NCBI RefSeq assembly: GCF_001048695.1
Contig: NZ_CVRB01000001.1
Span: 186,001 to 250,000, forward strand
Reading direction: 5' to 3'
DNA: 64,000 bases
Source: Neobacillus massiliamazoniensis
GTDB taxonomy: Bacteria > Bacillota > Bacilli > Bacillales > Cytobacillaceae
Shown here: positions 1-64,000 of the stretch, piece by piece
Position numbering within the stretch: position 1 is the stretch's first letter
Layout of the letters: each line of letters starts with the position of its first letter
Position numbers and translations under genes: made by a program
Notes under the pieces: generated by a model
Database searches by the model: none
Told to the model about the DNA's origin: nothing
The model's input: only the letters and a program-made list of their open reading frames with translations

Positions 1-19
1 ATGTTTCTACTCATTTAAT

Positions 20-394
20 TCACTCCCAATAAATAATTTTTATATCAATTATAGCGTTGTGAAGTTTTGTATCATTTTCATATAATTCGTATTTACCTGC
101 GACAACACCTTGAATCACTCGTGTGTTACCCATCATACCCCTGAATCTTTTTAAAGCATTTTCAATTTCTTTTCTGACTTGCTTTGCCTCTATATATTTA
201 GGAGAAAAACAAGAGAATTGAAAACGAGGGAATGATACATCTATATCATGATGTCCAGGTGCCGAAACTTCGTTATACGCAACCGCTGGCTTTGTGCCAT
301 TCTCCGGAAGGACACCTGGATAAATTCTTCCTGCAATTAAATCATTTAATGGCTGATAGGTTTTAAGATAATTAACTAAATCTGTCTCTAGCAA
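20..394 (-). CDS. DUF3168-like tail completion protein
   Basis: A 124-residue protein in the position of phage tail-completion/tail-terminator proteins (DUF3168, SPP1 gp17-like), directly after the gp10-like gene. I place the start at a TTG because a GGAAGGTGAT ribosome-binding site lies just upstream; a longer reading to 418 would overlap the previous gene. Family-like features are the N-terminal segment ending NDLIAGRIYP and the late strand AIIDIKIIYWE. Such proteins join head and tail in siphoviruses. The downstream tail genes are outside the window. Family assignment is from residue pattern and gene order only. Confidence 0.7.
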   Translation of the reverse strand: MLETDLVNYLKTYQPLNDLIAGRIYPGVLPENGTKPAVAYNEVSAPGHHDIDVSFPRFQFSCFSPKYIEAKQVRKEIENALKRFRGMMGNTRVIQGVVAGKYELYENDTKLHNAIIDIKIIYWE

Positions 395-398
395 GCTA

Positions 399-818
399 TC
401 ACCTTCCTTGCCTTTCAATAGCTGCTCTTAAGCCTTCTATAAGCCGTGTTCTTATTTTCGACTTACTCTTATCGAGAGATGGGCGCATAAACGGTCTAGG
501 TGGTTGTCGTGACGTGCCAAGCTCGTAAAAAGTGATGTAGTATGGATCTGCTTTACCGGTACCGTTCCCGACAACGACATTAGCGTAATAACCTCTCTTG
601 CCCTCTCCTATTTCGATTCGTAAAGTATTCCTTGACTTACTAGACTTAATGGGTACTCGTGCATCAGCTTCACGAAAAACGATTTCAGCGCACTCTGATA
701 TTAAATCATGAAGTTCCTTTTTTAATTCCTCATCTGCCCGCTGGAGAGCTCTGACTATATCATCAATACCTTCTACCCTGACGCGCATACGGTTATTTAA
801 TCGCATCTGTCTAGCCAT
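399..818 (-). CDS. HK97 gp10-like head-tail joining protein
   Basis: A 139-residue protein with the HK97 gp10 family pattern: N-terminal helix GIDDIVRALQRADEELK, then the basic segment RVPIKSSKSRNTLR and the C-terminal YELGTSRQPPRPFMRPS stretch typical of gp10/tail-component proteins. The start at MARQMRL has an AAGGAG site and overlaps the preceding stop as TAATG, which implies translational coupling. It sits between head-closure and tail-completion genes, the usual order in HK97-type modules. Confidence 0.8.
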   Translation of the reverse strand: MARQMRLNNRMRVRVEGIDDIVRALQRADEELKKELHDLISECAEIVFREADARVPIKSSKSRNTLRIEIGEGKRGYYANVVVGNGTGKADPYYITFYELGTSRQPPRPFMRPSLDKSKSKIRTRLIEGLRAAIERQGR

Positions 819-1171
819 TATTGCCGCTCCTTGCACATGATTTGAAGTTCTTTTTTAGCGTAGTCTTTATCGATCACATAAAGAAATTCAAATACTTTCC
901 CTTCATAAACAGCTTTCATTGTGCGGTCAATCCCTGTTCTGTATCGGATAGTAATCCGTGTTGTAACCTCGGCATTCACTTGTTGGGCCGAAAACAATTC
1001 ACGACCACGCAATTGAAAGATGTCTGCCCATGTTTCAGCTACAGGAATCCATTCATCTAACGGTTGCCCGGCTTCGTCCACATCTTTTTCAGGATCCGGA
1101 GGTCTTAGGATGCTGATACGATGTCTGAATAAACCAGAATTCAAATTCGGCTTATATTTAAATGGTTGCAC
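818..1171 (-). CDS. phage head closure protein (SPP1 gp16-like)
   Basis: About 117 residues. The segment LFRHRISILRPP followed by WADIFQLRGRELFSAQQVNAE and RITIRYRTGI is the classic head-tail adaptor/stopper family (Phage_H_T_join) pattern. The protein is expected to close the connector after DNA packaging. I prefer the GTG start at 1171 because a GGAGG lies 9 nt upstream within the end of the previous gene; a longer reading to 1198 would overlap that gene further. The stop overlaps the next start. Confidence 0.8.
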   Translation of the reverse strand: MQPFKYKPNLNSGLFRHRISILRPPDPEKDVDEAGQPLDEWIPVAETWADIFQLRGRELFSAQQVNAEVTTRITIRYRTGIDRTMKAVYEGKVFEFLYVIDKDYAKKELQIMCKERQ

Positions 1172-1445
1172 CTGTATCAGCCTCCAGTGCTTTAGCAATT
1201 CCCAAACTATTGATTTGGCTTAAAAAATTATCGTTAAAATACTCTAAAGCATCGTTATAGACATACCTGGAACGCTCAAAAACGAGCTCTTTAAACTCTT
1301 CATCGGTGTTTATATCATAATCTCCACAAGCCTTCTTTAATGCCTTAATAGACGCAGAAAGGATGCGTCTTAGGTTTTCATCTTCATAATCACCTAAGTG
1401 CATCCTCTCTTTAAATTCTTTTAAGATTTCATCAGTGATGCTCAT
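1158..1445 (-). CDS. head-tail connector protein (gp6/gp15-like)
   Basis: A 95-residue, largely helical protein (MSITDEILKEFKERMHLGDYEDENLRRILSA is its N-terminal region) of the size and position of phage QLRG/gp6-like DNA-packaging connectors. The pattern of an N-terminal helix, then ILSASIKALKKACGDY and YVYNDALEYF, fits the gp6-like family. It overlaps the next gene by 14 nt and follows the small 63-residue gene. Confidence 0.7.
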   Translation of the reverse strand: MSITDEILKEFKERMHLGDYEDENLRRILSASIKALKKACGDYDINTDEEFKELVFERSRYVYNDALEYFNDNFLSQINSLGIAKALEADTGATI

Positions 1446-1450
1446 CTACA

Positions 1451-1642
1451 TCACTCCTTGGCCTTCTTTTCTGCTTTCACTTCTTCGATGAATACGCATT
1501 TGTATTCAGGATGTGGTTTCGATAGTTCCTCGATACGCTTTTTAGTTGGCTTTGATCCTGTTTTCGGATACTCTTCACCAACTAGATAATGTGTGTTGTT
1601 ATCATGCGTATCGATAAATTCATTTACTACCTTGTATGCCAT
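1451..1642 (-). CDS. small hypothetical phage head protein
   Basis: A 63-residue protein between capsid and connector genes. It starts with KVVNEFIDTHDNNTHYLVGE, a short beta-rich segment, and ends in a Lys/Glu-rich tail. Proteins of this size and motif are common at this position in Bacillus siphoprophages, but I do not know a function; a head decoration or Rho-N-like role is only a guess. Translation start has an AAAGGAG-type site upstream. Confidence 0.6.
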   Translation of the reverse strand: MAYKVVNEFIDTHDNNTHYLVGEEYPKTGSKPTKKRIEELSKPHPEYKCVFIEEVKAEKKAKE

Positions 1643-1664
1643 TTACCGTTATTCTCCTTTCAAA

Positions 1665-2804
1665 TTAAGGTGCTGGCACTCCTAATTGTAAATCGTAAAC
1701 TTGGGATGCATACTTGTCTTTTGGTTTACCTGTAGCATATTGTTTAGCGATATAAAGAGTAGCATCTTCCATTGCTAAAGTTTGGTCAAACTTTTTGATT
1801 GGATCTGTACCACCCATAGCTGCGATGTATTCACCTTTGACAAAGAATAATATCTTGCCCTGTGGAACAAACACTGACTCACTTGTGATCGGATTAAATG
1901 GCAAGCTGGTCACATAAATTCCGGCAGCATTTTGAATTGTCGATTTCCCTTGAATATCGAATGTGTCAAACGGATTTGTCACCATAACTACTTTTCCTGC
2001 TATTGTTTTAGGTCTGTCGGCATCCTTTCCGTCCGCTTTCGTTTTCTTTGCAAGCAGTTTAACTATACCTGTTAATTCATTAATTGTTGTTTCTCCCGGC
2101 TTGAATGTTAATTTGCCGGCAGATGCTTTATCTGGATACACTCCGCCAACTACGTTACCGCTTGGATCTTTTAATAAACCGATAGGCTCATCTTTACCTG
2201 TACCAGCAACAAATCCGCGCTCTAATCCTACCGCCATTGCTTCGACCATCATAGTACGAACATATTGCTCAACCCACACAGGACCAAGCTTAAGCATGTC
2301 ATTTGCTAATGGAATAAATGCTGTTAATTTTAGTTGAATGATAGATTCTTTACGGAACGTTGCATTAAGCTGTCCTTTGATGTCTCCAAACAATGGACCC
2401 CATACTGCTGCGCCACTTGGATCACCATAGATAAATTCTGTAACGGCTCCTAAGTTTTCCAGGCCGATATGTTGCAATAGTGGGTGTGCTGCCACAAGGT
2501 CATCGAAAACACGCTCTTGTGTCGTCTTTGGCAGCGTTTCTGTATCTTTAAAACCGCCAGTTTGAACAACAGCATTAAAGAATTTCATTTCTTCGCTAGT
2601 AAGGACATTGGAGCCTCGTGCTTGCATGATAGAACGGTCCAAGATAGATTCATTGACTTGATTCAGAATGTCAGCTTGTACATCATTTGCAAGCGCCTCA
2701 ATCATAGCATTTAATGCAGCCGATTGTTCCTCAGGGGTTCCCTCCTGTGTAGCCTTCGCAAATGCTAATTTTTTCGATTCGAAATTGTTAAATTTAATCG
2801 TCAT
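1665..2804 (-). CDS. HK97-family major capsid protein
   Basis: A 379-residue capsid protein. It has an N-terminal helical region (residues 1-60), then the sequence LPKTTQERVFDDLVAAHPLL and the HK97-fold stretch GAVWGPLFGDIKGQLNATFRK, and late motifs FVKGEYIAAMGG and FDQTLAMEDATLY. It follows the separate ClpP-type protease gene with only a 2-nt gap, so scaffold/protease and capsid are not fused. The protein forms the icosahedral shell. Confidence 0.93.
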   Translation of the reverse strand: MTIKFNNFESKKLAFAKATQEGTPEEQSAALNAMIEALANDVQADILNQVNESILDRSIMQARGSNVLTSEEMKFFNAVVQTGGFKDTETLPKTTQERVFDDLVAAHPLLQHIGLENLGAVTEFIYGDPSGAAVWGPLFGDIKGQLNATFRKESIIQLKLTAFIPLANDMLKLGPVWVEQYVRTMMVEAMAVGLERGFVAGTGKDEPIGLLKDPSGNVVGGVYPDKASAGKLTFKPGETTINELTGIVKLLAKKTKADGKDADRPKTIAGKVVMVTNPFDTFDIQGKSTIQNAAGIYVTSLPFNPITSESVFVPQGKILFFVKGEYIAAMGGTDPIKKFDQTLAMEDATLYIAKQYATGKPKDKYASQVYDLQLGVPAP

Positions 2805-2806
2805 AT

Positions 2807-3610
2807 TTATTTACCTCCTAAATTTAAAAAGAGCTTACTCAGATTCTGTTTAGGTTGAACAGGCTTCGGAGTTGGCTCTTTTGGTTTTAATTCGTTTTTA
2901 ATTAATTCTTGAACAGTGGCTGTGAAATCATTTTTGAATTCGTCAAATGCTTGTTTCATAATCTGATTACTATCTAGTCCTGCAGTTGTTTGATTATTTT
3001 TCAGCAAACCATTTCGAATTCCATCAATTACTTTTTGCGGAATCATATTTTCAATTCCCACATTCGCAGACAATTTAATTTGCGTATCTTCAAACATGAT
3101 CTCATCAATCAAACCTTTATCCAAAGCATCTTGAGGAGTCAACCAGGTTTCATTATCCATCAGTGTTAAAAGTTCTTCTTCGCTCATGCCACTTTTAATT
3201 CGATAAGCGTTAGCAATGGTTTTGTTTACAACTTTCAACATTTCGGAAGCCTTATCCATGCTTCGATAATCTCCCTGATTACGACTACTCGCATTATGGA
3301 TCATCATTTGCGCGGTTGGAGACATTTTAACCTTTCCAGCCATGGCAATTACGCTTGCCGCTGATGCCGCTAATCCTACTATCTTACTTTCTACATTACC
3401 AGGATAATCTTTTAGGGTTGTGTAGATTTCTGATCCAGCCTGAACAGAACCGCCACCACTATTAATTATTACCTCTAGATCTGCACCTTTTGCATCTTCC
3501 AATGATTTCGAAATATCTTTAGGGCTTGTTGCATCCATTTCGAATAAATCATAAATCCACTTTTCGTCATCGGAAATAATAACCCCTTTAACATTTACCT
3601 TATGCTTCAC
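2807..3610 (-). CDS. ClpP-like prohead protease
   Basis: A 267-residue protein with the ClpP/crotonase fold: INSGGGSVQAGSEIY (oxyanion strand), the catalytic serine in AASAASVIAMAG, and the histidine in MMIHNASSRNQGD. It matures the procapsid by cleaving scaffold or capsid delta domains. The last 60 residues (after about 205) are Lys/Pro/Gln rich and may serve as scaffold. It overlaps the portal gene by 4 nt (ATGA type), showing tight coupling in the head operon. Confidence 0.92.
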   Translation of the reverse strand: MKHKVNVKGVIISDDEKWIYDLFEMDATSPKDISKSLEDAKGADLEVIINSGGGSVQAGSEIYTTLKDYPGNVESKIVGLAASAASVIAMAGKVKMSPTAQMMIHNASSRNQGDYRSMDKASEMLKVVNKTIANAYRIKSGMSEEELLTLMDNETWLTPQDALDKGLIDEIMFEDTQIKLSANVGIENMIPQKVIDGIRNGLLKNNQTTAGLDSNQIMKQAFDEFKNDFTATVQELIKNELKPKEPTPKPVQPKQNLSKLFLNLGGK

Positions 3611-4755
3611 GGTTTCTCACCTCCTTTAAGCGCTTCTTCTACCGTTTGGTAGTTTTTAGTGATAAAGTACTCGTCCATAAGTGGATTATCAACTCGATCA
3701 GCTCCCAATTCTTCGCGTAATTCGTTTCCGTTAAATATCCCAGCAGCACGTAATTTATCAACGGCAGTCGCAACATCAAAAATATTGTTGTAGGAAATAC
3801 GCTTAATTTCCATCCGTTTTCCCTTTAAGAAATCGGCTTTATCTATGAATTTAGCATTGCCCTCGTCTCTAATCTTTTTCAAAAATGGATCAATGCAGAA
3901 ATTCATATAATTCCTTGTTTGCTTTTCTACATCCGCCATTTCACCTTTTAACATCGCGATGGGAATACCAAGAGAATTTGCAACCTGGTACAAAAAGCCA
4001 TCTGTTACTTTGTTTACTTCGTCCACTGGATGAGTTTGTTGTGGTTGTTTTGATTCCTCTAACTTAAAACCTTTTTGTTGCGGAACAATTGCAATAGACT
4101 TTTCAGCAAATGCTTTATAAATCTTATTGATGTAATTTTGTAGCTTGGCTTGGCTTTCTTCGCTTTTGTCGTGAATGGCTTCTATATCAACAAGACCACG
4201 AATCTGATTTTTCCTTTTCTGAAATTCTACAATTCTTCCAAATAGTTCTCCGTAATCTGTGTATAGCCCATCTAGTAGAGTAGTAAGTTTCTCGTTTGTA
4301 TATTGCAAATAAATAACTTCGCTCATTTTATAAGTCCGGTTAAAAGTATAATTTTTAACCGTTACATCACTAAAGCTATCCTCAAATACTGCGTATTCTG
4401 TACGAGTAAAAGAGTCAGCAATTAACAGATCATCTGTATCTGTTTTTACAACAAGGACCTGATTTTCTTTTATCAACTTATGAACAAGCTGCTGCCAAAA
4501 AGTTGAGGCTGTTTGATTTTGATTTGGTCTGACGTTCAATCGGTAATACAATTCGTCTTTGATAATTTCTTTGCCGTTTTTTACACGAAAATCAGATTGG
4601 CTTATGGTCCTGGCGATCATATCCACACAAATTTGGATAGCAAGTTTTTTCATGTGGATTTTTTTCGAAGTATCCTCGATAAGATCAAAATCCATCAAGT
4701 ACTCTAATTCTTTATTTCTGCTTTTAATAAGATCTAAAAATCCCAAATATCTCAC
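3607..4755 (-). CDS. phage portal protein (HK97 family)
   Basis: A 382-residue portal protein. Recognisable parts are KIHMKKLAIQICVDMIARTISQSDF near the N-terminus (the conserved helix of HK97/Phage_portal family members), the PNQNQTASTFWQQLVHKL segment, and the C-terminal NSLGIPIAMLKGE and FLKKIRDEGNAKF stretches. It forms the dodecameric DNA entry ring bound by the terminase. It lies directly after the large terminase gene, the standard order. Confidence 0.92.
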   Translation of the reverse strand: MRYLGFLDLIKSRNKELEYLMDFDLIEDTSKKIHMKKLAIQICVDMIARTISQSDFRVKNGKEIIKDELYYRLNVRPNQNQTASTFWQQLVHKLIKENQVLVVKTDTDDLLIADSFTRTEYAVFEDSFSDVTVKNYTFNRTYKMSEVIYLQYTNEKLTTLLDGLYTDYGELFGRIVEFQKRKNQIRGLVDIEAIHDKSEESQAKLQNYINKIYKAFAEKSIAIVPQQKGFKLEESKQPQQTHPVDEVNKVTDGFLYQVANSLGIPIAMLKGEMADVEKQTRNYMNFCIDPFLKKIRDEGNAKFIDKADFLKGKRMEIKRISYNNIFDVATAVDKLRAAGIFNGNELREELGADRVDNPLMDEYFITKNYQTVEEALKGGEKP

Positions 4756-4764
4756 CGCCTTTCA

Positions 4765-6399
4765 TTAAAAATCAATGTCATCTAAGAAAAAGTCCACATC
4801 GTCCTGCAGAACATTATCGGCTTCGAATAAAGCGTGGATAAATGCCTGGAATCCGTCTGTTTTCCTGCGGAATTCATCTTTCTTGAGGTATTCTTTATTA
4901 CCGTCTTTCTTTGTCTGGACGTATACGTTATTTGTGTACCACCGCATCAGTTGGTTATCGCCGAAAATAATTTTATGCTTAGCAAACATCGTCTCTACCC
5001 TTGGAGCTAAGAGTGAATGGATTGCCCTTGGGTTTCGAATGAAAACTAGTTCAAAGCCTTCTGCCTCTAATGCAGTTTTAACCAGGTCTAAACGGAATGT
5101 ATCGGCAACAATCTTTGTTAGTCCGTATTGCTCCCTCATTTCTACAAACCAGTTAACAATATGCCTCACGTCAATTACCGGTTCATCAACAATGGTGAGA
5201 AGCCCGTCTTTTTCCCATTGCTTGATAGGCACTTTTAGCTTTACAGTGTCTAAGAAGCCTTTACGGACAAAGGAGTGGGTTTTCCAGATATACTCCTCGT
5301 CAACTTTAAAGAGCAATCCCACAGCTGCGAAGTCTTTAATACTTGCGAAGTCCAGCCCGCCAACGCAGGTCCGATGTTTTAAATCTGGCACCGGTCTGTC
5401 AGTTGCTAAGATATCGTCCCAGGTGGCCACCGATTTTGCCAGGTCTACTTCCGGCAGGTTCATACGTTTTGTTATAAACTCTTCGCGATTGCCTGGGTTA
5501 TTCGCCAGCTGCTTAAACTGAGCAAGAACCTTTTTAAACAAACCTGCTGCATACGTACTTCGTGGTTCACTGAACATTGGATTGGCTTTTTCCCACATTT
5601 CTGGATTATCCATTTCCTTTGGATCATCGATTTTGCAGATAAAGGGGAATAACGGATCATCTAGGTCTTTTCCTTCCAGGATGTTCATTGCCCGTTCTTT
5701 CATTTTGTCTAAAAAGCCTTCACGAACATACCCTTCAGTACCAATAAAAAATTCCCTAGCATTCGGCACTTTACCAAGTCCACTAGAGAATACATTTACC
5801 ACATCAAAGTTTTCGTATTGGTGTATTTCATCGTAAATCACACAACCATCTCGGAGACCGTCCTTGGTGCCCGCGTTAGATGTGTGATACTGTAAAATAC
5901 TTTTCGTATCATTGCCAAGAATTTCAACCTTTGTACGATAAAACATCTTCTCCAAAACTTCTTTGCCTTCGATGGAATCATACACTTCTCGAAAAGATGT
6001 TTTTGCCTGAAGCTCGCTGTTGGCCACAATTGAAATATTGTATTTTGGAATGCCATGTAGCAGGCTGATAAAAAAATGACATAAGGTAGAAATAAGCCCA
6101 TTCTTACCAGCACCCCTGGCCATTAGTATTAAAAACTGTTCATAAAAAACTGAGTTATCTTTCTTGTAAAAAAGAAAGACAAATGCTGTTACAAATTTTT
6201 GAAATGGTTCCATAATGAAATACCATTTCTCTGTAAACTTTATATAATTCTCATGCATTTTTTCGTCAAAATATAAATCGCCTCTGGAAAGAACATTCTT
6301 TTTAAGATACTTAATTAACAGAACCCGCTCTTTATTGAGTTTTATCTTTCCTGTTTCATAGAGCTGGATGTAATCATCCACATACTTGTTTGAAATCAT
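4765..6399 (-). CDS. terL: terminase large subunit
   Basis: A 544-residue packaging motor. The ATPase part shows a Walker A variant ARGAGKNGL near residue 93, and Walker B VIYDEIHQYE near 187. The C-terminal nuclease part has GGLDFASIKDFAAVGLLF near 345 with an acidic residue expected to bind metal, and later VADTFRLD. Length and motifs match the Terminase_1 (HK97/P27-associated) family. Its start overlaps the stop of the small terminase by 4 nt. Confidence 0.95.
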   Translation of the reverse strand: MISNKYVDDYIQLYETGKIKLNKERVLLIKYLKKNVLSRGDLYFDEKMHENYIKFTEKWYFIMEPFQKFVTAFVFLFYKKDNSVFYEQFLILMARGAGKNGLISTLCHFFISLLHGIPKYNISIVANSELQAKTSFREVYDSIEGKEVLEKMFYRTKVEILGNDTKSILQYHTSNAGTKDGLRDGCVIYDEIHQYENFDVVNVFSSGLGKVPNAREFFIGTEGYVREGFLDKMKERAMNILEGKDLDDPLFPFICKIDDPKEMDNPEMWEKANPMFSEPRSTYAAGLFKKVLAQFKQLANNPGNREEFITKRMNLPEVDLAKSVATWDDILATDRPVPDLKHRTCVGGLDFASIKDFAAVGLLFKVDEEYIWKTHSFVRKGFLDTVKLKVPIKQWEKDGLLTIVDEPVIDVRHIVNWFVEMREQYGLTKIVADTFRLDLVKTALEAEGFELVFIRNPRAIHSLLAPRVETMFAKHKIIFGDNQLMRWYTNNVYVQTKKDGNKEYLKKDEFRRKTDGFQAFIHALFEADNVLQDDVDFFLDDIDF

Positions 6400-6728
6400 A
6401 TCAAGTCACTAGCGCCAGGCTTTTCCTTTTCCAGTGGCTCTTCTATCGGTGATGCTTTCAAACCGAGTGCGTCTAAGATTTTAATCATTCGATCATTTGT
6501 TTTATGCAAGTCGTTTATGGAGGGATTCGATTTTGGGCCGTGCATGCCGGAAACCTTAATCCCGATATCTTGGATGTCATCTATAAGCTCGCATTTTAAA
6601 TCCCATAGTGAAAGATAGTCTTGCACCAGATCTTCAAAATGTTTTCCGACTATAGTTTTTTCTTTAAGCTGGGAAGTTAAATCTTTTTCAATTCTTTTTC
6701 TAAGAGTTTCACGCTTAACTTTGGCCAT
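6396..6728 (-). CDS. terS: terminase small subunit (P27 family)
   Basis: A 110-residue protein with the P27-type pattern: N-terminal basic KRETLRKRIEKDL, a middle helix LVQDYLSLWDLKCELIDDI, the linker SGMHGPKSNPSINDLHKTNDRMIKILDALGL, and an acidic tail. In this family the small subunit recognises pac/cos DNA and hands it to the large subunit. An AGGAGG site precedes the start. It is followed downstream by terL with a 4-nt overlap. Confidence 0.9.
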   Translation of the reverse strand: MAKVKRETLRKRIEKDLTSQLKEKTIVGKHFEDLVQDYLSLWDLKCELIDDIQDIGIKVSGMHGPKSNPSINDLHKTNDRMIKILDALGLKASPIEEPLEKEKPGASDLI

Positions 6729-6876
6729 TTGATCTCCTCCCTCCTATTTGTAAATGATTTCCAATTAAATAGATTCATGAGAACAGCATCATGAATCTGG
6801 AAAAACGACCCCTCGACCGCTCCTTAATAGCGATAAAAAAGCTAAAAATATTGGGCGGGGGGTATTTCTTGTTTTT

Positions 6877-7194
6877 TCACCATTTTTCGTCATTCCATTT
6901 GTTTTCCTTTTTTGCAAATCGTTCGTGTTTCACGTTATGGTGCCAAACACAAAGGACTTGTAGGTTATCGAGCTCTAGTGCTAACTCTGGATGAGTCTCA
7001 ATCTCCTTGATGTGATCCACATCGAGACGCTTGTGCTTATCTGGGTTATGATAATCCGTATAGACTCTTCCCTGGCGTTTGCATTCCTGGCATTCATAAT
7101 TGTCGCGTTCTAATGCTTGCTGCCTTAAAGCCTGCCACTTATCTGATTTATAGAATTTTACTTTCTGTTCTTTTGTTTTGTACTCAGGCATCAT
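6877..7194 (-). CDS. HNH endonuclease beside terminase
   Basis: A 105-residue HNH nuclease: CQECKRQ zinc-binding pair, LDVDHIKEIETHPELALELDNLQVLC with the catalytic DH and Asn, then CVWHHNVKH with the second metal ligands. HNH proteins encoded next to terminases help cos cleavage in HK97-like phages, which is the likely role. There is a 148-nt gap to the small terminase. A diverged partial copy lies at 7649-8050. Confidence 0.9.
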   Translation of the reverse strand: MMPEYKTKEQKVKFYKSDKWQALRQQALERDNYECQECKRQGRVYTDYHNPDKHKRLDVDHIKEIETHPELALELDNLQVLCVWHHNVKHERFAKKENKWNDEKW

Positions 7195-7236
7195 AATTCC
7201 AAAACATCACCTTCTTTAATAAATTTTAAAAATAAT

Positions 7237-7263
7237 ACAGGTTTTTATTGTTATTTGTCGAAT
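7237..7263 (+). promoter_or_regulatory. SigH-like promoter
   Basis: ACAGGTTTT, 11 bp, GTCGAAT fits the B. subtilis SigH pattern (RnAGGAwWW, N11-12, RnnGAAT) with one mismatch in the -35 box. It lies 12 nt before the GGAGGTG ribosome-binding site of the gene at 7289. TTGTCGAA also resembles a Spo0A box. Confidence 0.5.
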
Positions 7264-7288
7264 TTTAACATAATAGGAGGTGACACAT

Positions 7289-7540
7289 ATGGCCGATAAT
7301 AATATTAAAGTTAGTCCAACCCCGATTCAACGTAATAAATTTGACGCTGCCATTGATTTATTGAATATCCATAGGAATACTTATGGATTTGATAGTCAAG
7401 AGGAAATCGAATCTTTATTCGCAAAATACTATGCTATTGCAGAGGTTTGTGAGCGTAAATCTGCTAAAGATCTTCAAGAACTTGTTTCAGAAGATATTCT
7501 TAATAAATTGGGCAGATTTTCAAATTCAAATAGTTGGTAG
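7289..7540 (+). CDS. hypothetical accessory protein (moron candidate)
   Basis: An 83-residue protein on the strand opposite to the phage late genes. The start at MADNNIKV has a strong GGAGGTG site 8 nt upstream. It is helical in appearance (KFDAAIDLLNIHRNTYGFDSQ, then EEIESLFAKYYAIAEVCERK) with no motif I recognise. It has its own SigH-like promoter and its own terminator, so it is probably transcribed from the lysogen. Function unknown. Confidence 0.65.
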   Translation: MADNNIKVSPTPIQRNKFDAAIDLLNIHRNTYGFDSQEEIESLFAKYYAIAEVCERKSAKDLQELVSEDILNKLGRFSNSNSW

Positions 7541-7547
7541 ATTGGTT

Positions 7548-7582
7548 GTCTCCTCTGCTTTCACTAGCAGAAGAGACTTTTT
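7548..7582 (+). terminator. Rho-independent terminator
   Basis: GTCTC-TCTGC arm pairs with GCAGA-GAGAC, followed by TTTTT, immediately after the gene ending at 7540. Confidence 0.8.
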
Positions 7583-7605
7583 CATTTCCTCTTTTAAGAT
7601 AAAAT

Positions 7606-7631
7606 AAAAAACACCCGAAATTATTCGGATG
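7606..7631 (-). terminator. terminator of the 7649-8050 gene
   Basis: On the minus strand an 8-bp stem CATCCGAA / TTCGGGTG with a 4-nt loop is followed by TTTTTTATTTT. Confidence 0.75.
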
Positions 7632-7648
7632 CTTAAATAAGTATTTAA

Positions 7649-8050
7649 TTATCTTTGATATCCAACCGCGTTATTTTTTACAAAGATAATTAAATAACCT
7701 TTGTTATCAATGGCTCTATCCACTATGTCATTAATATTAACTAGTCCTTCATGTCCATAATTATTAGTACTGTGAGTTATGTACTTATTAACTACTAAAA
7801 GTTCTTGTCTATCCTCTCCATCTAACTCTTTAATCCACCCAGGTTGATCCACATTAATCATAATAATTTGTGAACCAAAATCTTTGATATGGTCCACATC
7901 GAGACGCTGTTTTGTTTTTACCTTACCGCTTTGCCGCTTGCATTCTTGGCATTCGTAGATATCACGTTCCAATGCCTGCTGCCTTAGTGATTGCCACTCG
8001 GAAGACTTATAGAATCGCATCTTTTGTTCATACGTTTTATACTCTGCCAT
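7649..8050 (-). CDS. chimeric protein: truncated HNH + unknown domain
   Basis: 133 residues. Residues 1-60 are a diverged copy of the HNH protein at 6877-7194 (YKTYEQKMRFYKSSEWQ, CQECKRQSG, LDVDHIK). The similarity stops right after DVDHIK. The rest (SQIIMINVDQPGWIKEL, ELLVVNKYITHSTNNYGHEG, GYLIIFVKNN) lacks the Asn and second CxxH half of the HNH motif and resembles no family I know. It therefore probably has no HNH nuclease activity. It has a private terminator on its 3' side. Confidence 0.65.
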   Translation of the reverse strand: MAEYKTYEQKMRFYKSSEWQSLRQQALERDIYECQECKRQSGKVKTKQRLDVDHIKDFGSQIIMINVDQPGWIKELDGEDRQELLVVNKYITHSTNNYGHEGLVNINDIVDRAIDNKGYLIIFVKNNAVGYQR

Positions 8051-8179
8051 TCAGCAGCAGCTCCTTACTCAGTTGCTTCTTGACACAAGAAGGGAACGGA
8101 CAGAAAATCTTTGTACCACTCCGCTAATCAGCCCAGACACACGTCTTACATTTATTCATGACCGTTCCCCCAAACATAT

Positions 8180-8204
8180 AAAAAAGCACCCTCGAAAGGA
8201 TGCT
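8180..8204 (-). terminator. terminator of the 8214-8447 gene
   Basis: Minus strand AGCATCC / GGGTGCT stem with loop TTTCGA, then TTTTTT. The same stem recurs at 9969-9992. Confidence 0.75.
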
Positions 8205-8213
8205 TAGTATTGA

Positions 8214-8447
8214 TTACTTTTCAACATAGTCTATTCCATTTGTCGTTGGTCTAAGATTACCTTGTCTATCTGCTGAAATAAAACCTTTTTCTATTAAATA
8301 GTTATAGGCTAAATCTTTTTCTCTATCTTCTACAAGTTCTTCTCTTGTAGTATGAAAAGATTTTCCACCGCTTTCAAAATAATGATTATATAATTCAATC
8401 ATTAATTGGCTTCTTAGTTGCTTTCTTTCATTGATTTCTAATGGCAT
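8214..8447 (-). CDS. hypothetical accessory protein, winged-helix-like
   Basis: A 77-residue protein starting at MPLEINERKQ, chosen because GGAGGTG lies 8 nt upstream. The segment EKDLAYNYLIEKGFISADRQGNLRPTTNGIDYVEK has the helix-then-wing look of small winged-helix proteins (GFI, strand, turn, strand, T-x-x-G). No partner or catalytic motif is visible. It is flanked by its own SigH-like promoter and terminator. Function unknown. Confidence 0.6.
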   Translation of the reverse strand: MPLEINERKQLRSQLMIELYNHYFESGGKSFHTTREELVEDREKDLAYNYLIEKGFISADRQGNLRPTTNGIDYVEK

Positions 8448-8473
8448 TCCGATCACCTCCTCTCGTCTACTTA

Positions 8474-8500
8474 TTTCGACAAAAGGAGATAATTTCCTGC
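8474..8500 (-). promoter_or_regulatory. SigH-like promoter
   Basis: On the minus strand GCAGGAAAT, 11 bp (TATCTCCTTTT), GTCGAAA. The -35 box is a perfect SigH match and the -10 deviates only in the last base. It is about 27 nt before the start of the gene ending at 8214 and contains TGTCGAA, a Spo0A-box core. Confidence 0.55.
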
Positions 8501-8518
8501 AATATTATCAAACAAAAA

Positions 8519-8537
8519 AGCACCCATATTCGGATGC
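8519..8537 (-). terminator. terminator of the 8544-8810 gene
   Basis: Minus strand AGCATCC / GGGTGCT stem followed by TTTTTTG, 6 nt after the stop. Confidence 0.7.
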
Positions 8538-8543
8538 TAAATG

Positions 8544-8810
8544 TCATCGTCTACTAGATCTAGTTTTTAACATATAGAAAGATCGCATTTGTTTATGAAG
8601 TTCATCTTTTCCTCTGCCTTTGATTACCTTTGTAACGAACTCACGATCAATGCCCAAGTTATTACTGACCTGCTGTATGCTATTAGTAATTGCATACTCT
8701 TTTATAATGCTCTTTTCTAATGTATCAGCATGATAGGACTCAACTAAATAAACATAATGCTGGAGCTTTTTAATCTCCTCTTTTGCTTTCTTTAATGTGA
8801 TTGGTTTCAT
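8544..8810 (-). CDS. hypothetical protein, HTH-like; paralogue of 55299 pseudogene
   Basis: An 88-residue protein: coiled start KKAKEEIKKLQHYVYLVESYHADTLEK, then IKEYAITNSIQQVSNNLGIDREFVTKVIK, which has the spacing of a helix-turn-helix, and a basic tail. A decayed homologue (VESYEADTLDRAIIKEY, then LNIDREYATKVLK) lies at 55299-55572 in the other mobile element. It has its own SigH-like promoter and terminator. The HTH suggests DNA binding, perhaps like phage sigma-factor-like regulators, but this is an inference. Confidence 0.65.
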   Translation of the reverse strand: MKPITLKKAKEEIKKLQHYVYLVESYHADTLEKSIIKEYAITNSIQQVSNNLGIDREFVTKVIKGRGKDELHKQMRSFYMLKTRSSRR

Positions 8811-8834
8811 CGAATCTCCTCCCTTAAAGAAGGT

Positions 8835-8861
8835 ATTCGACTAAACAAAAGAACAACCTGT
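8835..8861 (-). promoter_or_regulatory. SigH-like promoter
   Basis: Minus strand ACAGGTTGT, 11 bp, GTCGAAT. The -10 is perfect; the -35 has mismatches. It is 25 nt before the start at 8810. The flanking GTCGAATACC also occurs in front of the homologous pseudogene at 55299. Confidence 0.5.
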
Positions 8862-8893
8862 TAATATTTGTTAATCTTTTGTGACAATAGAAA

Positions 8894-8912
8894 AAACACC
8901 CCGAAGAATGCC
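8894..8912 (-). terminator. short terminator
   Basis: Minus strand CATTC-TTCG-GGGTG stem-loop followed by TTTTTTC; it ends the small reading frame at 8918-9108. Confidence 0.5.
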
Positions 8913-8917
8913 TTTTT

Positions 8918-9100
8918 TACAATTTTACTAGATTCACAATGATGAAGTGATCTCCAGGATCATTAAATATATTTTGATGTACTACTGATTCAACTTTAAA
9001 ATTTTTTCCTCCAGGTACTGGATCTTCAATAATATCTCCAGTACCTGGAACTGATAATAAATTGTTGTAAATAAGATCTTGCTTTTTCCCGTTTTCAACA
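8918..9100 (-). pseudogene. small ORF lacking a start in frame
   Basis: A reading frame of about 60 codons runs to a TAA at 8918 and encodes KKQDLIYNNLLSVPGTGDI, then FKVESVVHQ and DHFIIVNLVKL. It has no ATG, GTG or TTG near its 5' end. The well placed AAGGTG site and ATG at about 9100 lie in another frame, so a one-base indel near the start is likely. It has the SigH-like promoter and terminator of its neighbours. Product unknown. Confidence 0.4.
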
Positions 9101-9121
9101 TTTACTTACTTTCACCTTACA

Positions 9122-9148
9122 ATTCTACAAAAGGAGATATTTTCCTTC
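9122..9148 (-). promoter_or_regulatory. SigH-like promoter
   Basis: Minus strand GAAGGAAAA, 11 bp (TATCTCCTTTT), GTAGAAT: both boxes match the SigH consensus. It precedes the damaged small gene by about 20 nt. Confidence 0.55.
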
Positions 9149-9161
9149 GTTTTTTTAACAA

Positions 9162-9186
9162 AAAGCACCATTTAATTAGGCGCTTC
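9162..9186 (-). terminator. terminator of the 9193-9687 gene
   Basis: Minus strand AAGCGCC / GGTGCTT stem with an 8-nt loop, followed by a T run; 7 nt after the stop. Confidence 0.6.
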
Positions 9187-9192
9187 AAATTT

Positions 9193-9687
9193 CTATTTCA
9201 TATTATTTTTAATTGCCTCAATCTTCTCTTCCACAATCTTAATCAAATATTCGTTTACATAAATTTGCTTTCTTCTTTTTATATCTTCAATAAAAAAATG
9301 TCCTGCTCCAAGAAAATACATACATAAAAAATATAGTCCTAGTATTATCGTTCCAAATATCAGCCCTATAGCTTCAGCTACCCAATGATTCATTGATATT
9401 TTAATTTTAAGAAGTTGGGCTATTACTCCGGTGTTAAAAATATAAACAAGGATTGTAGTCAGTATCCCTAATGTTACACCTCTAAGTCCATTGTAAGAAA
9501 TTTCTTTTTGATAGGCTTGTAAATGTATAAGTATATCGGAATATATTTTCCCTTTATCTACTTGTCTCTTACTAAAATGCTCTTCTAACACTTTTAATTC
9601 TTTATAAGCATGTTTCCTTAATTTTTCATATTTATATTGTTGATTCAATATTCTATCCTTAAACCTAATCTCTTTTGTATTTCTCAT
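9193..9687 (-). CDS. two-TM hypothetical membrane protein
   Basis: About 164 residues, starting at MRNTKEIRF (a longer start at 9705 is possible). A charged, helical N-terminal half (KYEKLRKHAYKELKVLEEHF) is followed by two or three membrane segments around GVTLGILTTILVYIFNTGVI and IGLIFGTIILGLYFLCMYFL, and an amphipathic tail VEEKIEAIKNNMK. No family recognised. Prophage membrane proteins of this kind can act in superinfection exclusion, but nothing here proves that. Confidence 0.6.
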   Translation of the reverse strand: MRNTKEIRFKDRILNQQYKYEKLRKHAYKELKVLEEHFSKRQVDKGKIYSDILIHLQAYQKEISYNGLRGVTLGILTTILVYIFNTGVIAQLLKIKISMNHWVAEAIGLIFGTIILGLYFLCMYFLGAGHFFIEDIKRRKQIYVNEYLIKIVEEKIEAIKNNMK

Positions 9688-9740
9688 AATAATCACCCTT
9701 TTCAATATAAATGATTATTTTCCATATAACAACATAAAAC

Positions 9741-9950
9741 TCATTTCCTCCTAATCACTCCATTTATCTTATAAATATTACGGTTCATTCTCATCAATTC
9801 CTCAATATCTTTCCTACTTATATACTGAGAGTCTTCATTTCCACCAACATTTTGCTTCACAGATTTAACAAAACCACCTGTATACTTAAGTGACTTTATT
9901 TTATTCAACTGTCTTTACTGTTTTTTAGATAAATGATCAGCGAGTTTCAT
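9741..9950 (-). pseudogene. small gene with an early nonsense codon
   Basis: A 69-codon frame begins MKLADHLSKKQ, meets TAA at codon 12 (9915-9917), and continues open as KIKSLKYTGGFVKSVKQNVG and YISRKDIEELMRMNRNIYK to a TGA at 9741. The open part looks like protein. Either the gene is inactivated or translation begins at the TTG soon after the stop. Function unknown. Confidence 0.4.
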
Positions 9951-9968
9951 AACATCTTAGGCAAAATA

Positions 9969-9992
9969 AAAAGCACCCTCGAAAGGATGCTT
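9969..9992 (-). terminator. terminator of the 10005-10523 gene
   Basis: Minus strand AGCATCC-TTTCGA-GGGTGCT hairpin followed by TTTTTATTTTG; identical stem and loop to 8180-8204. Confidence 0.75.
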
Positions 9993-10004
9993 GCTATCAA
10001 ATGG

Positions 10005-10523
10005 TTAAGCTATTCGATTATTTAAAGCCACACGCTTGCTAACGAAAGATTCTAAGGGTTTTAAGAAATTCATTAAAACGGATTCTGCAGAATCTTTTAT
10101 TGACTCATTTTCACTATTCATTTTTCTCTTCATTTCAGTATTTTCAACTATTTTCATTTCATCTTTCTTTTGTCCACCATTTATAGTAATTAGGCAATTC
10201 ATAATTTCACGATAGTTATAAAAAGTAAATCTAATAACATAAGTGAACAATTTTCCATCTGAAGAAATATTTTTCTTAACTTGTTTTTTCTGCTTTTCAT
10301 TTAATTTATCGTTTTTATTTACCTGCTGTAAAAGCAATGTTCGATGCTTTTTAATGACCTTAAATAACATAAAAGGAACTAATATAATAAGTAGTCCACT
10401 TAATAAAAGCAATAAAGACAATTTTGTATCTTTATGTGTATACAACACTTTTGCTACTAGTGCAAACGCTGCTCCCAATACAATTGCACTAAACATTAAA
10501 GGCAAATGATTTAACAATAACAT
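10005..10523 (-). CDS. hypothetical membrane protein
   Basis: A 172-residue protein with two membrane segments near the N-terminus (LMFSAIVLGAAFALVAKVL and SLLLLLSGLLIILVPFMLF) and then a charged cytoplasmic region with KNDKLNEKQKKQVKKNI and the Glu/Lys-rich segment KIVENTEMKRKMNSENE. It lies 11 nt after the 10535 gene in the same direction, so the two are probably cotranscribed. No family recognised; an accessory gene of the prophage. Confidence 0.6.
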   Translation of the reverse strand: MLLLNHLPLMFSAIVLGAAFALVAKVLYTHKDTKLSLLLLLSGLLIILVPFMLFKVIKKHRTLLLQQVNKNDKLNEKQKKQVKKNISSDGKLFTYVIRFTFYNYREIMNCLITINGGQKKDEMKIVENTEMKRKMNSENESIKDSAESVLMNFLKPLESFVSKRVALNNRIA

Positions 10524-10534
10524 AAAAACACCTC

Positions 10535-10972
10535 CTAAGTATCCAATACCGTTCCTTTTGATGCAACTTTATTTCTAGATTTGTTTCGGAAAAAAATCAA
10601 AACTAGTTCAGCTGCTGAAAAGAAAAGAGTGAAAAAGGAGAAAGTTTGAATATATTTATCAACTGTAATACTAGGTACCCAATGTAATAATGTAAATTTT
10701 TCACTAGGTCCAATTTTACCAGCATGTAGGACAATAATGTCCATAACACCTAACCAGTCGATAAATGTAATTAATCCCAGTATTCCTATTCCAAAAGCGG
10801 CATAATATTTTTCAAAGCCTTCATTGGCCTTAAAAAGGTTAATAGCATCAATAAAAAGCATGGCATTGAATGCAAATCTTGCATTAAAAAACACTTTTTC
10901 AGCTGATGGTATTTCACTTAAATAAATTAAAGATACAAGTATAAAAATTAATCTCAATATAACCAGTGGCAT
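10535..10972 (-). CDS. hypothetical membrane protein
   Basis: A 145-residue protein with about four hydrophobic segments (VILRLIFILVSLIYL, AFNAMLFIDAINLF, AAFGIGILGLITFIDWLGVMDIIV in part, FSFFTLFFSAAELVLIFF) and a basic tail. It precedes the two-TM gene at 10005-10523 by 11 nt, suggesting a two-gene membrane unit. I do not recognise a family. The pairing and the location in a moron block make a cell-surface or exclusion role conceivable but unproven. Confidence 0.6.
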   Translation of the reverse strand: MPLVILRLIFILVSLIYLSEIPSAEKVFFNARFAFNAMLFIDAINLFKANEGFEKYYAAFGIGILGLITFIDWLGVMDIIVLHAGKIGPSEKFTLLHWVPSITVDKYIQTFSFFTLFFSAAELVLIFFRNKSRNKVASKGTVLDT

Positions 10973-11308
10973 TTTAATCTTCCTTTACCATAAAAGTACA
11001 AGTTTAATAGTAAATATTTTGTAATTAAAATGCAACAGTTTATTTGGTTACTGGATTATATGCTTCTTATTCCATTTTATTAACAGTCATTTTGAATACT
11101 TATACTGTTAATAACTACATTCTACAAAAAGGAAAATTCTCCTGCAAGAATTTTAAATTTTTTACTACATTCACTTCAGCAGATGGCAAGCCGTGTCGAT
11201 CCACACCTTAGCAGCAAGGTCACTTAGCGAAAGGAGGGAAAGCTAAAACAGTTAAAATCATGATTAGCCAAGTTTTCTCCCGTAACCAGTTGTGGAGTAT
11301 CAATAAAT
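10973..11308. other. gap between accessory genes
   Basis: No reading frame worth calling. On the minus strand GCAGGAGAA, 11 bp, GTAGAAT at 11119-11145 again resembles a SigH promoter, but it is about 150 nt from the gene at 10972. The rest (11150-11300) shows no clear feature. Confidence 0.4.
11119..11145 (-). promoter_or_regulatory. SigH-like promoter
   Basis: Minus strand GCAGGAGAA, 11 bp, GTAGAAT; one mismatch in the -35 box. Faces the 10972 gene, with an unusually long leader of about 150 nt. Confidence 0.4.
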
Positions 11309-11310
11309 AA

Positions 11311-11340
11311 AAAAAGCGCCTTTCCTTTTAGGTAGACGCT
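11311..11340 (-). terminator. weak terminator
   Basis: Minus strand imperfect stem AGCG..CC / GG.GCT followed by TTTTTTTATT, downstream of the 11443 gene. Confidence 0.45.
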
Positions 11341-11442
11341 AATACTGTCAATAAATAAATTTTCATACTACTAATATATCATGTCTAAAACAAAACATTC
11401 TGCTTTAATTCTGCCGTATTTCTGCCACTTTTTTGCCGATTT

Positions 11443-12228
11443 TTACATTTTAAGATATCCCCTAAAAATATCTTCAAGTCTATTTCTTCTATCCAATAAT
11501 AAATCCTTTAAATAGTCAATAGTAATTATACTAACAATATTTCCATCTCCTGTATTATAATTCGGGGATAGATAATTAAAAGTCGATTGAATATATTGTC
11601 TCTCTTCAACCTGTAGTTCCCCATCTTCATCAAGAAAAGCTTCATATAACTTTCCTTCAATTATTACTAATGATTCAAATATTTCCATTAACCTCCCAGC
11701 AGCTTCAGTCTTATAGACACTTACCTCTTTAAAATGTTCAAGTGCTTTAACTGTTCCGGTTAATGCTTTATAAATATCATCTCTTGCTCCATTTCCGGAA
11801 AACCCTTCATAAAAATTCCTTCCAAGAGTTTCATTAACTTTTGGTCCATTGGAAAACAATACTTCGTTCAAACGGTATGTTTCAATGTTGAAACCAGAAG
11901 AAACATATTTTAATCGATAAAAATCTTCCAAGAGCCCCCTCTTTTCAGTTGTAAATATTACCCAAGGCTTCTTAACAGCCTTTTTTATCTCAATAATGAG
12001 TGAAAAAGCTATCTCCTGGAATTTCTCTTCATCAATTTCCTTGTATTGAAAGGTTCTTGCAATTAAATCTATCTCTCTACCCTTTTGGTCATCTCTATCA
12101 ATATAATAGGAATTATGAATTACTCCCCATCCATTTCTTTTTAATGTATTTGAAATACTTAATTCAAGTGGAAATCCTGTATCTAACAAATCCTTTTTTA
12201 ACTTTTCAATTAACTCTGATTTTGACAT
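11443..12228 (-). CDS. PD-(D/E)XK nuclease-like protein
   Basis: A 261-residue protein starting at MSKSELIEK (AAGGGAG upstream). Residues about 25-75 give a restriction-endonuclease-like core: an N-terminal helix with LKRNGWGV, GREIDLIA carrying the metal-binding Asp, and then SLIIEIKKAVKKPW as the E-x-K strand. Such cores are found in Mrr-like and other nucleases. The C-terminal 150 residues are unrecognised. Its place in the accessory block makes it a candidate lysogen defence or exclusion gene; this is an inference. Confidence 0.65.
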   Translation of the reverse strand: MSKSELIEKLKKDLLDTGFPLELSISNTLKRNGWGVIHNSYYIDRDDQKGREIDLIARTFQYKEIDEEKFQEIAFSLIIEIKKAVKKPWVIFTTEKRGLLEDFYRLKYVSSGFNIETYRLNEVLFSNGPKVNETLGRNFYEGFSGNGARDDIYKALTGTVKALEHFKEVSVYKTEAAGRLMEIFESLVIIEGKLYEAFLDEDGELQVEERQYIQSTFNYLSPNYNTGDGNIVSIITIDYLKDLLLDRRNRLEDIFRGYLKM

Positions 12229-12398
12229 TGTTAATACTCCCTTATTTAAATATTTATATTTTTTAATTATCCATATCTTATATTGTGTGGAACTCGTCCA
12301 ACTGCTGAAAGCCTTGATACACTTATTTTTGTGACACTTCAATAAAATGAGTTACACATTTCTATAATATGGATAACTGTCCTATAAAAGCAATAAAA

Positions 12399-12425
12399 AA
12401 CTCACCTTCATTTGAAAGGTGAGCT
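12399..12425 (-). terminator. terminator after short recombinase gene
   Basis: Minus strand CTCACCTT-TCAAATG-AAGGTGAG stem-loop followed by TTTTTTATT. It overlaps the last bases of the gene stop. Confidence 0.8.
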
Positions 12426-12966
12426 ATATTTTAAATTCTTTTATTGCTTTATTCATTGCATCCTGATCAATTCCAATGTATCTTAATGTGAATGCTGGAT
12501 CTGAATGGTTTAGAATCTTTTGGAGAAGTGCTACGTCTCCAGTCTGTTTATACAAGTGATATCCGAATGTTTTTCTTAAAGTATGTGTTCCAATATCATC
12601 TAAGCTAACATGTTCAGCTGCTTTTCTTAATATCTTATATGCCATGCTTCTCCCAATGGGTTTATTAAGTCCCTCTCTGCTTTTAAATAAGTATTCATGG
12701 TCTTCTTTGCCTTCAATATATTTTTTGAATTCTCGCTGCAGTTGCGGTGTCATATCTATCCGCTTTTTCTTATTTGTTTTCATTTCAACGATATTAAAAT
12801 ATGGTTTCTTTGCATCAACTACCCTAAGTGGCAATATGTCAGATATTCTAAGACCAGAATTGATTCCGGTAACAAAGAGCATATAATTTCGTTCATTTTG
12901 TACTTTAAGATGACGTTTGATTTCAAATATCATGTCAGGGTCTCTTATTGGCTGCACGAAATTCAT
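12424..12966 (-). CDS. short tyrosine recombinase (catalytic domain only)
   Basis: A 180-residue XerC/D-type catalytic domain: GINSGLRISDILPL with the first Arg, GTHTLRKTFGYHLY with His and second Arg, LLQKILNHSDPAFTLRYIG with the late His and Tyr nucleophile. The N-terminal core-binding domain is missing, as in the small integrases often found next to ArpU-like regulators in Firmicute prophages. Its role is not integration of this phage (a full integrase is at 21665) and may be a genetic switch or late function. It overlaps the ArpU gene by 4 nt. Confidence 0.85.
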   Translation of the reverse strand: MNFVQPIRDPDMIFEIKRHLKVQNERNYMLFVTGINSGLRISDILPLRVVDAKKPYFNIVEMKTNKKKRIDMTPQLQREFKKYIEGKEDHEYLFKSREGLNKPIGRSMAYKILRKAAEHVSLDDIGTHTLRKTFGYHLYKQTGDVALLQKILNHSDPAFTLRYIGIDQDAMNKAIKEFKI

Positions 12967-13442
12967 AGTTCAACCCTCACGATTTGTTTATTAAATTCAT
13001 CATCAGTTACCGAGTACACCTCAACCTTAAGAGCAAAGGCTAATTTATAAAAAGCACGTGCTTTAAATCTATAAAATTTCCTTTCTGACATGCCCATTTC
13101 GTTATAAATCTCATAATCATATATTTCTTCATCACTTAAATATCTTTTAATGATCATTTCACGTTCTTTAAAATTAAGCTTATTAACTGCTTTTCTAACC
13201 CAGTTAATGTATTTCTCTCTTTCTCTTTCCTTGTCTACCTTTTCAATTGCTGTGTCCTCTGTCGAAGAGTGAAAACCATTGCCGAATGTAGGAGGAACTT
13301 CGAACGAGTAATTTGCAGTGACTTTGGGTATCTTTTCATCTGGAATAGAAAGTAAAAACAACTTATAATTTTCTAATGCTTTCTCTACAGCTTCTTTAGT
13401 CTTCTCTCTATCTAATTCAGGTAGCATAAATAATTGTTTCAC
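12963..13442 (-). CDS. ArpU-family phage late transcription regulator
   Basis: A 159-residue protein starting at a GTG with GGGAGG upstream. It has an ArpU-type pattern: N-terminal MLPELDREKTKEAVEKALENY, a variable middle, and a sigma-like helix-turn-helix at the end (LNFKEREMIIKRYLSDEE, MGMSERKFYRFKARAFYKLA). ArpU-like proteins activate late packaging/lysis genes in low-GC phages. It is the last gene of the early/middle operon before the recombinase, consistent with that job. Confidence 0.85.
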   Translation of the reverse strand: MKQLFMLPELDREKTKEAVEKALENYKLFLLSIPDEKIPKVTANYSFEVPPTFGNGFHSSTEDTAIEKVDKEREREKYINWVRKAVNKLNFKEREMIIKRYLSDEEIYDYEIYNEMGMSERKFYRFKARAFYKLAFALKVEVYSVTDDEFNKQIVRVEL

Positions 13443-13509
13443 TTTGAATCCTCCCTTATGATAAAATGTATTGTCATGAATTTTATCAGGCCGGGAGAAT
13501 TCCTGGCTT

Positions 13510-13674
13510 TTATTTTTTTCTTGCTTGAGCAGCTTTCTTTCCTCGCCACTTATAATCAATATAGATATTATCGAATGCAGCACCTTGAGGTTTTTCCGTT
13601 GGCCTGATTGGATGCTTTTCGATGTATTCAAGCCGTTCCTCTACAGTCATGTACCAAACGTGTACTTTGCTCAT
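13510..13674 (-). CDS. small conserved phage protein
   Basis: A 54-residue protein beginning MSKVHVWYMTVEERLEYIEK and ending in a Lys/Arg/Ala-rich tail. The start has an AGGAGTG site. It is short, basic and of a type common in Bacillus phage early regions. Function unknown. Confidence 0.65.
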   Translation of the reverse strand: MSKVHVWYMTVEERLEYIEKHPIRPTEKPQGAAFDNIYIDYKWRGKKAAQARKK

Positions 13675-13693
13675 GAACTCCACTCCTAAATCA

Positions 13694-13780
13694 TTACTGA
13701 CATTGGCTGTTTAGCCATAAAATAAATGCTGCAAGTAGTACTAGTCCGAATGGTTTTGCTAATTCAATTAATAGTTTCAT
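13694..13780 (-). CDS. tiny membrane peptide
   Basis: 28 residues, MKLLIELAKPFGLVLLAAF at the start, essentially one hydrophobic helix, with AAGGA upstream. It fits in the gap between two genes on the same strand. Could be a real small protein; weak support. Confidence 0.4.
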   Translation of the reverse strand: MKLLIELAKPFGLVLLAAFILWLNSQCQ

Positions 13781-13940
13781 GTTTATCCTTTCTTTGGTGC
13801 GTAATATCATCCTCTAAGCCGTTCCAATCGATTGGTTCGGTCTCAGCGTTACATATTGGACACTTGCAGAAGGTGATGACCACGACGTCTAGAAACGTGT
13901 GGCCACATTCTTCATTCGTGCATACATATTCAATCACCAT
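13764..13940 (-). CDS. small zinc-ribbon protein
   Basis: 58 residues beginning MVIEYVCTNEECGHTF, then CKCPICNAE: two Cys pairs forming a rubredoxin-like zinc ribbon. The ATG at 13940 is preceded by GGTGAT. Phage early proteins of this type may bind nucleic acid or host enzymes. Function unknown. Confidence 0.65.
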   Translation of the reverse strand: MVIEYVCTNEECGHTFLDVVVITFCKCPICNAETEPIDWNGLEDDITHQRKDKHETIN

Positions 13941-13969
13941 TAAAATCACCTACAGGTACAAAGTGCGTA

Positions 13970-14158
13970 CTAACTGATTTTCTTAAAACGGTTTTCTTGA
14001 TACTCTATAAACCGTTTCATTTCCTCTTTGAAACGTTTCTTAATAAATTCCTCATGCCGTTTTGTTCTTACATTTCCGTAACGACCTTTTATATATCCGA
14101 TGTCTGCATGGTCAATGCTGTTTGGAGGACTGCTCCACCAAGAAGTTGGGTTTTGCAA
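13970..14158 (-). CDS. hypothetical phage protein
   Basis: 62 residues: MQNPTSWWSSPPNSIDHADI, then a very basic helical C-terminal half (RHEEFIKKRFKEEMKRF). A GGAGGGTAG site lies upstream. The WW-SPPNS N-terminal segment is conserved-looking but of unknown function. Confidence 0.55.
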   Translation of the reverse strand: MQNPTSWWSSPPNSIDHADIGYIKGRYGNVRTKRHEEFIKKRFKEEMKRFIEYQENRFKKIS

Positions 14159-14279
14159 TAATCTACCCTCCTAATCTTGTATAATTTGTTACATATATTT
14201 ACAAAAGTTTAAAAGATTGCTAGTCTACATATTGGGGACCTTTCTTAGCCCTTTTCAGTCCCCAACTTGATATTATTGC

Positions 14280-14320
14280 TACCCCGGGAACGGTCTGGGA
14301 GGACTTCGCCCGGGGATTTT
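14280..14320 (-). terminator. terminator-like hairpin
   Basis: CCCCGGG..GGAC..CCCGGGG: outer arms CCCCGGG and CCCGGGG of an inverted repeat, with T run on the plus side and A run on the other. GC-rich compared with surroundings. Direction is uncertain. Confidence 0.4.
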
Positions 14321-14321
14321 T

Positions 14322-14570
14322 TTATTTCCCAAACCTAATCAAAAACATTTCCCTGATTTTATCCGCCGTTTTCTCACCAATTCCGTGTATCTCCTCAACC
14401 CTATCCAACAAATCAATTAAACATTTAATATCGGATTCTCTTTGCTGTTTTGCTCCGATTTCAAAACCTCGGTTATATGCCCTCAATACTTCCTTATCTA
14501 AAGGATCAAAGGGAGAAGGCTTGACCTTCCCCTTTTTCAACTTTTTAAGCATGCTACTCATTAAGCACAC
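14322..14570 (-). CDS. helix-hairpin-helix phage protein
   Basis: Up to 82 residues (an internal start at MSSMLKK is possible). The C-terminal IHGIGEKTADKIREMF has the helix-hairpin-helix pattern (G-I-G between helices) used for non-specific DNA binding. The middle RAYNRGFEIGAKQQRE is seen in several Bacillus phage early proteins. Function unknown. Confidence 0.6.
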   Translation of the reverse strand: MCLMSSMLKKLKKGKVKPSPFDPLDKEVLRAYNRGFEIGAKQQRESDIKCLIDLLDRVEEIHGIGEKTADKIREMFLIRFGK

Positions 14571-14574
14571 CAGA

Positions 14575-14679
14575 CTACACGAATAACTGCCGCCATGCCT
14601 TTTTAATCATATCCTTTTGTCGCTGCTTGATTACCTTCCGTAATCGGCGCTTTTGTTTTGTTTTATTAATAGCCAACAT
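14575..14679 (-). CDS. small basic peptide
   Basis: 34 residues starting MLAINKTKQKRRLRKVIKQ, highly basic, with GAGGAGTGAT upstream of the ATG. It overlaps the 3' part of the next upstream small frame in another register. Possibly a DNA- or RNA-binding peptide; unproven. Confidence 0.45.
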   Translation of the reverse strand: MLAINKTKQKRRLRKVIKQRQKDMIKKAWRQLFV

Positions 14680-14774
14680 TTATCACTCCTCACTAACGTG
14701 ATAAGCTTGTCCAATATTGCTGATAGTTGTTGCTTTTGTTGCTTCTCAACCTTCTTTTGCATGCGTTTATTCAT
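14631..14774 (-). CDS. small hypothetical protein coupled to dUTPase
   Basis: 47 residues, starting MNKRMQKKVEKQQKQQLSAI. The ATG overlaps the dUTPase stop as TGATG, which favours coupled translation. It shares its last 49 bases with the next small gene in another frame, so at least one of the two may be spurious. Confidence 0.35.
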   Translation of the reverse strand: MNKRMQKKVEKQQKQQLSAILDKLITLVRSDKCWLLIKQNKSADYGR

Positions 14775-15361
14775 CAATATCCGCCATTCTGCCGTTCGTG
14801 ATTGACTGCATTTTTATCACAATAGGCTTGCTCAATCTGCTCGATAGTAAAACCAAAACAATTGATTCCTAAATTTAAAAACAGTATCCATGCTATCCGG
14901 AAGAAATAAGCATTTCTTTGGTATCCTGCAAACATGTCTTTATCTGAATATTTTTCCATATAAGCTTTGTTTAAAAAGTGAACCATTTCTAAAAACCATG
15001 CTGTTAAATTACCTTCAAAATAATCAGGATCAAGCTGTTCTTCAAAAATATTAAGTGCTTCTTCCCATCCTTTTTGAATGGCAAGTGATAAGAAAAAATG
15101 AACGCCATCGACGAATTCTTCTAAAACTAAATTTCGATAAATAGGCTCATCATCTAAAGTATAATCACATTGAACATTAGTTCTCGGCTCTTGATCTTTA
15201 CTCCAATGCTTAAACCATCGTCCTTCATTGGCGAATTCACTTAGTTCAACAATCAAAGCTAAAATCGTATTCGGAAAAAGATCCTGACCTTCCAATCCTT
15301 TCGCTTTAATAATTCGAGCGTCTAGCACTTTCTGCATGGATAACATTTTTTTTAGATTCAT
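14774..15361 (-). CDS. dimeric dUTPase (all-alpha NTP pyrophosphatase)
   Basis: A 195-residue dUTPase_2-type enzyme. The helix with ALIVELSEFANEGRWFKHW carries the E-x-x-E metal site, and EEFVDGVHFFLSLAIQKGW carries the second E-x-x-D site, as in dimeric dUTPases of Firmicutes and their phages. It hydrolyses dUTP to dUMP, keeping uracil out of phage DNA. It overlaps the next upstream gene by 4 nt, within the early operon. Confidence 0.9.
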   Translation of the reverse strand: MNLKKMLSMQKVLDARIIKAKGLEGQDLFPNTILALIVELSEFANEGRWFKHWSKDQEPRTNVQCDYTLDDEPIYRNLVLEEFVDGVHFFLSLAIQKGWEEALNIFEEQLDPDYFEGNLTAWFLEMVHFLNKAYMEKYSDKDMFAGYQRNAYFFRIAWILFLNLGINCFGFTIEQIEQAYCDKNAVNHERQNGGY

Positions 15362-15750
15362 AGTTTCCCTTCCTTTTGCATATGCTGAATTTTATTTTTC
15401 ACCTGATCTCTTGTTTTACCGAGCATTTCCCCAATGAGCGAATAGGTTCCGTATTTAATCTTGCCGTTGTAATAAGCGTTTTTGTCCTTAAGATACTTTT
15501 TCACAAACTCCTCTTGATCTGTGGTCCATCCCCATTTGCTTGTTGGGAAAGCTAACTTTTGAGTAACTAGCCCTTGTTTCTCCAAAATCTCAAAGGCTAA
15601 TTGTCGTGTATCACCGGCACATAATGTAAAATCCTCATCATCAGTTGTAAATGTGTAAAAATCCGTGCAAAGAGTAACGCATCCACAGATTTTCTTCTGT
15701 TTTTTCGGTGAAAGTTTAGTTAGATCGCCTTTTGTGATGTAAGGTATCAC
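15358..15750 (-). CDS. hypothetical phage protein, SANT-like end
   Basis: A 130-residue protein. The N-terminal half (KKICGCVTLCTDFYTFTTDDEDF) is of unknown type; the C-terminal half WTTDQEEFVKKYLKDKNAYYN ... IGEMLGKTRDQVKNKIQHM has the spacing of a Myb/SANT-like or GcrA-like helix-turn-helix. Overlaps both neighbours by 4 nt. Probably DNA binding; function unknown. Confidence 0.6.
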   Translation of the reverse strand: MIPYITKGDLTKLSPKKQKKICGCVTLCTDFYTFTTDDEDFTLCAGDTRQLAFEILEKQGLVTQKLAFPTSKWGWTTDQEEFVKKYLKDKNAYYNGKIKYGTYSLIGEMLGKTRDQVKNKIQHMQKEGKL

Positions 15751-16013
15751 TTGACTACCCCCTTATGCCGATTTATCCACTTATGCGGTTTTGTTCCTCG
15801 CAATCCACCGTAACGATGTTGAATAAATCCCTCAAGATTACAATGCATTACCAGTAATCCGACCTCATATTTTTGGATATAAAGCTTTTCAGCGATCGCG
15901 CTTATAGGCTGTCCATCGTTCCACATACTGACGAATGTTTCAATTTCTTTAGGTGTGTAGTCCAACTTCGCATTTGGAAGGATAAAAATAAATTTTTCAT
16001 GCTTTTGCCCCAT
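15747..16013 (-). CDS. hypothetical phage protein, HTH-like
   Basis: 88 residues. LDYTPKEIETFVSMWNDGQPISAIAEKLYIQKYEVGLLVM is a clear helix-turn-helix-like stretch, resembling GcrA/Myb-type repeats. It sits between two small genes in the middle operon and overlaps the next by 4 nt. Function unknown. Confidence 0.6.
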   Translation of the reverse strand: MGQKHEKFIFILPNAKLDYTPKEIETFVSMWNDGQPISAIAEKLYIQKYEVGLLVMHCNLEGFIQHRYGGLRGTKPHKWINRHKGVVK

Positions 16014-16146
16014 GTTTCACACCTTTTTTCTTTTCATCTTCTTTAAGTTTTTCATTAAGTGCTTTCTCCCAGCACTCCTCACAGAAAAAATTTTGATATG
16101 GTGGAACGTAGCTTCCACATTCAACACACTTCTTTGTTCTGTTCAT
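15997..16146 (-). CDS. small zinc-finger phage protein
   Basis: 49 residues with CVECG and CEEC pairs (MNRTKKCVECGSYV, then FFCEECWEKALNEKL), so a small zinc ribbon followed by a charged helix. The gene overlaps the start of the next by about 17 nt. Too short to classify. Confidence 0.55.
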   Translation of the reverse strand: MNRTKKCVECGSYVPPYQNFFCEECWEKALNEKLKEDEKKKGVKHGAKA

Positions 16147-16226
16147 CCAACTCACTCCATTTTTTTGATTTAATGAGCCGTTCTCAGATGGGTTTTAACC
16201 GAGAGTTATATATTCGAAATACGACA

Positions 16227-16481
16227 TTACCTATATTTGATAGAACCGTAAATATCAGCTACTAAAGGAATAAATCCTGCAAGTGTTGTCATTGCTAAGA
16301 AAGTATATTTGTTTTTGACAAATAGATTGTATTTATCGTCATCTTCATCTAATGACATATTTTTTCTTCGTTCTTCAATGTTTTCTTGTGTAAATTTCTT
16401 ATCGATAAAGATAAATTTCAAACCAAAAATAAAACCTACTGAAAGCCAAATGATAAGGCATATTCCTAAATAATAAAGCAA
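16227..16481 (-). CDS. two-TM small membrane protein
   Basis: 84 residues: N-terminal membrane helix YYLGICLIIWLSVGFIFGLKF, an acidic cytoplasmic middle (RRKNMSLDEDDDKYNLF), and a second helix around FLAMTTLAGFIPLVADIYG. RBS AAAGGAGGC is present. No family recognised. Confidence 0.6.
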   Translation of the reverse strand: MLYYLGICLIIWLSVGFIFGLKFIFIDKKFTQENIEERRKNMSLDEDDDKYNLFVKNKYTFLAMTTLAGFIPLVADIYGSIKYR

Positions 16482-16520
16482 AATTAAAAGCCTCCTTTAT
16501 GCCGCATTTTGTGTATAATA

Positions 16521-16715
16521 CTAATCATCTAAAGAAATCATCATTAACCGTTTTTTACCTTTACCACATCTTCTTTGATAAACCGGATAAGTCATATATT
16601 TTAGGAAATCAACTGTTTTATTTGTTTCTCTGCTAATCTCTCTAATCGTTCCTTCCGAGATAAATTGATCGCCCTTATACAATGCGTAAACTCGTTTATG
16701 CCAAGGAATTTTCAA
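16521..16715 (-). CDS. hypothetical phage protein (early operon)
   Basis: 64 residues from a TTG start (GAGGTG 7 nt upstream, inside the end of the previous gene): KIPWHKRVYALYKGDQFISE, then GTIREISRETNKTVDFLKYM. The second part looks like a small helix-turn-helix with strand, as in many Firmicute phage early proteins. A longer frame to 16922 overlaps the zinc-ribbon gene and I reject it. Confidence 0.6.
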   Translation of the reverse strand: MKIPWHKRVYALYKGDQFISEGTIREISRETNKTVDFLKYMTYPVYQRRCGKGKKRLMMISLDD

Positions 16716-16716
16716 A

Positions 16717-16935
16717 TCACTCGCACCTCTTTTCCGAATAACAAGACCCACACAACCCCGGCACCGCAAATCCATTAGGTTTATGGCATTTAGGACACGT
16801 TTCAGAATAAGTTTGCCATTTCCTTGAGCACTTCGGACAATCAAGGTGAACCATTGAACCCTTATGCTTAATGATATGACCGACAGTTTTACATTTTGGG
16901 CAGTGTAGCACTGGTTTAACATTTGTCACGCTCAT
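16717..16935 (-). CDS. multi-zinc-ribbon phage protein
   Basis: 72 residues with three or four Cys pairs: CPKCKTVGHI, CPKCSRKW, CPKCHKPN and CGSC. This is a tandem zinc-ribbon protein that probably binds nucleic acid. It follows the coiled-coil gene with a 4-nt overlap. No catalytic motif. Confidence 0.65.
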   Translation of the reverse strand: MSVTNVKPVLHCPKCKTVGHIIKHKGSMVHLDCPKCSRKWQTYSETCPKCHKPNGFAVPGLCGSCYSEKRCE

Positions 16936-17207
16936 ACGGTTACTTCTCCTTTCAACTGGGCTAGTTCTTGAGCCATTTTCAAATTTTCTTCCGCCATTTC
17001 ATAAAACCTAGTTAAACGGCTATTCTGCTTCATTTCCTTAATTTGCAAAGTTTGTTTCTTAAGCCGTTCTAAAAGGATGGTTTCTTGCAGCTTATATTGT
17101 TCGACCATTTCCACTAAATCCTCAATGGTAACAATCTGTCTTTCGAAAGTGTAATCTTTACCAAGAAGTTGATTAACTTTTCGCAGCAACTGATCTTGAT
17201 TTGCCAT
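16932..17207 (-). CDS. coiled-coil phage protein
   Basis: 91 residues starting at MANQDQLLRKVNQLLG; nearly all heptad-like: IEDLVEMVEQYKLQETILLE, then RLKKQTLQIKEMKQ. It looks like a coiled coil that mediates oligomerisation. GGTGGTTCGACTT lies upstream. Function unknown. Confidence 0.6.
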   Translation of the reverse strand: MANQDQLLRKVNQLLGKDYTFERQIVTIEDLVEMVEQYKLQETILLERLKKQTLQIKEMKQNSRLTRFYEMAEENLKMAQELAQLKGEVTV

Positions 17208-17376
17208 AAGTCGAACCACCTTTCTTTCTCATTTCCGCAATCCAATCTTTACGAGCCTTTTGCTGTTCTAGCCATAATTCCGTTTCCATCGGTCCACATT
17301 CCGGACAACAACTTGTCCGATAGCCAAAACTATTAATCTCGTGGACTTTACGAGTTCCGTTGCATATTTGGCACAT
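17173..17376 (-). CDS. small zinc-finger phage protein
   Basis: 67 residues from MCQICNGTRKVHEINSFGY; CQIC and CCPEC pairs make a DnaJ-type/zinc-ribbon cluster. The C-terminal half is basic. Such genes next to the helicase loader are common in Bacillus phages. Start at 17376 is favoured by the GAGGTG just upstream. Confidence 0.6.
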   Translation of the reverse strand: MCQICNGTRKVHEINSFGYRTSCCPECGPMETELWLEQQKARKDWIAEMRKKGGSTYGKSRSVAAKS

Positions 17377-17384
17377 ATTACACC

Positions 17385-18191
17385 TCATTTAACCGTTTTC
17401 GTTTTGCGGTAATCATCGGTGAATAAATCTATAAATCTAGTTCCTTCGTACATTCGTGAAAAAGCCCTTTGCCCGACAACTTTACTCAAATTTTCCTCAT
17501 CCAAATTGGTTGTCCAAACATTGGCTTGTCCTAACCTGGCATCGAGGATTTCTTTCCATGTTCTTACCGACCAATTAACATCATCAATTTTTGTAGTTTC
17601 GACACCTATATCATCAATGATGAGTAAATCCAGCTTTTTCATTTCTACGAAAATACGTTCAGATGATCCGGAATCAAAGGTTGCTTTAAATTTGTTAAAT
17701 AAATCAACTGATGTAATAAACCCAACTTTGATACCTCTTGCCTTTAACGTCCTTGCAATCGCCTTTGAAATATGGGTCTTTCCTGTACCAGTAGACCCCA
17801 TGATTAAAAGGTTTTTTTCGTCATTAAGCGAATTCTGACTAAAAGCTTGCGTGTAATTAATCGCCTTTTGCTTGGCTTCAGTTGTGCATTTACTTATTGA
17901 GTTATAATTCTTAAATCCGGCCGTCTCTTTTTCAGAAATGAAATACCAATTGGAGATAAGAGCATCAATACGTTTTTGGAACAATTCTTCTGTTACTTGG
18001 TGACTTAATTCCTTCGTTCCGCATCCATTGCAACGCTGAGCTGCTGTTAAACACTCAACAATTTCACCTATTCGATATTCCCATCCGTCAATTGTCATTT
18101 CACCGCATTGAGAGCATTTAAACTTCTTGATTTTAACTTCATCCGTTTTTCCTTTTAGATCAGGACGGATGTTAAAAAGTAAATTCTCCAT
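17385..18191 (-). CDS. DnaC/DnaI-like helicase loader
   Basis: A 268-residue AAA+ ATPase. The N-terminal zinc motif CSQCGEM ... CNGCG (residues 24-60) is followed by Walker A GSTGTGKTHISKAIA near 131, Walker B LLIIDDIGVE near 190, sensor-like WTTNLDEENLS and a late Arg in GQRAFSRMYEGT. It loads the host replicative helicase at the phage origin. It lies just downstream of the DnaD-like gene, a typical pair. Confidence 0.93.
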   Translation of the reverse strand: MENLLFNIRPDLKGKTDEVKIKKFKCSQCGEMTIDGWEYRIGEIVECLTAAQRCNGCGTKELSHQVTEELFQKRIDALISNWYFISEKETAGFKNYNSISKCTTEAKQKAINYTQAFSQNSLNDEKNLLIMGSTGTGKTHISKAIARTLKARGIKVGFITSVDLFNKFKATFDSGSSERIFVEMKKLDLLIIDDIGVETTKIDDVNWSVRTWKEILDARLGQANVWTTNLDEENLSKVVGQRAFSRMYEGTRFIDLFTDDYRKTKTVK

Positions 18192-18220
18192 CCGTCCATT
18201 ACCTAATAATTGACTGAGTG

Positions 18221-19087
18221 CTAGAATGGTAGCTCCTCCTCCAATCGTTTCATTTCCTCAAGTTCGTATTGAGTCAAAGGCTTAATAGAGGATTGTCTCT
18301 TTTTACTTTCTTCGCCCTGATCAAATAACGAGCGTTTACCGTAACTCTTTTGGTTAAGATAACCTTCGAATTTATTTCCGAATAACGTTTCTGGTCGAAG
18401 GTATTTGCACATTTCTTTATCTCTAAGCCATTCTGATACTTTTTTATCAATGACTGTTTTAAAGTCATCAAAAATAAATCCGTCATTCCACCGAGCTTTA
18501 ATTAGGTCTTTTGTTTTCTTAGATGAATACTTGTAGTTTGTGTTTGCTTTTTCATTGAGATAAGAAACGATTTCGGAAAAAGGTATATATATCTTTTCTT
18601 CTTCTTTTTCTTCTTCTTTTTCTTTTTCTTTTTCCCCACGTGTCGTCGACGAGTCGTGGTACGTGTCGTAAACAGCTTGAGAAAACTCATTTAATACTGT
18701 TTCATTTGATATTTGATTCATAACTTCCCACAAAAGAGTCTTGTCTTTAACATCTGTCAATTCCTTTTTGATACAATCTAAGACAGGTTTTCCAGTATTA
18801 TTAAGGTTGTATTTTCCCCAATTCAATATGGCTAACTCTCTTGTTTCAGCATTGTATTTAACGATTTTATGATTATTGATAAAACGATCTAAAAGGCTAT
18901 TTATCGACTCGGATGAATAACCTAAGTCGAAAGCCATTTGTTTTTTTGTTATTTGATAGACACCGATTTGCGTGGTATTAGGATTTGTTAAAAGGTAAAG
19001 ATAGAAGTATTTATCCTCCGGTGTCATTTCTTCCAGTACCTTTGCATCCTGCCAAAATTCGGTATGAACGTATCTAAATTTAGCCAT
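18221..19087 (-). CDS. DnaD-like replisome organizer
   Basis: A 288-residue protein starting at MAKFRYVHTEFWQDAKV (GGGAAGTGA upstream). Residues 1-100 form a winged helix (YFYLYLLTNPNTTQIGVYQIT, FDLGYSSESINSLLDRF). After an extreme Glu/Lys-rich linker near 155-175, the C-terminal VSYLNEKANTNYKYSSKKTK ... ARWNDGFIFDDFKTVIDKKV ... YLRPETLFGNKFEGYLNQ matches the Phg_2220_C domain. It recognises the phage origin and works with the loader. The linker DNA is a polypurine run of GAA/AAG repeats. Confidence 0.92.
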   Translation of the reverse strand: MAKFRYVHTEFWQDAKVLEEMTPEDKYFYLYLLTNPNTTQIGVYQITKKQMAFDLGYSSESINSLLDRFINNHKIVKYNAETRELAILNWGKYNLNNTGKPVLDCIKKELTDVKDKTLLWEVMNQISNETVLNEFSQAVYDTYHDSSTTRGEKEKEKEEEKEEEKIYIPFSEIVSYLNEKANTNYKYSSKKTKDLIKARWNDGFIFDDFKTVIDKKVSEWLRDKEMCKYLRPETLFGNKFEGYLNQKSYGKRSLFDQGEESKKRQSSIKPLTQYELEEMKRLEEELPF

Positions 19088-19172
19088 TTTTTCACTTCCC
19101 TGTTCTAAATCTTTCAAAATCGTGATAGAATAGCGATAAGAATATATTTTTAACGGACCTGATGTTGCAGCA

Positions 19173-19280
19173 TCAGGATTTTTTATTTTCTTTTTTCGCT
19201 CCCATATGTCCGATCAAAGCACCTAAGATAAATGTGGTTAATCCATAACAATAAATTATGAATATCGTATCTAAACTCAT
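19173..19280 (-). CDS. tiny membrane protein
   Basis: 35 residues beginning MSLDTIFIIYCYGLTTFILG, one membrane helix plus a basic tail (GAKKENKK). The ATG overlaps the antirepressor stop as TAATG and has GGAGAG upstream. Probably real; role unknown. Confidence 0.5.
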   Translation of the reverse strand: MSLDTIFIIYCYGLTTFILGALIGHMGAKKENKKS

Positions 19281-19960
19281 TACGACACTCTCCTCGGCAC
19301 CCATGCCTCAATGTATCGAACAGCAGAAAGCATATCCTTGCGCTTTATGTCCTTGTAGCTAGTAACGGCAAAACGGTCGTGGATTTCTCTATGAAGTTCA
19401 CGAAAAAGCTGTTGTATAACGTTTGGGTCGCTTTCAAGTTCGTAAACCTTTTTAGATATACCTTTTTGGATTCTTCGCTGTTCTCCATAATCTAGTGTTA
19501 TCTGGTTCTCGACCATCCCACGAACTTCTTTCACTTCTTCCCTTATAACCACAATTTCTTCTGATGTTTCGATTGAAAGTTTCATAGCTGCTACTAGTTG
19601 TTCTCTTTCGGATAAAACCTTCACTTGCTGTTTTATAGTGTAATAATCATCGACTAATGTGGCATAGGCCTTCCAAGCTTCATCAGTATTTAACGACTTT
19701 GCGTGAAGCCAAGCACCATTTTCTGTCCAAAGATAAAGAATTGAAGCAAACTTTAGGCTGTCGTCAAATTGACGTGACCCTTTGAATTCTCGTAAACCTT
19801 CTCCTGATAAAGCGTAAAAATGCTTACCTTGGACATATCGGTCAGAATTGCGTTGAAAATTTCGATTGATAATTTTGGAATCAGATCCATATGCTTCTGC
19901 CAACTGTTGAGTTGTTAAAACTCTAATACCTTCTCTTTCAATAATTTGTAGTTGATTCAT
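19280..19960 (-). CDS. ORF6N/ORF6C phage antirepressor
   Basis: A 226-residue protein with an ORF6N (KilA-N-related) domain: VLTTQQLAEAYGSDSKIINRNFQRNSDRY ... GKHFYALSGEGLREFK ... LYLWTENGAWLHAKSLNTDEAWKAYATLVDDYY, and a C-terminal ORF6C-like helical domain with QRRIQKGISKKVYELE. Such proteins counteract the phage repressor or control gene expression. It is an early gene downstream of cro and DUF771. Confidence 0.9.
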   Translation of the reverse strand: MNQLQIIEREGIRVLTTQQLAEAYGSDSKIINRNFQRNSDRYVQGKHFYALSGEGLREFKGSRQFDDSLKFASILYLWTENGAWLHAKSLNTDEAWKAYATLVDDYYTIKQQVKVLSEREQLVAAMKLSIETSEEIVVIREEVKEVRGMVENQITLDYGEQRRIQKGISKKVYELESDPNVIQQLFRELHREIHDRFAVTSYKDIKRKDMLSAVRYIEAWVPRRVS

Positions 19961-20053
19961 TTCCTCAACTCCCTATGCATATACTAAATTTTTATACTTT
20001 AATTTGTTCATCATATTTCGCCATTTGACTAAAAAGAGAAGCCTGATTAGGCT

Positions 20054-20365
20054 TTAAGAACCGAAACGTATTTTCATAGCTTCAAATGCAAGCTTCCGAT
20101 TGTAATCATCCAAATAATCGAGGTCCGATAAATTAAATTTGTTCCGCTCGTTGAAAAGATGAAGAGCAAGATTTAACATAATTTTTTCTGAACTAGACCA
20201 AGGTGCTGCGTTTCTTTTTAAGGCTTGGAATTTCACTGTTTCGGCATTCAAATCAAAATACTTGGTGGTAAACACGCTTTTTAGTTTCCAATGATTTTGA
20301 AACAGATGATAAAGCGATGCCCAGTAACGATTCTTTATTAATTGGACTGGAAAAGATTGCGCCAA
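20054..20365 (-). CDS. hypothetical phage protein
   Basis: A 103-residue protein: PVQLIKNRYWASLYHLFQNHW, then AAPWSSSEKIMLNLALHLFN, and YLDDYNRKLAFEAMKIRFG near the end. Mostly helical. Homologues of this type occur widely in Bacillus prophage early regions next to DUF771 genes, as here. No known function. Confidence 0.65.
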   Translation of the reverse strand: MAQSFPVQLIKNRYWASLYHLFQNHWKLKSVFTTKYFDLNAETVKFQALKRNAAPWSSSEKIMLNLALHLFNERNKFNLSDLDYLDDYNRKLAFEAMKIRFGS

Positions 20366-20370
20366 AATAA

Positions 20371-20601
20371 TTACCTCCCAAAAATTTGTACAAAATACTT
20401 TTCCAAAAACTCTTGCATTCTAGCAGCAATAAACATCCATTTTTCTCCACGTTTTTCGGGATAGTAAACAAAACCGCCGTTTTCCAAATCGAGAATTTTC
20501 TTGTAACAAGGTCGGAGCAGGACATTTTCTTTAAGCCAGTCATCTGAGTAGCCGGTTGCCTGCTCCAGATCCTTCATGGTCCACCATATTTTCTTATTCA
20601 T
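20371..20601 (-). CDS. DUF771 family phage protein
   Basis: A 76-residue protein: WWTMKDLEQATGYSDDWLKENVL, a helix-turn-helix of excisionase/DUF771 type, then GGFVYYPEKRGEKWMFIAAR and a C-terminal helix. DUF771 proteins are found in the cro/antirepressor region of Firmicute phages and are likely to bind DNA. A perfect 21-bp repressor-type operator lies just upstream. Confidence 0.8.
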   Translation of the reverse strand: MNKKIWWTMKDLEQATGYSDDWLKENVLLRPCYKKILDLENGGFVYYPEKRGEKWMFIAARMQEFLEKYFVQIFGR

Positions 20602-20610
20602 AGCAATCTC

Positions 20611-20826
20611 TTAACTACAGATTTTCTGTAGTTGTCCCTCAAAAAAAATAATGTCACCAATTCTTACTTTTGTTAACGATACAAATTTCAAAGCAACATC
20701 CATCCGAAACACTTTTCGATACTTTTCATACTGAATATAGGTTTTTTCTGACATACTAAGTTTTTTTGCCATTTCAACTTGGGTAAATCCACCTAATATT
20801 CTTGCTTGTTCAATGGTGTATTTCAC
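20611..20826 (-). CDS. Cro-like XRE regulator
   Basis: 71 residues with a complete HTH_3 fold: ARILGGFTQVEMAKKLSMSEKTYIQYEKYRKVFRMD. It is transcribed divergently from the CI-like gene and is the first gene of the early minus-strand operon, as expected of Cro. An operator palindrome overlaps its 3' end at 20613-20633. GGAGGTGG precedes the start. Confidence 0.88.
   Translation of the reverse strand: MKYTIEQARILGGFTQVEMAKKLSMSEKTYIQYEKYRKVFRMDVALKFVSLTKVRIGDIIFFEGQLQKICS
20613..20633. promoter_or_regulatory. repressor operator inside cro 3' end
   Basis: A perfect 21-bp palindrome with core TACAGATTTTCTGTA, overlapping the last codons of cro just upstream of the DUF771 gene. The same core is in the cro-cI intergenic region, so the same regulator should bind. 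Confidence 0.75.
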
Positions 20827-20856
20827 ACCACCACCTCCTTCTTGGTTTAAACTTAC

Positions 20857-20871
20857 TACAGATTTTCTGTA
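20857..20871. promoter_or_regulatory. repressor operator
   Basis: TACAGATTTTCTGTA, a perfect dyad about 30 bp before cro. Confidence 0.75.
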
Positions 20872-20886
20872 CTTGCAAGCCGAAAA

Positions 20887-20900
20887 TACAGAAAATCTGA
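20887..20900. promoter_or_regulatory. repressor operator (one arm imperfect)
   Basis: TACAGAAAATCTGA, reading as an imperfect copy of the dyad. Confidence 0.6.
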
Positions 20901-20928
20901 AAAAATATCAAAATATCAACTATTTATA

Positions 20929-20966
20929 TACAGAAAAACTGCATAAAACTACAGAAATAGTGTATA
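20929..20966. promoter_or_regulatory. operator half-sites and cI promoter
   Basis: TACAGAAAAACTG and CTACAGAAATAGTGTA, two degenerate copies close to TATACT, a -10-like hexamer 26-30 nt before the cI start. Binding here would make the repressor control its own promoter. Confidence 0.5.
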
Positions 20967-20994
20967 CTAATCAATATAAGGAGGTGAGATAAAG

Positions 20995-21597
20995 ATGAAA
21001 GTCGGAGACAAAATAAAGGAATTACGAAAGCAGCATCGTATGACTCAAGCGGATCTTGCAAAGAAATTAAATGTAGCACCAACAGCAGTATCAGCTTGGG
21101 AGGGAAACCACAATAGGCCTTTAATGGATAAAATAACAATTCTTGCTGATCTGTTTAAAGTCCCAATTACATATTTCTTTGACGTAGAAGACTTAGGCGA
21201 AACGGGAGAATCAGTTTTGCTCCCGATTTACGGAAATATTAGTTGCGGGACAGGTACTGTGGTGTATGAACAGACTGGTGTTTATGAAACCACTCCTAAA
21301 GATTGGTTAAATGGTGGAGAGTATTTCTATCTACGAGCAAAAGGTGATAGCATGATTGGTGCGCGAATTCAAGAAGACGACTTACTTTTAATCAGAAAAC
21401 AAGAAGATGTCGAGAATGGTGAAATAGCTGCTGTTGTTATCGAAGAAGAAGCGCTTTTAAAAAGAGTTTATAAAACAGATAACTCAATCATCTTGCAATC
21501 TGAAAATCCAAAGTATGCTCCGATCATATACAATCCCGAACAAAATAAACTGATCAGGATTGTGGGAAAACTTAAAAAAGTAGTATTAAATTTCTAA
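20995..21597 (+). CDS. CI/LexA-like prophage repressor
   Basis: A 200-residue repressor. Residues 1-62 are an XRE helix-turn-helix (HRMTQADLAKKLNVAPTAVSAWEGNHNRP). The C-terminal S24 peptidase domain has Ser in AKGDSMIGARI and Lys in EEALLKRVYK; a cleavable linker before LLPIYGNISCGTG is expected. RecA-stimulated self-cleavage would induce the prophage during the SOS response. GGAGGTGAG precedes the ATG. Four to five operator copies lie between it and cro. Confidence 0.93.
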   Translation: MKVGDKIKELRKQHRMTQADLAKKLNVAPTAVSAWEGNHNRPLMDKITILADLFKVPITYFFDVEDLGETGESVLLPIYGNISCGTGTVVYEQTGVYETTPKDWLNGGEYFYLRAKGDSMIGARIQEDDLLLIRKQEDVENGEIAAVVIEEEALLKRVYKTDNSIILQSENPKYAPIIYNPEQNKLIRIVGKLKKVVLNF

Positions 21598-21616
21598 CGT
21601 TAGCAATTTAATCTTC

Positions 21617-21645
21617 AAAGGCGGGTAGCTCCCGCCTATCTTTTT
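21617..21645 (+). terminator. terminator after repressor
   Basis: AGGCGGG-TAGCT-CCCGCCT stem followed by ATCTTTTT. Confidence 0.8.
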
Positions 21646-21664
21646 AACGAAAGGAGTAATTATG

Positions 21665-22798
21665 ATGGCCAGTATCCAGAAACTTAAGAACGGCTGGCGA
21701 TATAGAGTATCTTATAAAGAAGGCGATAAATATAAAACAAAAACACAAGGATGTTTTAGAACTAAGCGTGAGTGCGAACTTGCTGCTGCAGAACTAGAAA
21801 AGAAATTACACGTAGGCCAAGACATTTCTGCAGTTGATCAACTGTTTGCCGAATATATACGTAATTGGTTTGAGATTTATAAGAAAGGTAAATACAGTCC
21901 TAAGCACGAATCAGATATTGAACGTTCAGTAAAACTTGTAGAGTTACATTTTGCCGGTGTACGAATGAAAGATCTCACCAGGGATATGTATCAGCGATTT
22001 ATCAATGAATTAGAGCCCCATTATGCTACTGAGACCATTAGAAAAAGGCATTTATACGTCAAAACATGCTTAAAAGACGCAATCGAGGATGGCATTATCA
22101 TAAAGGACCCGACATATAAAGTGATTATAAAAGGACACAAAGAAGAAAAAGCAGAGGTATTAAAATACCTTAATTTCGAAGAACTAAAACACCTTACAAC
22201 AAATACAAAGAAAAACCTAAAATTAAGGTACGTTTCACGATATATCATTCTATTTGCGATTGCAACTGGAGCAAGATTTTCGGAGATTTTAGGGATGACT
22301 TGGGATTGTGTGGACTTTGAGAATCAAGCAATCACGATCAACAAAACTTGGGATGCAAAATACAAAAATGATTTTAGCGATACAAAAAACTATGCTTCAA
22401 AGCGGACAATCACAATAGATAAAAGTACTTGCAATATCCTTAGTAGTTTAAAACACGAACAGAATGTCGCGGCTGCAGAAACAGGTATGAGAAACGAAAA
22501 GAATTTATGTTTTATTAATTCTAAATTTGAGTTGGTCACGAATAATGCTGTAAATAAAACACTTAAGGCTCTTTGTCGAGAAGTTGGAGCCAAACAAATA
22601 ACATGCCACGGCTTAAGGCACACTCACGCCTCCATGCTTCTGTTTAAAGGTGTAAATATAAAATATATCTCTCGCCGTCTTGGACACGGCGATATTGTAA
22701 CAACTTTACAGACCTATTCTCATATTTTAGACGAGATGGAACAAAAAGAGTCACGCCAAGTAGACGTGACCATGCAAGAACTTTTTAGTGCAAAATAA
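21665..22798 (+). CDS. int: phage tyrosine integrase
   Basis: A 377-residue integrase with an AP2-like arm-binding N-terminus (MASIQKLKNGWRYRVSYKEG), a SAM-like core-binding domain near residues 60-155, and the catalytic domain with Arg in ATGARFSEILGMTW, His-x-x-Arg in CHGLRHTHASMLL, His in RRLGHGDIVTT, and Tyr in LQTYSHIL. AAAGGAG lies upstream. It ends 118 nt from the 3' end of selC, so the attachment site is probably in the 3' half of selC. A start one codon earlier (21662) is equally possible. Confidence 0.95.
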   Translation: MASIQKLKNGWRYRVSYKEGDKYKTKTQGCFRTKRECELAAAELEKKLHVGQDISAVDQLFAEYIRNWFEIYKKGKYSPKHESDIERSVKLVELHFAGVRMKDLTRDMYQRFINELEPHYATETIRKRHLYVKTCLKDAIEDGIIIKDPTYKVIIKGHKEEKAEVLKYLNFEELKHLTTNTKKNLKLRYVSRYIILFAIATGARFSEILGMTWDCVDFENQAITINKTWDAKYKNDFSDTKNYASKRTITIDKSTCNILSSLKHEQNVAAAETGMRNEKNLCFINSKFELVTNNAVNKTLKALCREVGAKQITCHGLRHTHASMLLFKGVNIKYISRRLGHGDIVTTLQTYSHILDEMEQKESRQVDVTMQELFSAK

Positions 22799-22916
22799 AT
22801 GCAAAATTTTTTCAAAATCTATCGATTTCTTTAGGATTCTGCCAAAATCCAAAAGATCCGATAACGTTGTTGTATCAATGGTTAAACTAAGTTTACTCAA
22901 ATTGTTTAGGATACTA

Positions 22917-23013
22917 TGGCGGGACTGCGTGGGAATCGAACCCACCAGACCTGGCACGCAGGTCTCAAGCAGTTTTGAAGACTGTGGGGGACACCAGTAC
23001 CCCATTCAGCCCC
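22917..23013 (-). tRNA. selC: tRNA-Sec(UCA)
   Basis: A 97-nt tRNA including an encoded CCA. Acceptor GGGGCTG pairs with CAGTCCC (one G-U), discriminator G. The D arm has a GGGG/CCCC stem, the anticodon stem CAGT/ACTG encloses CTTCAAA with anticodon TCA, the long variable arm AGACCTG/CAGGTCT is diagnostic for the Sec class, and the T stem is GTGGG/CCCAC with loop TTCGATT. The acceptor-plus-T region can be read as 8+5, with a weak A-G mismatch at position 8. The 3' end faces the integrase. Confidence 0.9.
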
Positions 23014-23259
23014 GTGATTGGGAAGAAGGCTTATGTGATGGCGGCTGAATTCGCCGTGGCACAAGTATATCATTAGTAATCATATTACATTGGAAAATAG
23101 GAATCAATAGAAACGGCTTGATTGTCATCTTTTTGTCAAGCTTTTTCCCTTTTTAAAATGCTTTAAATCCTTGCAGGATGAAATTGTCAGCATGACTTGT
23201 CTTCTTTTATATCAAAAGTCTATAATAAAAGGAAATAATAGACTTTGTAGGTGAAACGC
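23014..23259. other. spacer between selC and yneK
   Basis: No gene seen. A T-rich stretch at 23130-23160 might hold a terminator or promoter; nothing convincing. Confidence 0.3.
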
Positions 23260-23685
23260 ATGCTTCATGGTTGGTTTTTATGGTTTATCCTATTTTGGAT
23301 CTTCTTCCTAATTTTTTCGTTTGGGATTGGCGGATATTTTATGTTTCGAAAGTTTTTGAAGAAGATGCCGAAGGAAGACGGAAAATCTGTGATGGATTGG
23401 GAAGAGCATTATGTCAATGAATCATTGTATCTTTGGACCGATGAAACGAAAGCGCTTCTTAACGACCTGGTCAGCCCTGTACCTGAGCTTTTCCGCGATG
23501 TGGCGAAGCATAAAATTGCCGGAAAAATTGGTGAACTAGCCCTAAAAGAAAATGCCCAGGAGATTTCCGAAGGACTCGTCATTCGCGGCTATATTCAAGC
23601 AACGCCAAAGAGAGATCATAAATTTTTACGGAAAAAGCTATTTGATAATAAAATTGATGTTGCCCCTTATGAGCACCTATTTTAA
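23260..23685 (+). CDS. yneK: YneK-like DUF2621 membrane protein
   Basis: About 141 residues starting at MLHGWFLWF (AGGTG upstream). One N-terminal membrane helix (WFILFWIFFLIFSFGIGGYF) is followed by a soluble domain with ESLYLWTDETKALLNDLVSPVPELFRDVAKHKIAGKI typical of DUF2621/YneK. In B. subtilis yneK lies after ccdA-yneI-yneJ; here it is convergent with ccdC at 23950. Function is not known. It is followed by its own terminator and then an odd repeat array. Confidence 0.8.
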   Translation: MLHGWFLWFILFWIFFLIFSFGIGGYFMFRKFLKKMPKEDGKSVMDWEEHYVNESLYLWTDETKALLNDLVSPVPELFRDVAKHKIAGKIGELALKENAQEISEGLVIRGYIQATPKRDHKFLRKKLFDNKIDVAPYEHLF

Positions 23686-23707
23686 CCGTCTTCAATTTGG
23701 ACGGTTT
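23684..23707 (+). terminator. terminator after yneK
   Basis: ACCGTC-TTCAATTT-GGACGGT, then TTTTTAT. Confidence 0.8.
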
Positions 23708-23727
23708 TTATTATATGAAAGTAGATT

Positions 23728-23833
23728 CGCAGATATATTTCATTTTTCGCAGATAATCGACCCAGAATCGCAGATAAAATAGATTTTTCGCAGATATCTT
23801 GGGAATTTACGCAGATAAAATAGTTCGCCAACA
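23728..23833 (+). repeat. array of CGCAGATA every 20-21 bp
   Basis: CGCAGATA or near copies start at 23728, 23748, 23769, 23789 and 23810, with a decayed sixth at 23826. Spacing is 20-21 bp. The intervening bases are A/T rich and not repeated. It follows the yneK terminator and is not in a coding frame. Confidence 0.75.
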
Positions 23834-23904
23834 ATTATTCCCTTCTAAAACAGGTAAACTTAAGACAAAAATATAACTTTTACTGCTAGATTATTAAATT
23901 ACAT

Positions 23905-23948
23905 AGAAAAAACACCGACCCGCTAATTACCTAGGTCAGTGTCTTATT
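23905..23948 (-). terminator. terminator after ccdC
   Basis: Minus strand ACACTGACC / GGTCGGTGT stem around a loop containing TAGGTAATTAGCG, then TTTTTTC. Confidence 0.6.
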
Positions 23949-23949
23949 C

Positions 23950-24420
23950 TCATGCTCCATGAAGCTGTTTATATAACTTCCGATAATCGGTATACATGGC
24001 CACGCGCCATGGGAGGATCATAAAAAAAGCTAATAGGAAGAACATTCCGCCTAATTGCGAAACATTGATCGTCGCACTCATGAAAAATTTCATGGCAATT
24101 CTGATGACTAAAAGGCCAATTAAGATAAAAATAAATGCCTTTGACCGCTTCAAATAAATGTCCTCATCACGAATTTCAAACTTTGAGGTTTTTATGAGAA
24201 AAATGGAAAAAAACATTCCGACAACCACTGCCTCAATAATTTCACCAGGCGTTAATTGAAATTGTGGTATAAAGTACATGCATGCCCCTGTAGACATAAA
24301 AAGGGGTGGTAACATAATTTTTTTCGCATTCGTTGGTTTCTTTGCCGCTTTTAGACGGACGATCATAACCATTATAGCCATAGCGGCTGCAATAACAGAA
24401 GAAATAATAACCTTATCCAT
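23950..24420 (-). CDS. ccdC: CcdC-like membrane protein
   Basis: About 156 residues starting at MDKVIISSVIAAAMAIM, which has an AAGGATGA site 8 nt upstream. About five membrane segments; the loop GEIIEAVVVGMFFSIFLI and ends ILPWRVAMYTDYRKLYKQL fit YneJ/CcdC. In B. subtilis ccdC lies next to ccdA, but its role in cytochrome c maturation is not well defined. In B. subtilis yneI (a CheY-like response regulator) lies between ccdA and ccdC; here that gene is absent. Confidence 0.8.
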   Translation of the reverse strand: MDKVIISSVIAAAMAIMVMIVRLKAAKKPTNAKKIMLPPLFMSTGACMYFIPQFQLTPGEIIEAVVVGMFFSIFLIKTSKFEIRDEDIYLKRSKAFIFILIGLLVIRIAMKFFMSATINVSQLGGMFFLLAFFMILPWRVAMYTDYRKLYKQLHGA

Positions 24421-24569
24421 TATGACATTCATCCTTACTTGTTTATTTTTATACCTCATTATATATCAATTGCTTCAAATTGAAAAAAATTAATAATCGT
24501 TTAATGAACATTTTTTATTTCCATTAATATTCTATTCAAAGCAACCTACCAAAAATACGAAAAAAAAGT

Positions 24570-24603
24570 AAAAACCGTTTCAGAGAATTCCTGAAACGGT
24601 TAT
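24570..24603 (-). terminator. terminator after ccdA
   Basis: Minus strand AACCGTTTCAGG / CTGAAACGGTT stem followed by TTTACTTTTTTTTC. Confidence 0.75.
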
Positions 24604-24671
24604 ATTTTTCAATAATCTTTGATCTAAAAATCTAGCATCCTCAGAATATTTGAAATGAGCTATAGGAGAAT

Positions 24672-25379
24672 TTAGAATCCTGAAAAATTGCCAAATAATC
24701 CTTGGAAAACAGCGATAATTTTTGTCATCCAGTCGAAAAAGAGGATAAATCCCATGATTATCATGATATAACCGCCGATTTTCATAATCATTGCACTATG
24801 CTTCTTAATCCATTTCATCCGCCCCACAAAGAACGATAGGATGAAAAATGGAACAGCAAATCCTAGTGAATAGGCAGTCATATATAAAACGCCTGAACCA
24901 GGGTGGGTTGCAGCTAATCCGATTACGATTCCTAGAATAGGGCCCGTACACGGTGTCCAGCCGGCTGCAAATGCCATACCAATTAAAATGGAGCCAATAT
25001 ATCCTGAAGGCCGATTCTTAAATTCAAAACGGTGTTCCCTCATCATAAAATCTGGTTTTATGATTCCTACAATCACTAATCCAAAGAAAATAATAAAAAT
25101 AGCGCCTAGCTGACGAATTAAATCTTTGTATTCTCGAAAAAAACTGCCGATAAACGAAGTTCCAAATCCGATGGCGATGAAAATGACGGAAAAACCGATG
25201 AGGAAAAACAGCGTATGCAACAGGCTCCGTTTTTGGAGCATGGCATTATCACTTCTCAGTTCTCCAACCGACATTCCTGTTATGTATGAAAGAAAGGCGG
25301 GATAAAGCGGTAAACAGCAGGGTGAAATAAAACTCATGAATCCAGCACCGGCTGCTACAAAAACATTTACATCAGACAT
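24672..25379 (-). CDS. ccdA: cytochrome c biogenesis protein CcdA
   Basis: A 235-residue, six-helix thiol-redox membrane protein. The first active Cys pair region is [20 protein letters not shown] near residue 20 and the second is [15 protein letters not shown] near 144, the two Cys regions that shuttle electrons across the membrane in CcdA/DsbD. It supplies reducing equivalents for cytochrome c maturation. Order ynzD-ccdA-ccdC matches B. subtilis apart from the missing yneI. Confidence 0.93.
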
Positions 25380-25642
25380 ATTAACACTCCCACTATAGTC
25401 GATACCTCTTCATTCTAACAAAACACAAGCCTAAAAGATAATGATTATCATGAATATTTTGTGTCTTTACATTAGAAACCCATTTTATTTTCAAATTCTT
25501 GTCATTTATTCAAAAAATAGTTGGTGGATTGGATAATTTTTTACACTTTACTTTGAATTAATTCCCATCATAGGTTATACTAGTAAAATGTATTAGGAAT
25601 TACTAATTTTCATTAGGAGTTTCTCCGGAAAGGACATCGGCC

Positions 25643-25822
25643 GTGATCAAACAAGAATTTATCGCATTAATTGAAAATAAACGAGCTGAATTAATTCAAG
25701 TCGCAATCAATAAGGGCTTGAGTTCCTCCGATGCTATACGCTATAGCCAAGAACTTGATCATCTTATAAATGAATATAATCGCATCTACTTAAAAAAAAT
25801 CCCAACAACATCCTATTCATAA
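25643..25822 (+). CDS. ynzD: Spo0E-like phosphatase (YnzD type)
   Basis: 59 residues from a GTG start with AAGGAC upstream: IKQEFIALIENKRAELIQVA, GLSSSDAIRYSQELDHLINEYN. This is the Spo0E family, with the S-Q-E-L-D motif at residues 35-39 (Asp is the key residue) and a coiled-coil two-helix shape. Spo0E-like proteins dephosphorylate Spo0A~P and restrain sporulation. It stands opposite to ccdA as in B. subtilis ynzD. It is too short for simple length cut-offs. Confidence 0.85.
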   Translation: MIKQEFIALIENKRAELIQVAINKGLSSSDAIRYSQELDHLINEYNRIYLKKIPTTSYS

Positions 25823-25830
25823 TAATATAA

Positions 25831-25860
25831 ACGAGCCTGGTACGAAACCAGGCTTTTTCT
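25831..25860 (+). terminator. bidirectional terminator
   Basis: AGCCTGGT-ACGA-ACCAGGCT hairpin with T run after it; it serves ynzD, and the minus-strand ABC gene stop lies at its edge. Confidence 0.8.
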
Positions 25861-27653
25861 TATTTATTCACAACATTCTCTAGTCTTTCAAAAGTACCAT
25901 TTTGCAATAAAAACATTTTATAGTATAAGCCGCCTTGCGCAAGCAGCTCTTGATGGGTTCCACTCTCAACAATTTCACCTTGATGCAGGACAAGAATGGA
26001 ATCAGCATCTTGAATCGTTGATAGTCTGTGGGCGATAGCTATTGTAGTCCGACCTCTTCGCATTCTTGCAAGAGCGGTTTGAATAGACTCTTCCGTTTCC
26101 GTATCGATATTGGCTGTAGCCTCATCAAGGATAAGGATTTTTGGGTTTGCCGCAATCGTTCTCGCAAACGCTATCAATTGCCGCTGCCCGCTTGAAAAAG
26201 TAGCTCCGCGTTCGACCACCTTATCGTCATAGCCATCCTCTAGCCTTTCAATAAAAACATTTGCTTGAACAAACTCTGCTGCCTCTCTTATTTGTTCATC
26301 AGTGAGTGTATCGTTATGAAGTCGGATATTATCTTTTACAGTTCCATAGAACAAAAACGGATCTTGTAGGACAAGGCCCAGTTTTTCGCGGAGCTCTTGT
26401 TTTGTAAAGCTGCGGATTGAATCACCATCAATTAAAATGTCTCCTCGATTATATTCATAGAAGCGCATTAATAAATTGATAATGGAGCTTTTTCCACTTC
26501 CAGTATGACCGACGAGTGCTACTGTTTCCCCTGGGTTAGCTGTAAAAGAAATATTTTTTAGTACATCTCTTTTTCCATCATATGAAAAGCTTACATTCTT
26601 AAACTCAATTTTCCCTTTTTTAATTACATTTGGCCTATCCGCTTGTTTAGGTGCCAACTCCTCGTTATCCAACAATTTGAAAACTCTTGAGCCTGCGACA
26701 ATGGCTTGCTGGTAAAGTGATAGCCTCATCATCATATTAACGACTGGTTCAAAAAATCGGTCTAAATAATTAACAAACGCGTATAATACCCCAATTTGTA
26801 TAGAATTCTGGAATGATGTAATGCCAAAATAACTTAGGACGATAATCAGCGCAAAAATATAAATAAGATCAATAGCAGGCCGTAAAAGTAATCCATCAAT
26901 TTTTATATTTTTCATTCCCGCTTTGAAATGCTGATCATTAATCTCTCCAAATTCTTGACGGAGTCGCTTTTCTTGGCGAAACATTTGCACGATCGCCATG
27001 CCTTGCAGGGATTCGCTTAATTTTGCATTCAACTGACTAAGCCTTTCACGCATATCAAGATAAAAACGAGAGCTTAATTTTCGATAAAGGGTCATAACAA
27101 ATAAAATAAGCGGGATAATGATGACACATAACAAGGCAAGCTTAGCATTTAATATAAACATCGCAATAAAAATACCCACAAGCAGAAATCCGCTTTGAAT
27201 AAAGGTAGCAATGACTGTTACAAACATATCCTTAATTGCTTCAGTATCGTTTGTCACTCTGGAAACAATGCTGCCAGCCGGTGTTTTATCAAAAAATTTT
27301 AAACCCAGTGCCTGTACTTTTGAAAAAACATCGATTCGAAGCTGTTGAATAATTTTCAAGGCAATTCCTTGAAAAAGCACTAATTGGAAAAACAAAAGGA
27401 CAGCTTTAACGACTTGAATTCCCATGTATACCGAACCAAGTATGAAAAGTTGCTGGAAGATTAGCTTTCGCGGTGTTAAATAATCATCGATAAAAGTTTT
27501 CACAAGAATCGGTAAAAAAATATCGCCTACGGTTGTTAAAATCAATAAAATAAACGCAAGTGCTATAGTTTTAGTATGCGGTTTTGTATAAGATAAGAGG
27601 CGAAAAAGAACTTTTCGCTGCTCCTTCTCTGATAAAACATCTATTTTTTCCAT
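25860..27653 (-). CDS. ABC exporter subunit B (YheH/YknV-like)
   Basis: A 597-residue half-transporter: membrane domain to about 320, then nucleotide-binding domain with Walker A ALVGHTGSGKSSIINLLMRF, signature FSSGQRQLIAF, Walker B ILILDEATANIDTET and the switch IAIAHRLST. The start at MEKIDVLSE overlaps the stop region of the partner gene. Partners of this type (BmrC/BmrD, YknU/YknV) form heterodimeric multidrug or peptide exporters. Both ATP sites look complete in this subunit (Walker B Glu present). Confidence 0.9.
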   Translation of the reverse strand: MEKIDVLSEKEQRKVLFRLLSYTKPHTKTIALAFILLILTTVGDIFLPILVKTFIDDYLTPRKLIFQQLFILGSVYMGIQVVKAVLLFFQLVLFQGIALKIIQQLRIDVFSKVQALGLKFFDKTPAGSIVSRVTNDTEAIKDMFVTVIATFIQSGFLLVGIFIAMFILNAKLALLCVIIIPLILFVMTLYRKLSSRFYLDMRERLSQLNAKLSESLQGMAIVQMFRQEKRLRQEFGEINDQHFKAGMKNIKIDGLLLRPAIDLIYIFALIIVLSYFGITSFQNSIQIGVLYAFVNYLDRFFEPVVNMMMRLSLYQQAIVAGSRVFKLLDNEELAPKQADRPNVIKKGKIEFKNVSFSYDGKRDVLKNISFTANPGETVALVGHTGSGKSSIINLLMRFYEYNRGDILIDGDSIRSFTKQELREKLGLVLQDPFLFYGTVKDNIRLHNDTLTDEQIREAAEFVQANVFIERLEDGYDDKVVERGATFSSGQRQLIAFARTIAANPKILILDEATANIDTETEESIQTALARMRRGRTTIAIAHRLSTIQDADSILVLHQGEIVESGTHQELLAQGGLYYKMFLLQNGTFERLENVVNK

Positions 27654-27654
27654 C

Positions 27655-29406
27655 TTAATGCCCCCCATGCTCAACAAGTTCTTCAAGCTGCTGACGTAGA
27701 TACATTTCTTTATACCATCCGTCATGTGCCATCAACTCATCATGAGTGCCCCGTTCCTTAATCCAGCCATCCTCAAGAACAATAATGAGATTTGCGTGTT
27801 GAATTGCACTTAAGCGATGGGAAGTAATGATGGTCGTCTTACCCTCGCGGTTTTGCCTTAATGCCGAAAGGATCGCTTCTTCCGTTTTGGCATCAACCGC
27901 TGACAAAGAGTCATCAAGAACTAATACTTCTGGATCCATTAATAATGCCCGGGCAATTGAAATTCTTTGCTTCTGTCCGCCCGATAAGGACACACCACGT
28001 TCCCCTACAATCGTTTCATAACCATAGGTAAACTGTTTGATATCTTCGTGAATATTTGCCAACCTCGCTGCCTCTTCAATTTCATTTCTGTCTGCACAAG
28101 GATTTGTAAAGGAGATATTTTCAGCTATTGTTGATGAAAATAAAAAATGGTCTTGAGGAACGTATCCAATTGCTTCCCGTAATTTTTCAAGTTTATATTC
28201 TTGAAGAGTTCTACCCCCAAAAAGAATGTGCCCGTTATACCCTTCAAACTCGCGGAGCAAAAGCTTTATAAGAGTGGTTTTTCCGGAACCTGTTTTCCCT
28301 ACAACTCCGAGAGTTTCTCCTTTATGCAGTTTAAATGAAATATTCTTCAGAATGGGTTCTGTCTCATCCGGATAAGTAAATTCATTAATTTCATACTTGA
28401 TATCACCTTGTGGTACAACGTTTATTGCCTGATTGTCGTCACTGATATCTACTTTTACACTAAGAAGTGTTTTAACCCGATCATATGAGGCACGACCCCG
28501 CTCAACAATATTGAACAGCCATCCAAATGCGAGCATGGGCCAGATTAACAGACCTAAATAGGTAGTAAAAGATATTAATTGCCCGATGGTTAATTCTCCA
28601 GCTAGCACATATTTTGCTCCAAACACTATCGCTAAGAAAAAAGAAATGCCGACAATAATCGAAATGGTTGGGTCATACAAAGAATCTATTTTTGCCACGA
28701 CGATATTTTTTTGAACCACATCTTCTGATTGCTTACGGAAGTCCTCGATCTCTTCCTTTTCCTGACCAAAAGTCTTTATGACCTTTATCCCTGAAATACT
28801 TTCCTGTGTTTTATCATTTAATGAAGAAAAAGCCTCCTGTGCTTTATAAAAGCTTTTATGAAGCATCGTCCCAAACCAACTTGTCAAAATCGCCATAAAT
28901 GGCATTGGAATGAGGCATATTAATGTCAATTTCCAGCTGATTGTTAGAGCCATTGCAATGATGACAAATCCACCAGTGGAAAGGGAATCTACTAATGTCA
29001 AAACTCCTGCGCCCGCGGTTTGCTGGATTGCCTGCAAATCGTTCGTTGCATGGGCCATCAAGTCACCGATTCGGCTTTTCTGATAAAAGGCGGGTGACAT
29101 ATTTGTAAAATGATGATATAAACGGTTCCGAAGGATTTTGCTAAGCTTGACTGATGAACCAAAAATCATGATTCGCCAATAATAGCGAAGAACATACATG
29201 GTAACCGCGACGAAGACGAGGATCATCCCCCATTCGATTAGCAAGCCTTTTGTTACCGTTCCCCCTTTAATATGATCGGCCACCGCCCCAATAATCTTTG
29301 GTGGCACTAGCTGCAAGAACGCCACTACCAAAAGGATGAAAACGCCAAATATGTACGCTTTTTTCTCCTGTTTAAAAAACCAACCTAAATCTAAAAAAAC
29401 CCGCAC
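27655..29406 (-). CDS. ABC exporter subunit A (YheI/YknU-like)
   Basis: A 583-residue half-transporter: six-helix membrane domain to about 310, then Walker A GVVGKTGSGKTTLIKLLLRE, signature SLSGGQKQRISIARALL, Walker B EVLVLDDSLSAVD, and ITSHRLSA. The Walker B acid is Asp followed by Asp rather than Glu, as in the degenerate site of heterodimeric exporters such as BmrC. This supports a heterodimer with the neighbouring gene. The pair is not in this place in B. subtilis. Confidence 0.9.
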   Translation of the reverse strand: MRVFLDLGWFFKQEKKAYIFGVFILLVVAFLQLVPPKIIGAVADHIKGGTVTKGLLIEWGMILVFVAVTMYVLRYYWRIMIFGSSVKLSKILRNRLYHHFTNMSPAFYQKSRIGDLMAHATNDLQAIQQTAGAGVLTLVDSLSTGGFVIIAMALTISWKLTLICLIPMPFMAILTSWFGTMLHKSFYKAQEAFSSLNDKTQESISGIKVIKTFGQEKEEIEDFRKQSEDVVQKNIVVAKIDSLYDPTISIIVGISFFLAIVFGAKYVLAGELTIGQLISFTTYLGLLIWPMLAFGWLFNIVERGRASYDRVKTLLSVKVDISDDNQAINVVPQGDIKYEINEFTYPDETEPILKNISFKLHKGETLGVVGKTGSGKTTLIKLLLREFEGYNGHILFGGRTLQEYKLEKLREAIGYVPQDHFLFSSTIAENISFTNPCADRNEIEEAARLANIHEDIKQFTYGYETIVGERGVSLSGGQKQRISIARALLMDPEVLVLDDSLSAVDAKTEEAILSALRQNREGKTTIITSHRLSAIQHANLIIVLEDGWIKERGTHDELMAHDGWYKEMYLRQQLEELVEHGGH

Positions 29407-29598
29407 TTAAATCCCCCCTAACACAACTGCCTTGGCTTTATATCTCTAATTTATTTCACCTGAAGTTACATTTTATCAAATATTCTCAAAATAATAAAGA
29501 TTAGGAAATAATTAAAAATAATGGATAAAAATAAGCACTCAATCTATATGAGTGCTCCTTCCGATCTATTTGGATTGAATGATAGCGATAAGGTAGTA

Positions 29599-30027
29599 CT
29601 AAAGTACTTTTTTGAAAGAGTAACAAAATTTCTCATACCCCATTTTTGTTTCATAAAATCTGTGTGCGTCTGAACGAAATAGCGCTGATTCTAAATTCAC
29701 AATTCCACACCCGTTGTGAATAGCGTATTGATGTATATACGAAAGTAATTTTTCACCATATCCCTTAGAACGCTGTGAAGATTGAGTAACCAATTCATAA
29801 ACAAATACATGTTTACCATAATAAAAATTTGTTCGAATTGCTACACCTGTAACCGCAACTACTTGTTCATTGTGATATAAAGCAAATAGCTTATATCCTT
29901 CTTCCCTCATACTATGAAGAATTTCAAGATACGTACTCTCGTTTAGATGGGTTCTTAATTCGTTCATAACTGGAAATGCTTCAAGCCATTCTTTCTCTTC
30001 TACTAATTCTTTTATCATTTCATTCAC
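29599..30027 (-). CDS. GNAT acetyltransferase
   Basis: A 142-residue GNAT protein: VYELVTQSSQRSKGYGEKLLSYIHQYA contains the acetyl-CoA-binding Q/R-x-x-G-x-G/A motif (QRSKGYG), followed by NLESALFRSDAHRFYETKMGYEKF. Substrate unknown. It lies alone between the exporter and yneF. GGGGTGAATG precedes the start. Confidence 0.85.
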   Translation of the reverse strand: MNEMIKELVEEKEWLEAFPVMNELRTHLNESTYLEILHSMREEGYKLFALYHNEQVVAVTGVAIRTNFYYGKHVFVYELVTQSSQRSKGYGEKLLSYIHQYAIHNGCGIVNLESALFRSDAHRFYETKMGYEKFCYSFKKVL

Positions 30028-30422
30028 CCCTAATGATTATGTATATCAACATTTATTAATTCTGGGAAAATAATAAAACTCCTGTATTATTTTTAAAAAA
30101 CACAAAAATTCACACATTGTGATGTTGATTAAGTTTTCTAAACCCAAATTTATGTTTCTCTAACATTCTCATTGACTTTGGTGTTAATACTTAGGCAATG
30201 CAATGGTACATGCACACTTCTAAAAAAATTCTCTTATAACACAAAAAACCACTTTTCTTTGGTTTAGTTTCCAATAGAAAAAGTGGTTTCGGATTAGTTT
30301 GATGAAAGATAAAACAAGGATAGGACAAAATGTGTTAAAAATTCACTCTATAACAAAACGTTAATGAAAACTTGTCCTATTAACGCTTTAAATCTTGATC
30401 AAACCATTGATTTATCAGGGTT
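30028..30422. other. intergenic region with hairpins
   Basis: No gene seen. 30247-30289 is a minus-strand terminator (AACCACTTTTTCT paired with AGAAAAGTGGTT and then TTTTTTG). At 30323-30380 ATAGGACAA and TTGTCCTAT form a 9-bp inverted repeat separated by about 40 bp. Confidence 0.5.
30247..30289 (-). terminator. terminator after yneF
   Basis: 13/12-nt stem with AAACTAAACC-type loop, then TTTTTTG on the minus strand. Confidence 0.7.
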
Positions 30423-30635
30423 TTACTTGCCCTGCTGCTTATTCATGGCGTTCATCATTTGGTTGATTTTCTTCTGAGAAGGTTTCATACCCATTTGCAT
30501 CATCATCATTTTAAGCATTTGTTCATTAACTGGGGGATTTTTCTTTAAATAGCTCATCATGTATTTACGAGCAATGAAAAACCCTAGTGCTACACCAGCT
30601 GCTAATGCTAGTATACCAACTAGAAAATACATCAT
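30423..30635 (-). CDS. yneF: YneF membrane protein (UPF0154)
   Basis: 70 residues: one N-terminal membrane helix ([33 protein letters not shown]) and a conserved tail with [25 protein letters not shown]. This is the UPF0154/YneF family, of unknown function. It keeps its B. subtilis place next to sirA. AAGGAGTG precedes the start. Confidence 0.92.
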
Positions 30636-30716
30636 TAAAACTTCACTCCTTCGTGTTGTCTACCATACTACAGTGTACTAAAATAAACAAGATATTACAA
30701 TATCATTCATTTTGAA

Positions 30717-31157
30717 TTAGATAAATTTTCTTTCTTTAATTGGTTTTAGCCAGCCAACTAGTTGATGTTCAAGATCCAAAGCTAAAAATGATGCTTCAAC
30801 CTTCCGGAGGACTTCAAAAAATATCGTCTCTGCTTCATAGGTTCCACGAGCCTTTACTGTAAGTAAGTCCTGAAAAACTTCTAATTTTGCCGTACTTAGT
30901 TTTCCGCTTAATTCGATTAAATATGCACCATTTTCAGGTTTAAAGCCCTTCACTATGCCAAGTTGTTTTTGGATCAGTTGATGGAACTTTAACACCTCAA
31001 GCTTTTTGGTTATATAGGAAATTTGTTTTTTTATAATAAATTCGAGTTCTCCGTTTGCTCTTTCATAATCCTCAAAAAGCTGCAAAAACATGCGCTCTCT
31101 TCCGAAGTAATGGGCGGCAAATTCATCTTCTATTAGATAGAGTTGGTAGTTTCTCAC
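30717..31157 (-). CDS. sirA: SirA, sporulation inhibitor of DnaA
   Basis: About 146 residues from a GTG start (RNYQLYLIEDEFAAHYFGRE). SirA (YneE) binds DnaA domain I and blocks replication initiation at the onset of sporulation. N-terminal YQLYLIEDEFA and mid FKPENGAYLIELSGKLSTAKLEVF match the family. GGAGAG is upstream. A near Spo0A box (TTCGACG) lies about 15-20 nt before the start, in line with Spo0A control known in B. subtilis. An alternative GTG at 31160 is one codon upstream. Confidence 0.9.
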   Translation of the reverse strand: MRNYQLYLIEDEFAAHYFGRERMFLQLFEDYERANGELEFIIKKQISYITKKLEVLKFHQLIQKQLGIVKGFKPENGAYLIELSGKLSTAKLEVFQDLLTVKARGTYEAETIFFEVLRKVEASFLALDLEHQLVGWLKPIKERKFI

Positions 31158-31169
31158 CACGTATCTCTC

Positions 31170-31180
31170 CTTCGTCGAAA
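31170..31180 (-). promoter_or_regulatory. possible Spo0A box before sirA
   Basis: TTTCGACGAAG on the minus strand, one base from the 0A-box core TTCGACA, close to the sirA ribosome-binding site. Confidence 0.35.
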
Positions 31181-31352
31181 CCCTTTTTACAATTATAAAG
31201 AAACAATTTTAAAACATATGTCTTATCATGGCAAAAACTTTCACTAGTTTTGTCGATTGTTTGCTTTCTTTTTAAAATTCTATTTTACTTTCCCCAAAAA
31301 AATTCCTAACTTCGTGAATTTGCCATTCATTTCGATAATATCAAATAAAAAG

Positions 31353-31381
31353 AGAACGGCTGATATAACCGTTCTCTCAAG
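31353..31381 (-). terminator. terminator after tkt
   Basis: Minus strand GAGAACGGTT-ATATC-AGCCGTTCTC, then TTTTTATTTG. Confidence 0.85.
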
Positions 31382-31393
31382 ACAAATCCATTA

Positions 31394-33400
31394 TTATTTT
31401 TTCAAAAGAGCTTTAACACGTGCTACTACGTTGTTCACGCTGAACCCGTATTCTTCCATAATTTTTTCACCTGGTGCAGATGCTCCGAATCTGTCAATCG
31501 CTAAAACATCGCCTTCATCCCCGACAAACTTATGCCAGCCAAGTGATGAGCCAACTTCAAGACCTAGACGCTTTTTCACATTTTTCGGCAGGATCGAATC
31601 TTTGTATTCTTGCGATTGCTCTTCAAAACGATCCCAAGATGGCATACTTACAACAGAAACTTCGATTCCTTCACTAGCAAGGGATTTCTGTGCTTCAACA
31701 GCAAGTCCTACTTCAGAACCAGTTGCAAGAAGTAATGCTTCAGGTGTTTCTTTACCAGCTGGTGAAATGACATAAGCACCTTTTGAAACTCCATTATATG
31801 CATTTTTGTCAGTATCTTTCATGGTCGGTAAATCTTGACGAGTTAAGATAAGGGCAGTAGGCTTATTGGTTGATTCTACTGCAAGCTTCCATGCTGCTGC
31901 TGTTTCGTTACTGTCAGCAGGTCGGATAACTGAAAGACCTGGCATCGCCCGTAATGCTGCTAACTGTTCAATTGGTTCGTGGGTAGGTCCGTCTTCCCCT
32001 ACAGCGATACTGTCATGAGTAAATACATAGGTTACAGGTAATCCCATTAAAGCAGCAAGACGAATTGCAGGACGTAAGTAATCGGAGAAAACAAAGAAGG
32101 TTCCGCCAAATACTTTTACTCCTCCATGGAGTGCCATTCCATTCATCGCAGCACCCATCGCAAATTCACGAACGCCAAACCAGATATTACGACCTTCGTA
32201 TGAACCTGGCATATAATCTTTTACACCTTTAATCAATGTCTTATTGGAGCCGGCAAGGTCTGCAGATCCACCGATAAAGAATGGTAAATTTTTAGCAATG
32301 CCATTTAATACCTCAGCAGATGATGCACGAGATGCCATGCCTTTTCCTTCACTGTATACAGGTACATCTTTGTCCCAACCTACAGGAAGTTCATTTTTTG
32401 TAGCATTCTCAAATTGTGCTGCTAATTCAGGATATTCATTTTTATATTGTGAAAAAATGTCATTCCATTCTTTTTCCTTTTTCTCACCGTTTTCAACAAC
32501 GAGCTGTTGGAAATTTCCATACACTTCTTGAGGAACATAGAAATCTTCTTCAAAAGTCCATTTATATGCTTCTTTTGTTAAGCGTAATTCTTCTTTTCCA
32601 AGAGGTGCACCATGAACGCCTGAAGTTCCTGCACGATTTGGTGAACCATATCCAATAACCGTTCTTACCTCAATCATCGTAGGTCTATCAAGGTCTTTTC
32701 TTGCTTCTTCAAGAGCCGTTGCGATTTCTTCAAGATTATTACCATCTTCAACACGGAGATATTGCCAGCCATATGCTAAGAATCGGTCCTTAACACTTTC
32801 GGAGAAGGATTTATTTAAGTCACCATCAAGAGAAATATCATTAGAATCATATAAAACAACTAAACGACCTAATTTTAGATGTCCAGCTAATGAAGCAGCC
32901 TCCGCAGAAACACCTTCCATTAAATCACCATCACCACAGATACCATATGTATAATGGTTTACTAGTTCAAATTGATCTTTATTGTATTCAGCTGCTAAAT
33001 GACGTTCAGCCATAGCCATACCAACTGCCATAGCAATCCCTTGCCCAAGAGGCCCTGTTGTTGCTTCGACACCTTCTGTATGGCCATACTCAGGATGCCC
33101 AGGAGTCTTACTTCCCCATTGACGGAATTGCTTTAAATCTTCCATCGTTACGTTGTAACCAGATAAATGAAGCATGCTATATAACAAGGCGGAACCATGA
33201 CCTGCTGATAAGACAAAACGGTCGCGGTTAAACCATTGTGGATTTTTTGGGTTATGGTTCATAAAACGAGTCCATAACGTATACGTCATTGGTGCAGCAC
33301 CCATCGGCATACCAGGATGTCCGGAATTTGCTTTCTCGATTGCATCAATGGCAAGTGTACGAATAGAAGTAACAGATAAATCATCAATATTTTTAAACAT
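31394..33400 (-). CDS. tkt: transketolase
   Basis: A 668-residue transketolase. N-terminal TPP domain with [17 protein letters not shown] near 27, [19 protein letters not shown] near 113, and the TPP motif [26 protein letters not shown]-region near 154-; C-terminal pyrimidine domain with [21 protein letters not shown] and [19 protein letters not shown]. It moves two-carbon ketol units in the non-oxidative pentose phosphate pathway. The start at MFKNIDDLS has AAAGGATG upstream. Order ynzC-tkt-sirA-yneF is as in B. subtilis. Confidence 0.97.
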
Positions 33401-33575
33401 GAAATACATCCTTTCTTATCACGAGGATAATAAATACATCACTTATAATATATTTCCCTTGTTTTTATTTCAACAATTAACAACTAAATAACATCAGATA
33501 TCCATAATATTTTCTTATTTTGACACAAAAAAATAGAGAATATGTCAATAGGTGTAAAAATAAATGCATTCCTAA

Positions 33576-33806
33576 TTAATGAAGCATATTTTTTTTCCTA
33601 GCTTTAATTTTTTCTGGTGTTACATCATTACCCTCTGGATCAATAATTTTTGTATTGGTTAAAGTGTCTAGCATTTGTGCACGGAAAGTTGCTAAATACT
33701 CACTTCTCAATTTAGATTGTTCCTTTGCCTCAGAATCAGTTAATCCCAATGTTTTTGATTTCTTTGCAAGTTCATTTATTCTTGCCATTTTTTCTTTTGA
33801 GAGCAT
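33576..33806 (-). CDS. ynzC: YnzC family protein (DUF896)
   Basis: 76 residues: MLSKEKMARINELAKKSKTL, then LTDSEAKEQSKLRSEYLATFRAQ and DVTPEKIKARK. This is the YnzC/UPF0291 family; in B. subtilis ynzC is in the LexA-controlled yneA-yneB-ynzC operon. Function unclear. AAAGGAAGG precedes the start. Confidence 0.92.
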   Translation of the reverse strand: MLSKEKMARINELAKKSKTLGLTDSEAKEQSKLRSEYLATFRAQMLDTLTNTKIIDPEGNDVTPEKIKARKKNMLH

Positions 33807-33884
33807 TAAAAACCTTCCTTTCAGTAAATTTCGTACATGACTTCAAATTTACTAAAAAAAAGGTCGTCTGACAAGTTGAAAGGT

Positions 33885-34541
<657 letters not shown>

Positions 34542-34554
34542 TTATTCTCGCCTT

Positions 34555-34869
34555 CTATTTGTCGGCACCACTTGCAAATTCTGTAAGTGATGGTGCTTTA
34601 TCACTGACTGGAATCACAATTTTTTCACCCGGATAAATGTGATCTTCATCTATATTATTATGGTTTTTAACCCAACTGACAAATTGAGTGTTCGACATCG
34701 AGTGCTGGCCGGAAAATTGCTGAGAGATTTTCCAAAGAGAATCTCCTTCTGATACCGTAACCTTTATAAAATGACTATCATTTGATTGCATTGATAATAT
34801 AGTCGCCAACGAGATACTTAGTATTACAAGAATAATAGCATAAGAGTTGCGTTTCCATACTTTTTTCAT
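34555..34869 (-). CDS. yneA: YneA cell division suppressor
   Basis: About 104 residues from MKKVWKRNSY (GAGGTG upstream): an N-terminal membrane helix (YAIILVILSISLATILSM) and a LysM domain TVSEGDSLWKISQQFSG ... IYPGEKIVIPV. YneA is the SOS-induced inhibitor of division in Bacillus, divergent from lexA. Two or three SOS boxes lie in the shared promoter region. Confidence 0.93.
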   Translation of the reverse strand: MKKVWKRNSYAIILVILSISLATILSMQSNDSHFIKVTVSEGDSLWKISQQFSGQHSMSNTQFVSWVKNHNNIDEDHIYPGEKIVIPVSDKAPSLTEFASGADK

Positions 34870-34884
34870 AATTAACACCTCTTA

Positions 34885-34898
34885 GGAATGTATGTTCG
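34885..34898. promoter_or_regulatory. LexA box (partial)
   Basis: GGAATGTATGTTCG; its reverse complement CGAACATACATTCC is one or two bases from the CGAACRNRYGTTYC SOS box. Nearest to yneA. Confidence 0.6.
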
Positions 34899-34922
34899 TT
34901 TCTATTTATCTTGATTATATTC

Positions 34923-34936
34923 CGAACATTTGTTTG
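34923..34936. promoter_or_regulatory. LexA box
   Basis: CGAACATTTGTTTG, close to the SOS consensus. Confidence 0.8.
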
Positions 34937-34952
34937 TTGTCAACACATTTTT

Positions 34953-34966
34953 CGAACTTATGTTTG
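34953..34966. promoter_or_regulatory. LexA box
   Basis: CGAACTTATGTTTG, close to the consensus, near the lexA promoter. Divergent yneA and lexA should both be controlled. Confidence 0.8.
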
Positions 34967-35029
34967 TATTAAAAATATGAACATGTTATAATAATTACAA
35001 CAATATACAAGAACGAGGTGGACGAAATC

Positions 35030-35653
35030 ATGGCGAAGATATCGAAGCGGCAGCAAGATATTCTCGATTTTATTAAAGGTGAGGTTAAACGGAAGGGATA
35101 TCCACCATCCGTGCGTGAAATCGGCGAAGCAGTAGGACTAGCATCAAGCTCAACTGTACACGGCCACTTAGCAAGGTTAGAGAGTAAAGGACTCATTCGA
35201 CGCGATCCTACTAAACCAAGAGCCATTGAAATTTTAGAAGTAGATGAAACAGTTGGTATACCGAGAAATAATGTGGTAAATGTTCCTGTAGTTGGTAAAG
35301 TCACAGCTGGCCTTCCAATTACAGCAATCGAAAACGTAGAAGAATATTTTCCACTTCCAGAAAGACTAGCACCTTCTGATGAGCATGTATTTATGCTGGA
35401 AATCATGGGTGAGAGTATGATAGAAGCTGGAATTCTCGACGGAGATTATGTTATTGTCAAGCAGCAGCAAACCGCAAATAACGGGGATATTGTTGTTGCC
35501 ATGACAGAGGAAGATGAAGCTACCTGTAAAAGGTTTTTTAAGGAAAAAGATTTCATTCGCTTGCAACCAGAAAACTCCACCATGGAACCTATCATTTTAA
35601 ATAATGTGTCGATCCTCGGAAAAGTAATTGGCGTTTATCGACATATTCATTAA
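35030..35653 (+). CDS. lexA: LexA SOS repressor
   Basis: A 207-residue LexA. HTH domain to about 70 ([42 protein letters not shown]), cleavage site around VGKVTAGLP (Ala-Gly), and the S24 domain with Ser in [12 protein letters not shown] and Lys in ATCKRFF. Start at MAKISKRQQ, with GAGGTGG upstream. It represses DNA damage genes and is cut when RecA is activated. Confidence 0.97.
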
Positions 35654-35676
35654 TATTACAAAATCATGAATTTACA

Positions 35677-35714
35677 CCCAGTTGTTTTTACCAAACAAAC
35701 TGGGTGTTTTTTCA
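35677..35714 (+). terminator. terminator after lexA
   Basis: CACCCAGTTG-TTTTTACCAAA-CAAACTGGGTG stem followed by TTTTTTC. Confidence 0.85.
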
Positions 35715-35787
35715 TCTTTTTCTGAAATTATAAAGTGTTTCATATGTTGATAAGGATTTTGCCAAATGTTCTGCTACCATTAGTTCA

Positions 35788-36291
35788 TTACCCATTTTTC
35801 AAAACCCCTTTCCGAGTGAGTTTACCGCCTCTCAGTAAGTCAACTGGTGCCGGGGTGTAAGAAATTTTTGCCCAATTTCGCCCAACAGACTTTCCACAAT
35901 CATTTACATACGACGAACAGATTCGCCTCTTCCCCTCACGATAATGATCAAAGGCGATGTTTAATTCGAAGCGAGCAAGTTCTGCAAGAATAGCCAAGTA
36001 GTCGTATTCAATCCCAAAAGACTTTATTGCATAATCTACTATTCTTTTTCTCTCATCATCTTTAAGTGTTTCATCTCGCCAAACCTCAAGCTTTCTTACA
36101 TTCCCTGCTAGATAATTAGATAAATAGGCTTTACCGGTTTTTCTACCTGCTTGTGCTTCGGCTAGGGTATCACTATCAAGGAAGATCGCACAGTGAGAGG
36201 GTCCTTGCGTGATAATCTCGATTGCATCATCGATAGGCCCGTTCCCCCACACAAACAGCACATCTCCGGGTAAAATATCTTTTGTTTTCAA
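35788..36291 (-). CDS. YiiX/YebB-like permuted papain-fold hydrolase
   Basis: A 167-residue protein from a TTG start with GGGGGG upstream. GDVLFVWGNGPIDDAIEIITQGPSHCAIFLD carries the conserved N-terminal His region (SHCAI) and the C-terminal RICSSYVNDCGKSVGRNW carries the Cys, as in the permuted NlpC/P60 (YiiX/YebB) family. No signal peptide is seen, so it is cytoplasmic or its export is unclear. Substrate unknown. It is an insertion between lexA and the glnA block compared with B. subtilis. Confidence 0.7.
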   Translation of the reverse strand: MKTKDILPGDVLFVWGNGPIDDAIEIITQGPSHCAIFLDSDTLAEAQAGRKTGKAYLSNYLAGNVRKLEVWRDETLKDDERKRIVDYAIKSFGIEYDYLAILAELARFELNIAFDHYREGKRRICSSYVNDCGKSVGRNWAKISYTPAPVDLLRGGKLTRKGVLKNG

Positions 36292-36348
36292 GTAAATCCC
36301 CCCTTTTATATCAATTAAAAAAAGAGCCACAGGAGGCTCTAAAAACAA

Positions 36349-36699
36349 TGTGTTAAGATTAATTTCTTCGTTTTATACTTAAACTTGTTAATGCGTCAAT
36401 TTGTTTTTAAACTTTCAATTTTTAATCCTGTCTACTATTAATTTATGAGAACTTGTCCGATATGGTGTGTGCTTCTTCCCGTAGAATATCAAACTATTTT
36501 TGCGATTAAGAAGAGCAATAAAAGTCTAAATACCGTACTCTTTTTAAATTTAGATATTCTTCAAAAAGTAGATTTTTCCTTTTTACTTCCACAATCACTA
36601 ATCTCATGATAGGAAATACAATCTAGTAAATAGTGTTAGTAACGATTAAGCAATTGAAAAGGCGATTTTGCCGTTAGAAAAAAATTCCCACAAAATAAA
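36349..36699. other. non-coding stretch left of the glnA remnant
   Basis: No gene supported. On the minus strand a tail frame encoding FDILREEAHTISDKFS lies around 36440-36500, probably a leftover of some C-terminus, with no upstream frame. Confidence 0.3.
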
Positions 36700-36850
36700 A
36701 AAGCCCGACGCTTAGAGCGCCAAGGCTTTCACAAATTAATACATGCTCATATATTGATCGCGTTCCTATTGGTGAAAAACGGTACGGAACATATCCCATT
36801 CAATTTCTTTCGCTTTAAAGATGTGTTCGAAAATGTGCTCGCTATGACCC
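36700..36850 (-). pseudogene. duplicated 3' end of glnA plus its terminator
   Basis: 36736-36850 encodes, on the minus strand, [20 protein letters not shown] then RTVFHQ, a stop, and ERDQYMSMY, against the [24 protein letters not shown]... tail of real glnA at 38107. A TAG (36766-36768) replaces the Trp codon. The terminator hairpin at 36700-36731 is also duplicated (38070-38103). It is a degenerate fragment of the glnA end. Confidence 0.85.
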
Positions 36851-36878
36851 GTTTAAAAAGTGCCTATTTAGCGTATTC

Positions 36879-37178
36879 TTACTCATTTACAATAACTTCT
36901 GCCCAGAAACCTTCTCCTTTAGTAAATTCGATATGTCCATGCATAACCGGACGATTAAAACTATGGTACTCTTCTAAGAATTGAAAAATCCCCTCAAGAA
37001 CATCTTCTGAATCTAGACTAAAAGTTTGGCTATTGCATACAGCTTTTGCAACAAAGTCCCCATTAGTCAGAACACTGATTTCTTTAACATCCACTGCTTC
37101 AGGGTTACTTCTAACTTTATTTGAAATAAAAACACAAATACCATCAATAATTTCTTGTTCATTTAGTCTTAATCTCAT
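36879..37178 (-). CDS. DUF2653 family protein (YxcD-like)
   Basis: A 99-residue protein: MRLRLNEQEIIDGICVFISNK, then EISVLTNGDFVAKAV ... FSLDSEDVLEGIFQFLEEYHSF ... IEFTKGEGFWAEVIV. This is the YxcD/DUF2653 type of uncharacterised Bacillus protein. It is 2 nt from the Ser/Gly-rich gene in the insert between glnA and its duplicated 3' end. AGGAGG precedes the start. Confidence 0.8.
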   Translation of the reverse strand: MRLRLNEQEIIDGICVFISNKVRSNPEAVDVKEISVLTNGDFVAKAVCNSQTFSLDSEDVLEGIFQFLEEYHSFNRPVMHGHIEFTKGEGFWAEVIVNE

Positions 37179-37180
37179 TC

Positions 37181-37780
37181 TTAAAACCTCCTAGTAAATA
37201 CTTTCCTATTTGCTTTGGCTTTAATAATTACTGTAACTATCCAAATTAAAATAAGTAATACAATTATATCTATAACCCATGCTATAGGAGAAGAGCCATA
37301 ATTCGTATATTGACCGCCAACATAAAAGGTTCCACCCCATGGATGAAACATACTTCCCCAAAACATTCCTGCGGTAAAACCATGATAATACCCAAACCAA
37401 CTAAAAGGAGAATAACCTACATGGTAATAATGGTTCACAGTTACAGATCGACCGTTGTAGTAACTTTTAGTCGGACTACCGGTATAAGTCTTGCCAGTTA
37501 CTACAGTAGATGTTCTACCCGAGAAAGAACCTGATGAAGATTTATTGGTTGATGACTTAGTTGAAGTACCTCCAGAAATTGACCGACCTGTAGAAGTTGA
37601 TGAACTTTTAGATGAAGAACCGCCACTAACACCAGATGACCTTGATCCTCCACTACCTGATGAATGTGATCCTCCACTAACTGATGAATGTGATCCTCCA
37701 CTGAATCCTTTTGCCTCAACAAAATTTGGTACTATTAAAATCATAGATAATACAAGTGCTAGCATAAATTTAAATTTCAT
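37181..37780 (-). CDS. Ser/Gly-rich exported membrane protein
   Basis: 199 residues. Signal-like N-terminus MKFKFMLALVLSMILIVPNF, then a low-complexity region of GGSHSSGSGG-type repeats and Ser/Thr runs (about 30-105), an aromatic-rich segment VNHYYHVGYSPFSWFGYYHG with GMFWGSMFHPW, and a C-terminal membrane helix AWVIDIIVLLILIWIVTVII with a basic end. The start at 37780 is supported by AAAAGGATTG. It resembles surface or membrane-anchored proteins next to DUF2653; function unknown. Confidence 0.7.
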   Translation of the reverse strand: MKFKFMLALVLSMILIVPNFVEAKGFSGGSHSSVSGGSHSSGSGGSRSSGVSGGSSSKSSSTSTGRSISGGTSTKSSTNKSSSGSFSGRTSTVVTGKTYTGSPTKSYYNGRSVTVNHYYHVGYSPFSWFGYYHGFTAGMFWGSMFHPWGGTFYVGGQYTNYGSSPIAWVIDIIVLLILIWIVTVIIKAKANRKVFTRRF

Positions 37781-38069
37781 ATTCAGCAATCCTTTTCTAA
37801 TTTTTAATTTTTCTTCTCCTAATACAACCCAGATTACATAAACAATTTCATCCATGATGTTAAACAAAGTCCTTCTACCAACAATATTTTTCTACAATCC
37901 GTTCAGATGGAGAACAAGAAAGTGAAATTGCTCCCATAACATATTCCGTCATTTTCTATAATATACATAATTTATATAAAAAGTGTATTAATTTCCAATA
38001 ATGAATCGTAAAAAAAGGTGCTCAAATATCAAAAAAGGGTAACAGCTTCGAGCTTCAGCTTCAAAAAAA
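37781..38069. other. spacer between Ser/Gly-rich gene and glnA terminator
   Basis: No gene or clear signal. Confidence 0.3.
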
Positions 38070-38103
38070 AAAAGCCCGACGCATATAGCGCCGAGGCTTT
38101 CAC
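38070..38103 (-). terminator. glnA terminator
   Basis: Minus strand AAAGCCTCGGCGC / GCGTCGGGCTTT hairpin followed by a long T run; a copy is at 36700-36731. Confidence 0.85.
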
Positions 38104-38106
38104 AAA

Positions 38107-39441
38107 TTAATACATACTCATATATTGATCACGTTCCCATTGGTGAACAACTGTACGGAACATATCCCATTCAATTTCTTTTGCTTCAACGAAGTGTTCG
38201 AAAATGTGCTCGCCAAGACCAGCCACGATTACTTCGTCTGATTTTAAATTTTCTAATGCTTGTGCAAGAGTTGCAGGAAGATCAATGATTCCCTCTTCTA
38301 ATCTTTCGTCTTTGCTCATAACATAAATGTTACGGTCTACTGGAGCTGGAGGAGTCAATTGATTTTTAACTCCATCTAATCCTGCTTTTAATAGAACAGC
38401 CATTGCAAGATATGGATTTGCAGCTGGGTCAACACTTCTAACTTCAACACGTGTGCTTAATCCGCGAGATGCTGGGATACGAATTAATGGTGAACGATTT
38501 CTTGCAGACCATGCCACATAGCAAGGAGCTTCATAGCCTGGAACTAGACGCTTATAAGAGTTTACAGTTGGGTTCGTTACAGCTGTAAAGTTAGGAGCAT
38601 GCTTTAATACTCCGGCAATAAAATGGCGTGCTGTTTCACTAAGCTGTAGGTCGCCTGTTGGTTCAAAGAAAGCATTTTGCCCGTTTTTGAATAATGAAAG
38701 ATTGCAGTGCATACCAGAACCATTCACACCGAAAAGTGGTTTTGGCATAAAGGTTGCATGTAAACCGTGTTTACGAGCAATCGTTTTTACGACAAGCTTA
38801 AATGTTTGAATTTGATCACATGCTGTTAATGCATCAGCATACTTAAAGTCAATTTCATGTTGACCAGGAGCTACCTCGTGGTGAGATGCCTCAATTTCAA
38901 AGCCCATTTCTTCTAATTCAAGCACGATGTCACGACGGCAGTTTTCCCCTAAATCTGTAGGTGCTAAATCAAAATAACCGCCTTGGTCATTCAATTCTAA
39001 TGTTGGCTCGCCTTTTTGATCCAATTTAAATAGGAAGAATTCTGGCTCAGGTCCAAGATTGAAATCTGTGAAGCCTAAATCTTTCATTTCTTGTAAGACA
39101 CGTTTTAAATTATTACGAGGATCACCATCAAATGGGGTGCCTTCAGCATTATAGATATCACAAATTAAGCGTGCTACTTTTCCTTTTTCAGCTGTCCAAG
39201 GGAACACGACCCAAGTGTTTAAATCAGGGAATAAGTACATATCAGATTCTTCGATACGGACAAATCCTTCGATAGAGGATCCGTCAAACATCATTTTGTT
39301 ATCTAACGCCTTCTCTAATTGACTGACTGGAATTTCCACATTTTTGATTGTTCCAAGAATATCAGTGAATTGAAGACGAATAAATTTTACGTTTTCTTCT
39401 TTCGCCATGTGTTGAATATCTTCTCTTGTGTACTTTGCCAT
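38107..39441 (-). CDS. glnA: glutamine synthetase GSI-alpha
   Basis: A 444-residue type I glutamine synthetase (Bacillus GSI-alpha, not adenylylated). [20 protein letters not shown] near 53, catalytic PEPEFFLF near 130, [12 protein letters not shown] near 241, and [11 protein letters not shown] near 318. The short C-terminus ends DQYMSMY. It assimilates ammonia and, in Bacillus, senses nitrogen and controls GlnR and TnrA by protein contact. Operon with glnR, 26 nt apart. Confidence 0.98.
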
Positions 39442-39467
39442 TGTTACTCCTCCTATAATGTAGAAAA

Positions 39468-39869
39468 TTAATGGAAAAATCGTGACATATCGCCTTGTCT
39501 TAATGTTGAACGATTCAGTCTGCCCGAATGCATAATTTCATTTCGAAGCAAATTTCTAAGTTGTTCATCTGTTAACTCGGGCTTGGCTTTTTCTGACTGC
39601 TTTTCAAGCACAACAGCTTGTTGCTCTTTGACTGAGAACAATTGTTTAATTCCAGCCATATTGACACCTTGATCAATTAAATCCTTGATTTCTAAAAGCT
39701 TATCAATATCATTTAAACTAAATAATCGCCTGTTTCCATCGGTTCTTGCCGGAGAAATCAATTGGTGTTCTTCATAATAACGAATTTGCCTTGCTGAAAG
39801 TTCTGTTAACTGCATAACAGTTCCGATTGGAAACAATGGCATTGATCGGCGAATTTCCTTACCACTCAC
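39468..39869 (-). CDS. glnR: GlnR nitrogen repressor
   Basis: A 133-residue MerR-family regulator: [46 protein letters not shown] is the MerR helix-turn-helix; the C-terminal tail ([20 protein letters not shown]) is the glutamine-synthetase-responsive region typical of GlnR. It represses glnRA when nitrogen is in excess. The GTG start at 39869 has GGAGGAG upstream. Confidence 0.97.
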
Positions 39870-39914
39870 CCAATTTCTCCTCCTTTAATTAATTCATATC
39901 GTTATTATATTCGG

Positions 39915-39931
39915 TGTAAGATAATATGTCA
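39915..39931. promoter_or_regulatory. possible weak GlnR/TnrA site
   Basis: TGTAAGATAATATGTCA, a half-conserved match to TGTnA-N7-TnACA. Confidence 0.4.
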
Positions 39932-39937
39932 ACATCA

Positions 39938-39954
39938 TGTTAGATTTTCTAACA
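39938..39954. promoter_or_regulatory. GlnR/TnrA operator
   Basis: TGTTAGATTTTCTAACA, a full palindromic TGTnA-N7-TnACA site, about 70 bp upstream of glnR. Confidence 0.9.
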
Positions 39955-39971
39955 TGTAAAAATAATTAAAA

Positions 39972-40003
39972 AAGGAGGTCCAGTTTTTGAACTGTCCTCC
40001 TTG
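39972..40003 (-). terminator. terminator after ynbB
   Basis: Minus strand CAAGGAGGACAGTTC / GAACTGGACCTCCTT-type stem, then TTTTTTAATTA. It separates ynbB from glnRA. Confidence 0.8.
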
Positions 40004-40012
40004 TATTTTCAC

Positions 40013-41284
40013 CTAATTTAACTCCAATAGTCCTTTTTGGACTAAGTGGTCGATTGCGATACACACCGCCATTTTTACATGCGCATACGTCAATCCCCCC
40101 TGCACATAAACTGTATAAGGAGGTCTTAACGGACCATCCGCTGTAAGCTCAATGCTCGCCCCTTGAATAAAAGTGCCGGCAGCCATAATTACATCATCCT
40201 CATAGCCTGGCATATAGCTTGGATACGGGGTAACATACGAATTAATCGGGGAAGCAAATTGGATGGCCTGGCAGAATGCAATCATTTTATCAGGATCGTC
40301 AAACTGCACCGCTTGGATTAAATCTGTCCGTTTTGCATCCCAGCTCGGCGCGGAGTTCATCCCTAATTTCTCAAGCATTGCTGCTGTAAATACCGCTCCC
40401 TTTAACGATTGTGCGACTACATGCGGCGCCAAGAAGAAACCTTGATACATTTCAAGAAGGCTATATAGTGACGCCCCAGCCTCAGCACCAATTCCTGGAC
40501 AAGTCATCCGGTAGGAACATGCTTCTACCCACTTTTTCTTTCCGACAATGTATCCGCCTGTTTTTGCAATTCCGCCGCCTGGATTTTTAATAAGTGAGCC
40601 TGCCATTAAATCTGCTCCCACATGACAAGGCTCCATCTCCTCAGTAAACTCTCCGTAGCAGTTGTCAACAAACACAACACAATCTTCTTTCATTTCTTTA
40701 ACAAAAGTAATCATTTCTTTTATATCAGAAATAGTGAAGGATGGCCTAGAGGCATAACCTTTGGAACGTTGAATCCCAATCATTTTTGTATTCGGTTTTA
40801 TTTTTGCAGCCACAGTTTTCCAGTCCACTGCACCTTCGGATGTTAATTCGACACTTTCATATGAAATCCCAAATTCTTTTAATGATCCTACTCCATCGCC
40901 GCGAATCCCGACAATTTCTTCAAGCGTATCATATGGTTTCCCGGTAATATATAATAATTCATCTCCTGGGCGAAGGACACCAAATAAAACTGTTGAAATA
41001 GCATGGGTGCCGGAAATGATTTGCGGACGAACTAGTCCTTCTTCTCCCCCAAAGACGTCTGCATAGATCTTTCCAAGCGTGTCTCTTCCAATATCATCAT
41101 ACCCATAACCTGTTGAGAGATTAAAATGAGAATCGCTGACTCTATGTTTTTGAAAGCTTTGCAATACTCGAAATTGATTTTTCTCTGCTCTTTCATCAAT
41201 TGCTTTATGAACCACAGTAATCTGACTTTCCACTTTATTAACGATCGGTTGAAGCATTTCCCCACTTTTTAATTGTTGAAACAT
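40013..41284 (-). CDS. ynbB: YnbB PLP-dependent lyase
   Basis: A 423-residue PLP enzyme annotated in other Bacillus as an aluminium-resistance / methionine gamma-lyase-like protein. HFNLSTGYGYDDIGRDTLGKIYADVFG near 55, VFVDNCYGEFTE near 206, and the lysine-bearing AGSLIKNPGGGIAKTGGYIVG near 231. The cofactor lysine is probably in SLIKNPGGG. Physiological substrate not proven. It lies between hflX and glnRA as in B. subtilis. Confidence 0.9.
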   Translation of the reverse strand: MFQQLKSGEMLQPIVNKVESQITVVHKAIDERAEKNQFRVLQSFQKHRVSDSHFNLSTGYGYDDIGRDTLGKIYADVFGGEEGLVRPQIISGTHAISTVLFGVLRPGDELLYITGKPYDTLEEIVGIRGDGVGSLKEFGISYESVELTSEGAVDWKTVAAKIKPNTKMIGIQRSKGYASRPSFTISDIKEMITFVKEMKEDCVVFVDNCYGEFTEEMEPCHVGADLMAGSLIKNPGGGIAKTGGYIVGKKKWVEACSYRMTCPGIGAEAGASLYSLLEMYQGFFLAPHVVAQSLKGAVFTAAMLEKLGMNSAPSWDAKRTDLIQAVQFDDPDKMIAFCQAIQFASPINSYVTPYPSYMPGYEDDVIMAAGTFIQGASIELTADGPLRPPYTVYVQGGLTYAHVKMAVCIAIDHLVQKGLLELN

Positions 41285-41297
41285 GATGAACTCCTAT

Positions 41298-42560
41298 CTA
41301 GATTTTGAATTTCAATAATTGTCCTGTAATTTGACGATCTTGCATTGAAAATCCCCTGCATCGATAACGTCCACTTTCTTCATCAAAGTACAGTTCTCTA
41401 ACGATTGTCTCATTTTTTAATTGCGAAAGTAATTTTCCTTCTGTTGAAGGAACTTCTACTTGGTATGGTACCATCATTTCGATGATATTGTCCTCTATCT
41501 TTTTCTTTAAGTCAAAACGGTCCTCTTTATCAAATGCACTAATAAATGCAGTCGGACTATTGGCAGTTGGAACAAAATCCGGATGCACAATATCTTTTTT
41601 ATTGTAAACCGTTATTTGCGGTATGTCCTTCACATCCAGATCATCCAATAGTTTTTGGACGGTTTTTTCATGATGAAAATAGTCCGGATTCGACATATCT
41701 ACAACATGCAGAAGCAAATCGGCTTCCTTTACCTCTTCTAGCGTTGACCGGAATGCCGCAATCAGCGATGTCGGGAGATCTTGAATAAATCCAACTGTAT
41801 CGGTAATTAAGGCGATGAAACCACTTGGTAAAATAATTTTTCGCGTCATCGGGTCCAAGGTTGCAAACAATTGATTTTCCTCGTATGATTCTGCTTCAGA
41901 AAGTCGATTAAAAAGCGTTGATTTTCCGGCATTAGTATAACCGACAATGGCTACCTGAAAGGCTTTATTTTTCTTTCTTCTTTCTCGGTAGCGATCACGA
42001 TGCTGAACAATGACAGACAACTGCTCCTTTATATCGTCAATTCTGCGGCGTATATGACGGCGGTCCGATTCCAACTTTGTTTCCCCGGGTCCTCTCGTTC
42101 CAATCCCGCCACCTAGCCTGGATAACTCAGTTCCTTGCCCTGCCAAACGAGGAAGCATGTATTGTAGCTGTGCCAGCTCCACCTGAAGCTTTCCTTCTTT
42201 TGAACGTGCTCGTTGAGCAAAGATGTCGAGGATTAGCTGCGTTCGGTCAATAATTCGCGCCTTTATTTCAGAGGAAAGGTTCCTTTTTTGACTTGGGGAC
42301 AACTCGTCATTAAAAATAACAAGATCGGCTTCAAGTTCTTCTACTAAAGCACTAAGTTCCTGTACTTTTCCTTTCCCTAAATATGTCGCTGGATGGATAC
42401 GCTCCCGCTTTTGGACGACAGACATCACTACTTGGCCTTGTGCAGTTTCTGTTAAGGAACCTAATTCCTCCATCGAATAATGAAATCGTGCGTTTTCCTC
42501 GTCATTTGTTTGACAGCCGACGAGTATTGCTTTTTCTACCGTCTCTTTATGATCCAACAA
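41298..42560 (-). CDS. hflX: HflX ribosome-associated GTPase
   Basis: A 420-residue GTPase (YnbA). N-terminal HflX domain with [10 protein letters not shown] and [13 protein letters not shown], the glycine-rich linker [19 protein letters not shown] near 154, then G1 [14 protein letters not shown] near 206, G3 [10 protein letters not shown], and G4 NKKD. HflX rescues stalled or hibernating ribosomes. Followed 14 nt downstream by ynbB. Confidence 0.95.
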
Positions 42561-42725
42561 TCATCCTTCCTTCCGTATCACTATAAATCCATCATAACAA
42601 AAAAATTAATGAACCTCTAATTTTTAAAATACAAGTTGAATTTTCGCTTTTACGTGTTAAAATCATACTGTTTGATTAAAATATTTTTACTTATAAAGAG
42701 AATTTCAGGGGGAAATCAAGGCATT

Positions 42726-43331
42726 ATGACATGGGAAGTTCTAAGTATGATTGGGACAGTTGCTTTCGCTCTCAGCGGAGCAATTGTTGCCATGGAAGAA
42801 GAATATGATATTTTAGGTGTTTACATTTTAGGAATTGTTACTGCTTTTGGTGGTGGAGCAATTCGCAACCTCTTAATTGGAGTTCCTGTTTCTGCCCTTT
42901 GGGATCAAGGTCTTTTGTTCGAAATTGCCTTGTTGTCCATCACTGCCGTATTCTTGTTCCCAACGAATATGCTTAAGCAATGGCAAAAATGGGGGAACTT
43001 TTCTGATGCCATCGGTTTATCAGCCTTTGCGATTCAAGGGGCGATATACGCTTCAAAAATGGGACACCCTTTAAGTGCTGTAATCGTTGCAGCTGTTTTA
43101 ACTGGAATCGGCGGCGGGATCATTCGTGACCTTTTAGCAGGAAGAAAACCCATTGTCCTTCGATCCGAAATTTATGCGGTATGGGCCATTCTTGCCGGCC
43201 TGGCCATTGGACTAAAAATTGCCGTTAGCTCCTGGGAATTATATGTATTATTTGTGATTGTGACCGGATTACGAGTCCTTTCCTATACATTTGATTGGAA
43301 ATTGCCCATTAGGAAAATTCCAACCTACTAA
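42726..43331 (+). CDS. TRIC-type trimeric cation channel protein (YvgT-like)
   Basis: About 201 residues from MTWEVLSMIG (AGGGGGA upstream). Seven-helix protein of the UPF0126/TRIC family with two repeats: GTVAFALSGAIVAM ... FGGGAIRNLL and SAFAIQGAIYASKMG ... IGGGIIRDLLAGRKP. The paired GGG-IRDLL motifs mark the family. Prokaryotic TRIC proteins conduct K+ or similar ions. It is divergent from hflX. Confidence 0.88.
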   Translation: MTWEVLSMIGTVAFALSGAIVAMEEEYDILGVYILGIVTAFGGGAIRNLLIGVPVSALWDQGLLFEIALLSITAVFLFPTNMLKQWQKWGNFSDAIGLSAFAIQGAIYASKMGHPLSAVIVAAVLTGIGGGIIRDLLAGRKPIVLRSEIYAVWAILAGLAIGLKIAVSSWELYVLFVIVTGLRVLSYTFDWKLPIRKIPTY

Positions 43332-43333
43332 AA

Positions 43334-43370
43334 ATCGGCGGATCGCTGCATCCGCCGATTTTTTATTTAA
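43334..43370 (+). terminator. terminator after TRIC gene
   Basis: AATCGGCGGAT-CGCTGC-ATCCGCCGATT then TTTTAT. Confidence 0.85.
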
Positions 43371-43430
43371 AATGAGATCTTCTCATTTCGATTTCGAGAA
43401 TTGTCCAGCTTCGTGAGCCATGCACTTTTA

Positions 43431-44384
43431 TTATTCTTGGTCTTCTTCAAACACCAAATCGTTGCTTCTGATCGTCATTAATTCATGGCGATCATAACTA
43501 TTTAGCATGAGTAGTCTCATCGCTTGGGAGCGAATTGCTTTTTCAATAATATTACGAACGTATCTCCCATTTGAAAAGCTCATGGGGCTTAACACAGCTT
43601 TTACCCAAATTAAATGTTCTTTTAATTTTTTTTCTGCTTCATGACTAAAGGTGTACTCTCTTTCCACCATCATACGATTAGAAATTTCCATTAACTCTTC
43701 AATGTTATAATCAGGGAAATCTAACACTAAAGGAAAACGCGAATGTAGTCCGGGATTTAACGTTAAAAAATAATCCATTTCCTGTGAATACCCTGCAAGA
43801 ATGAGAATAAACTCATGCTGCTTATCCTCCATATGCTTCACGAGCGTATCAATCGCTTCTTTCCCAAAGTCTTTTTCTCCACCACGTCCTAAGGAATAGG
43901 CTTCGTCAATAAATAATATCCCGCCATGTGCGCGTTTGATAAGGTCTCTCGTTTTTTGGGCGGTATGGCCAATATATTCTCCGACAAGATCCGCTCTCTC
44001 CGCTTCGATAAGGTGACCCTTTGTAAGCACATTCATTTTTAAAAACAGCTTTCCAATCAATCTGGCAACTGTTGTTTTTCCTGTTCCAGGATTCCCTTTA
44101 AACATCATATGGAGGGCTTGTTTTCTTGCCTTCAATCCCAGTTCGTCTCGCTTTTTATTCACATAAATCCAAGCATAAATTTCTTTTATCATTCGTTTCA
44201 TTTCTTCCATACCTACCAAGGCCCCAAGCTCATCTTCTATTTCCTTTAAAGCGGTATGCTCAGGGGGAATTGCCTTTGGAACAACTGGAGTATCACGCAG
44301 TTCTTTTGAAAAAGTCTTTTTCTTTTGAGTGCTAAGGACAATACTGATTTGGCCATTACTTTTCATTCGCATCGGTTGATCCAA
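43431..44384 (-). CDS. spoVK: SpoVK AAA+ sporulation protein
   Basis: About 317 residues from a TTG start with GAGGTG upstream (a GTG at 44393 is another option). CbbX/SpoVK-type AAA+ ATPase: Walker A MFKGNPGTGKTTVARLIGKL, GEYIGHTAQKTRDLIKRA, Walker B GGILFIDEAYSLGRGGEKDFG, and arginine finger region GLHSRFPL. Needed for spore maturation in B. subtilis. Lies alone between TRIC and hfq. Confidence 0.92.
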   Translation of the reverse strand: MDQPMRMKSNGQISIVLSTQKKKTFSKELRDTPVVPKAIPPEHTALKEIEDELGALVGMEEMKRMIKEIYAWIYVNKKRDELGLKARKQALHMMFKGNPGTGKTTVARLIGKLFLKMNVLTKGHLIEAERADLVGEYIGHTAQKTRDLIKRAHGGILFIDEAYSLGRGGEKDFGKEAIDTLVKHMEDKQHEFILILAGYSQEMDYFLTLNPGLHSRFPLVLDFPDYNIEELMEISNRMMVEREYTFSHEAEKKLKEHLIWVKAVLSPMSFSNGRYVRNIIEKAIRSQAMRLLMLNSYDRHELMTIRSNDLVFEEDQE

Positions 44385-44566
44385 AGCGTTCACCTCACAA
44401 TCTGCAAACAGTATACGTTAGGTAGCTTTATATGTTACAAATGCCTAGATTATTTAAAAAAACTTCACTCACTGTCAATTTTTGCATGTTATTAAGAAAT
44501 AATCCTTCCATCTATATCTATTCAACCAAGCTGAATTTCATTAAAAAGTTTTTTCCAAAAAATAAT

Positions 44567-44594
44567 AAGAGCCCATGTGAACATGGACTCTAAA
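44567..44594 (-). terminator. terminator after hfq
   Basis: Minus strand AGAGTCCATG-TTCA-CATGGGCTCT then TATTATTTTTTG. Confidence 0.8.
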
Positions 44595-44605
44595 TTTGAA
44601 ATATT

Positions 44606-44836
44606 CTATTGTGCATCTAACTCAAGATGTACGTTTCTTTGTGGGGCAAATGTTGAAATAGCGTGCTTATAAACCAATTGCTGCTTTCCTTCTGATTCAA
44701 ACAGAACTGTAAAATTATCAAAGCCTTTAATTTGGCCTCTTAATTGGAATCCGTTTAGTAAAAATACCGTGACATTGATGTTGTCTTTACGACATTGATT
44801 TAAAAATTGGTCTTGAATATTAACTGTGGTTTTCAT
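44606..44836 (-). CDS. hfq: Hfq RNA chaperone
   Basis: 76 residues: [43 protein letters not shown], the Sm1 motif, then [13 protein letters not shown], the Sm2 YKH motif. Forms a hexamer that binds small RNAs and poly-A/U tracts. It follows miaA by 26 nt, a widely conserved pair. Confidence 0.97.
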
Positions 44837-44862
44837 TTGTAAATCCTCCTCTTTTATCTCTA

Positions 44863-45828
44863 CTAATATGTATTCGATTTTACTTGTAGCTTTCCTTCAA
44901 CATAATGCGAAATTTCCTTTATTTTTTTTGAGAAATTCATCACATCCGTCATATCAAACCATTTTACATCCATTTTGTTTTTAAACCAAGTAAATTGTCT
45001 TTTTGCATAACGTCGTGAATTTTGTTTTAGTTGATCTACCGCTTGCTCAAGTGCCACCAGCCCATCTAAGTATTCATAAATTTCCTTGTAGCCGATGGCC
45101 TGAATCGATTGACAATCACGCAAGTTCTGCTGATAAAGTCTTTTTACCTCGTCTAAAAGCCCCTCTTCCAACATCATTTCGACGCGTAGATTAATCCGTT
45201 CATAAAGCAATTCCCTTTCCATCGTTAAGCCAACAAGAGCTGTATCATATAGCAGGTCAGGTTGTTGCTTTTCTTGATATTCACTCATGGTTTTACCAGT
45301 GCAATGATAAATTTCAAGTGCTCGAATGACCCTTCTCGCGTTATTCGGATGGATATGTGACGCACTCTCGGGATCAATCTCCACTAACTCCTGGTGAAGG
45401 ATCTGACTTCCTCTCTCCTTTACCTTTTCTTCCAATTCTTTGCGGAATCCTTCATCTGCTGGTGCATCCGAAAATTGATAATCATAGAGAACCGACTGGA
45501 TATAAAGCCCTGTTCCACCGACAATCATGGGAAGTTTGCCCTTTTTTGCAATCTCACTTATTTTTGACCGAACAAGCTGTTGAAATTCAGCAACAGAAAA
45601 TTTTTCTTCAGGATCGCGAATATCAAGCAAATGATGGGGAATCCCTCCCATTTCATTTTTCTTAATTTTTGCAGTCCCGATATCCATTCCTCGATAGATC
45701 TGCATGGAATCCCCGCTGATGATTTCACCATTAAACCTTTTTGCCAGTTCGATGCTCAACTTGGTTTTACCAACTGCAGTTGGGCCGATAATCACTAATA
45801 ATTTTTGTTTTGAATCCAATCTTTTCAC
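44863..45828 (-). CDS. miaA: MiaA tRNA dimethylallyltransferase
   Basis: A 321-residue enzyme: P-loop [20 protein letters not shown] near 12, [17 protein letters not shown] near 38, [12 protein letters not shown] near 103 and [20 protein letters not shown] near 161. It adds dimethylallyl to A37 of tRNAs reading UNN codons. Upstream of hfq on the same strand. Confidence 0.96.
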
Positions 45829-46122
45829 ACTGCCTTATTCCTTTTTTCATGTTAAAGACACTTTTCCTACCTACATCGTAACATAAATATACTAAGCAGT
45901 TGAACATCAAACAAGTATAATCAAAAAACTCCCTTTCTATGCATTTTCTCAAGAAGAAATTTACTGTTGGAACATTTTTCATAAAACATTACAAAAAGAT
46001 AACTTCATCACAAAAGGTTACAATCCGGTAACGGTTCATTTACAATCCCCATTTACCCCCAATTTCGTGTTAGTCTTATTCGTATCATATTTTGTAGAAA
46101 AAAAGTGAAAAAGGTGAAAAAG
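45829..46122. other. divergent intergenic region miaA / mreB-like
   Basis: Promoters for both genes are expected here. TTAGTC-type and TATTTTG sequences near 46075-46095 may serve the mreB homologue; no precise call. Confidence 0.35.
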
Positions 46123-47130
46123 ATGATTTCAAATTTTGAAATTGGTATTGATTTAGGTACTGCAAATATACTAGTTTATAGTAAAAATAAGGGAATTGCT
46201 CTCAACGAACCTTCCGTTGTTGCCATTGATACCGTCACAAATAATATTGTCGCTGTAGGAACCGAAGCAAAGGAAATGATCGGAAAAACCCCTGAGAAAA
46301 TGATTGTTATTCGTCCGCTAAAAGGTGGAGTAATTGCTGATTTCAATATCACTACAGAAATGTTAAAGCACATGATGCGTAAGGCATCAAAAAAAGGTGG
46401 CTTTACATTACGAAAACCGAATGTGATCGTAAGTATTCCATCTGGTTCAACTAGTGTCGAAAGAAGAGCTATTCAAGATGCTGTCCAGAATGCAGGTGCG
46501 AAAAAAATCCAACTTATTGAAGAACCGGTAGCAGCGGCAATTGGAGCAGGATTACCTGTAGATGAGCCTGTTGCAAACGTCGTTGTGGACATCGGTGGTG
46601 GTAATACCGAGGTCGCAATCATCTCGTTTGGTGGGGTAGTTGCCTGTCACTCCATTAAAATCGGTGGTGACCGCCTTGATGATGAAATAATTTCATATGT
46701 TCGCAAACAATACAATATCCTTATTGGCGAAAGAACGGCAGAAAATATCAAAATGGAAATTGGATATGCACTTGTGGATCATGAGGAGCTTTTAATGGAC
46801 GTTCGCGGTCGTGATCTTGTAACAGGGTTACCAAAAACCATTTCCTTATCATCGTATGAAATTCGAGATGCCATGAAAGAGTCATTATTGCAAATATTAG
46901 AAGCTATCCGTGCAACTCTTGAGGATTGTCCAGCGGAACTCAGTGGAGATATCGTCGATCGTGGCGTCATCTTAACAGGCGGAGGATCTTTAATGAAAGG
47001 CATGGAGGAGTGGTTAAGTCACGAAATCTTTGTTCCAGTTCAATTGGCCGATAGCCCTCTTGAATCTGTAGCAATCGGTACCGGGAGAGCCCTCCCTTTT
47101 ATGAATAAATTACTACCAACAATGAAATAG
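46123..47130 (+). CDS. MreB-family actin-like protein (MreBH/Mbl)
   Basis: A 335-residue bacterial actin from [20 protein letters not shown] (AAGGTG upstream). Phosphate 1 [12 protein letters not shown], phosphate 2 [18 protein letters not shown] near 156, and adenosine motif [18 protein letters not shown] near 280. It patterns lateral wall synthesis. Gene context (next to mutL, not mreCD) argues for MreBH or an extra paralogue rather than MreB; the family symbol is left open. Confidence 0.93.
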
Positions 47131-47150
47131 TATTGTTTCTGTTCAGACTG

Positions 47151-47201
47151 GCGAGTAAATTTAGAAAAGTCGCGAGTAAACTTCAAATTCTTGCGAGTAA
47201 A
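47151..47201 (+). repeat. array of GCGAGTAAA every 21 bp
   Basis: GCGAGTAAA begins at 47151, 47172 and 47193: exact 21-bp steps. The bases between copies differ. It starts 21 nt after the mreB-like stop. Confidence 0.8.
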
Positions 47202-47248
47202 TGGCAAATAGCTCTAGACCAACTGCTGAAATGCCATTGAAAAATGAA

Positions 47249-47291
47249 AATAAGGCTGTCGAAACTAGTTCGACAGCCTTATTTTTGATTT
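47249..47291. terminator. bidirectional terminator
   Basis: AATAAGGCTGTCGAA-CTAG-TTCGACAGCCTTATT, perfect 15-bp stem, between the convergent mreB-like and mutL genes. Confidence 0.92.
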
Positions 47292-47338
47292 GTTAATGTA
47301 AATTTTAATAACTGTGTAATAAAACTATTCTTTTTTTA

Positions 47339-49204
47339 TTACATTACTCGCTTAAACATCTTCTCCATATCATAAGTAGAATAGTGCACGATTATCGGTC
47401 TACCATGCGGGCAGGTAAATGGGTCGGATGCTTTCCTGAGATCATCTAGAAGTGCCTGAATTTCATCATTCCGTAAATGACGGTTTGCTTTAATCGAGGC
47501 TTTACAGCTCATCATAATGGCCGCTTCCTCACGCAATTTTTTAATATCCACCTTCTTCATCGAAAGAAGCTGTTCAATCATCTCTTCAATGCATTCCTTC
47601 TCTTCCCCTTTAGGGAGCCATTGTGGATGAGAACGGACGATAAAGCTATTTACGCCAAACTCTTCAAGAAAAACGCCCACTTTTTCGAGTTCATTCCGAT
47701 ACTCATTAATTTTAACAAACTCATCTGTTGAATACTCAAATGTTATAGGGACGAGCATTTCCTGCAATTCGGCAGCAACTTGACCAACCTTTTCACGGAA
47801 GTATTCGTATTTAAGCCGTTCTTGAGCGGCATGTTGGTCAATGATATAGAGACCATTTTCATTTTGAGCAAAAATATACGTCCCGTGCATTTGACCAATC
47901 GGGTACATCCTTGGCACCCTGCTATCGGTTTGAACTGGAACCTCATCAACCTCAATAAATGGGCTAGGATCCTCTTCTTCCTCAATAACCGGTTCATGAC
48001 TAGAAAGACTAAATGAATGATTCGTAGGCTGGGTTACGGGTTCATATGTCCTATGAACGGGATACTCAATCTGATCCAAATTAACCGGATTTTCTTGAAT
48101 TATTTTCACCGGTTCGAGTTCTTTTTTATAAGCTGATGTTCCTTCATCAAGGACCAAGGAAGTTTGTTCAGATTTCGGTTCTTCTTTTTTCACAGCCGTA
48201 TAGCCTGTGGGAATCAAGATTTTTGATTTGAATGTTTCTTTAATAATATTGGTGACAAGCTCGTTTAGCTCCGCTTCTTTACTGATACGAACTTCCATTT
48301 TCGAAGGATGGACGTTCACATCCACCAAAATCGGATCCATTTCAACATTAAGAAGAACAATAGGAAACCTTCCGATAGGCAACAGTGTATGATAGCCTTC
48401 CTGAATTGCTTTTGCCAGCGGATAGTTTTTAATGAACCGTCCATTAATCATCGTCGAGATGTAATTTCGGGATGCCCTTGTTACTTCAGGCATTGAGGCA
48501 AATCCACTAATTCGATAATCAAGGGAACGCCCTGTAATCGGCACAAGCTGCTTGGCAATCCCGATTCCGTAAATTGAAGCCAAAACTTGCCGTACATCCC
48601 CATTACCCGTGGTTTGCAGGAGCTTCCGTTCATTATGAATTAAGCGAAAGGCAATTTCCGGGTGAGAGAGAGCAAGGCGGTTGACGACATCGGAAATATT
48701 CCCGAGCTCGGTGTGAATGGTCTTCATGTACTTCAAACGGGCAGGTGTGTTGAAAAATAAATCCGTAATTGTGATATCCGTTCCCCGTCGTGCTGAGGCC
48801 TTTTCATATACCTCAACCTTTCCACCTTCAATCACTACTCGATTGCCAGCACCTTCACCCGTTGAAGTCTTCATCTCCAGCCGGGAAACAGAAGCGATAC
48901 TTGGAAGGGCCTCACCACGAAAACCAAGAGTACGAATTCGAAACAAATCATTTTCATCCTTGATTTTACTTGTCGCATGACGCTGAAATGCTAGTAAAAC
49001 ATCGTCCTCTTCAATCCCATTACCATTATCAATAATCCTAATTTTCTCAAGTCCCGCTTCTTGTACCTCTATTTCAATGATGGTGCTGCCGGCATCAATC
49101 GCATTTTCGACAAGCTCTTTCACGACAGATGCAGGACGTTCGACAACCTCGCCTGCAGCAATCTTATTGGATAAGATATCATCTAATTGGATGATTTTTC
49201 CCAT
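47339..49204 (-). CDS. mutL: DNA mismatch repair protein MutL
   Basis: A 621-residue MutL with N-terminal GHKL ATPase ([67 protein letters not shown]) and a C-terminal dimerisation/endonuclease domain with [13 protein letters not shown], the DQHAxxER endonuclease motif, and CPHGRP near the end. As in other Gram-positives it nicks the new strand in repair. 14 nt downstream of mutS. Confidence 0.96.
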
Positions 49205-49217
49205 TTTTGTTCACAAC

Positions 49218-51839
49218 CTATTTTAACTTTTTCTGTAGCTCGTACAATAAATTAATGGCCTGAAGTGGTGTGATATCTAATAAATCTAGTTCTTTTATTT
49301 TCTCCAAAACTCGTTTTTCTTTTTGGGAATGCTCTTGTTTCTTTGGTTCCTTCGGTTCATCAAAGAATGATAGCTGTGCAGGCTGCTCCGATTGATTTTC
49401 ATCTTTTATTACTGGTGCTAGCTGCTCCTCTTTTTTTATTACTGGAGAAGGCTGAGCACTTGGCTGTTCCAATTCAGCTAATATCTCATTCGCCCGGTTA
49501 ATCAATTCCACGGGAAGCTCTGCCAGCTGTGCCACATGAATCCCGTAGCTCTTGTCAGCCGGTCCTTCTTTAATTTTATGAAGAAAAACAACTTTTCCTT
49601 GATGTTCAATCGCACTGACATGAACGTTCTTCAGCTTTGACAACTCTTCATCCAAAACGGTGAGTTCGTGATAATGTGTGGAAAAAAGTGTCTTTGCCCC
49701 GATTCGATTATGAATATATTCAATGATTGCCTGTGCCAGTGCCATTCCATCGTAAGTGGATGTTCCACGGCCGATTTCATCAAATAAAATCAAACTGTTT
49801 TGCGTTGCATTGGCAATGGCATTCTTTGCTTCGAGCATTTCCACCATGAACGTACTTTGTCCTGAAATCAGATCATCCGCTGCACCAATCCGTGTGAATA
49901 CTTGGTCAAAGATAGGCAGAACCGCTTCAGAGGCAGGAACATAACAGCCAATCTGTGCTAAAATCGCGGTCAGGGCAATTTGGCGCATGTAAGTACTCTT
50001 CCCGGACATGTTCGGACCCGTAATCAACAGAACTTCTCGGTCTTGATCCATTAAACAGTCGTTCGGGACATATTCCTGGGAATTCAATACCTTTTCAACT
50101 ACAGGATGTCTGCCATCCTTAACGGCAACGCGACGGTCTAAAGAGAATTGTGGCTTCACATAATGGCGTGCTTCACTCACTTCTGCAAAAGACTGAAGGA
50201 CATCAAGTTCACTTACGACTTTGGCTAAGGCTTGCAGACGCGGAATATATTCTTTTACAATTTCACGAATTTCGGTAAACAGCTCATATTCCAGCTCACC
50301 ACATTTTTCTTCAGCTTGTAAAATAAGCGCTTCTTTCTCTTTTAATTCCGGGGTAATAAACCGTTCCGCATTCGTTAGGGTTTGTTTCCGCTCATACTGC
50401 CCCTCTTCTAAGAGATGAAGGTTTGCTCTCGTGACTTCAATATAATAGCCAAAAACACGGTTATAACCCACCTTAAGTGATTTTATCCCGGTTTTCTCAC
50501 GCTCCTCCCGCTCCAATTGGGCAATCCATGTTTTCCCGTTTCTGCTCGCATCGCGATATTGATCTAGCTGGGCATTGTAGCCATCGCGGATGATGTTGCC
50601 TTCTTTTAGGGAAAGCGGTGGATTCTCAACAATCGCCTGCTCTAATAAGTCTGTTACCTCTTCACAAGGATCAAGCAACTCCACAATTTTTTCCATTTCT
50701 ACATTTTGAATACCTTGGAGGATTTGTTTTAAAAAAGGCACTTGCATTAAAGAACGATTTAATTGAACTAAATCACGGGCATTGACGTTGCCAAAAGCGA
50801 CACGCCCCGCTAATCGTTCTAAGTCATATACTTCTTTTAACTTTTCCCGCAATTCTTGGCGTTCGAAGTAAGACTGCAACAGGACCTCGACCAGGTTGTG
50901 ACGGTGCTCAATTGCGGCTTGGTCAATCAACGGACGGTCAATCCAAGCTTTTAGCATTCTACCGCCCATTGCCGTCATCGTGTCATCTAGCAGCCATAAT
51001 AACGAGCCTTTTTTCCCCTTCGAGCGAATGGTTTCCGATAGTTCGAGATTTCGCTTTGAAAAGTAATCAATTTTCATAAATTGATGAATTTGGTAGGTTG
51101 TTACTGGCTGAAGGTGGTCAAGACTCCTTTTTTGAGAACGGTATAAATAGTTAAATAGTCTTGCTACCGTTTGCTTTAATTTCTCCTGATTTATATCTTG
51201 AAGTAAATGAGAAAAATTCATTTCTAGTGAACTATTATCTTCAAAAGAAATGGTCAGAATATCGCGTTCCCGCATTTTCTTTTGCAATTCACCGTCAAAG
51301 CTGCTTGCGACTACTACTTCCTTGGCACTTAAAACAGCTAGTTCATTCAATACATCATCAAAATGATTGGAAAGTAAGGTGACACGGCTTTCACCTGTAG
51401 AGATGTCCGTATAGGAGAAACCAAATGTATGATCGTCAAAGGCAGTAATCGAGGCAATATAGTTATTCTCTTTGTCCGTTAACCCTTTGCCGTCCATTAC
51501 AGTTCCAGGTGTGATGAGCTGAACGACTTCGCGACGAACCATCCCTTTTGTCTGTTTTGCATCTTCCATTTGCTCGCAAATGGCAACCTTGTAGCCTTTG
51601 CTAATTAATTGTTCTATATAATTTGCAGCGGCATGGTACGGAACTCCGCACATCGGAATCCGTTCCTCCGCGCCGCCATCCCTGCTTGTTAAAGTGATCT
51701 CCAATTCTTGCGATGCTTTAATGGCATCGTCAAAAAACATTTCGTAAAAATCGCCCAAGCGAAAAAATAAAAAGGCATCTTGATAATCTGCCTTTACTTG
51801 TAAATATTGCTGTATCATCGGCGTATAAGCAGCAATCAT
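49218..51839 (-). CDS. mutS: DNA mismatch repair protein MutS
   Basis: About 873 residues from [14 protein letters not shown] (GGAGGTC upstream). Mismatch-binding domain with [16 protein letters not shown] (Phe-x-Glu), and ATPase domain with Walker [20 protein letters not shown] near 605, Walker [17 protein letters not shown], and STHYHELT. The C-terminal tail ends with a PIKKL-like helix. It is the first gene of mutSL. The neighbour cotE seen in B. subtilis is replaced by the accessory island. Confidence 0.96.
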
Positions 51840-52005
51840 AATGACCTCCAAATATTCAACATTTCGATTATCTTCGACATCCCATTATATCACAAACTCC
51901 GGGTGTCAGGCACCCGATCTTCATTTAAGTGCATATTGGATGGAATTTATTATTGACGTTTCTAGAAAATCTTATTATAATAATAATCGTCCCTTTTATT
52001 TATAT

Positions 52006-52079
52006 GTCCCAGTAGCTCAGCAGGATAGAGCAACAGTTTCCTAAACTGTAGGTCGGAGGTTCGAATCCTCTCTGGGACG
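52006..52079 (+). tRNA. tRNA-Arg(CCU)
   Basis: A 74-nt tRNA: acceptor GTCCCAG / CTGGGAC, D arm AGCTCAGCAGGATAGAGCA, anticodon stem ACAGT / ACTGT around TTCCTAA with anticodon CCT, T arm TCGGAGGTTCGAATCCTCTC. No encoded CCA. It is the likely attachment site for the following island, which starts with an integrase. Confidence 0.93.
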
Positions 52080-52087
52080 CTATTTAA

Positions 52088-52160
52088 AGAAAACGCTATG
52101 TTATCGAATTGTTTACCGTTCAATCAAACGGGACAATAACGTGACATAGCGTTTTTTTTC
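52088..52160 (+). terminator. terminator after tRNA-Arg
   Basis: ACGCTATGT pairs with ACATAGCGT, with an inner hairpin ATTGTTTACCGTT / AAACGGGACAAT, then eight T. An unusually long two-storey terminator. Confidence 0.75.
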
Positions 52161-52165
52161 GTTAG

Positions 52166-52217
52166 CTGTAGGACGTGGTTTTTATGACTGTAGGACTTAT
52201 TTCGGTAACTGTAGGAC
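52166..52217 (+). repeat. array of CTGTAGGAC every 21-22 bp before int
   Basis: CTGTAGGAC begins at 52166, 52188 and 52209, between the tRNA terminator and the integrase. It may be integrase arm sites, or the same kind of periodic array as at 23728 and 47151. Confidence 0.8.
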
Positions 52218-52252
52218 ACCTCGGCGGCATCTAAGGAGGATTTAGAAATCGC

Positions 52253-53287
52253 ATGAAACGTAAATTTATCAGTGAAAGAGGTCCTAAAGCTTCGTCTCAG
52301 GACCGACAGATTAGTAATGTCCTATATACCATTGATGAAGCATTACAAATGTTTATACGAGCTAAAACGGCTGAAGGTGTCCGACCCGGAACTATTAAAG
52401 GGTACCACGAGATTTTCCGTTATTTCCGACAATGGTTAGACGATGACATTATGTATATCCACGAAATCTCTGCAGACACCATTCGTAATTACATTAATTA
52501 TCTAAGAACTGAAAGAACTCCTTATGCTGAAGATCCGAAACGAAAGCGAAATGGTAAGAGATTATCGGTTTATACGATTAACATTCGTATTCGTGGTTTA
52601 AGCACGCTGTTTCGATTTCTTTTTAACGAAGGTATTATTCCGATTAATCCTATGAAGAATATATCGCAAGTTCGAGACGATGCCCACGAAGAGGTACCAG
52701 GTATACCAGACAAACAGATTGACGCTATTCTCGCCTCTTATGACGATAGACAGTTCGCTCAGTGGCGTGATAAAACGCTGATATTATTGTTGCTGGATAC
52801 TGGTCTTAGAATTAATGAAGCACTATCCTTAACGGCGGATCAAGTGAACTTCAAGGAATTGTCAATTACAGTCCTTTCCCAAATCGCTAAGAATCGAAAG
52901 TCCCGTGAGATTCCAATTAGTCGTGAGGTTGCGAAAAGATTGCGACAACTATTAGACGAGACACAGCAATATTTTGGAGAAGACTGTAAAATATTCATGA
53001 ACGCATTTGGTGAAGACTTCACGGCAGATGCATTTAGGCGTAGATTAAATCGACTTAAACCAAAACTAAACATTCCAAAATTGCACCCACATATGTTTCG
53101 TCATACCTTTGCTCGAAATTATGTATTGAACGGCGGTGACATCTTTACGTTACAACGAATTTTGGATCATGCTGACATAAAGACGACCCGTAAATACGTA
53201 CAAATGGATAGTGAGCATATTCGAGAGCAACACAATAAATTTTCTCCATTACGTAACATTATAAAACGGAATGGTATCAGAATATAG
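52253..53287 (+). CDS. XerD-like tyrosine integrase of the island
   Basis: A 344-residue tyrosine recombinase: SAM-like N-terminal domain (LQMFIRAKTAEGVRPGTIKGYHEIFRYF), catalytic domain with Arg in LLLDTGLRINEALSL, His-x-x-Arg in HPHMFRHTFARNYVL, late His in LDHADIKTT, and Tyr in RKYVQMD. The start follows AAGGAGGA. It lies 174 nt from tRNA-Arg and is probably the island integrase. Confidence 0.93.
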   Translation: MKRKFISERGPKASSQDRQISNVLYTIDEALQMFIRAKTAEGVRPGTIKGYHEIFRYFRQWLDDDIMYIHEISADTIRNYINYLRTERTPYAEDPKRKRNGKRLSVYTINIRIRGLSTLFRFLFNEGIIPINPMKNISQVRDDAHEEVPGIPDKQIDAILASYDDRQFAQWRDKTLILLLLDTGLRINEALSLTADQVNFKELSITVLSQIAKNRKSREIPISREVAKRLRQLLDETQQYFGEDCKIFMNAFGEDFTADAFRRRLNRLKPKLNIPKLHPHMFRHTFARNYVLNGGDIFTLQRILDHADIKTTRKYVQMDSEHIREQHNKFSPLRNIIKRNGIRI

Positions 53288-53290
53288 GTG

Positions 53291-53320
53291 GGGCCGTCCA
53301 TTTGGGCGGCTTTTTACTTT
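53291..53320 (+). terminator. terminator after island integrase
   Basis: GGCCGTCCA-TT-TGGGCGGCT stem and TTTTT. Confidence 0.75.
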
Positions 53321-53336
53321 TGTTATATCACTAGAA

Positions 53337-54124
53337 AAACTCTACGAAACTTGGAAGACGTAATAACTTACGATATTTCACACGACACTTAACCGGTTCT
53401 ATAAAGGCGAAATCCTTCTCTTCTCGTATCACTGGCTTAGCGTAAATGCCTTCTAGCAAACGGCTGCACACCGAGTTCCATTACTCCTGCATAGTTCCCA
53501 TCTTCGAACGTTAACAGCCACCCGAAATCTGTTTTACGATATCCAACGACGAACACGTCCGCATAATGATAGTTGACCACCTTCAGCCACGAATGTGATC
53601 GTTTACCGACTTCATACCGTGAATCCTTACGCTTTAAGACTATGCCCTCAAGGGCTTGTGCCTTTATAGCGACAAAATAAGCTTCACCGTGCCCTTCAAC
53701 GAATTGCGTCTTAGTGATTAACGATCTACTGGCACAATGTCCTCAAGTAATTCCTTTCGCTCAAGCAAAGGCATATTTGTGATCTATTTACCTTCTTGTC
53801 CCAAAACATCAAAGGCGACATAGGTAATCGGTGTCTTATCCATAGAACTCATAAACCGACTCATTAAGGCTTCAAAGTCAGGTTTACCCTGTTTATCACT
53901 TACGATTAACTCGCCGTCAAGAACGGTTCCTGCAGAAATACCTAGGTTGTGAAGTTCGGGGAATTTCGAAGTAATTTCGTTCTTATGCCGTGAATACAAA
54001 CTGACTTTTTCATCTTTATCAACAGAAATATGACACGGATGCCGTCCAATTTTAGTTCCGTAATGTAATCATCGGAATCGAACGGTTTATCCGTTTTATG
54101 CAATAGCATTGGAGATATAAACAT
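53337..54124 (-). pseudogene. decayed ATP-dependent DNA ligase
   Basis: Pieces in several frames make up a LigB-like phage/Bacillus ligase: MFISPMLLHKTDKPFDSDDY, ELKLDGIR (motif I Lys), SRHKNEIT, VLDGELIVS (motif III), YVAFDVLGQEGK, then EGIVLKRKDS (motif IV), and SWLKVVNY (motif V) and a beta-barrel rest. At least two frameshifts and stops (around 54000, 53730 and 53470) make it inactive. Homologues are SPbeta-type ligases. Confidence 0.8.
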
Positions 54125-54218
54125 ATTAAACACCTCACTGCTATTCTATCAGAATCAGAATATTATATTAATTGAAATGCAAGGAACGCTCTATTTACTT
54201 AGAGGGTCAAACAGCTGA

Positions 54219-55106
54219 TTATTTATCCTTAATGGACTTTGTATTTAGAGGATTAAAATCAATGTATGGGATTGTATTGTTATTACTTCCATCATAATCA
54301 ACTACTCTAGGAAAAAAAGGAATTTTGCCAATGGTTTCCGAAAAGATCCAAGGTCTAACTTTACCTTTTACAACATAATATATTTCCTCCTTATCAACAA
54401 CTAACGCAGCATCGCCAGCAACCATTACTAATCCTGCAATCTTAACAACCCCTTGATCAATAACTTCCATATCAAGGACCGTAATTTCATTTGTTGCAAA
54501 TTTAGGATCAAATCGTCTGATTTCCTTAATAGCCCAGCCAGGAAGAAAGCCATCTTCAACATCTGCTTTTATTAGGACTTTTCCTGCATAGTAATCGTAA
54601 CTAACTCCTTCAGGTAAATCACTTTCAAGTATATTATGTGTAGCAGTAAAGAAGTCTTTTCCATCCGATCTTTTTAGTTTTATGTTTAAGAAATATAAAT
54701 TACCATTTTCAATCCTATATTCTATAAGTTGATCTAACATACGAAATGGGATTGCTCCGTGTTTAGATTTGATTGTTAATGGACCGATTACCATTGAGGA
54801 TTGCGTACCTTTCTCAATAAAAATTTGATCGGTTTTTTCGTTTGTATCTTGGATTCTCTTTATTTTTTTCCATTCATATAACTTTTCATCACTTATTTCT
54901 AATCGACCATGGTGTACATATGAATGACAAGTAGGACAAATTGCTATCATATCATCTGCGTTATGAACTTTATAAACAGCCCAATCTTTAATATGATGAA
55001 TTTCATATCTGTATGTAACAGGACATCCAGGGTTTGCGCATTTATTCCCTGCCTCTTTAATTAGTTTTCTCTTTTTGCTAGGTGGTACTGTTCGACTTTC
55101 AGCCAA
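54219..55106 (-). CDS. HNH endonuclease with unknown C-terminal domain
   Basis: A 295-residue protein. N-terminal HNH: CANPGCPVTYRYEIHHIKDW ... AICPTCHSYVHHGRL (metal Cys pairs and catalytic HH). The rest (residues 100-295) is beta-rich with NGNLYFLNIKLKRSDGKDFF and ends VVDYDGSNNNTIPY. HNH nucleases with such a partner domain are common in defence islands. Function beyond nuclease unknown. Confidence 0.8.
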   Translation of the reverse strand: MAESRTVPPSKKRKLIKEAGNKCANPGCPVTYRYEIHHIKDWAVYKVHNADDMIAICPTCHSYVHHGRLEISDEKLYEWKKIKRIQDTNEKTDQIFIEKGTQSSMVIGPLTIKSKHGAIPFRMLDQLIEYRIENGNLYFLNIKLKRSDGKDFFTATHNILESDLPEGVSYDYYAGKVLIKADVEDGFLPGWAIKEIRRFDPKFATNEITVLDMEVIDQGVVKIAGLVMVAGDAALVVDKEEIYYVVKGKVRPWIFSETIGKIPFFPRVVDYDGSNNNTIPYIDFNPLNTKSIKDK

Positions 55107-55247
55107 ATTTGATTACCTCACTCCATTTTGTTATAAATCCCTTAACAATTATAGGATTACTTAGTAAATAATTACAACAAAGAAGCATTGTAAAGCTAAT
55201 GAAATGTGTTTAATTTCAATCCTATTAACTTGTTCACCAACTTGTCG

Positions 55248-55274
55248 AAAGGGATAAACGTCCTTTTGTCGAAT
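55248..55274 (+). promoter_or_regulatory. SigH-like promoter
   Basis: AAAGGGATA, 11 bp, GTCGAAT. It precedes the pseudogene at 55299 by 24 nt, as the matching promoter at 8835-8861 precedes its intact paralogue. Confidence 0.5.
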
Positions 55275-55298
55275 ACCTCGATAAAGAGAGAGGTGTAT

Positions 55299-55572
55299 GA
55301 TGACTAGGTTGTTTACTGTTCATTGAGCAAAAGCTGAAATTAAACGATTGCAGCATTATGTAGATTTAGTGGAGTCTTACGAAGCAGATACGTTGGACCG
55401 GGCGATAATTAAGGAATACACATAAACGAATAGCATTGAAAAGGTAACTAAAAATTTGAATATTGATCGAGAGTACGCTACTAAAGTGTTAAAACGTCCA
55501 GGAGCCGACGAACTACATAAAATAATGTACTCAGGATACATTATAAAAACAAAACCGCATAGGCATCGTTAA
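55299..55572 (+). pseudogene. nonsense copy of the 8544-8810 gene
   Basis: The frame encodes KRLQHYVDLVESYEADTLDR, IIKEYT, stop, TNSIEKVTKNLNIDREYATK and DELHKIMYSGYIIKT, a clear relative of the prophage protein at 8544-8810. It has TGA near codon 10 and TAA in the middle (about 55423), so it is inactive. It has the same SigH-like promoter as the prophage gene. Confidence 0.85.
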
Positions 55573-55929
55573 TTAAAGCATCATTTCGGAAGTGCTTTTT
55601 TTATTCATCGATTCGTTTCATGTAATACATGCTTATTGGAAATGCTAAAATAGGTTTGCTATACATTGACTTATGCCTGGTGAAAAAATCATCTGCGGGT
55701 GGTTTTTTTGGAAAACTTGGTAAATGAAATAATTATATTTAGATATGAAAGAGGGTGGAAAGTGGACAAAAAAGAAAAAAGACCGCCATTTTGACGATCC
55801 GCTTGTTAAACTAAAGCACCCTTAGTACTACTAGAAAAAACCTTCCTGTTGGATGTTTTTTTTATCATCCAATAACCACGATGATAGATTGACGAGATTG
55901 ATTTCAGCCGTTGCCATTTAATTGGCTTT
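55573..55929. other. gap with terminator and a possible repeat relic
   Basis: A terminator follows the pseudogene (AAGCATCATTTCGGAAGTGCTTTTTTT, 55577-55603 approximately). At 55660-55690 TATACATTGACTTATGCCTGG weakly resembles the middle of the ~93-bp repeats at 57857-60098. Nothing else recognised. Confidence 0.35.
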
Positions 55930-57678
55930 TTATGCTTCTCTAATTTGAGATAAACAAAAAAGGACATGGATTACCAAATCTGCGTTTGACTGGTTAAAAG
56001 TATTTAAACTGCTTAATCCGTGACAGATAGAATTCCTCAGATTAAATCCTCTTGAATCCGTAAATAAAACTTTAAAGTATAGTTTAGCATCTTCGCCAAA
56101 CACGCTTTCAATAATCGAATCATTTAGAATATCACCGAATAATTTCACCCGGAAACCGCCGTTCTTTGATGGTTTAAGTACAGTTCCACCAGTTAGGGTT
56201 ATTAATCTTCGAAATGCATTCTCGATTTGGGGAATTAATATATGCATTGATGAAATGAAATCCTTTTCAAAGTAAAATTCCAGACCTTTAAGAATAAGCT
56301 CCCTTCTTTCTTCATCAAATACTGGAGATTCCATTAATAACGCAAGCAACGATTCAGATTTCAACTCATGATATTCCTGAAACCTTTCTATTACCCTTCT
56401 CAGAAAAATAGATTGTATGGACAGATTTTGCGTAATTAGGTGAATAATGTTACCTTCCAAATCCTCCTCTAATGGCCCTATTGTAGCTACGGTTCTACCC
56501 TCGCTATCCATAAGTGATGTTGAAAAGGAAAATGAAATTGGATATTTTTTAGATACATCTACCAATTGTTCTTTGGCCTGGTCTTTTCGTGGGATAAAAT
56601 ATCCGGCAATTTTTGCTGAATCTACTTTAATATCACCCTTAACAAAGTTACTTGTAAATTGTTGAATTTGCTCCTCCGTTATTTTTATTGAAGTGGAGAT
56701 AGTTTTTAAATTGCCTTTAACTTTAGGGCCGATTTTAACTAACTCTTTTCTTATTTCTATAGCATCATCGCTTAATTGAAATTGTTGAAAAAGCTCATGT
56801 AAATGTTCTAACCAACCTTGAATTTGCATTGGAGCTGCATTGATAAATTGTTTTTCATATTCGTTTTTTAAGACAAACAATACTCTTCTTACATCACTCT
56901 TATTATTTTGCCTTAGATAAAAACTTCCTAATCTAATAACAGCTGCTTCAACACTCCAAGGGTCTGGGGTCTTATTATTAACAAGTCTCTCAACTCGGCC
57001 TTCCAATTCCTCTATTATTCTATTAATTTCATCATTACTTAAATTTAATTTATATTTTTTGTACAATAAATCATAAGAAAAACCCCATAATCCTGGTTTC
57101 TCATCAATCGCAATATTTTGCTCGGTTTTAAATATAGTTTGTTTTACTTCTTCAATTCTCCTAGAATCCTTTAAACTTACAGCTAAATCTAAAGCTCTTT
57201 CTAATTTTTTGATGACATTTATTTCATAAATGTATAGTTCTTCCTCTGCTATTCTTATATTATTGTCAATAACTATATGGGCTATTGAGTGACTTGGGTT
57301 CTTACCCGTTATTTGTCTCGAAAACTCCCAAACCAAGTCAGCATATCTGGACTTAAAGATCGGATTGTGTGCGTTCTCAGCTCTTTGCTCCCAATATTGA
57401 ATCATATAACTGTCAACTTCACTAATGCTTGGGTATACAGTAACAGTTCCGTCTTCATTACTGAAAATAAATTTAGGACCATAATAGGTTCCCCACCCAC
57501 TATCCTTATCAGTGTAATCATCAGAAAAATCAAAAGCCATCGCTTCACATTTAACAGTGAAAGTATCTTCAGTTTTTTCAAAAGTATTTTTAATTAATGT
57601 TGCTATTTCATATTCAGATATTTTGTTTCTTTCTTTTTCAAGATTGTTTAAAAAACATTCAATTGAATTGTTACTCAT
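55930..57678 (-). CDS. DUF4209 / HEPN-like protein
   Basis: A 582-residue protein. N-terminal two thirds are helical (DLVWEFSRQITGKNPSHSIA, NIRIAEEELYIYEINVIKKLERALDLAV). The C-terminal domain is of DUF4209 type: SMHILIPQIENAFRRLITLTGG, KLFGDILNDSIIESVFGEDAKLYF, and FNLRNSICHGL with an R-x4-H motif (RNSICH) like HEPN ribonucleases. HEPN RNases act in many abortive defence systems, so a defence role is plausible but not shown. GGAGGTTATC precedes the start. Confidence 0.75.
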   Translation of the reverse strand: MSNNSIECFLNNLEKERNKISEYEIATLIKNTFEKTEDTFTVKCEAMAFDFSDDYTDKDSGWGTYYGPKFIFSNEDGTVTVYPSISEVDSYMIQYWEQRAENAHNPIFKSRYADLVWEFSRQITGKNPSHSIAHIVIDNNIRIAEEELYIYEINVIKKLERALDLAVSLKDSRRIEEVKQTIFKTEQNIAIDEKPGLWGFSYDLLYKKYKLNLSNDEINRIIEELEGRVERLVNNKTPDPWSVEAAVIRLGSFYLRQNNKSDVRRVLFVLKNEYEKQFINAAPMQIQGWLEHLHELFQQFQLSDDAIEIRKELVKIGPKVKGNLKTISTSIKITEEQIQQFTSNFVKGDIKVDSAKIAGYFIPRKDQAKEQLVDVSKKYPISFSFSTSLMDSEGRTVATIGPLEEDLEGNIIHLITQNLSIQSIFLRRVIERFQEYHELKSESLLALLMESPVFDEERRELILKGLEFYFEKDFISSMHILIPQIENAFRRLITLTGGTVLKPSKNGGFRVKLFGDILNDSIIESVFGEDAKLYFKVLFTDSRGFNLRNSICHGLSSLNTFNQSNADLVIHVLFCLSQIREA

Positions 57679-57856
57679 GATAACCTCCTTGTAATTATAA
57701 AATTTCAGATAAATTACTTACTAAATTTATAATACACCCAATAGAATTTTTATGTAATAGATGCTCCCCGAGATATCCGTTTCTGAAAAAATTTTTTAAA
57801 ACGAATTTGGCTGCATAGACAGATTGATTTCATAGAAACGGTAGGAGTTTGGCTCG

Positions 57857-57950
57857 CCAAGGTTTCGAGATTTAACGTTAATGTGTGCGTTACACCAGGC
57901 ACATATCAATATACATATGGGATCGTTGTTTGTGATAGGATGGCCCCCAG
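57857..57950 (-). repeat. ~93-bp repeat, copy A
   Basis: Plus-strand reading: AAGGTTTCGAGATTTAACG ... GCGTTACACCAGGCACATAT ... TGTGATAGGATGGCCCCC. Related copies are at 58829-58920 and 60008-60098. It lies just past the 3' end of the gene at 57993. Contains GTGC ... GCAC hairpin arms. Confidence 0.7.
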
Positions 57951-57992
57951 AAAAGACCGCTCTATTCACTCAAAACAATTTTTCTGTTTGGA

Positions 57993-58412
57993 TTAGTATT
58001 GTTCTATTCTACCTTCAAAAACTAATACCTCGTTTAAAAAACGACGACTCATATTTCTTCTCCTGACATTTCTGTTATTATTTCCATTTACATCCATACC
58101 ATGAAACTTTTTTGCTGCCAATGCTAGCCTTATAAATCTGGGATCTTTCCTCAATCTATCGTAATCCCTTTTATTGAGTCTACCCCAAACATCTTTACCT
58201 TGATAGATGTCACCATTTTCATGAAGCTTTAAGTCTCTTCTATTTAGACAATGTCCGTGCGGAACAGAAGGAAAAGGATCGTGATCATACTTATGAAACT
58301 CCCACTTCATATTTTCCATTTCGTAATTAGGACGATATTTAGTTGGTCTAGAAATGTTGCATTTCTGAAAACTTTGTTTTATGTTTTTCCTTCTAAAATA
58401 CATCTTTCTCAT
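57993..58412 (-). CDS. basic hypothetical protein with PHGH motif
   Basis: A 139-residue basic protein: KYRPNYEMENMKWEFHKYDH, then DPFPSVPHGHCLNRRDLKLHENGDIYQGK and DYDRLRKDPRFIRLALAAKK. The PFPSVPHGH ... DLKLHENGDIYQGKD stretch looks like a conserved compact domain (His-rich loop followed by a strand) but I cannot name it. The C-terminus is strongly basic. In a defence-rich island it might be an effector or partner of the DUF4209 gene; no evidence. Confidence 0.6.
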   Translation of the reverse strand: MRKMYFRRKNIKQSFQKCNISRPTKYRPNYEMENMKWEFHKYDHDPFPSVPHGHCLNRRDLKLHENGDIYQGKDVWGRLNKRDYDRLRKDPRFIRLALAAKKFHGMDVNGNNNRNVRRRNMSRRFLNEVLVFEGRIEQY

Positions 58413-58495
58413 TATATACCTCCGATGTTTTGTAATATGTAGATATTACTATTATTTATATGTCTATAAGCCAGATCGAGATTAATTACAACGAG

Positions 58496-58712
58496 TTAGC
58501 GAATTTCATTTGAAGCTTTTTTCGCTTTATTGCATAGCAGCTCGTACTTTTGTTCATACAGGCTGACCTGTTTAGTGCACCTCTTACGTTAAACTTATCT
58601 TGACATAATCTAACCATTTCGCTATTAGCATTATTTTTTCCTGCCCTGTATGAGAACCGTATGTTTGATAGTACTTTCTCGTCGTGTTCATTGATCGTTT
58701 TACCGCCACAAA
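58496..58712 (-). pseudogene. frameshifted small gene remnant
   Basis: Minus strand frames give INEHDEKVLSNIRFSYRAGK, SEMVRLCQDKFNVRGALNRS, and, after a one-base shift, LYEQKYELLCNKAKKASNEI ending in TAA at 58496. No start codon is present. It is a broken C-terminal part of an unknown gene. Confidence 0.5.
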
Positions 58713-58717
58713 CAATA

Positions 58718-58745
58718 AAAAAGAGCCCACTGATTGTAGGCCCCC
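58718..58745 (-). terminator. terminator-like hairpin
   Basis: Minus strand GGGCCTACAATC / AGTGGGCTC stem then TTTTTTATTG. Confidence 0.5.
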
Positions 58746-58828
58746 GAAATTTCCGAGTTAAAAAAGGATTTTTTACTTAAGATAAAATCGATTTAATCAG
58801 GATAGGTGACTTCTCTCTAGTTAATTGT

Positions 58829-58920
58829 TCAAGGTTTCGAGATTTTAACAACCATGCGTGCATTACGCTAGGCAAACCCCATATGAAATGCCTCTTCCGT
58901 TTATGATCCAGTGGCCTCCC
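58829..58920 (-). repeat. ~93-bp repeat, copy B
   Basis: Plus-strand reading: AAGGTTTCGAGATTTTAACA ... GCATTACGCTAGGCAA ... TTATGATCCAGTGGCCTCCC. It overlaps the last codons and stop of the RepL-like gene (58901). Confidence 0.7.
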
Positions 58921-59323
58921 CGTATAATTCAAGGATCCGGTCATCTTCATTTAAGTAGAAGCGTGGTTCTAAACCATTCTCTGTTACCAACCGATCAAAA
59001 TCCTCTCGATTATTAAATCTAGTATCTGAGTTTCCAACATAAAAAAGATGTGGGTTGACCATAAAACCATTTGGACATTTAGCTATAAATTGTTTTTCAC
59101 ATAACCTTTTAATTGATTTGGAGACACCTCCTTTGTCAATGCTTAGGCTTTCAGCAATTTGTTTCTGTTTTATATAAGCTATGTTGTCATCGTACTTCAT
59201 TTGTCCACACAGGAAAAATAGGATTTTATAATCTGAACCACGGAATTCTGGATCTTGTAAGTGTTGGAACCATTCCAAAATGAAGGCCCCCCAATAAACC
59301 ACCTTTTCACTTCTTCTGGCCAT
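58901..59323 (-). CDS. RepL-like winged-helix protein
   Basis: A 140-residue protein from MARRSEKVVYWGAF (AGGAGCG upstream). The region SDYKILFFLCGQMKYDDNIAYIKQKQIAESLSIDKGGVSKSIKRLCEKQFIAKCPNGFMVNPHLFYVGN, read here in pieces, is a winged helix of the plasmid RepL family with its strand FMVNPHLF. RepL starts replication of small plasmids; in an island it could support excised-element replication or act as a regulator. Confidence 0.75.
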   Translation of the reverse strand: MARRSEKVVYWGAFILEWFQHLQDPEFRGSDYKILFFLCGQMKYDDNIAYIKQKQIAESLSIDKGGVSKSIKRLCEKQFIAKCPNGFMVNPHLFYVGNSDTRFNNREDFDRLVTENGLEPRFYLNEDDRILELYGEATGS

Positions 59324-59597
59324 TATCAACGCTCCTTTTGTTGTCATTATTGCAACTTTTATTGTCTTATTATCAATATTTTAATATTTTGTTGAATAAA
59401 GGACAACTTAATGTTGGTTATTTTACAACTTTTATAAAGAGTCCATTGAGGGTAAATGCCTATAAAATCAACATTTCAAGGCCATTTTTTTCTTATTGTA
59501 TGCCTCGTCATATATATAGGGATGAAATACAATGGGTACAAGCAATAATCAAACCTATTTCCAATAGGTCATTATCATAAAATTTGAGGTGTTGTAT
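59324..59597. other. gap before small membrane gene
   Basis: No gene supported; promoter regions for the two divergent genes are expected. Confidence 0.3.
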
Positions 59598-59807
59598 ATG
59601 AAAATCTGGAACTTTTTGCAACAACGTTTTGGTTGGATTGGAGTAGTTTTAACCTTTTTAGTTGCGGCATTTCCAAAAGCGTTCGCCAAAATAGGAGCGA
59701 CTATTAAATTCTTAGTTGTAGGTTATTGGTTGCAAATGAGTGTGTTAACGATTATTCTCCTGCTTTTATTCGTTTCTCGACTTTTATTGAAACAACAAAA
59801 AGGCTAA
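59598..59807 (+). CDS. small two-TM membrane protein
   Basis: 69 residues from MKIWNFLQQRFGWIGVVLTF (GAGGTG upstream): two membrane helices (GWIGVVLTFLVAAFPKAFA and MSVLTIILLLLFVSRLLLK). Divergent from its neighbours with a strong terminator of its own. No family recognised. Confidence 0.6.
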   Translation: MKIWNFLQQRFGWIGVVLTFLVAAFPKAFAKIGATIKFLVVGYWLQMSVLTIILLLLFVSRLLLKQQKG

Positions 59808-59854
59808 CCCGATTGATTATTAGCTATGTTAACTAACTTTCTAAAGATGTTATA

Positions 59855-59895
59855 AACGTTACTGTATAAGTAGAGTTATACGGTAACGTTTTTGT
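59855..59895 (+). terminator. terminator after small membrane gene
   Basis: AACGTTAC-TGTATAA ... TTATACG-GTAACGTT stem followed by TTTTGTG. Confidence 0.85.
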
Positions 59896-60007
59896 GTTTT
59901 TGTAAATTAAGCAATACCAAAGGTCTTTGGCTTCCTCTATCGTTACCGTTTGATCGTATCCAAAATAAACTTAGGTCATTTATACCTTAAATTTGGTAAG
60001 CCATTAT

Positions 60008-60098
60008 CAGGGTTTTGAGATTTCGTTTTCACGTTCGTCCACCACTAGGTACCTGTTGATATAGCTTGGGGGTGTTTTTTTGTGATAGGGTAGCCCTC
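60008..60098 (-). repeat. ~93-bp repeat, copy C
   Basis: Plus-strand reading: GGGTTTTGAGATTTCGTTTT ... ACCACTAGGTACC ... TTGTGATAGGGTAGCCCTC. More diverged than A and B. It lies between the small membrane gene and the 3' end of the HNH gene (60176). Confidence 0.65.
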
Positions 60099-60175
60099 TT
60101 AGCTGGATCACAATTTTACCTTTGGAGACAAAACGAAAAGCGAACCGTTTACTGGGTCGCCTGTTGTTTAACTTA

Positions 60176-61039
60176 TTAAACAAATAATTCCTTTAATTGA
60201 TTAACAGAAAGCCACGGTCTTTTTCGGTGCAACATACTGTGACAATTAGAACAAACAAGGGCAATGTCTTCTACTTTTGTTTCCTCGTCTTCTCCCATTT
60301 CGGAAATAGGTTTTGTATGATGACCTTCTATGTAACCATCACCAATTTCTCCATAACGTGCTTTAAAATCAAATTTGCAAACTTCACATATTAATTTTCC
60401 GTGCCTTTGTAGAAAACGTTCCATAGCTAGTTTAATAACCTCGGGGTTTCGTTCCCTAGCTAAATGCTGTTTTAATTTTAATTTACCTTCTGGGAATCCT
60501 TCTTCATCATCAGTAAAACCTATACGATCAGCTTCGTTAAGTTTTCTCATTACATTTCCAACGGTAGTAAATCCATATTCTAGAATTGCAGTTACTTCAG
60601 TATCAGTTATACCTTTTCCTGAAACAATGCTATTTTTAAATAGTACACCTATATCACTTAAATATACAGGGTTATTAAACGATTGAAAATCAGATAAGAT
60701 AATACAACCTATTTCACTTAAATCTACATTATTTCCAAACATATCTTGTCTTCTAGCAATAAATCTTTCCTTGCTTCCGTCACCGTTAGCTTTTCCATAT
60801 TTATCCCAACCTTCATCAACTGTTAATTTCTCAAATCTTTCAAATATAGCTCTACCCATCACCGCTCTTTCCCCAGATACCCCCAATTCATTTTTAACTA
60901 GAAAAAAGAACGGCTCCCCCTGTGTAAGCACGTTAAAGTTATTAGTATTTTTACGGGTAAAGTTTACTTCAGTAAGGTTATCCAAACCAGATAAATACGT
61001 AAACCATTCCCTTGAAGTAACACCAATATAACCCCTCAT
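60176..61039 (-). CDS. HNH endonuclease with PUA/EVE-like N-terminus
   Basis: A 287-residue protein from MRGYIGVTSREWFTYLSG (GAGGTG 5 nt upstream). N-terminal part, VNFTRKNTNNFNVLTQGEPF, FFLVKNELGVSGERAVMGRAI, resembles PUA/EVE-like base-reading domains. C-terminal HNH: CEVCKFDFKARYGEIGDGYIEGHHTKPISEMG, LVCSNCHSMLHRKRP. This arrangement is that of McrA-like type IV restriction enzymes that cut modified DNA. Downstream of the NucS-like gene by about 60 nt. Confidence 0.75.
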   Translation of the reverse strand: MRGYIGVTSREWFTYLSGLDNLTEVNFTRKNTNNFNVLTQGEPFFFLVKNELGVSGERAVMGRAIFERFEKLTVDEGWDKYGKANGDGSKERFIARRQDMFGNNVDLSEIGCIILSDFQSFNNPVYLSDIGVLFKNSIVSGKGITDTEVTAILEYGFTTVGNVMRKLNEADRIGFTDDEEGFPEGKLKLKQHLARERNPEVIKLAMERFLQRHGKLICEVCKFDFKARYGEIGDGYIEGHHTKPISEMGEDEETKVEDIALVCSNCHSMLHRKRPWLSVNQLKELFV

Positions 61040-61101
61040 CCCTGCACCTCTGTTTATAACATTAATTTTTGTCAAAAAGGTCGAATATGGTAAATTTCCG
61101 A

Positions 61102-62016
61102 TTAAATCACGTCCAACTTCCACCCAAATATTTTGACGAAAATATTTTCCTTTTTGGCAGTAAGCAATTCATCTTCAAAATATGGAAGTATTCCTGGACA
61201 TACAACTAAACCTTTTATATTTGAGTAACCTAATTCATCCTCGCATAACCTCATATAATGTTTTAATTGTTGTTTGACTTCACGCCCAATTCTGTCCTTT
61301 TTAATTTCAACAACAATAATTTCGTCATTCAAAGTATCCTTTAGGAGCAAATCTAGTCTAGATTCATCAGAAAATACATGTTGCTGCTTTAAAAGCTTAA
61401 GTCCCTCACCTAATATTTCAGGATTGCTTGCAATATATTTTTCTATATCTCTTTCAAGCACATGAAAAACTTCCTCTGTCGACAATAGCCTATTATTCAA
61501 CCTTCCTTTCTTTTCATTTCCCTTTATTAAAACTAATAAAAGCGTTATGTCGCTTACATTTAATTCTTTCCAAGTTCTAAGTGCAGAAGAAATAGCTGCT
61601 AGGGTTGTTTGATCCGCGTTAAGTTTAGCTGGTCTTGAGAGTTGTTTTAACAAACCTTCATTTAACTCAAGAGGTATCTCTAATACCTTAGAACGAATAG
61701 GATTTCCAAATACAATTGTTTCATTTATATTTAAATCACTTATCTTTTTCTTAAGATGTGGGTTATTATATTTGTCAATAATTAAAGGGTCATCTAATAA
61801 GTTTTTCACAAGGTGTACTTCTTCAACAAAATAATAGGCTGTTATATACCGCTTGTCGTAAATAGTTTTATGAAAAAATAGATAATCACCCTTATTAACA
61901 CCTAAAAGTTTCTCCCCATTTAATTTTAAATCTCCATAAGTTAACTCCTGAAACATTGGATCTTCATGGCTATTATTTTTTTCAGGGTCTACGTAACCAA
62001 TCAGATAACTTGCCAT
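61102..62016 (-). CDS. PUA-like + NucS-type nuclease
   Basis: A 304-residue protein. Residues 1-90 (SYLIGYVDPEKNNSHEDPMF, LKLNGEKLLGVNKGDYLFFH, YFVEEVHLV) look like a PUA/EVE-like fold; residues 200-304 are a NucS/DUF91-type nuclease: ESRLDLLLKD (metal Asp), IIVVEIKKDRIGREVKQQLK (E-x-K and Gln). Followed by the HNH gene that has a similar N-terminal domain. Likely a DNA-modification-dependent restriction pair. Confidence 0.7.
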   Translation of the reverse strand: MASYLIGYVDPEKNNSHEDPMFQELTYGDLKLNGEKLLGVNKGDYLFFHKTIYDKRYITAYYFVEEVHLVKNLLDDPLIIDKYNNPHLKKKISDLNINETIVFGNPIRSKVLEIPLELNEGLLKQLSRPAKLNADQTTLAAISSALRTWKELNVSDITLLLVLIKGNEKKGRLNNRLLSTEEVFHVLERDIEKYIASNPEILGEGLKLLKQQHVFSDESRLDLLLKDTLNDEIIVVEIKKDRIGREVKQQLKHYMRLCEDELGYSNIKGLVVCPGILPYFEDELLTAKKENIFVKIFGWKLDVI

Positions 62017-62128
62017 ACTCTCAACCTTCCTTTAATTGGTATCTATACTCCTAATATAACAAAAAATTAATAAGATTAGTTTAATTAATTGTTTAAATGG
62101 AAATGATGTTATGGAGGTGATGCAGGGT

Positions 62129-62536
62129 TTGACTAAGAAATTAGACTATGATGAAGTTAAAAGTTACATTGAATCAATCGGCTTGATGCTCCTATCAGAG
62201 GATTATGTGAACGCTTTAACCCCTCTATCATGCCTATGTCACTGTGGTAATCACTTCACTATATCATTGAACAACATAAAAAAAGGAAGGCGATGTCCAA
62301 AATGTTCAGCTCAAAGGCTATCTGAAAAGAATCGTTTATCGTTTGAAACCGTAAAAAACATATTTAGCAGTCAAGGTTATCTACTTTTTTCCGAATATAT
62401 AAATAGTAGGAAAAAAGTAAAGTTCGTTTGCCCAAATGGACATATTGGGGAAATAACATTATCCAATTTTAAAAGGGGGTCTCGGTGTTATCAATGTTTA
62501 AAAGAAATGAGGTTTTATTCAAAAAGAGAGAACTAA
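62129..62536 (+). CDS. tandem zinc-ribbon protein
   Basis: About 135 residues from a TTG start with GGAGGTG 8 nt upstream. Two repeats: LMLLSEDYVNALTPLSCLCHCG with IKKGRRCPKC, and YLLFSEYINSRKKVKFVCPNG with FKRGSRCYQC. This domain (treble-clef/DUF723-like) is seen in homing and restriction nucleases as a DNA reader. It stands alone here, upstream of the Vsr-like gene by 85 nt. Confidence 0.7.
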   Translation: MTKKLDYDEVKSYIESIGLMLLSEDYVNALTPLSCLCHCGNHFTISLNNIKKGRRCPKCSAQRLSEKNRLSFETVKNIFSSQGYLLFSEYINSRKKVKFVCPNGHIGEITLSNFKRGSRCYQCLKEMRFYSKREN

Positions 62537-62620
62537 AAAATGTGAAAGAATCAATAAGCAGTAGAATTTGATGTCCGTTACAGGTATGCAATTCAAAATT
62601 AAATAAAAAAGGTGATAGTA

Positions 62621-64000
62621 ATGATGATAACCCAAACAGTTGAGATAATATGGAACAATAGAAACAAACAACATTACCTATCAAAAAACTATATCTTTAC
62701 AAAAATAGGAGATACATTTTCCGTATCAGTCTTTGATTTACCCAACAATTCTACTATAAATGTCAAAGCGAAGTGCGATTATTGCGGGGATGAAACCCCT
62801 CCAGAGTTCACTTATGGAGATTATTATCGTCAGGCACTTTCTAGTCCCGTAAAAACTTATGCGTGTAATAAGCCTAAATGCAACTTCAAAAAACGATTTG
62901 ATATGGCAAGCTACAGACAACAACGTGGCGAATTGAATGAAAAAAATCCATTTTATTTTCATTTTGAAGAAAATGTTATGAAGTTGCTGAAATCTTACTT
63001 AAATGAAAATGGAAATTTGCATCAAATGAAAAATAAGACTAAAGGCAACCGAATATTAAATATTTTCCAAAGACATCAAGAATTTGACATAATTGAAATG
63101 GCTATAAGACTTGGTTATGAAGAACAAGATTTGAGGAATAATCCTCTTCTTGGTTTGAGTAGAAAAGAAATGAACAGTGAACACCGACAGAACGAACAAT
63201 TTGAAGAGGTAAAAGCAGCCATTTTGGAATTCATGGAAGAACATAAACGATTTCCTACTTATGAAGAGGCATGTATGCTTAAAGGTATGAACACTGCTAA
63301 ACTAGATAAATTGGGCGGTATTCATGCTGTTCGTCAAAGGATGGGTATAAACGATTCTACGTATTTAATTGATGACCGAGGTTGGCCTAATAAGTCCAGT
63401 TATGAATGGATGGTTGCACAGTTTTTGATTCATAATAATGTTCCATATAAACGGGAGCAGAGGCCATTTATTAACAATGGTCATAGGAGTGATTTTACTT
63501 TTTATACAGAAGAAGGTCTCACTATCCATTTGGAATTATGGGGATATGATGAGACAAGCGGCGGTATTGTTGCTGAAGAATATGTTGAGAAAAAGGCTAG
63601 GAAGATGGAGTTGTATAAGGAACATGAAAAAGAAATCCAGTTAGTCTCATTGAAACGAAGCATGTTTGAACGAGCAACTTACGACCAAATCCAATCAGAA
63701 TTGAAACGAATTTTAGGACCGATTTTAAAAATGAAACTCAAAGAACTGGAACAAGAAGTCATGATCCCCCCAACCATGTTGAGTAATGAACAGTTACTCG
63801 AAGAATTCTTAAAATATTCAATAGACGGAAAAACTACTCCATTGTTCTGGGATTTAACTAATAATTTACGGGTAGCTATTTTGAAGCGCTTTAAAAGTTA
63901 TGAAGTTTTTTTAAAACAAAATAATTTCCAACCAAATAAAGAGTCTACCAATGTTCCTATCGAATACTTATTTGAGGCATGCGAAGCATGTATAAATGAA
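62621..64000 (+). CDS. Vsr-like nuclease protein (cut by window end)
   Basis: At least 460 residues, open at the window edge. N-terminal zinc motif CDYCGDE ... CNKPKCNFKK; the core SSYEWMVAQFLIHNNVPYKR, RSDFTFYTEEGLTIHLELWG, EEYVEKKARKMELYK is a Vsr/PD-(D/E)XK-like nuclease (Asp in SDF, Glu in LELWG, Lys further on). Long helical segments on both sides. Start at MMITQTVEI after AAAGGTGAT. Possibly a defence or homing protein. Confidence 0.75.
   Translation, partial: MMITQTVEIIWNNRNKQHYLSKNYIFTKIGDTFSVSVFDLPNNSTINVKAKCDYCGDETPPEFTYGDYYRQALSSPVKTYACNKPKCNFKKRFDMASYRQQRGELNEKNPFYFHFEENVMKLLKSYLNENGNLHQMKNKTKGNRILNIFQRHQEFDIIEMAIRLGYEEQDLRNNPLLGLSRKEMNSEHRQNEQFEEVKAAILEFMEEHKRFPTYEEACMLKGMNTAKLDKLGGIHAVRQRMGINDSTYLIDDRGWPNKSSYEWMVAQFLIHNNVPYKREQRPFINNGHRSDFTFYTEEGLTIHLELWGYDETSGGIVAEEYVEKKARKMELYKEHEKEIQLVSLKRSMFERATYDQIQSELKRILGPILKMKLKELEQEVMIPPTMLSNEQLLEEFLKYSIDGKTTPLFWDLTNNLRVAILKRFKSYEVFLKQNNFQPNKESTNVPIEYLFEACEACINE

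Follow-up and report, generated by a model that had tools for sequence, protein, structure and literature searches.

Direct repeats as probable borders of gene cassettes in tRNA-associated islands of Neobacillus

A family of repeats of about 90 bases, here called R, probably serves as the border sites of mobile gene cassettes; it lies in plasmid-like islands, many of which are integrated at tRNA genes. Three copies lie in the window, the 64,000-nucleotide stretch of the Neobacillus massiliamazoniensis genome analysed here (contig NZ_CVRB01000001.1, positions 186,001 to 250,000), for which an earlier note had proposed either cassettes bordered by recombination sites or a family of structured 3' RNAs. 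Sequence comparison argues for the first of these readings: further arrays were found, one cassette recurs in varied contexts, two related arrays look like a filled and an empty version of each other, and ancestry appears to change near the core of the repeat.

The three repeats of the window are real. Copies A, B and C were all recovered by the family model, and all of them lie on one strand (Table 1). Plain BLAST with copy A against its own genome detected copy B with E = 0.0018 and copy C only with E = 6.25; copy C is secured by the family model, which was itself built with copy C. A close relative of copy A in another species was matched with E = 1.3e-21 (BLAST), so R is not a chance match. 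The end and core strings quoted in the earlier note are complete in copy A, and in copy B they hold for the left end and the core, while the right end of B reads TTATGATCCAGTGGCC. Copy C deviates from them, carrying GTTTTGAGATTT, CCACCACTAGGTA and GTGATAGGGTAGCCC. As had been claimed, each copy is located at the 3' end of a minus-strand ORF (cassette genes 1 to 3), and copy B overlaps the end of its gene by 17 bases, which include the stop codon. In the surrounding genome of 5.6 Mb, the family model finds 10 R copies.

Table 1 Features of the island in the window and of its R array (locus own1). Positions are those of the window unless a contig is given.
Feature	Position	Strand	Remarks
tRNA-Arg(CCT)	52006..52079	+	left end of the island; its 3' end is repeated as 47 bp ~21 kb rightward, beyond the window
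Tyrosine integrase of the island	52253..53287	+	Pfam Phage_integrase 3e-36; far under the integron-integrase cut-off
Partial Q copy (second site family)	55769..55826	+	nhmmer 5.5e-07; own1 11770-11827, position converted
Gene left of copy A, DUF4209 protein	55930..57678	-	PADLOC candidate defence family PDC-S39
LE element	57763..57851	+	nhmmer match own1 13764-13852, position converted to window
R copy A	57857..57947	+	nhmmer family match 2.1e-23; LE element at left
Cassette gene 1, 139 aa	57993..58412	-	without Pfam or PADLOC match
R copy B	58829..58917	+	nhmmer 1.8e-14; overlaps stop codon of cassette gene 2, on its right
Cassette gene 2, 148 aa, RepL-like winged-helix protein	58901..59347	-	Pfam 5.7e-07
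R copy C	60007..60096	+	nhmmer 2e-16 (model includes copy C); without LE match beside it
Cassette gene 3, HNH endonuclease	60176..61123	-	G290 DNA right of an R copy aligns, 77% over 555 bp
NucS-like nuclease	61102..62016	-	very similar G022 protein comes after its own R copy
Fourth R copy of the own1 array	G000:C1:250591-250680, just beyond the window		at the 3' end of a serine resolvase gene

The own1 island has a length of about 21 kb, from tRNA-Arg(CCT) to the 47-bp repeat of the tRNA end. The gap between tRNA and integrase gene (52079-52217) contains inverted and direct repeats (I1, D20), which are perhaps integrase arm sites. Between copies B and C, at 59589-59807, there is a plus-strand ORF for a strongly hydrophobic protein of 72 aa, which had no Pfam match at the cut applied and might be a small membrane toxin; behind the ORF comes an inverted repeat (ACGGTAACG...CGTTACCG). 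Elsewhere in the window, a selenocysteine tRNA gene was detected at 22921-23013 (Rfam, 65.4 bits).

The consensus of R is about GTCAAGGTTTCGAGATTTGACGTCCATGTGTGCGTTACACCAGGCA..ATGTCGATAT..CAT..GGGG....TTTTGTGATAGGGTGGCC, with a length of ~90 bases, and CAYYAGGCA is its best conserved stretch. The core contains an imperfect inverted repeat (CATGTGYGC, 7-9 bp, GGCACATG), the highest-scoring one being centred on the spacer TTACACC; it is the best-scoring of many positions, chosen without a null. Many R copies have a second element, LE, on their left, mostly 8-57 bp off and 5-8 bp from copy A. LE is ~88 bp long with an A/T-rich middle and ends formed by a C-run and a G-run, and 20 of its 22 matches have an R to their right, two being without. 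As paralogues, LE and R show a weak likeness, with 1 of 100 shuffles scoring as well.

The distribution of R was determined with a sequence-only model built from 20 copies. It matched 10 of 61 Neobacillus genomes, own included, some of these matches being weak or partial; among genomes at least 90% complete and at most 5% contaminated, 3 of 39 had a match. One R genome outside those three, that of N. drentensis JC05, is a complete chromosome. Under filters stricter than those of the genus search, R was found in 2 of 397 genomes of an order-wide sample (own and G290) and in 2 of 398 of a class-wide sample (own and one partial match, G544). BLAST with copy A gave matches in 4 of 100 genomes, own included, and an exact-pattern search found it at five places across four named genomes, of which Bacillus sp. 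EB600 was an addition. BLAST matched none of 50,697 phage records and none of 72,556 plasmid records, and viral contigs gave no match to the exact pattern, which would miss many copies. Further copies, whose lack the earlier note would have counted against its proposal, thus exist in related genomes, and genus members with R arrays include N. drentensis JC05 (locus dren) and N. pocheonensis KCTC 13943 (poch loci).

We fetched 17 loci, each oriented by its R. A tRNA gene or fragment lies beside the R array in nine of them: ARAGORN detected a tRNA gene in seven, and own2 and poch2 have a tRNA-Leu fragment left of the array. In the fetched stretches of the remaining eight no tRNA was seen. The tRNA targeted is Arg-CCT in own1 and eb600, Arg-TCT in poch1, dren and isl_b, and Leu-CAA in own2, own3, own4 and poch2, and the integrases at these loci are of the own1, poch1, own2 and poch2 kinds, with own4 having none. 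A 1.8-kb remnant flanked by two tRNA-Leu repeats (L027:8282-10096) consists of LE, a SUKH-family gene, R and a DUF2750 gene; no integrase was seen in it.

All 42 R matches in these loci are on the orienting strand. After removal of two weak ones, 40 copies were kept, and 13 of the 17 loci hold 2-4 of them. Neighbouring copies share their orientation in every one of the 23 pairs in these 13 loci; direct repeats between diverse cargo genes, a criterion for integrons, are therefore a property of the R arrays. An ORF of at least 100 aa starts within 400 bp to the right of 29 of the 40 copies and has its 3' end toward R in 23 cases, while three of the remaining six are resolvase genes at array ends. 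Over the whole inter-R intervals gene strand is mixed (21 minus and 17 plus ORFs), eight of the plus ORFs belonging to spore-germination-like operons of N. pocheonensis (function by eye).

One gene family (175 aa in isl_a; without Pfam match) recurs in five arrays, with different neighbours each time: in poch3, isl_a, dren and eb600 it is enclosed by two R copies, and in poch4 it adjoins one. In three arrays the aligned DNA of this family stops at most 2 bp from the right end of the next R, a coincidence that is weak on its own because R itself is conserved. The related arrays dren (N. drentensis) and poch3 (N. pocheonensis) look like a filled and an empty site: poch3 has a single R between the 175-aa-family gene and a resolvase, and dren has, after an R, an extra 283-aa gene and a decayed R, then a resolvase of the same type. 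The right half of the decayed R reads TAGGCACAT...TTTTATGATATTGTAGCC, and the alignment to poch3 resumes inside it. The profile search missed it. A half-site scan covering 1.11 Mb put it third among candidate places outside known copies; its score thus does not single it out, though its placement is as expected. Some joins are beside R, as a gene sits between LE and R in own4 compared to own2. Two joins at R cut a gene short, an integrase in own3 and a resolvase in eb600 (by eye).

Furthermore, R copies seem to differ in ancestry to the left and right of the core CAYYAGGCA. Pairs were chosen by a fixed rule of at least 100 bp of alignable context, under which eight pairs share their left side, 15 their right side and none both. 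Left-sharing pairs had excess identity in columns 1-12 (p 0.008) and 25-41 (0.74 vs 0.57, p 0.006), no excess in columns 13-24 and no significant one right of column 42. Right-sharing pairs had excess identity in columns 75-92 (0.77 vs 0.64, p 0.004) and, against expectation, also in columns 1-12 (p 0.007), with no significant excess in columns 13-74. These p values from permutation tests are rough, since pairs overlap and are not independent. Compared to the hand-picked groups used earlier, the fixed rule weakened the p value for left-sharing pairs and brought out the unexpected signal in columns 1-12. This signal in right-sharing pairs, which a shared LE element may explain, is together with the missing excess in columns 13-24 of left-sharing pairs unlike a single clean crossover. 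A half-site in poch4 is 85% identical to its partner left of the core and 27% right of it, with the break at AGGCAC. The change from left- to right-linked identity at the core suggests site-specific exchange there.

We infer that a site-specific recombinase recognises R as double-stranded DNA and that strand exchange would take place at the core or just right of it. The DNA between two direct R copies would then be excised as a circle that carries a single R and could integrate at a further R elsewhere. The conserved middle of R and its lack of a hairpin make an enzyme acting on double strands likelier than an IntI-like one. A core with an inverted repeat is the usual layout for a tyrosine recombinase, and the imperfect inverted core of R suggests an enzyme of this kind; the choice draws on this core and on the analogy with a second site family, Q (see below). 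As a tentative first guess, the R recombinase could be an island-encoded or host Xer-like tyrosine enzyme.

R, together with LE, might alternatively be a small dispersed repeat (MITE or intergenic) that accumulates at the ends of island genes, ordinary deletion and insertion giving the cassette-like patterns. The diversity of the copies (mean column identity 68%, 20 copies), the joins beside R and the genes truncated at R are in line with this, and so is the search for a dedicated enzyme, in which none of three recombinase types (window integrase, poch1-type integrase, own1-type resolvase) was present in all ten R genomes among 61 genomes. We nevertheless regard a dispersed repeat as unlikely, given the shared orientation in 23/23 neighbouring pairs, the ancestry changes near the core and the filled/empty pair. 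R also has no clear terminal inverted repeat, as 18 of 100 shuffles reach the score of R against its own reverse complement. The co-occurrence search for these three types found the window integrase type in 2/10 R genomes vs 9/51 others (four of these nine at 83-87% identity), the poch1 type in 4/10 vs 6/51 (p 0.049) and the own1-type resolvase in 7/10 vs 16/51 (p 0.032). The last figure would fit R being a res-type site for the small serine resolvase whose gene neighbours the final R in many arrays, and R has a length like that of some res sites. In own1, own2, poch3, isl_a and g022 the final R and a resolvase gene are direct neighbours; in dren and g290 one gene intervenes. A res site lies upstream of the gene of the resolvase that binds it, and R is at the 3' end of the resolvase gene in own1 and poch3 and upstream of it in isl_a and g022. 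We find this reading quite improbable, because two different resolvase types occupy the same position and each has another conserved upstream site, unlike R by eye: isl_a-type resolvases have an inverted site directly upstream (TTGACACC...GGTGTCA), and own1-type ones (own1, poch3, dren) have an upstream stretch of their own. The own1 type also occurs in 16 genomes without an R match. A res site for R is accordingly not favoured.

The position of R after stop codons would suit the second proposal of the earlier note, a structured 3' RNA, or else a terminator. This reading did not survive the analysis and is rejected as very improbable: Rfam did not match R at the gathering score across the window, and did not do so in 51800-62100 with the limit relaxed to an E of 5, no consensus structure was found for R among 20 copies, and neither R (36 copies) nor LE (20 copies) folds better than shuffles on either strand. 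The fold energies of the 36 R copies against dinucleotide shuffles have a mean z of 0.04 on the plus and 0.16 on the minus strand. Moreover, the alignment shows by eye that some cassettes have their own terminator-like hairpin, placed between the gene and R. An integron attC site would have the same position 3' of cassette genes, in direct repeats and in arrays. The ends of attC are formed by the motifs RYYYAAC/GTTRRRY, which were not seen by eye in R, and R is conserved in its middle, not at the ends alone. Three array-associated integrases scanned with TIGR02249 scored 66.7, 52.5 and 56.2 bits against a cut-off of 265, so none of these is an integron integrase. attC is described as folding to a hairpin from one strand (PMC2727003), whereas R folds no better than shuffles, which makes it probably neither attC nor a structured RNA; on this fold test the attC identity is rejected, and its chance appears negligible.

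The preferred reading, R as a cassette border, has a parallel in the site family Q, which was first met beside own1-type resolvases at loci without R (G031, G040, G045). In Q, a terminator-like hairpin (by eye) is flanked by two dif-like cores, TTCAACTAA-N7-9-TTAGTTYAA. The two families are alike in position and orientation in related loci, between cargo genes and in partly mosaic arrays, whereas their sequences are unrelated and Q is far commoner, with BLAST detecting it in 58/61 genus genomes (at most about 14 candidates scored per genome) and the R model matching 10/61. The two families are adjacent in own2, isl_a and eb600. Among 72,556 plasmids, 65 have Q matches, one of them at as many as 22 places, and none of 50,697 phage records has any; a short pattern located it in four stretches of viral contigs. 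Its orientation is the same in 78/78 copies on one 314-kb contig of the own genome (G000:C5, loci L121-L136) and in 73/73 copies on 300 kb of one chromosome (G036:C1:5460001-5760000, L106-L120). The ORFs to the right of Q are minus in 46/54 and 51/61 cases compared to 0.76 and 0.72 at random positions, a mild excess, and strand bias of replication or transcription could add to the one-way orientation. The layout of Q among mostly minus-strand genes is superintegron-like, here in a Gram-positive genus.

In two plasmids, of Mesobacillus foraminis (NZ_CP033045, L099) and Peribacillus frigoritolerans (NZ_CP085396, L098), small genes of diverse kinds follow one another in long series and almost all share a strand. 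Q sites separate many of these genes, and the fetched stretch has a tyrosine recombinase toward its left end. Two tyrosine recombinases were noted near plasmid Q arrays. P0002 has relatives in 37 plasmid records, mostly of Geobacillus/Parageobacillus. Of the relatives of P0001, two are close (100 and 94%) and come from Q-rich plasmids, and the others are more distant (47% or less) and come from other plasmids, part of which were checked for Q; P0001 is a candidate for the recombinase acting on Q. A 32-base Q half-site overlaps dfrK in at least ten staphylococcal/mammaliicoccal plasmids among 60 matches listed. In pKKS627 (L103), the one examined, it is located at the 3' end of dfrK. A Q half-site also lies ~110 bp upstream of a TetR-qacH pair in plasmids of Enterococcus, Paenibacillus and Priestia (L101, L102, L104).

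Integrons of Gram-negative bacteria are the main known setting of large cassette arrays. It may be speculated, with a confidence somewhat short of even, that Bacillota own at least one integron-independent system of cassette capture, in which tyrosine recombinases use the rare R and the very common Q as double-stranded attachment sites and assemble one-way arrays, with up to dozens of cassettes, in chromosomes, islands and plasmids, and that some resistance genes now present in other genera bear Q because they were drawn from such arrays. If this is true, soil bacilli would have, in a separate cassette system, a second way of gathering genes as modules, here with nucleases and candidate defence genes, and some Gram-positive plasmid resistance genes, such as dfrK with its Q match, would have a testable origin.

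Among the titles and abstract openings listed, with preprints and most subscription papers outside this search, none described such cassette arrays in Bacillaceae. Among known systems, the res/six sites of small serine resolvases, of ~90-120 bp, are similar to R in length, in having several conserved blocks and in their place beside resolvase genes; R differs in that both resolvase types examined beside it have conserved upstream sites of another kind. In pdif/Xer modules, XerC and XerD arms flank a 6-bp spacer in sites of ~28 bp, and R differs from these by its ~90 bp and by its sequence. R and the pdif modules agree in that genes are bordered by double-stranded recombination sites, candidate ones in the case of R, with no need for a dedicated integrase in cis; the pdif sites of Acinetobacter plasmids are described as being used by XerC/XerD (PMC7399989). 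The arrays of diverse cargo genes, with direct repeats at the 3' side of the genes, are shared with integron cassettes and their attC sites, from which R differs by the lack of a single-strand fold, by its conserved middle and by three nearby integrases that are not of the integron type. R is cassette-border-like, yet fails the integron tests run (hairpin, integrase), and looks like the recombination site of an undescribed gene-shuffling system other than a classical integron.
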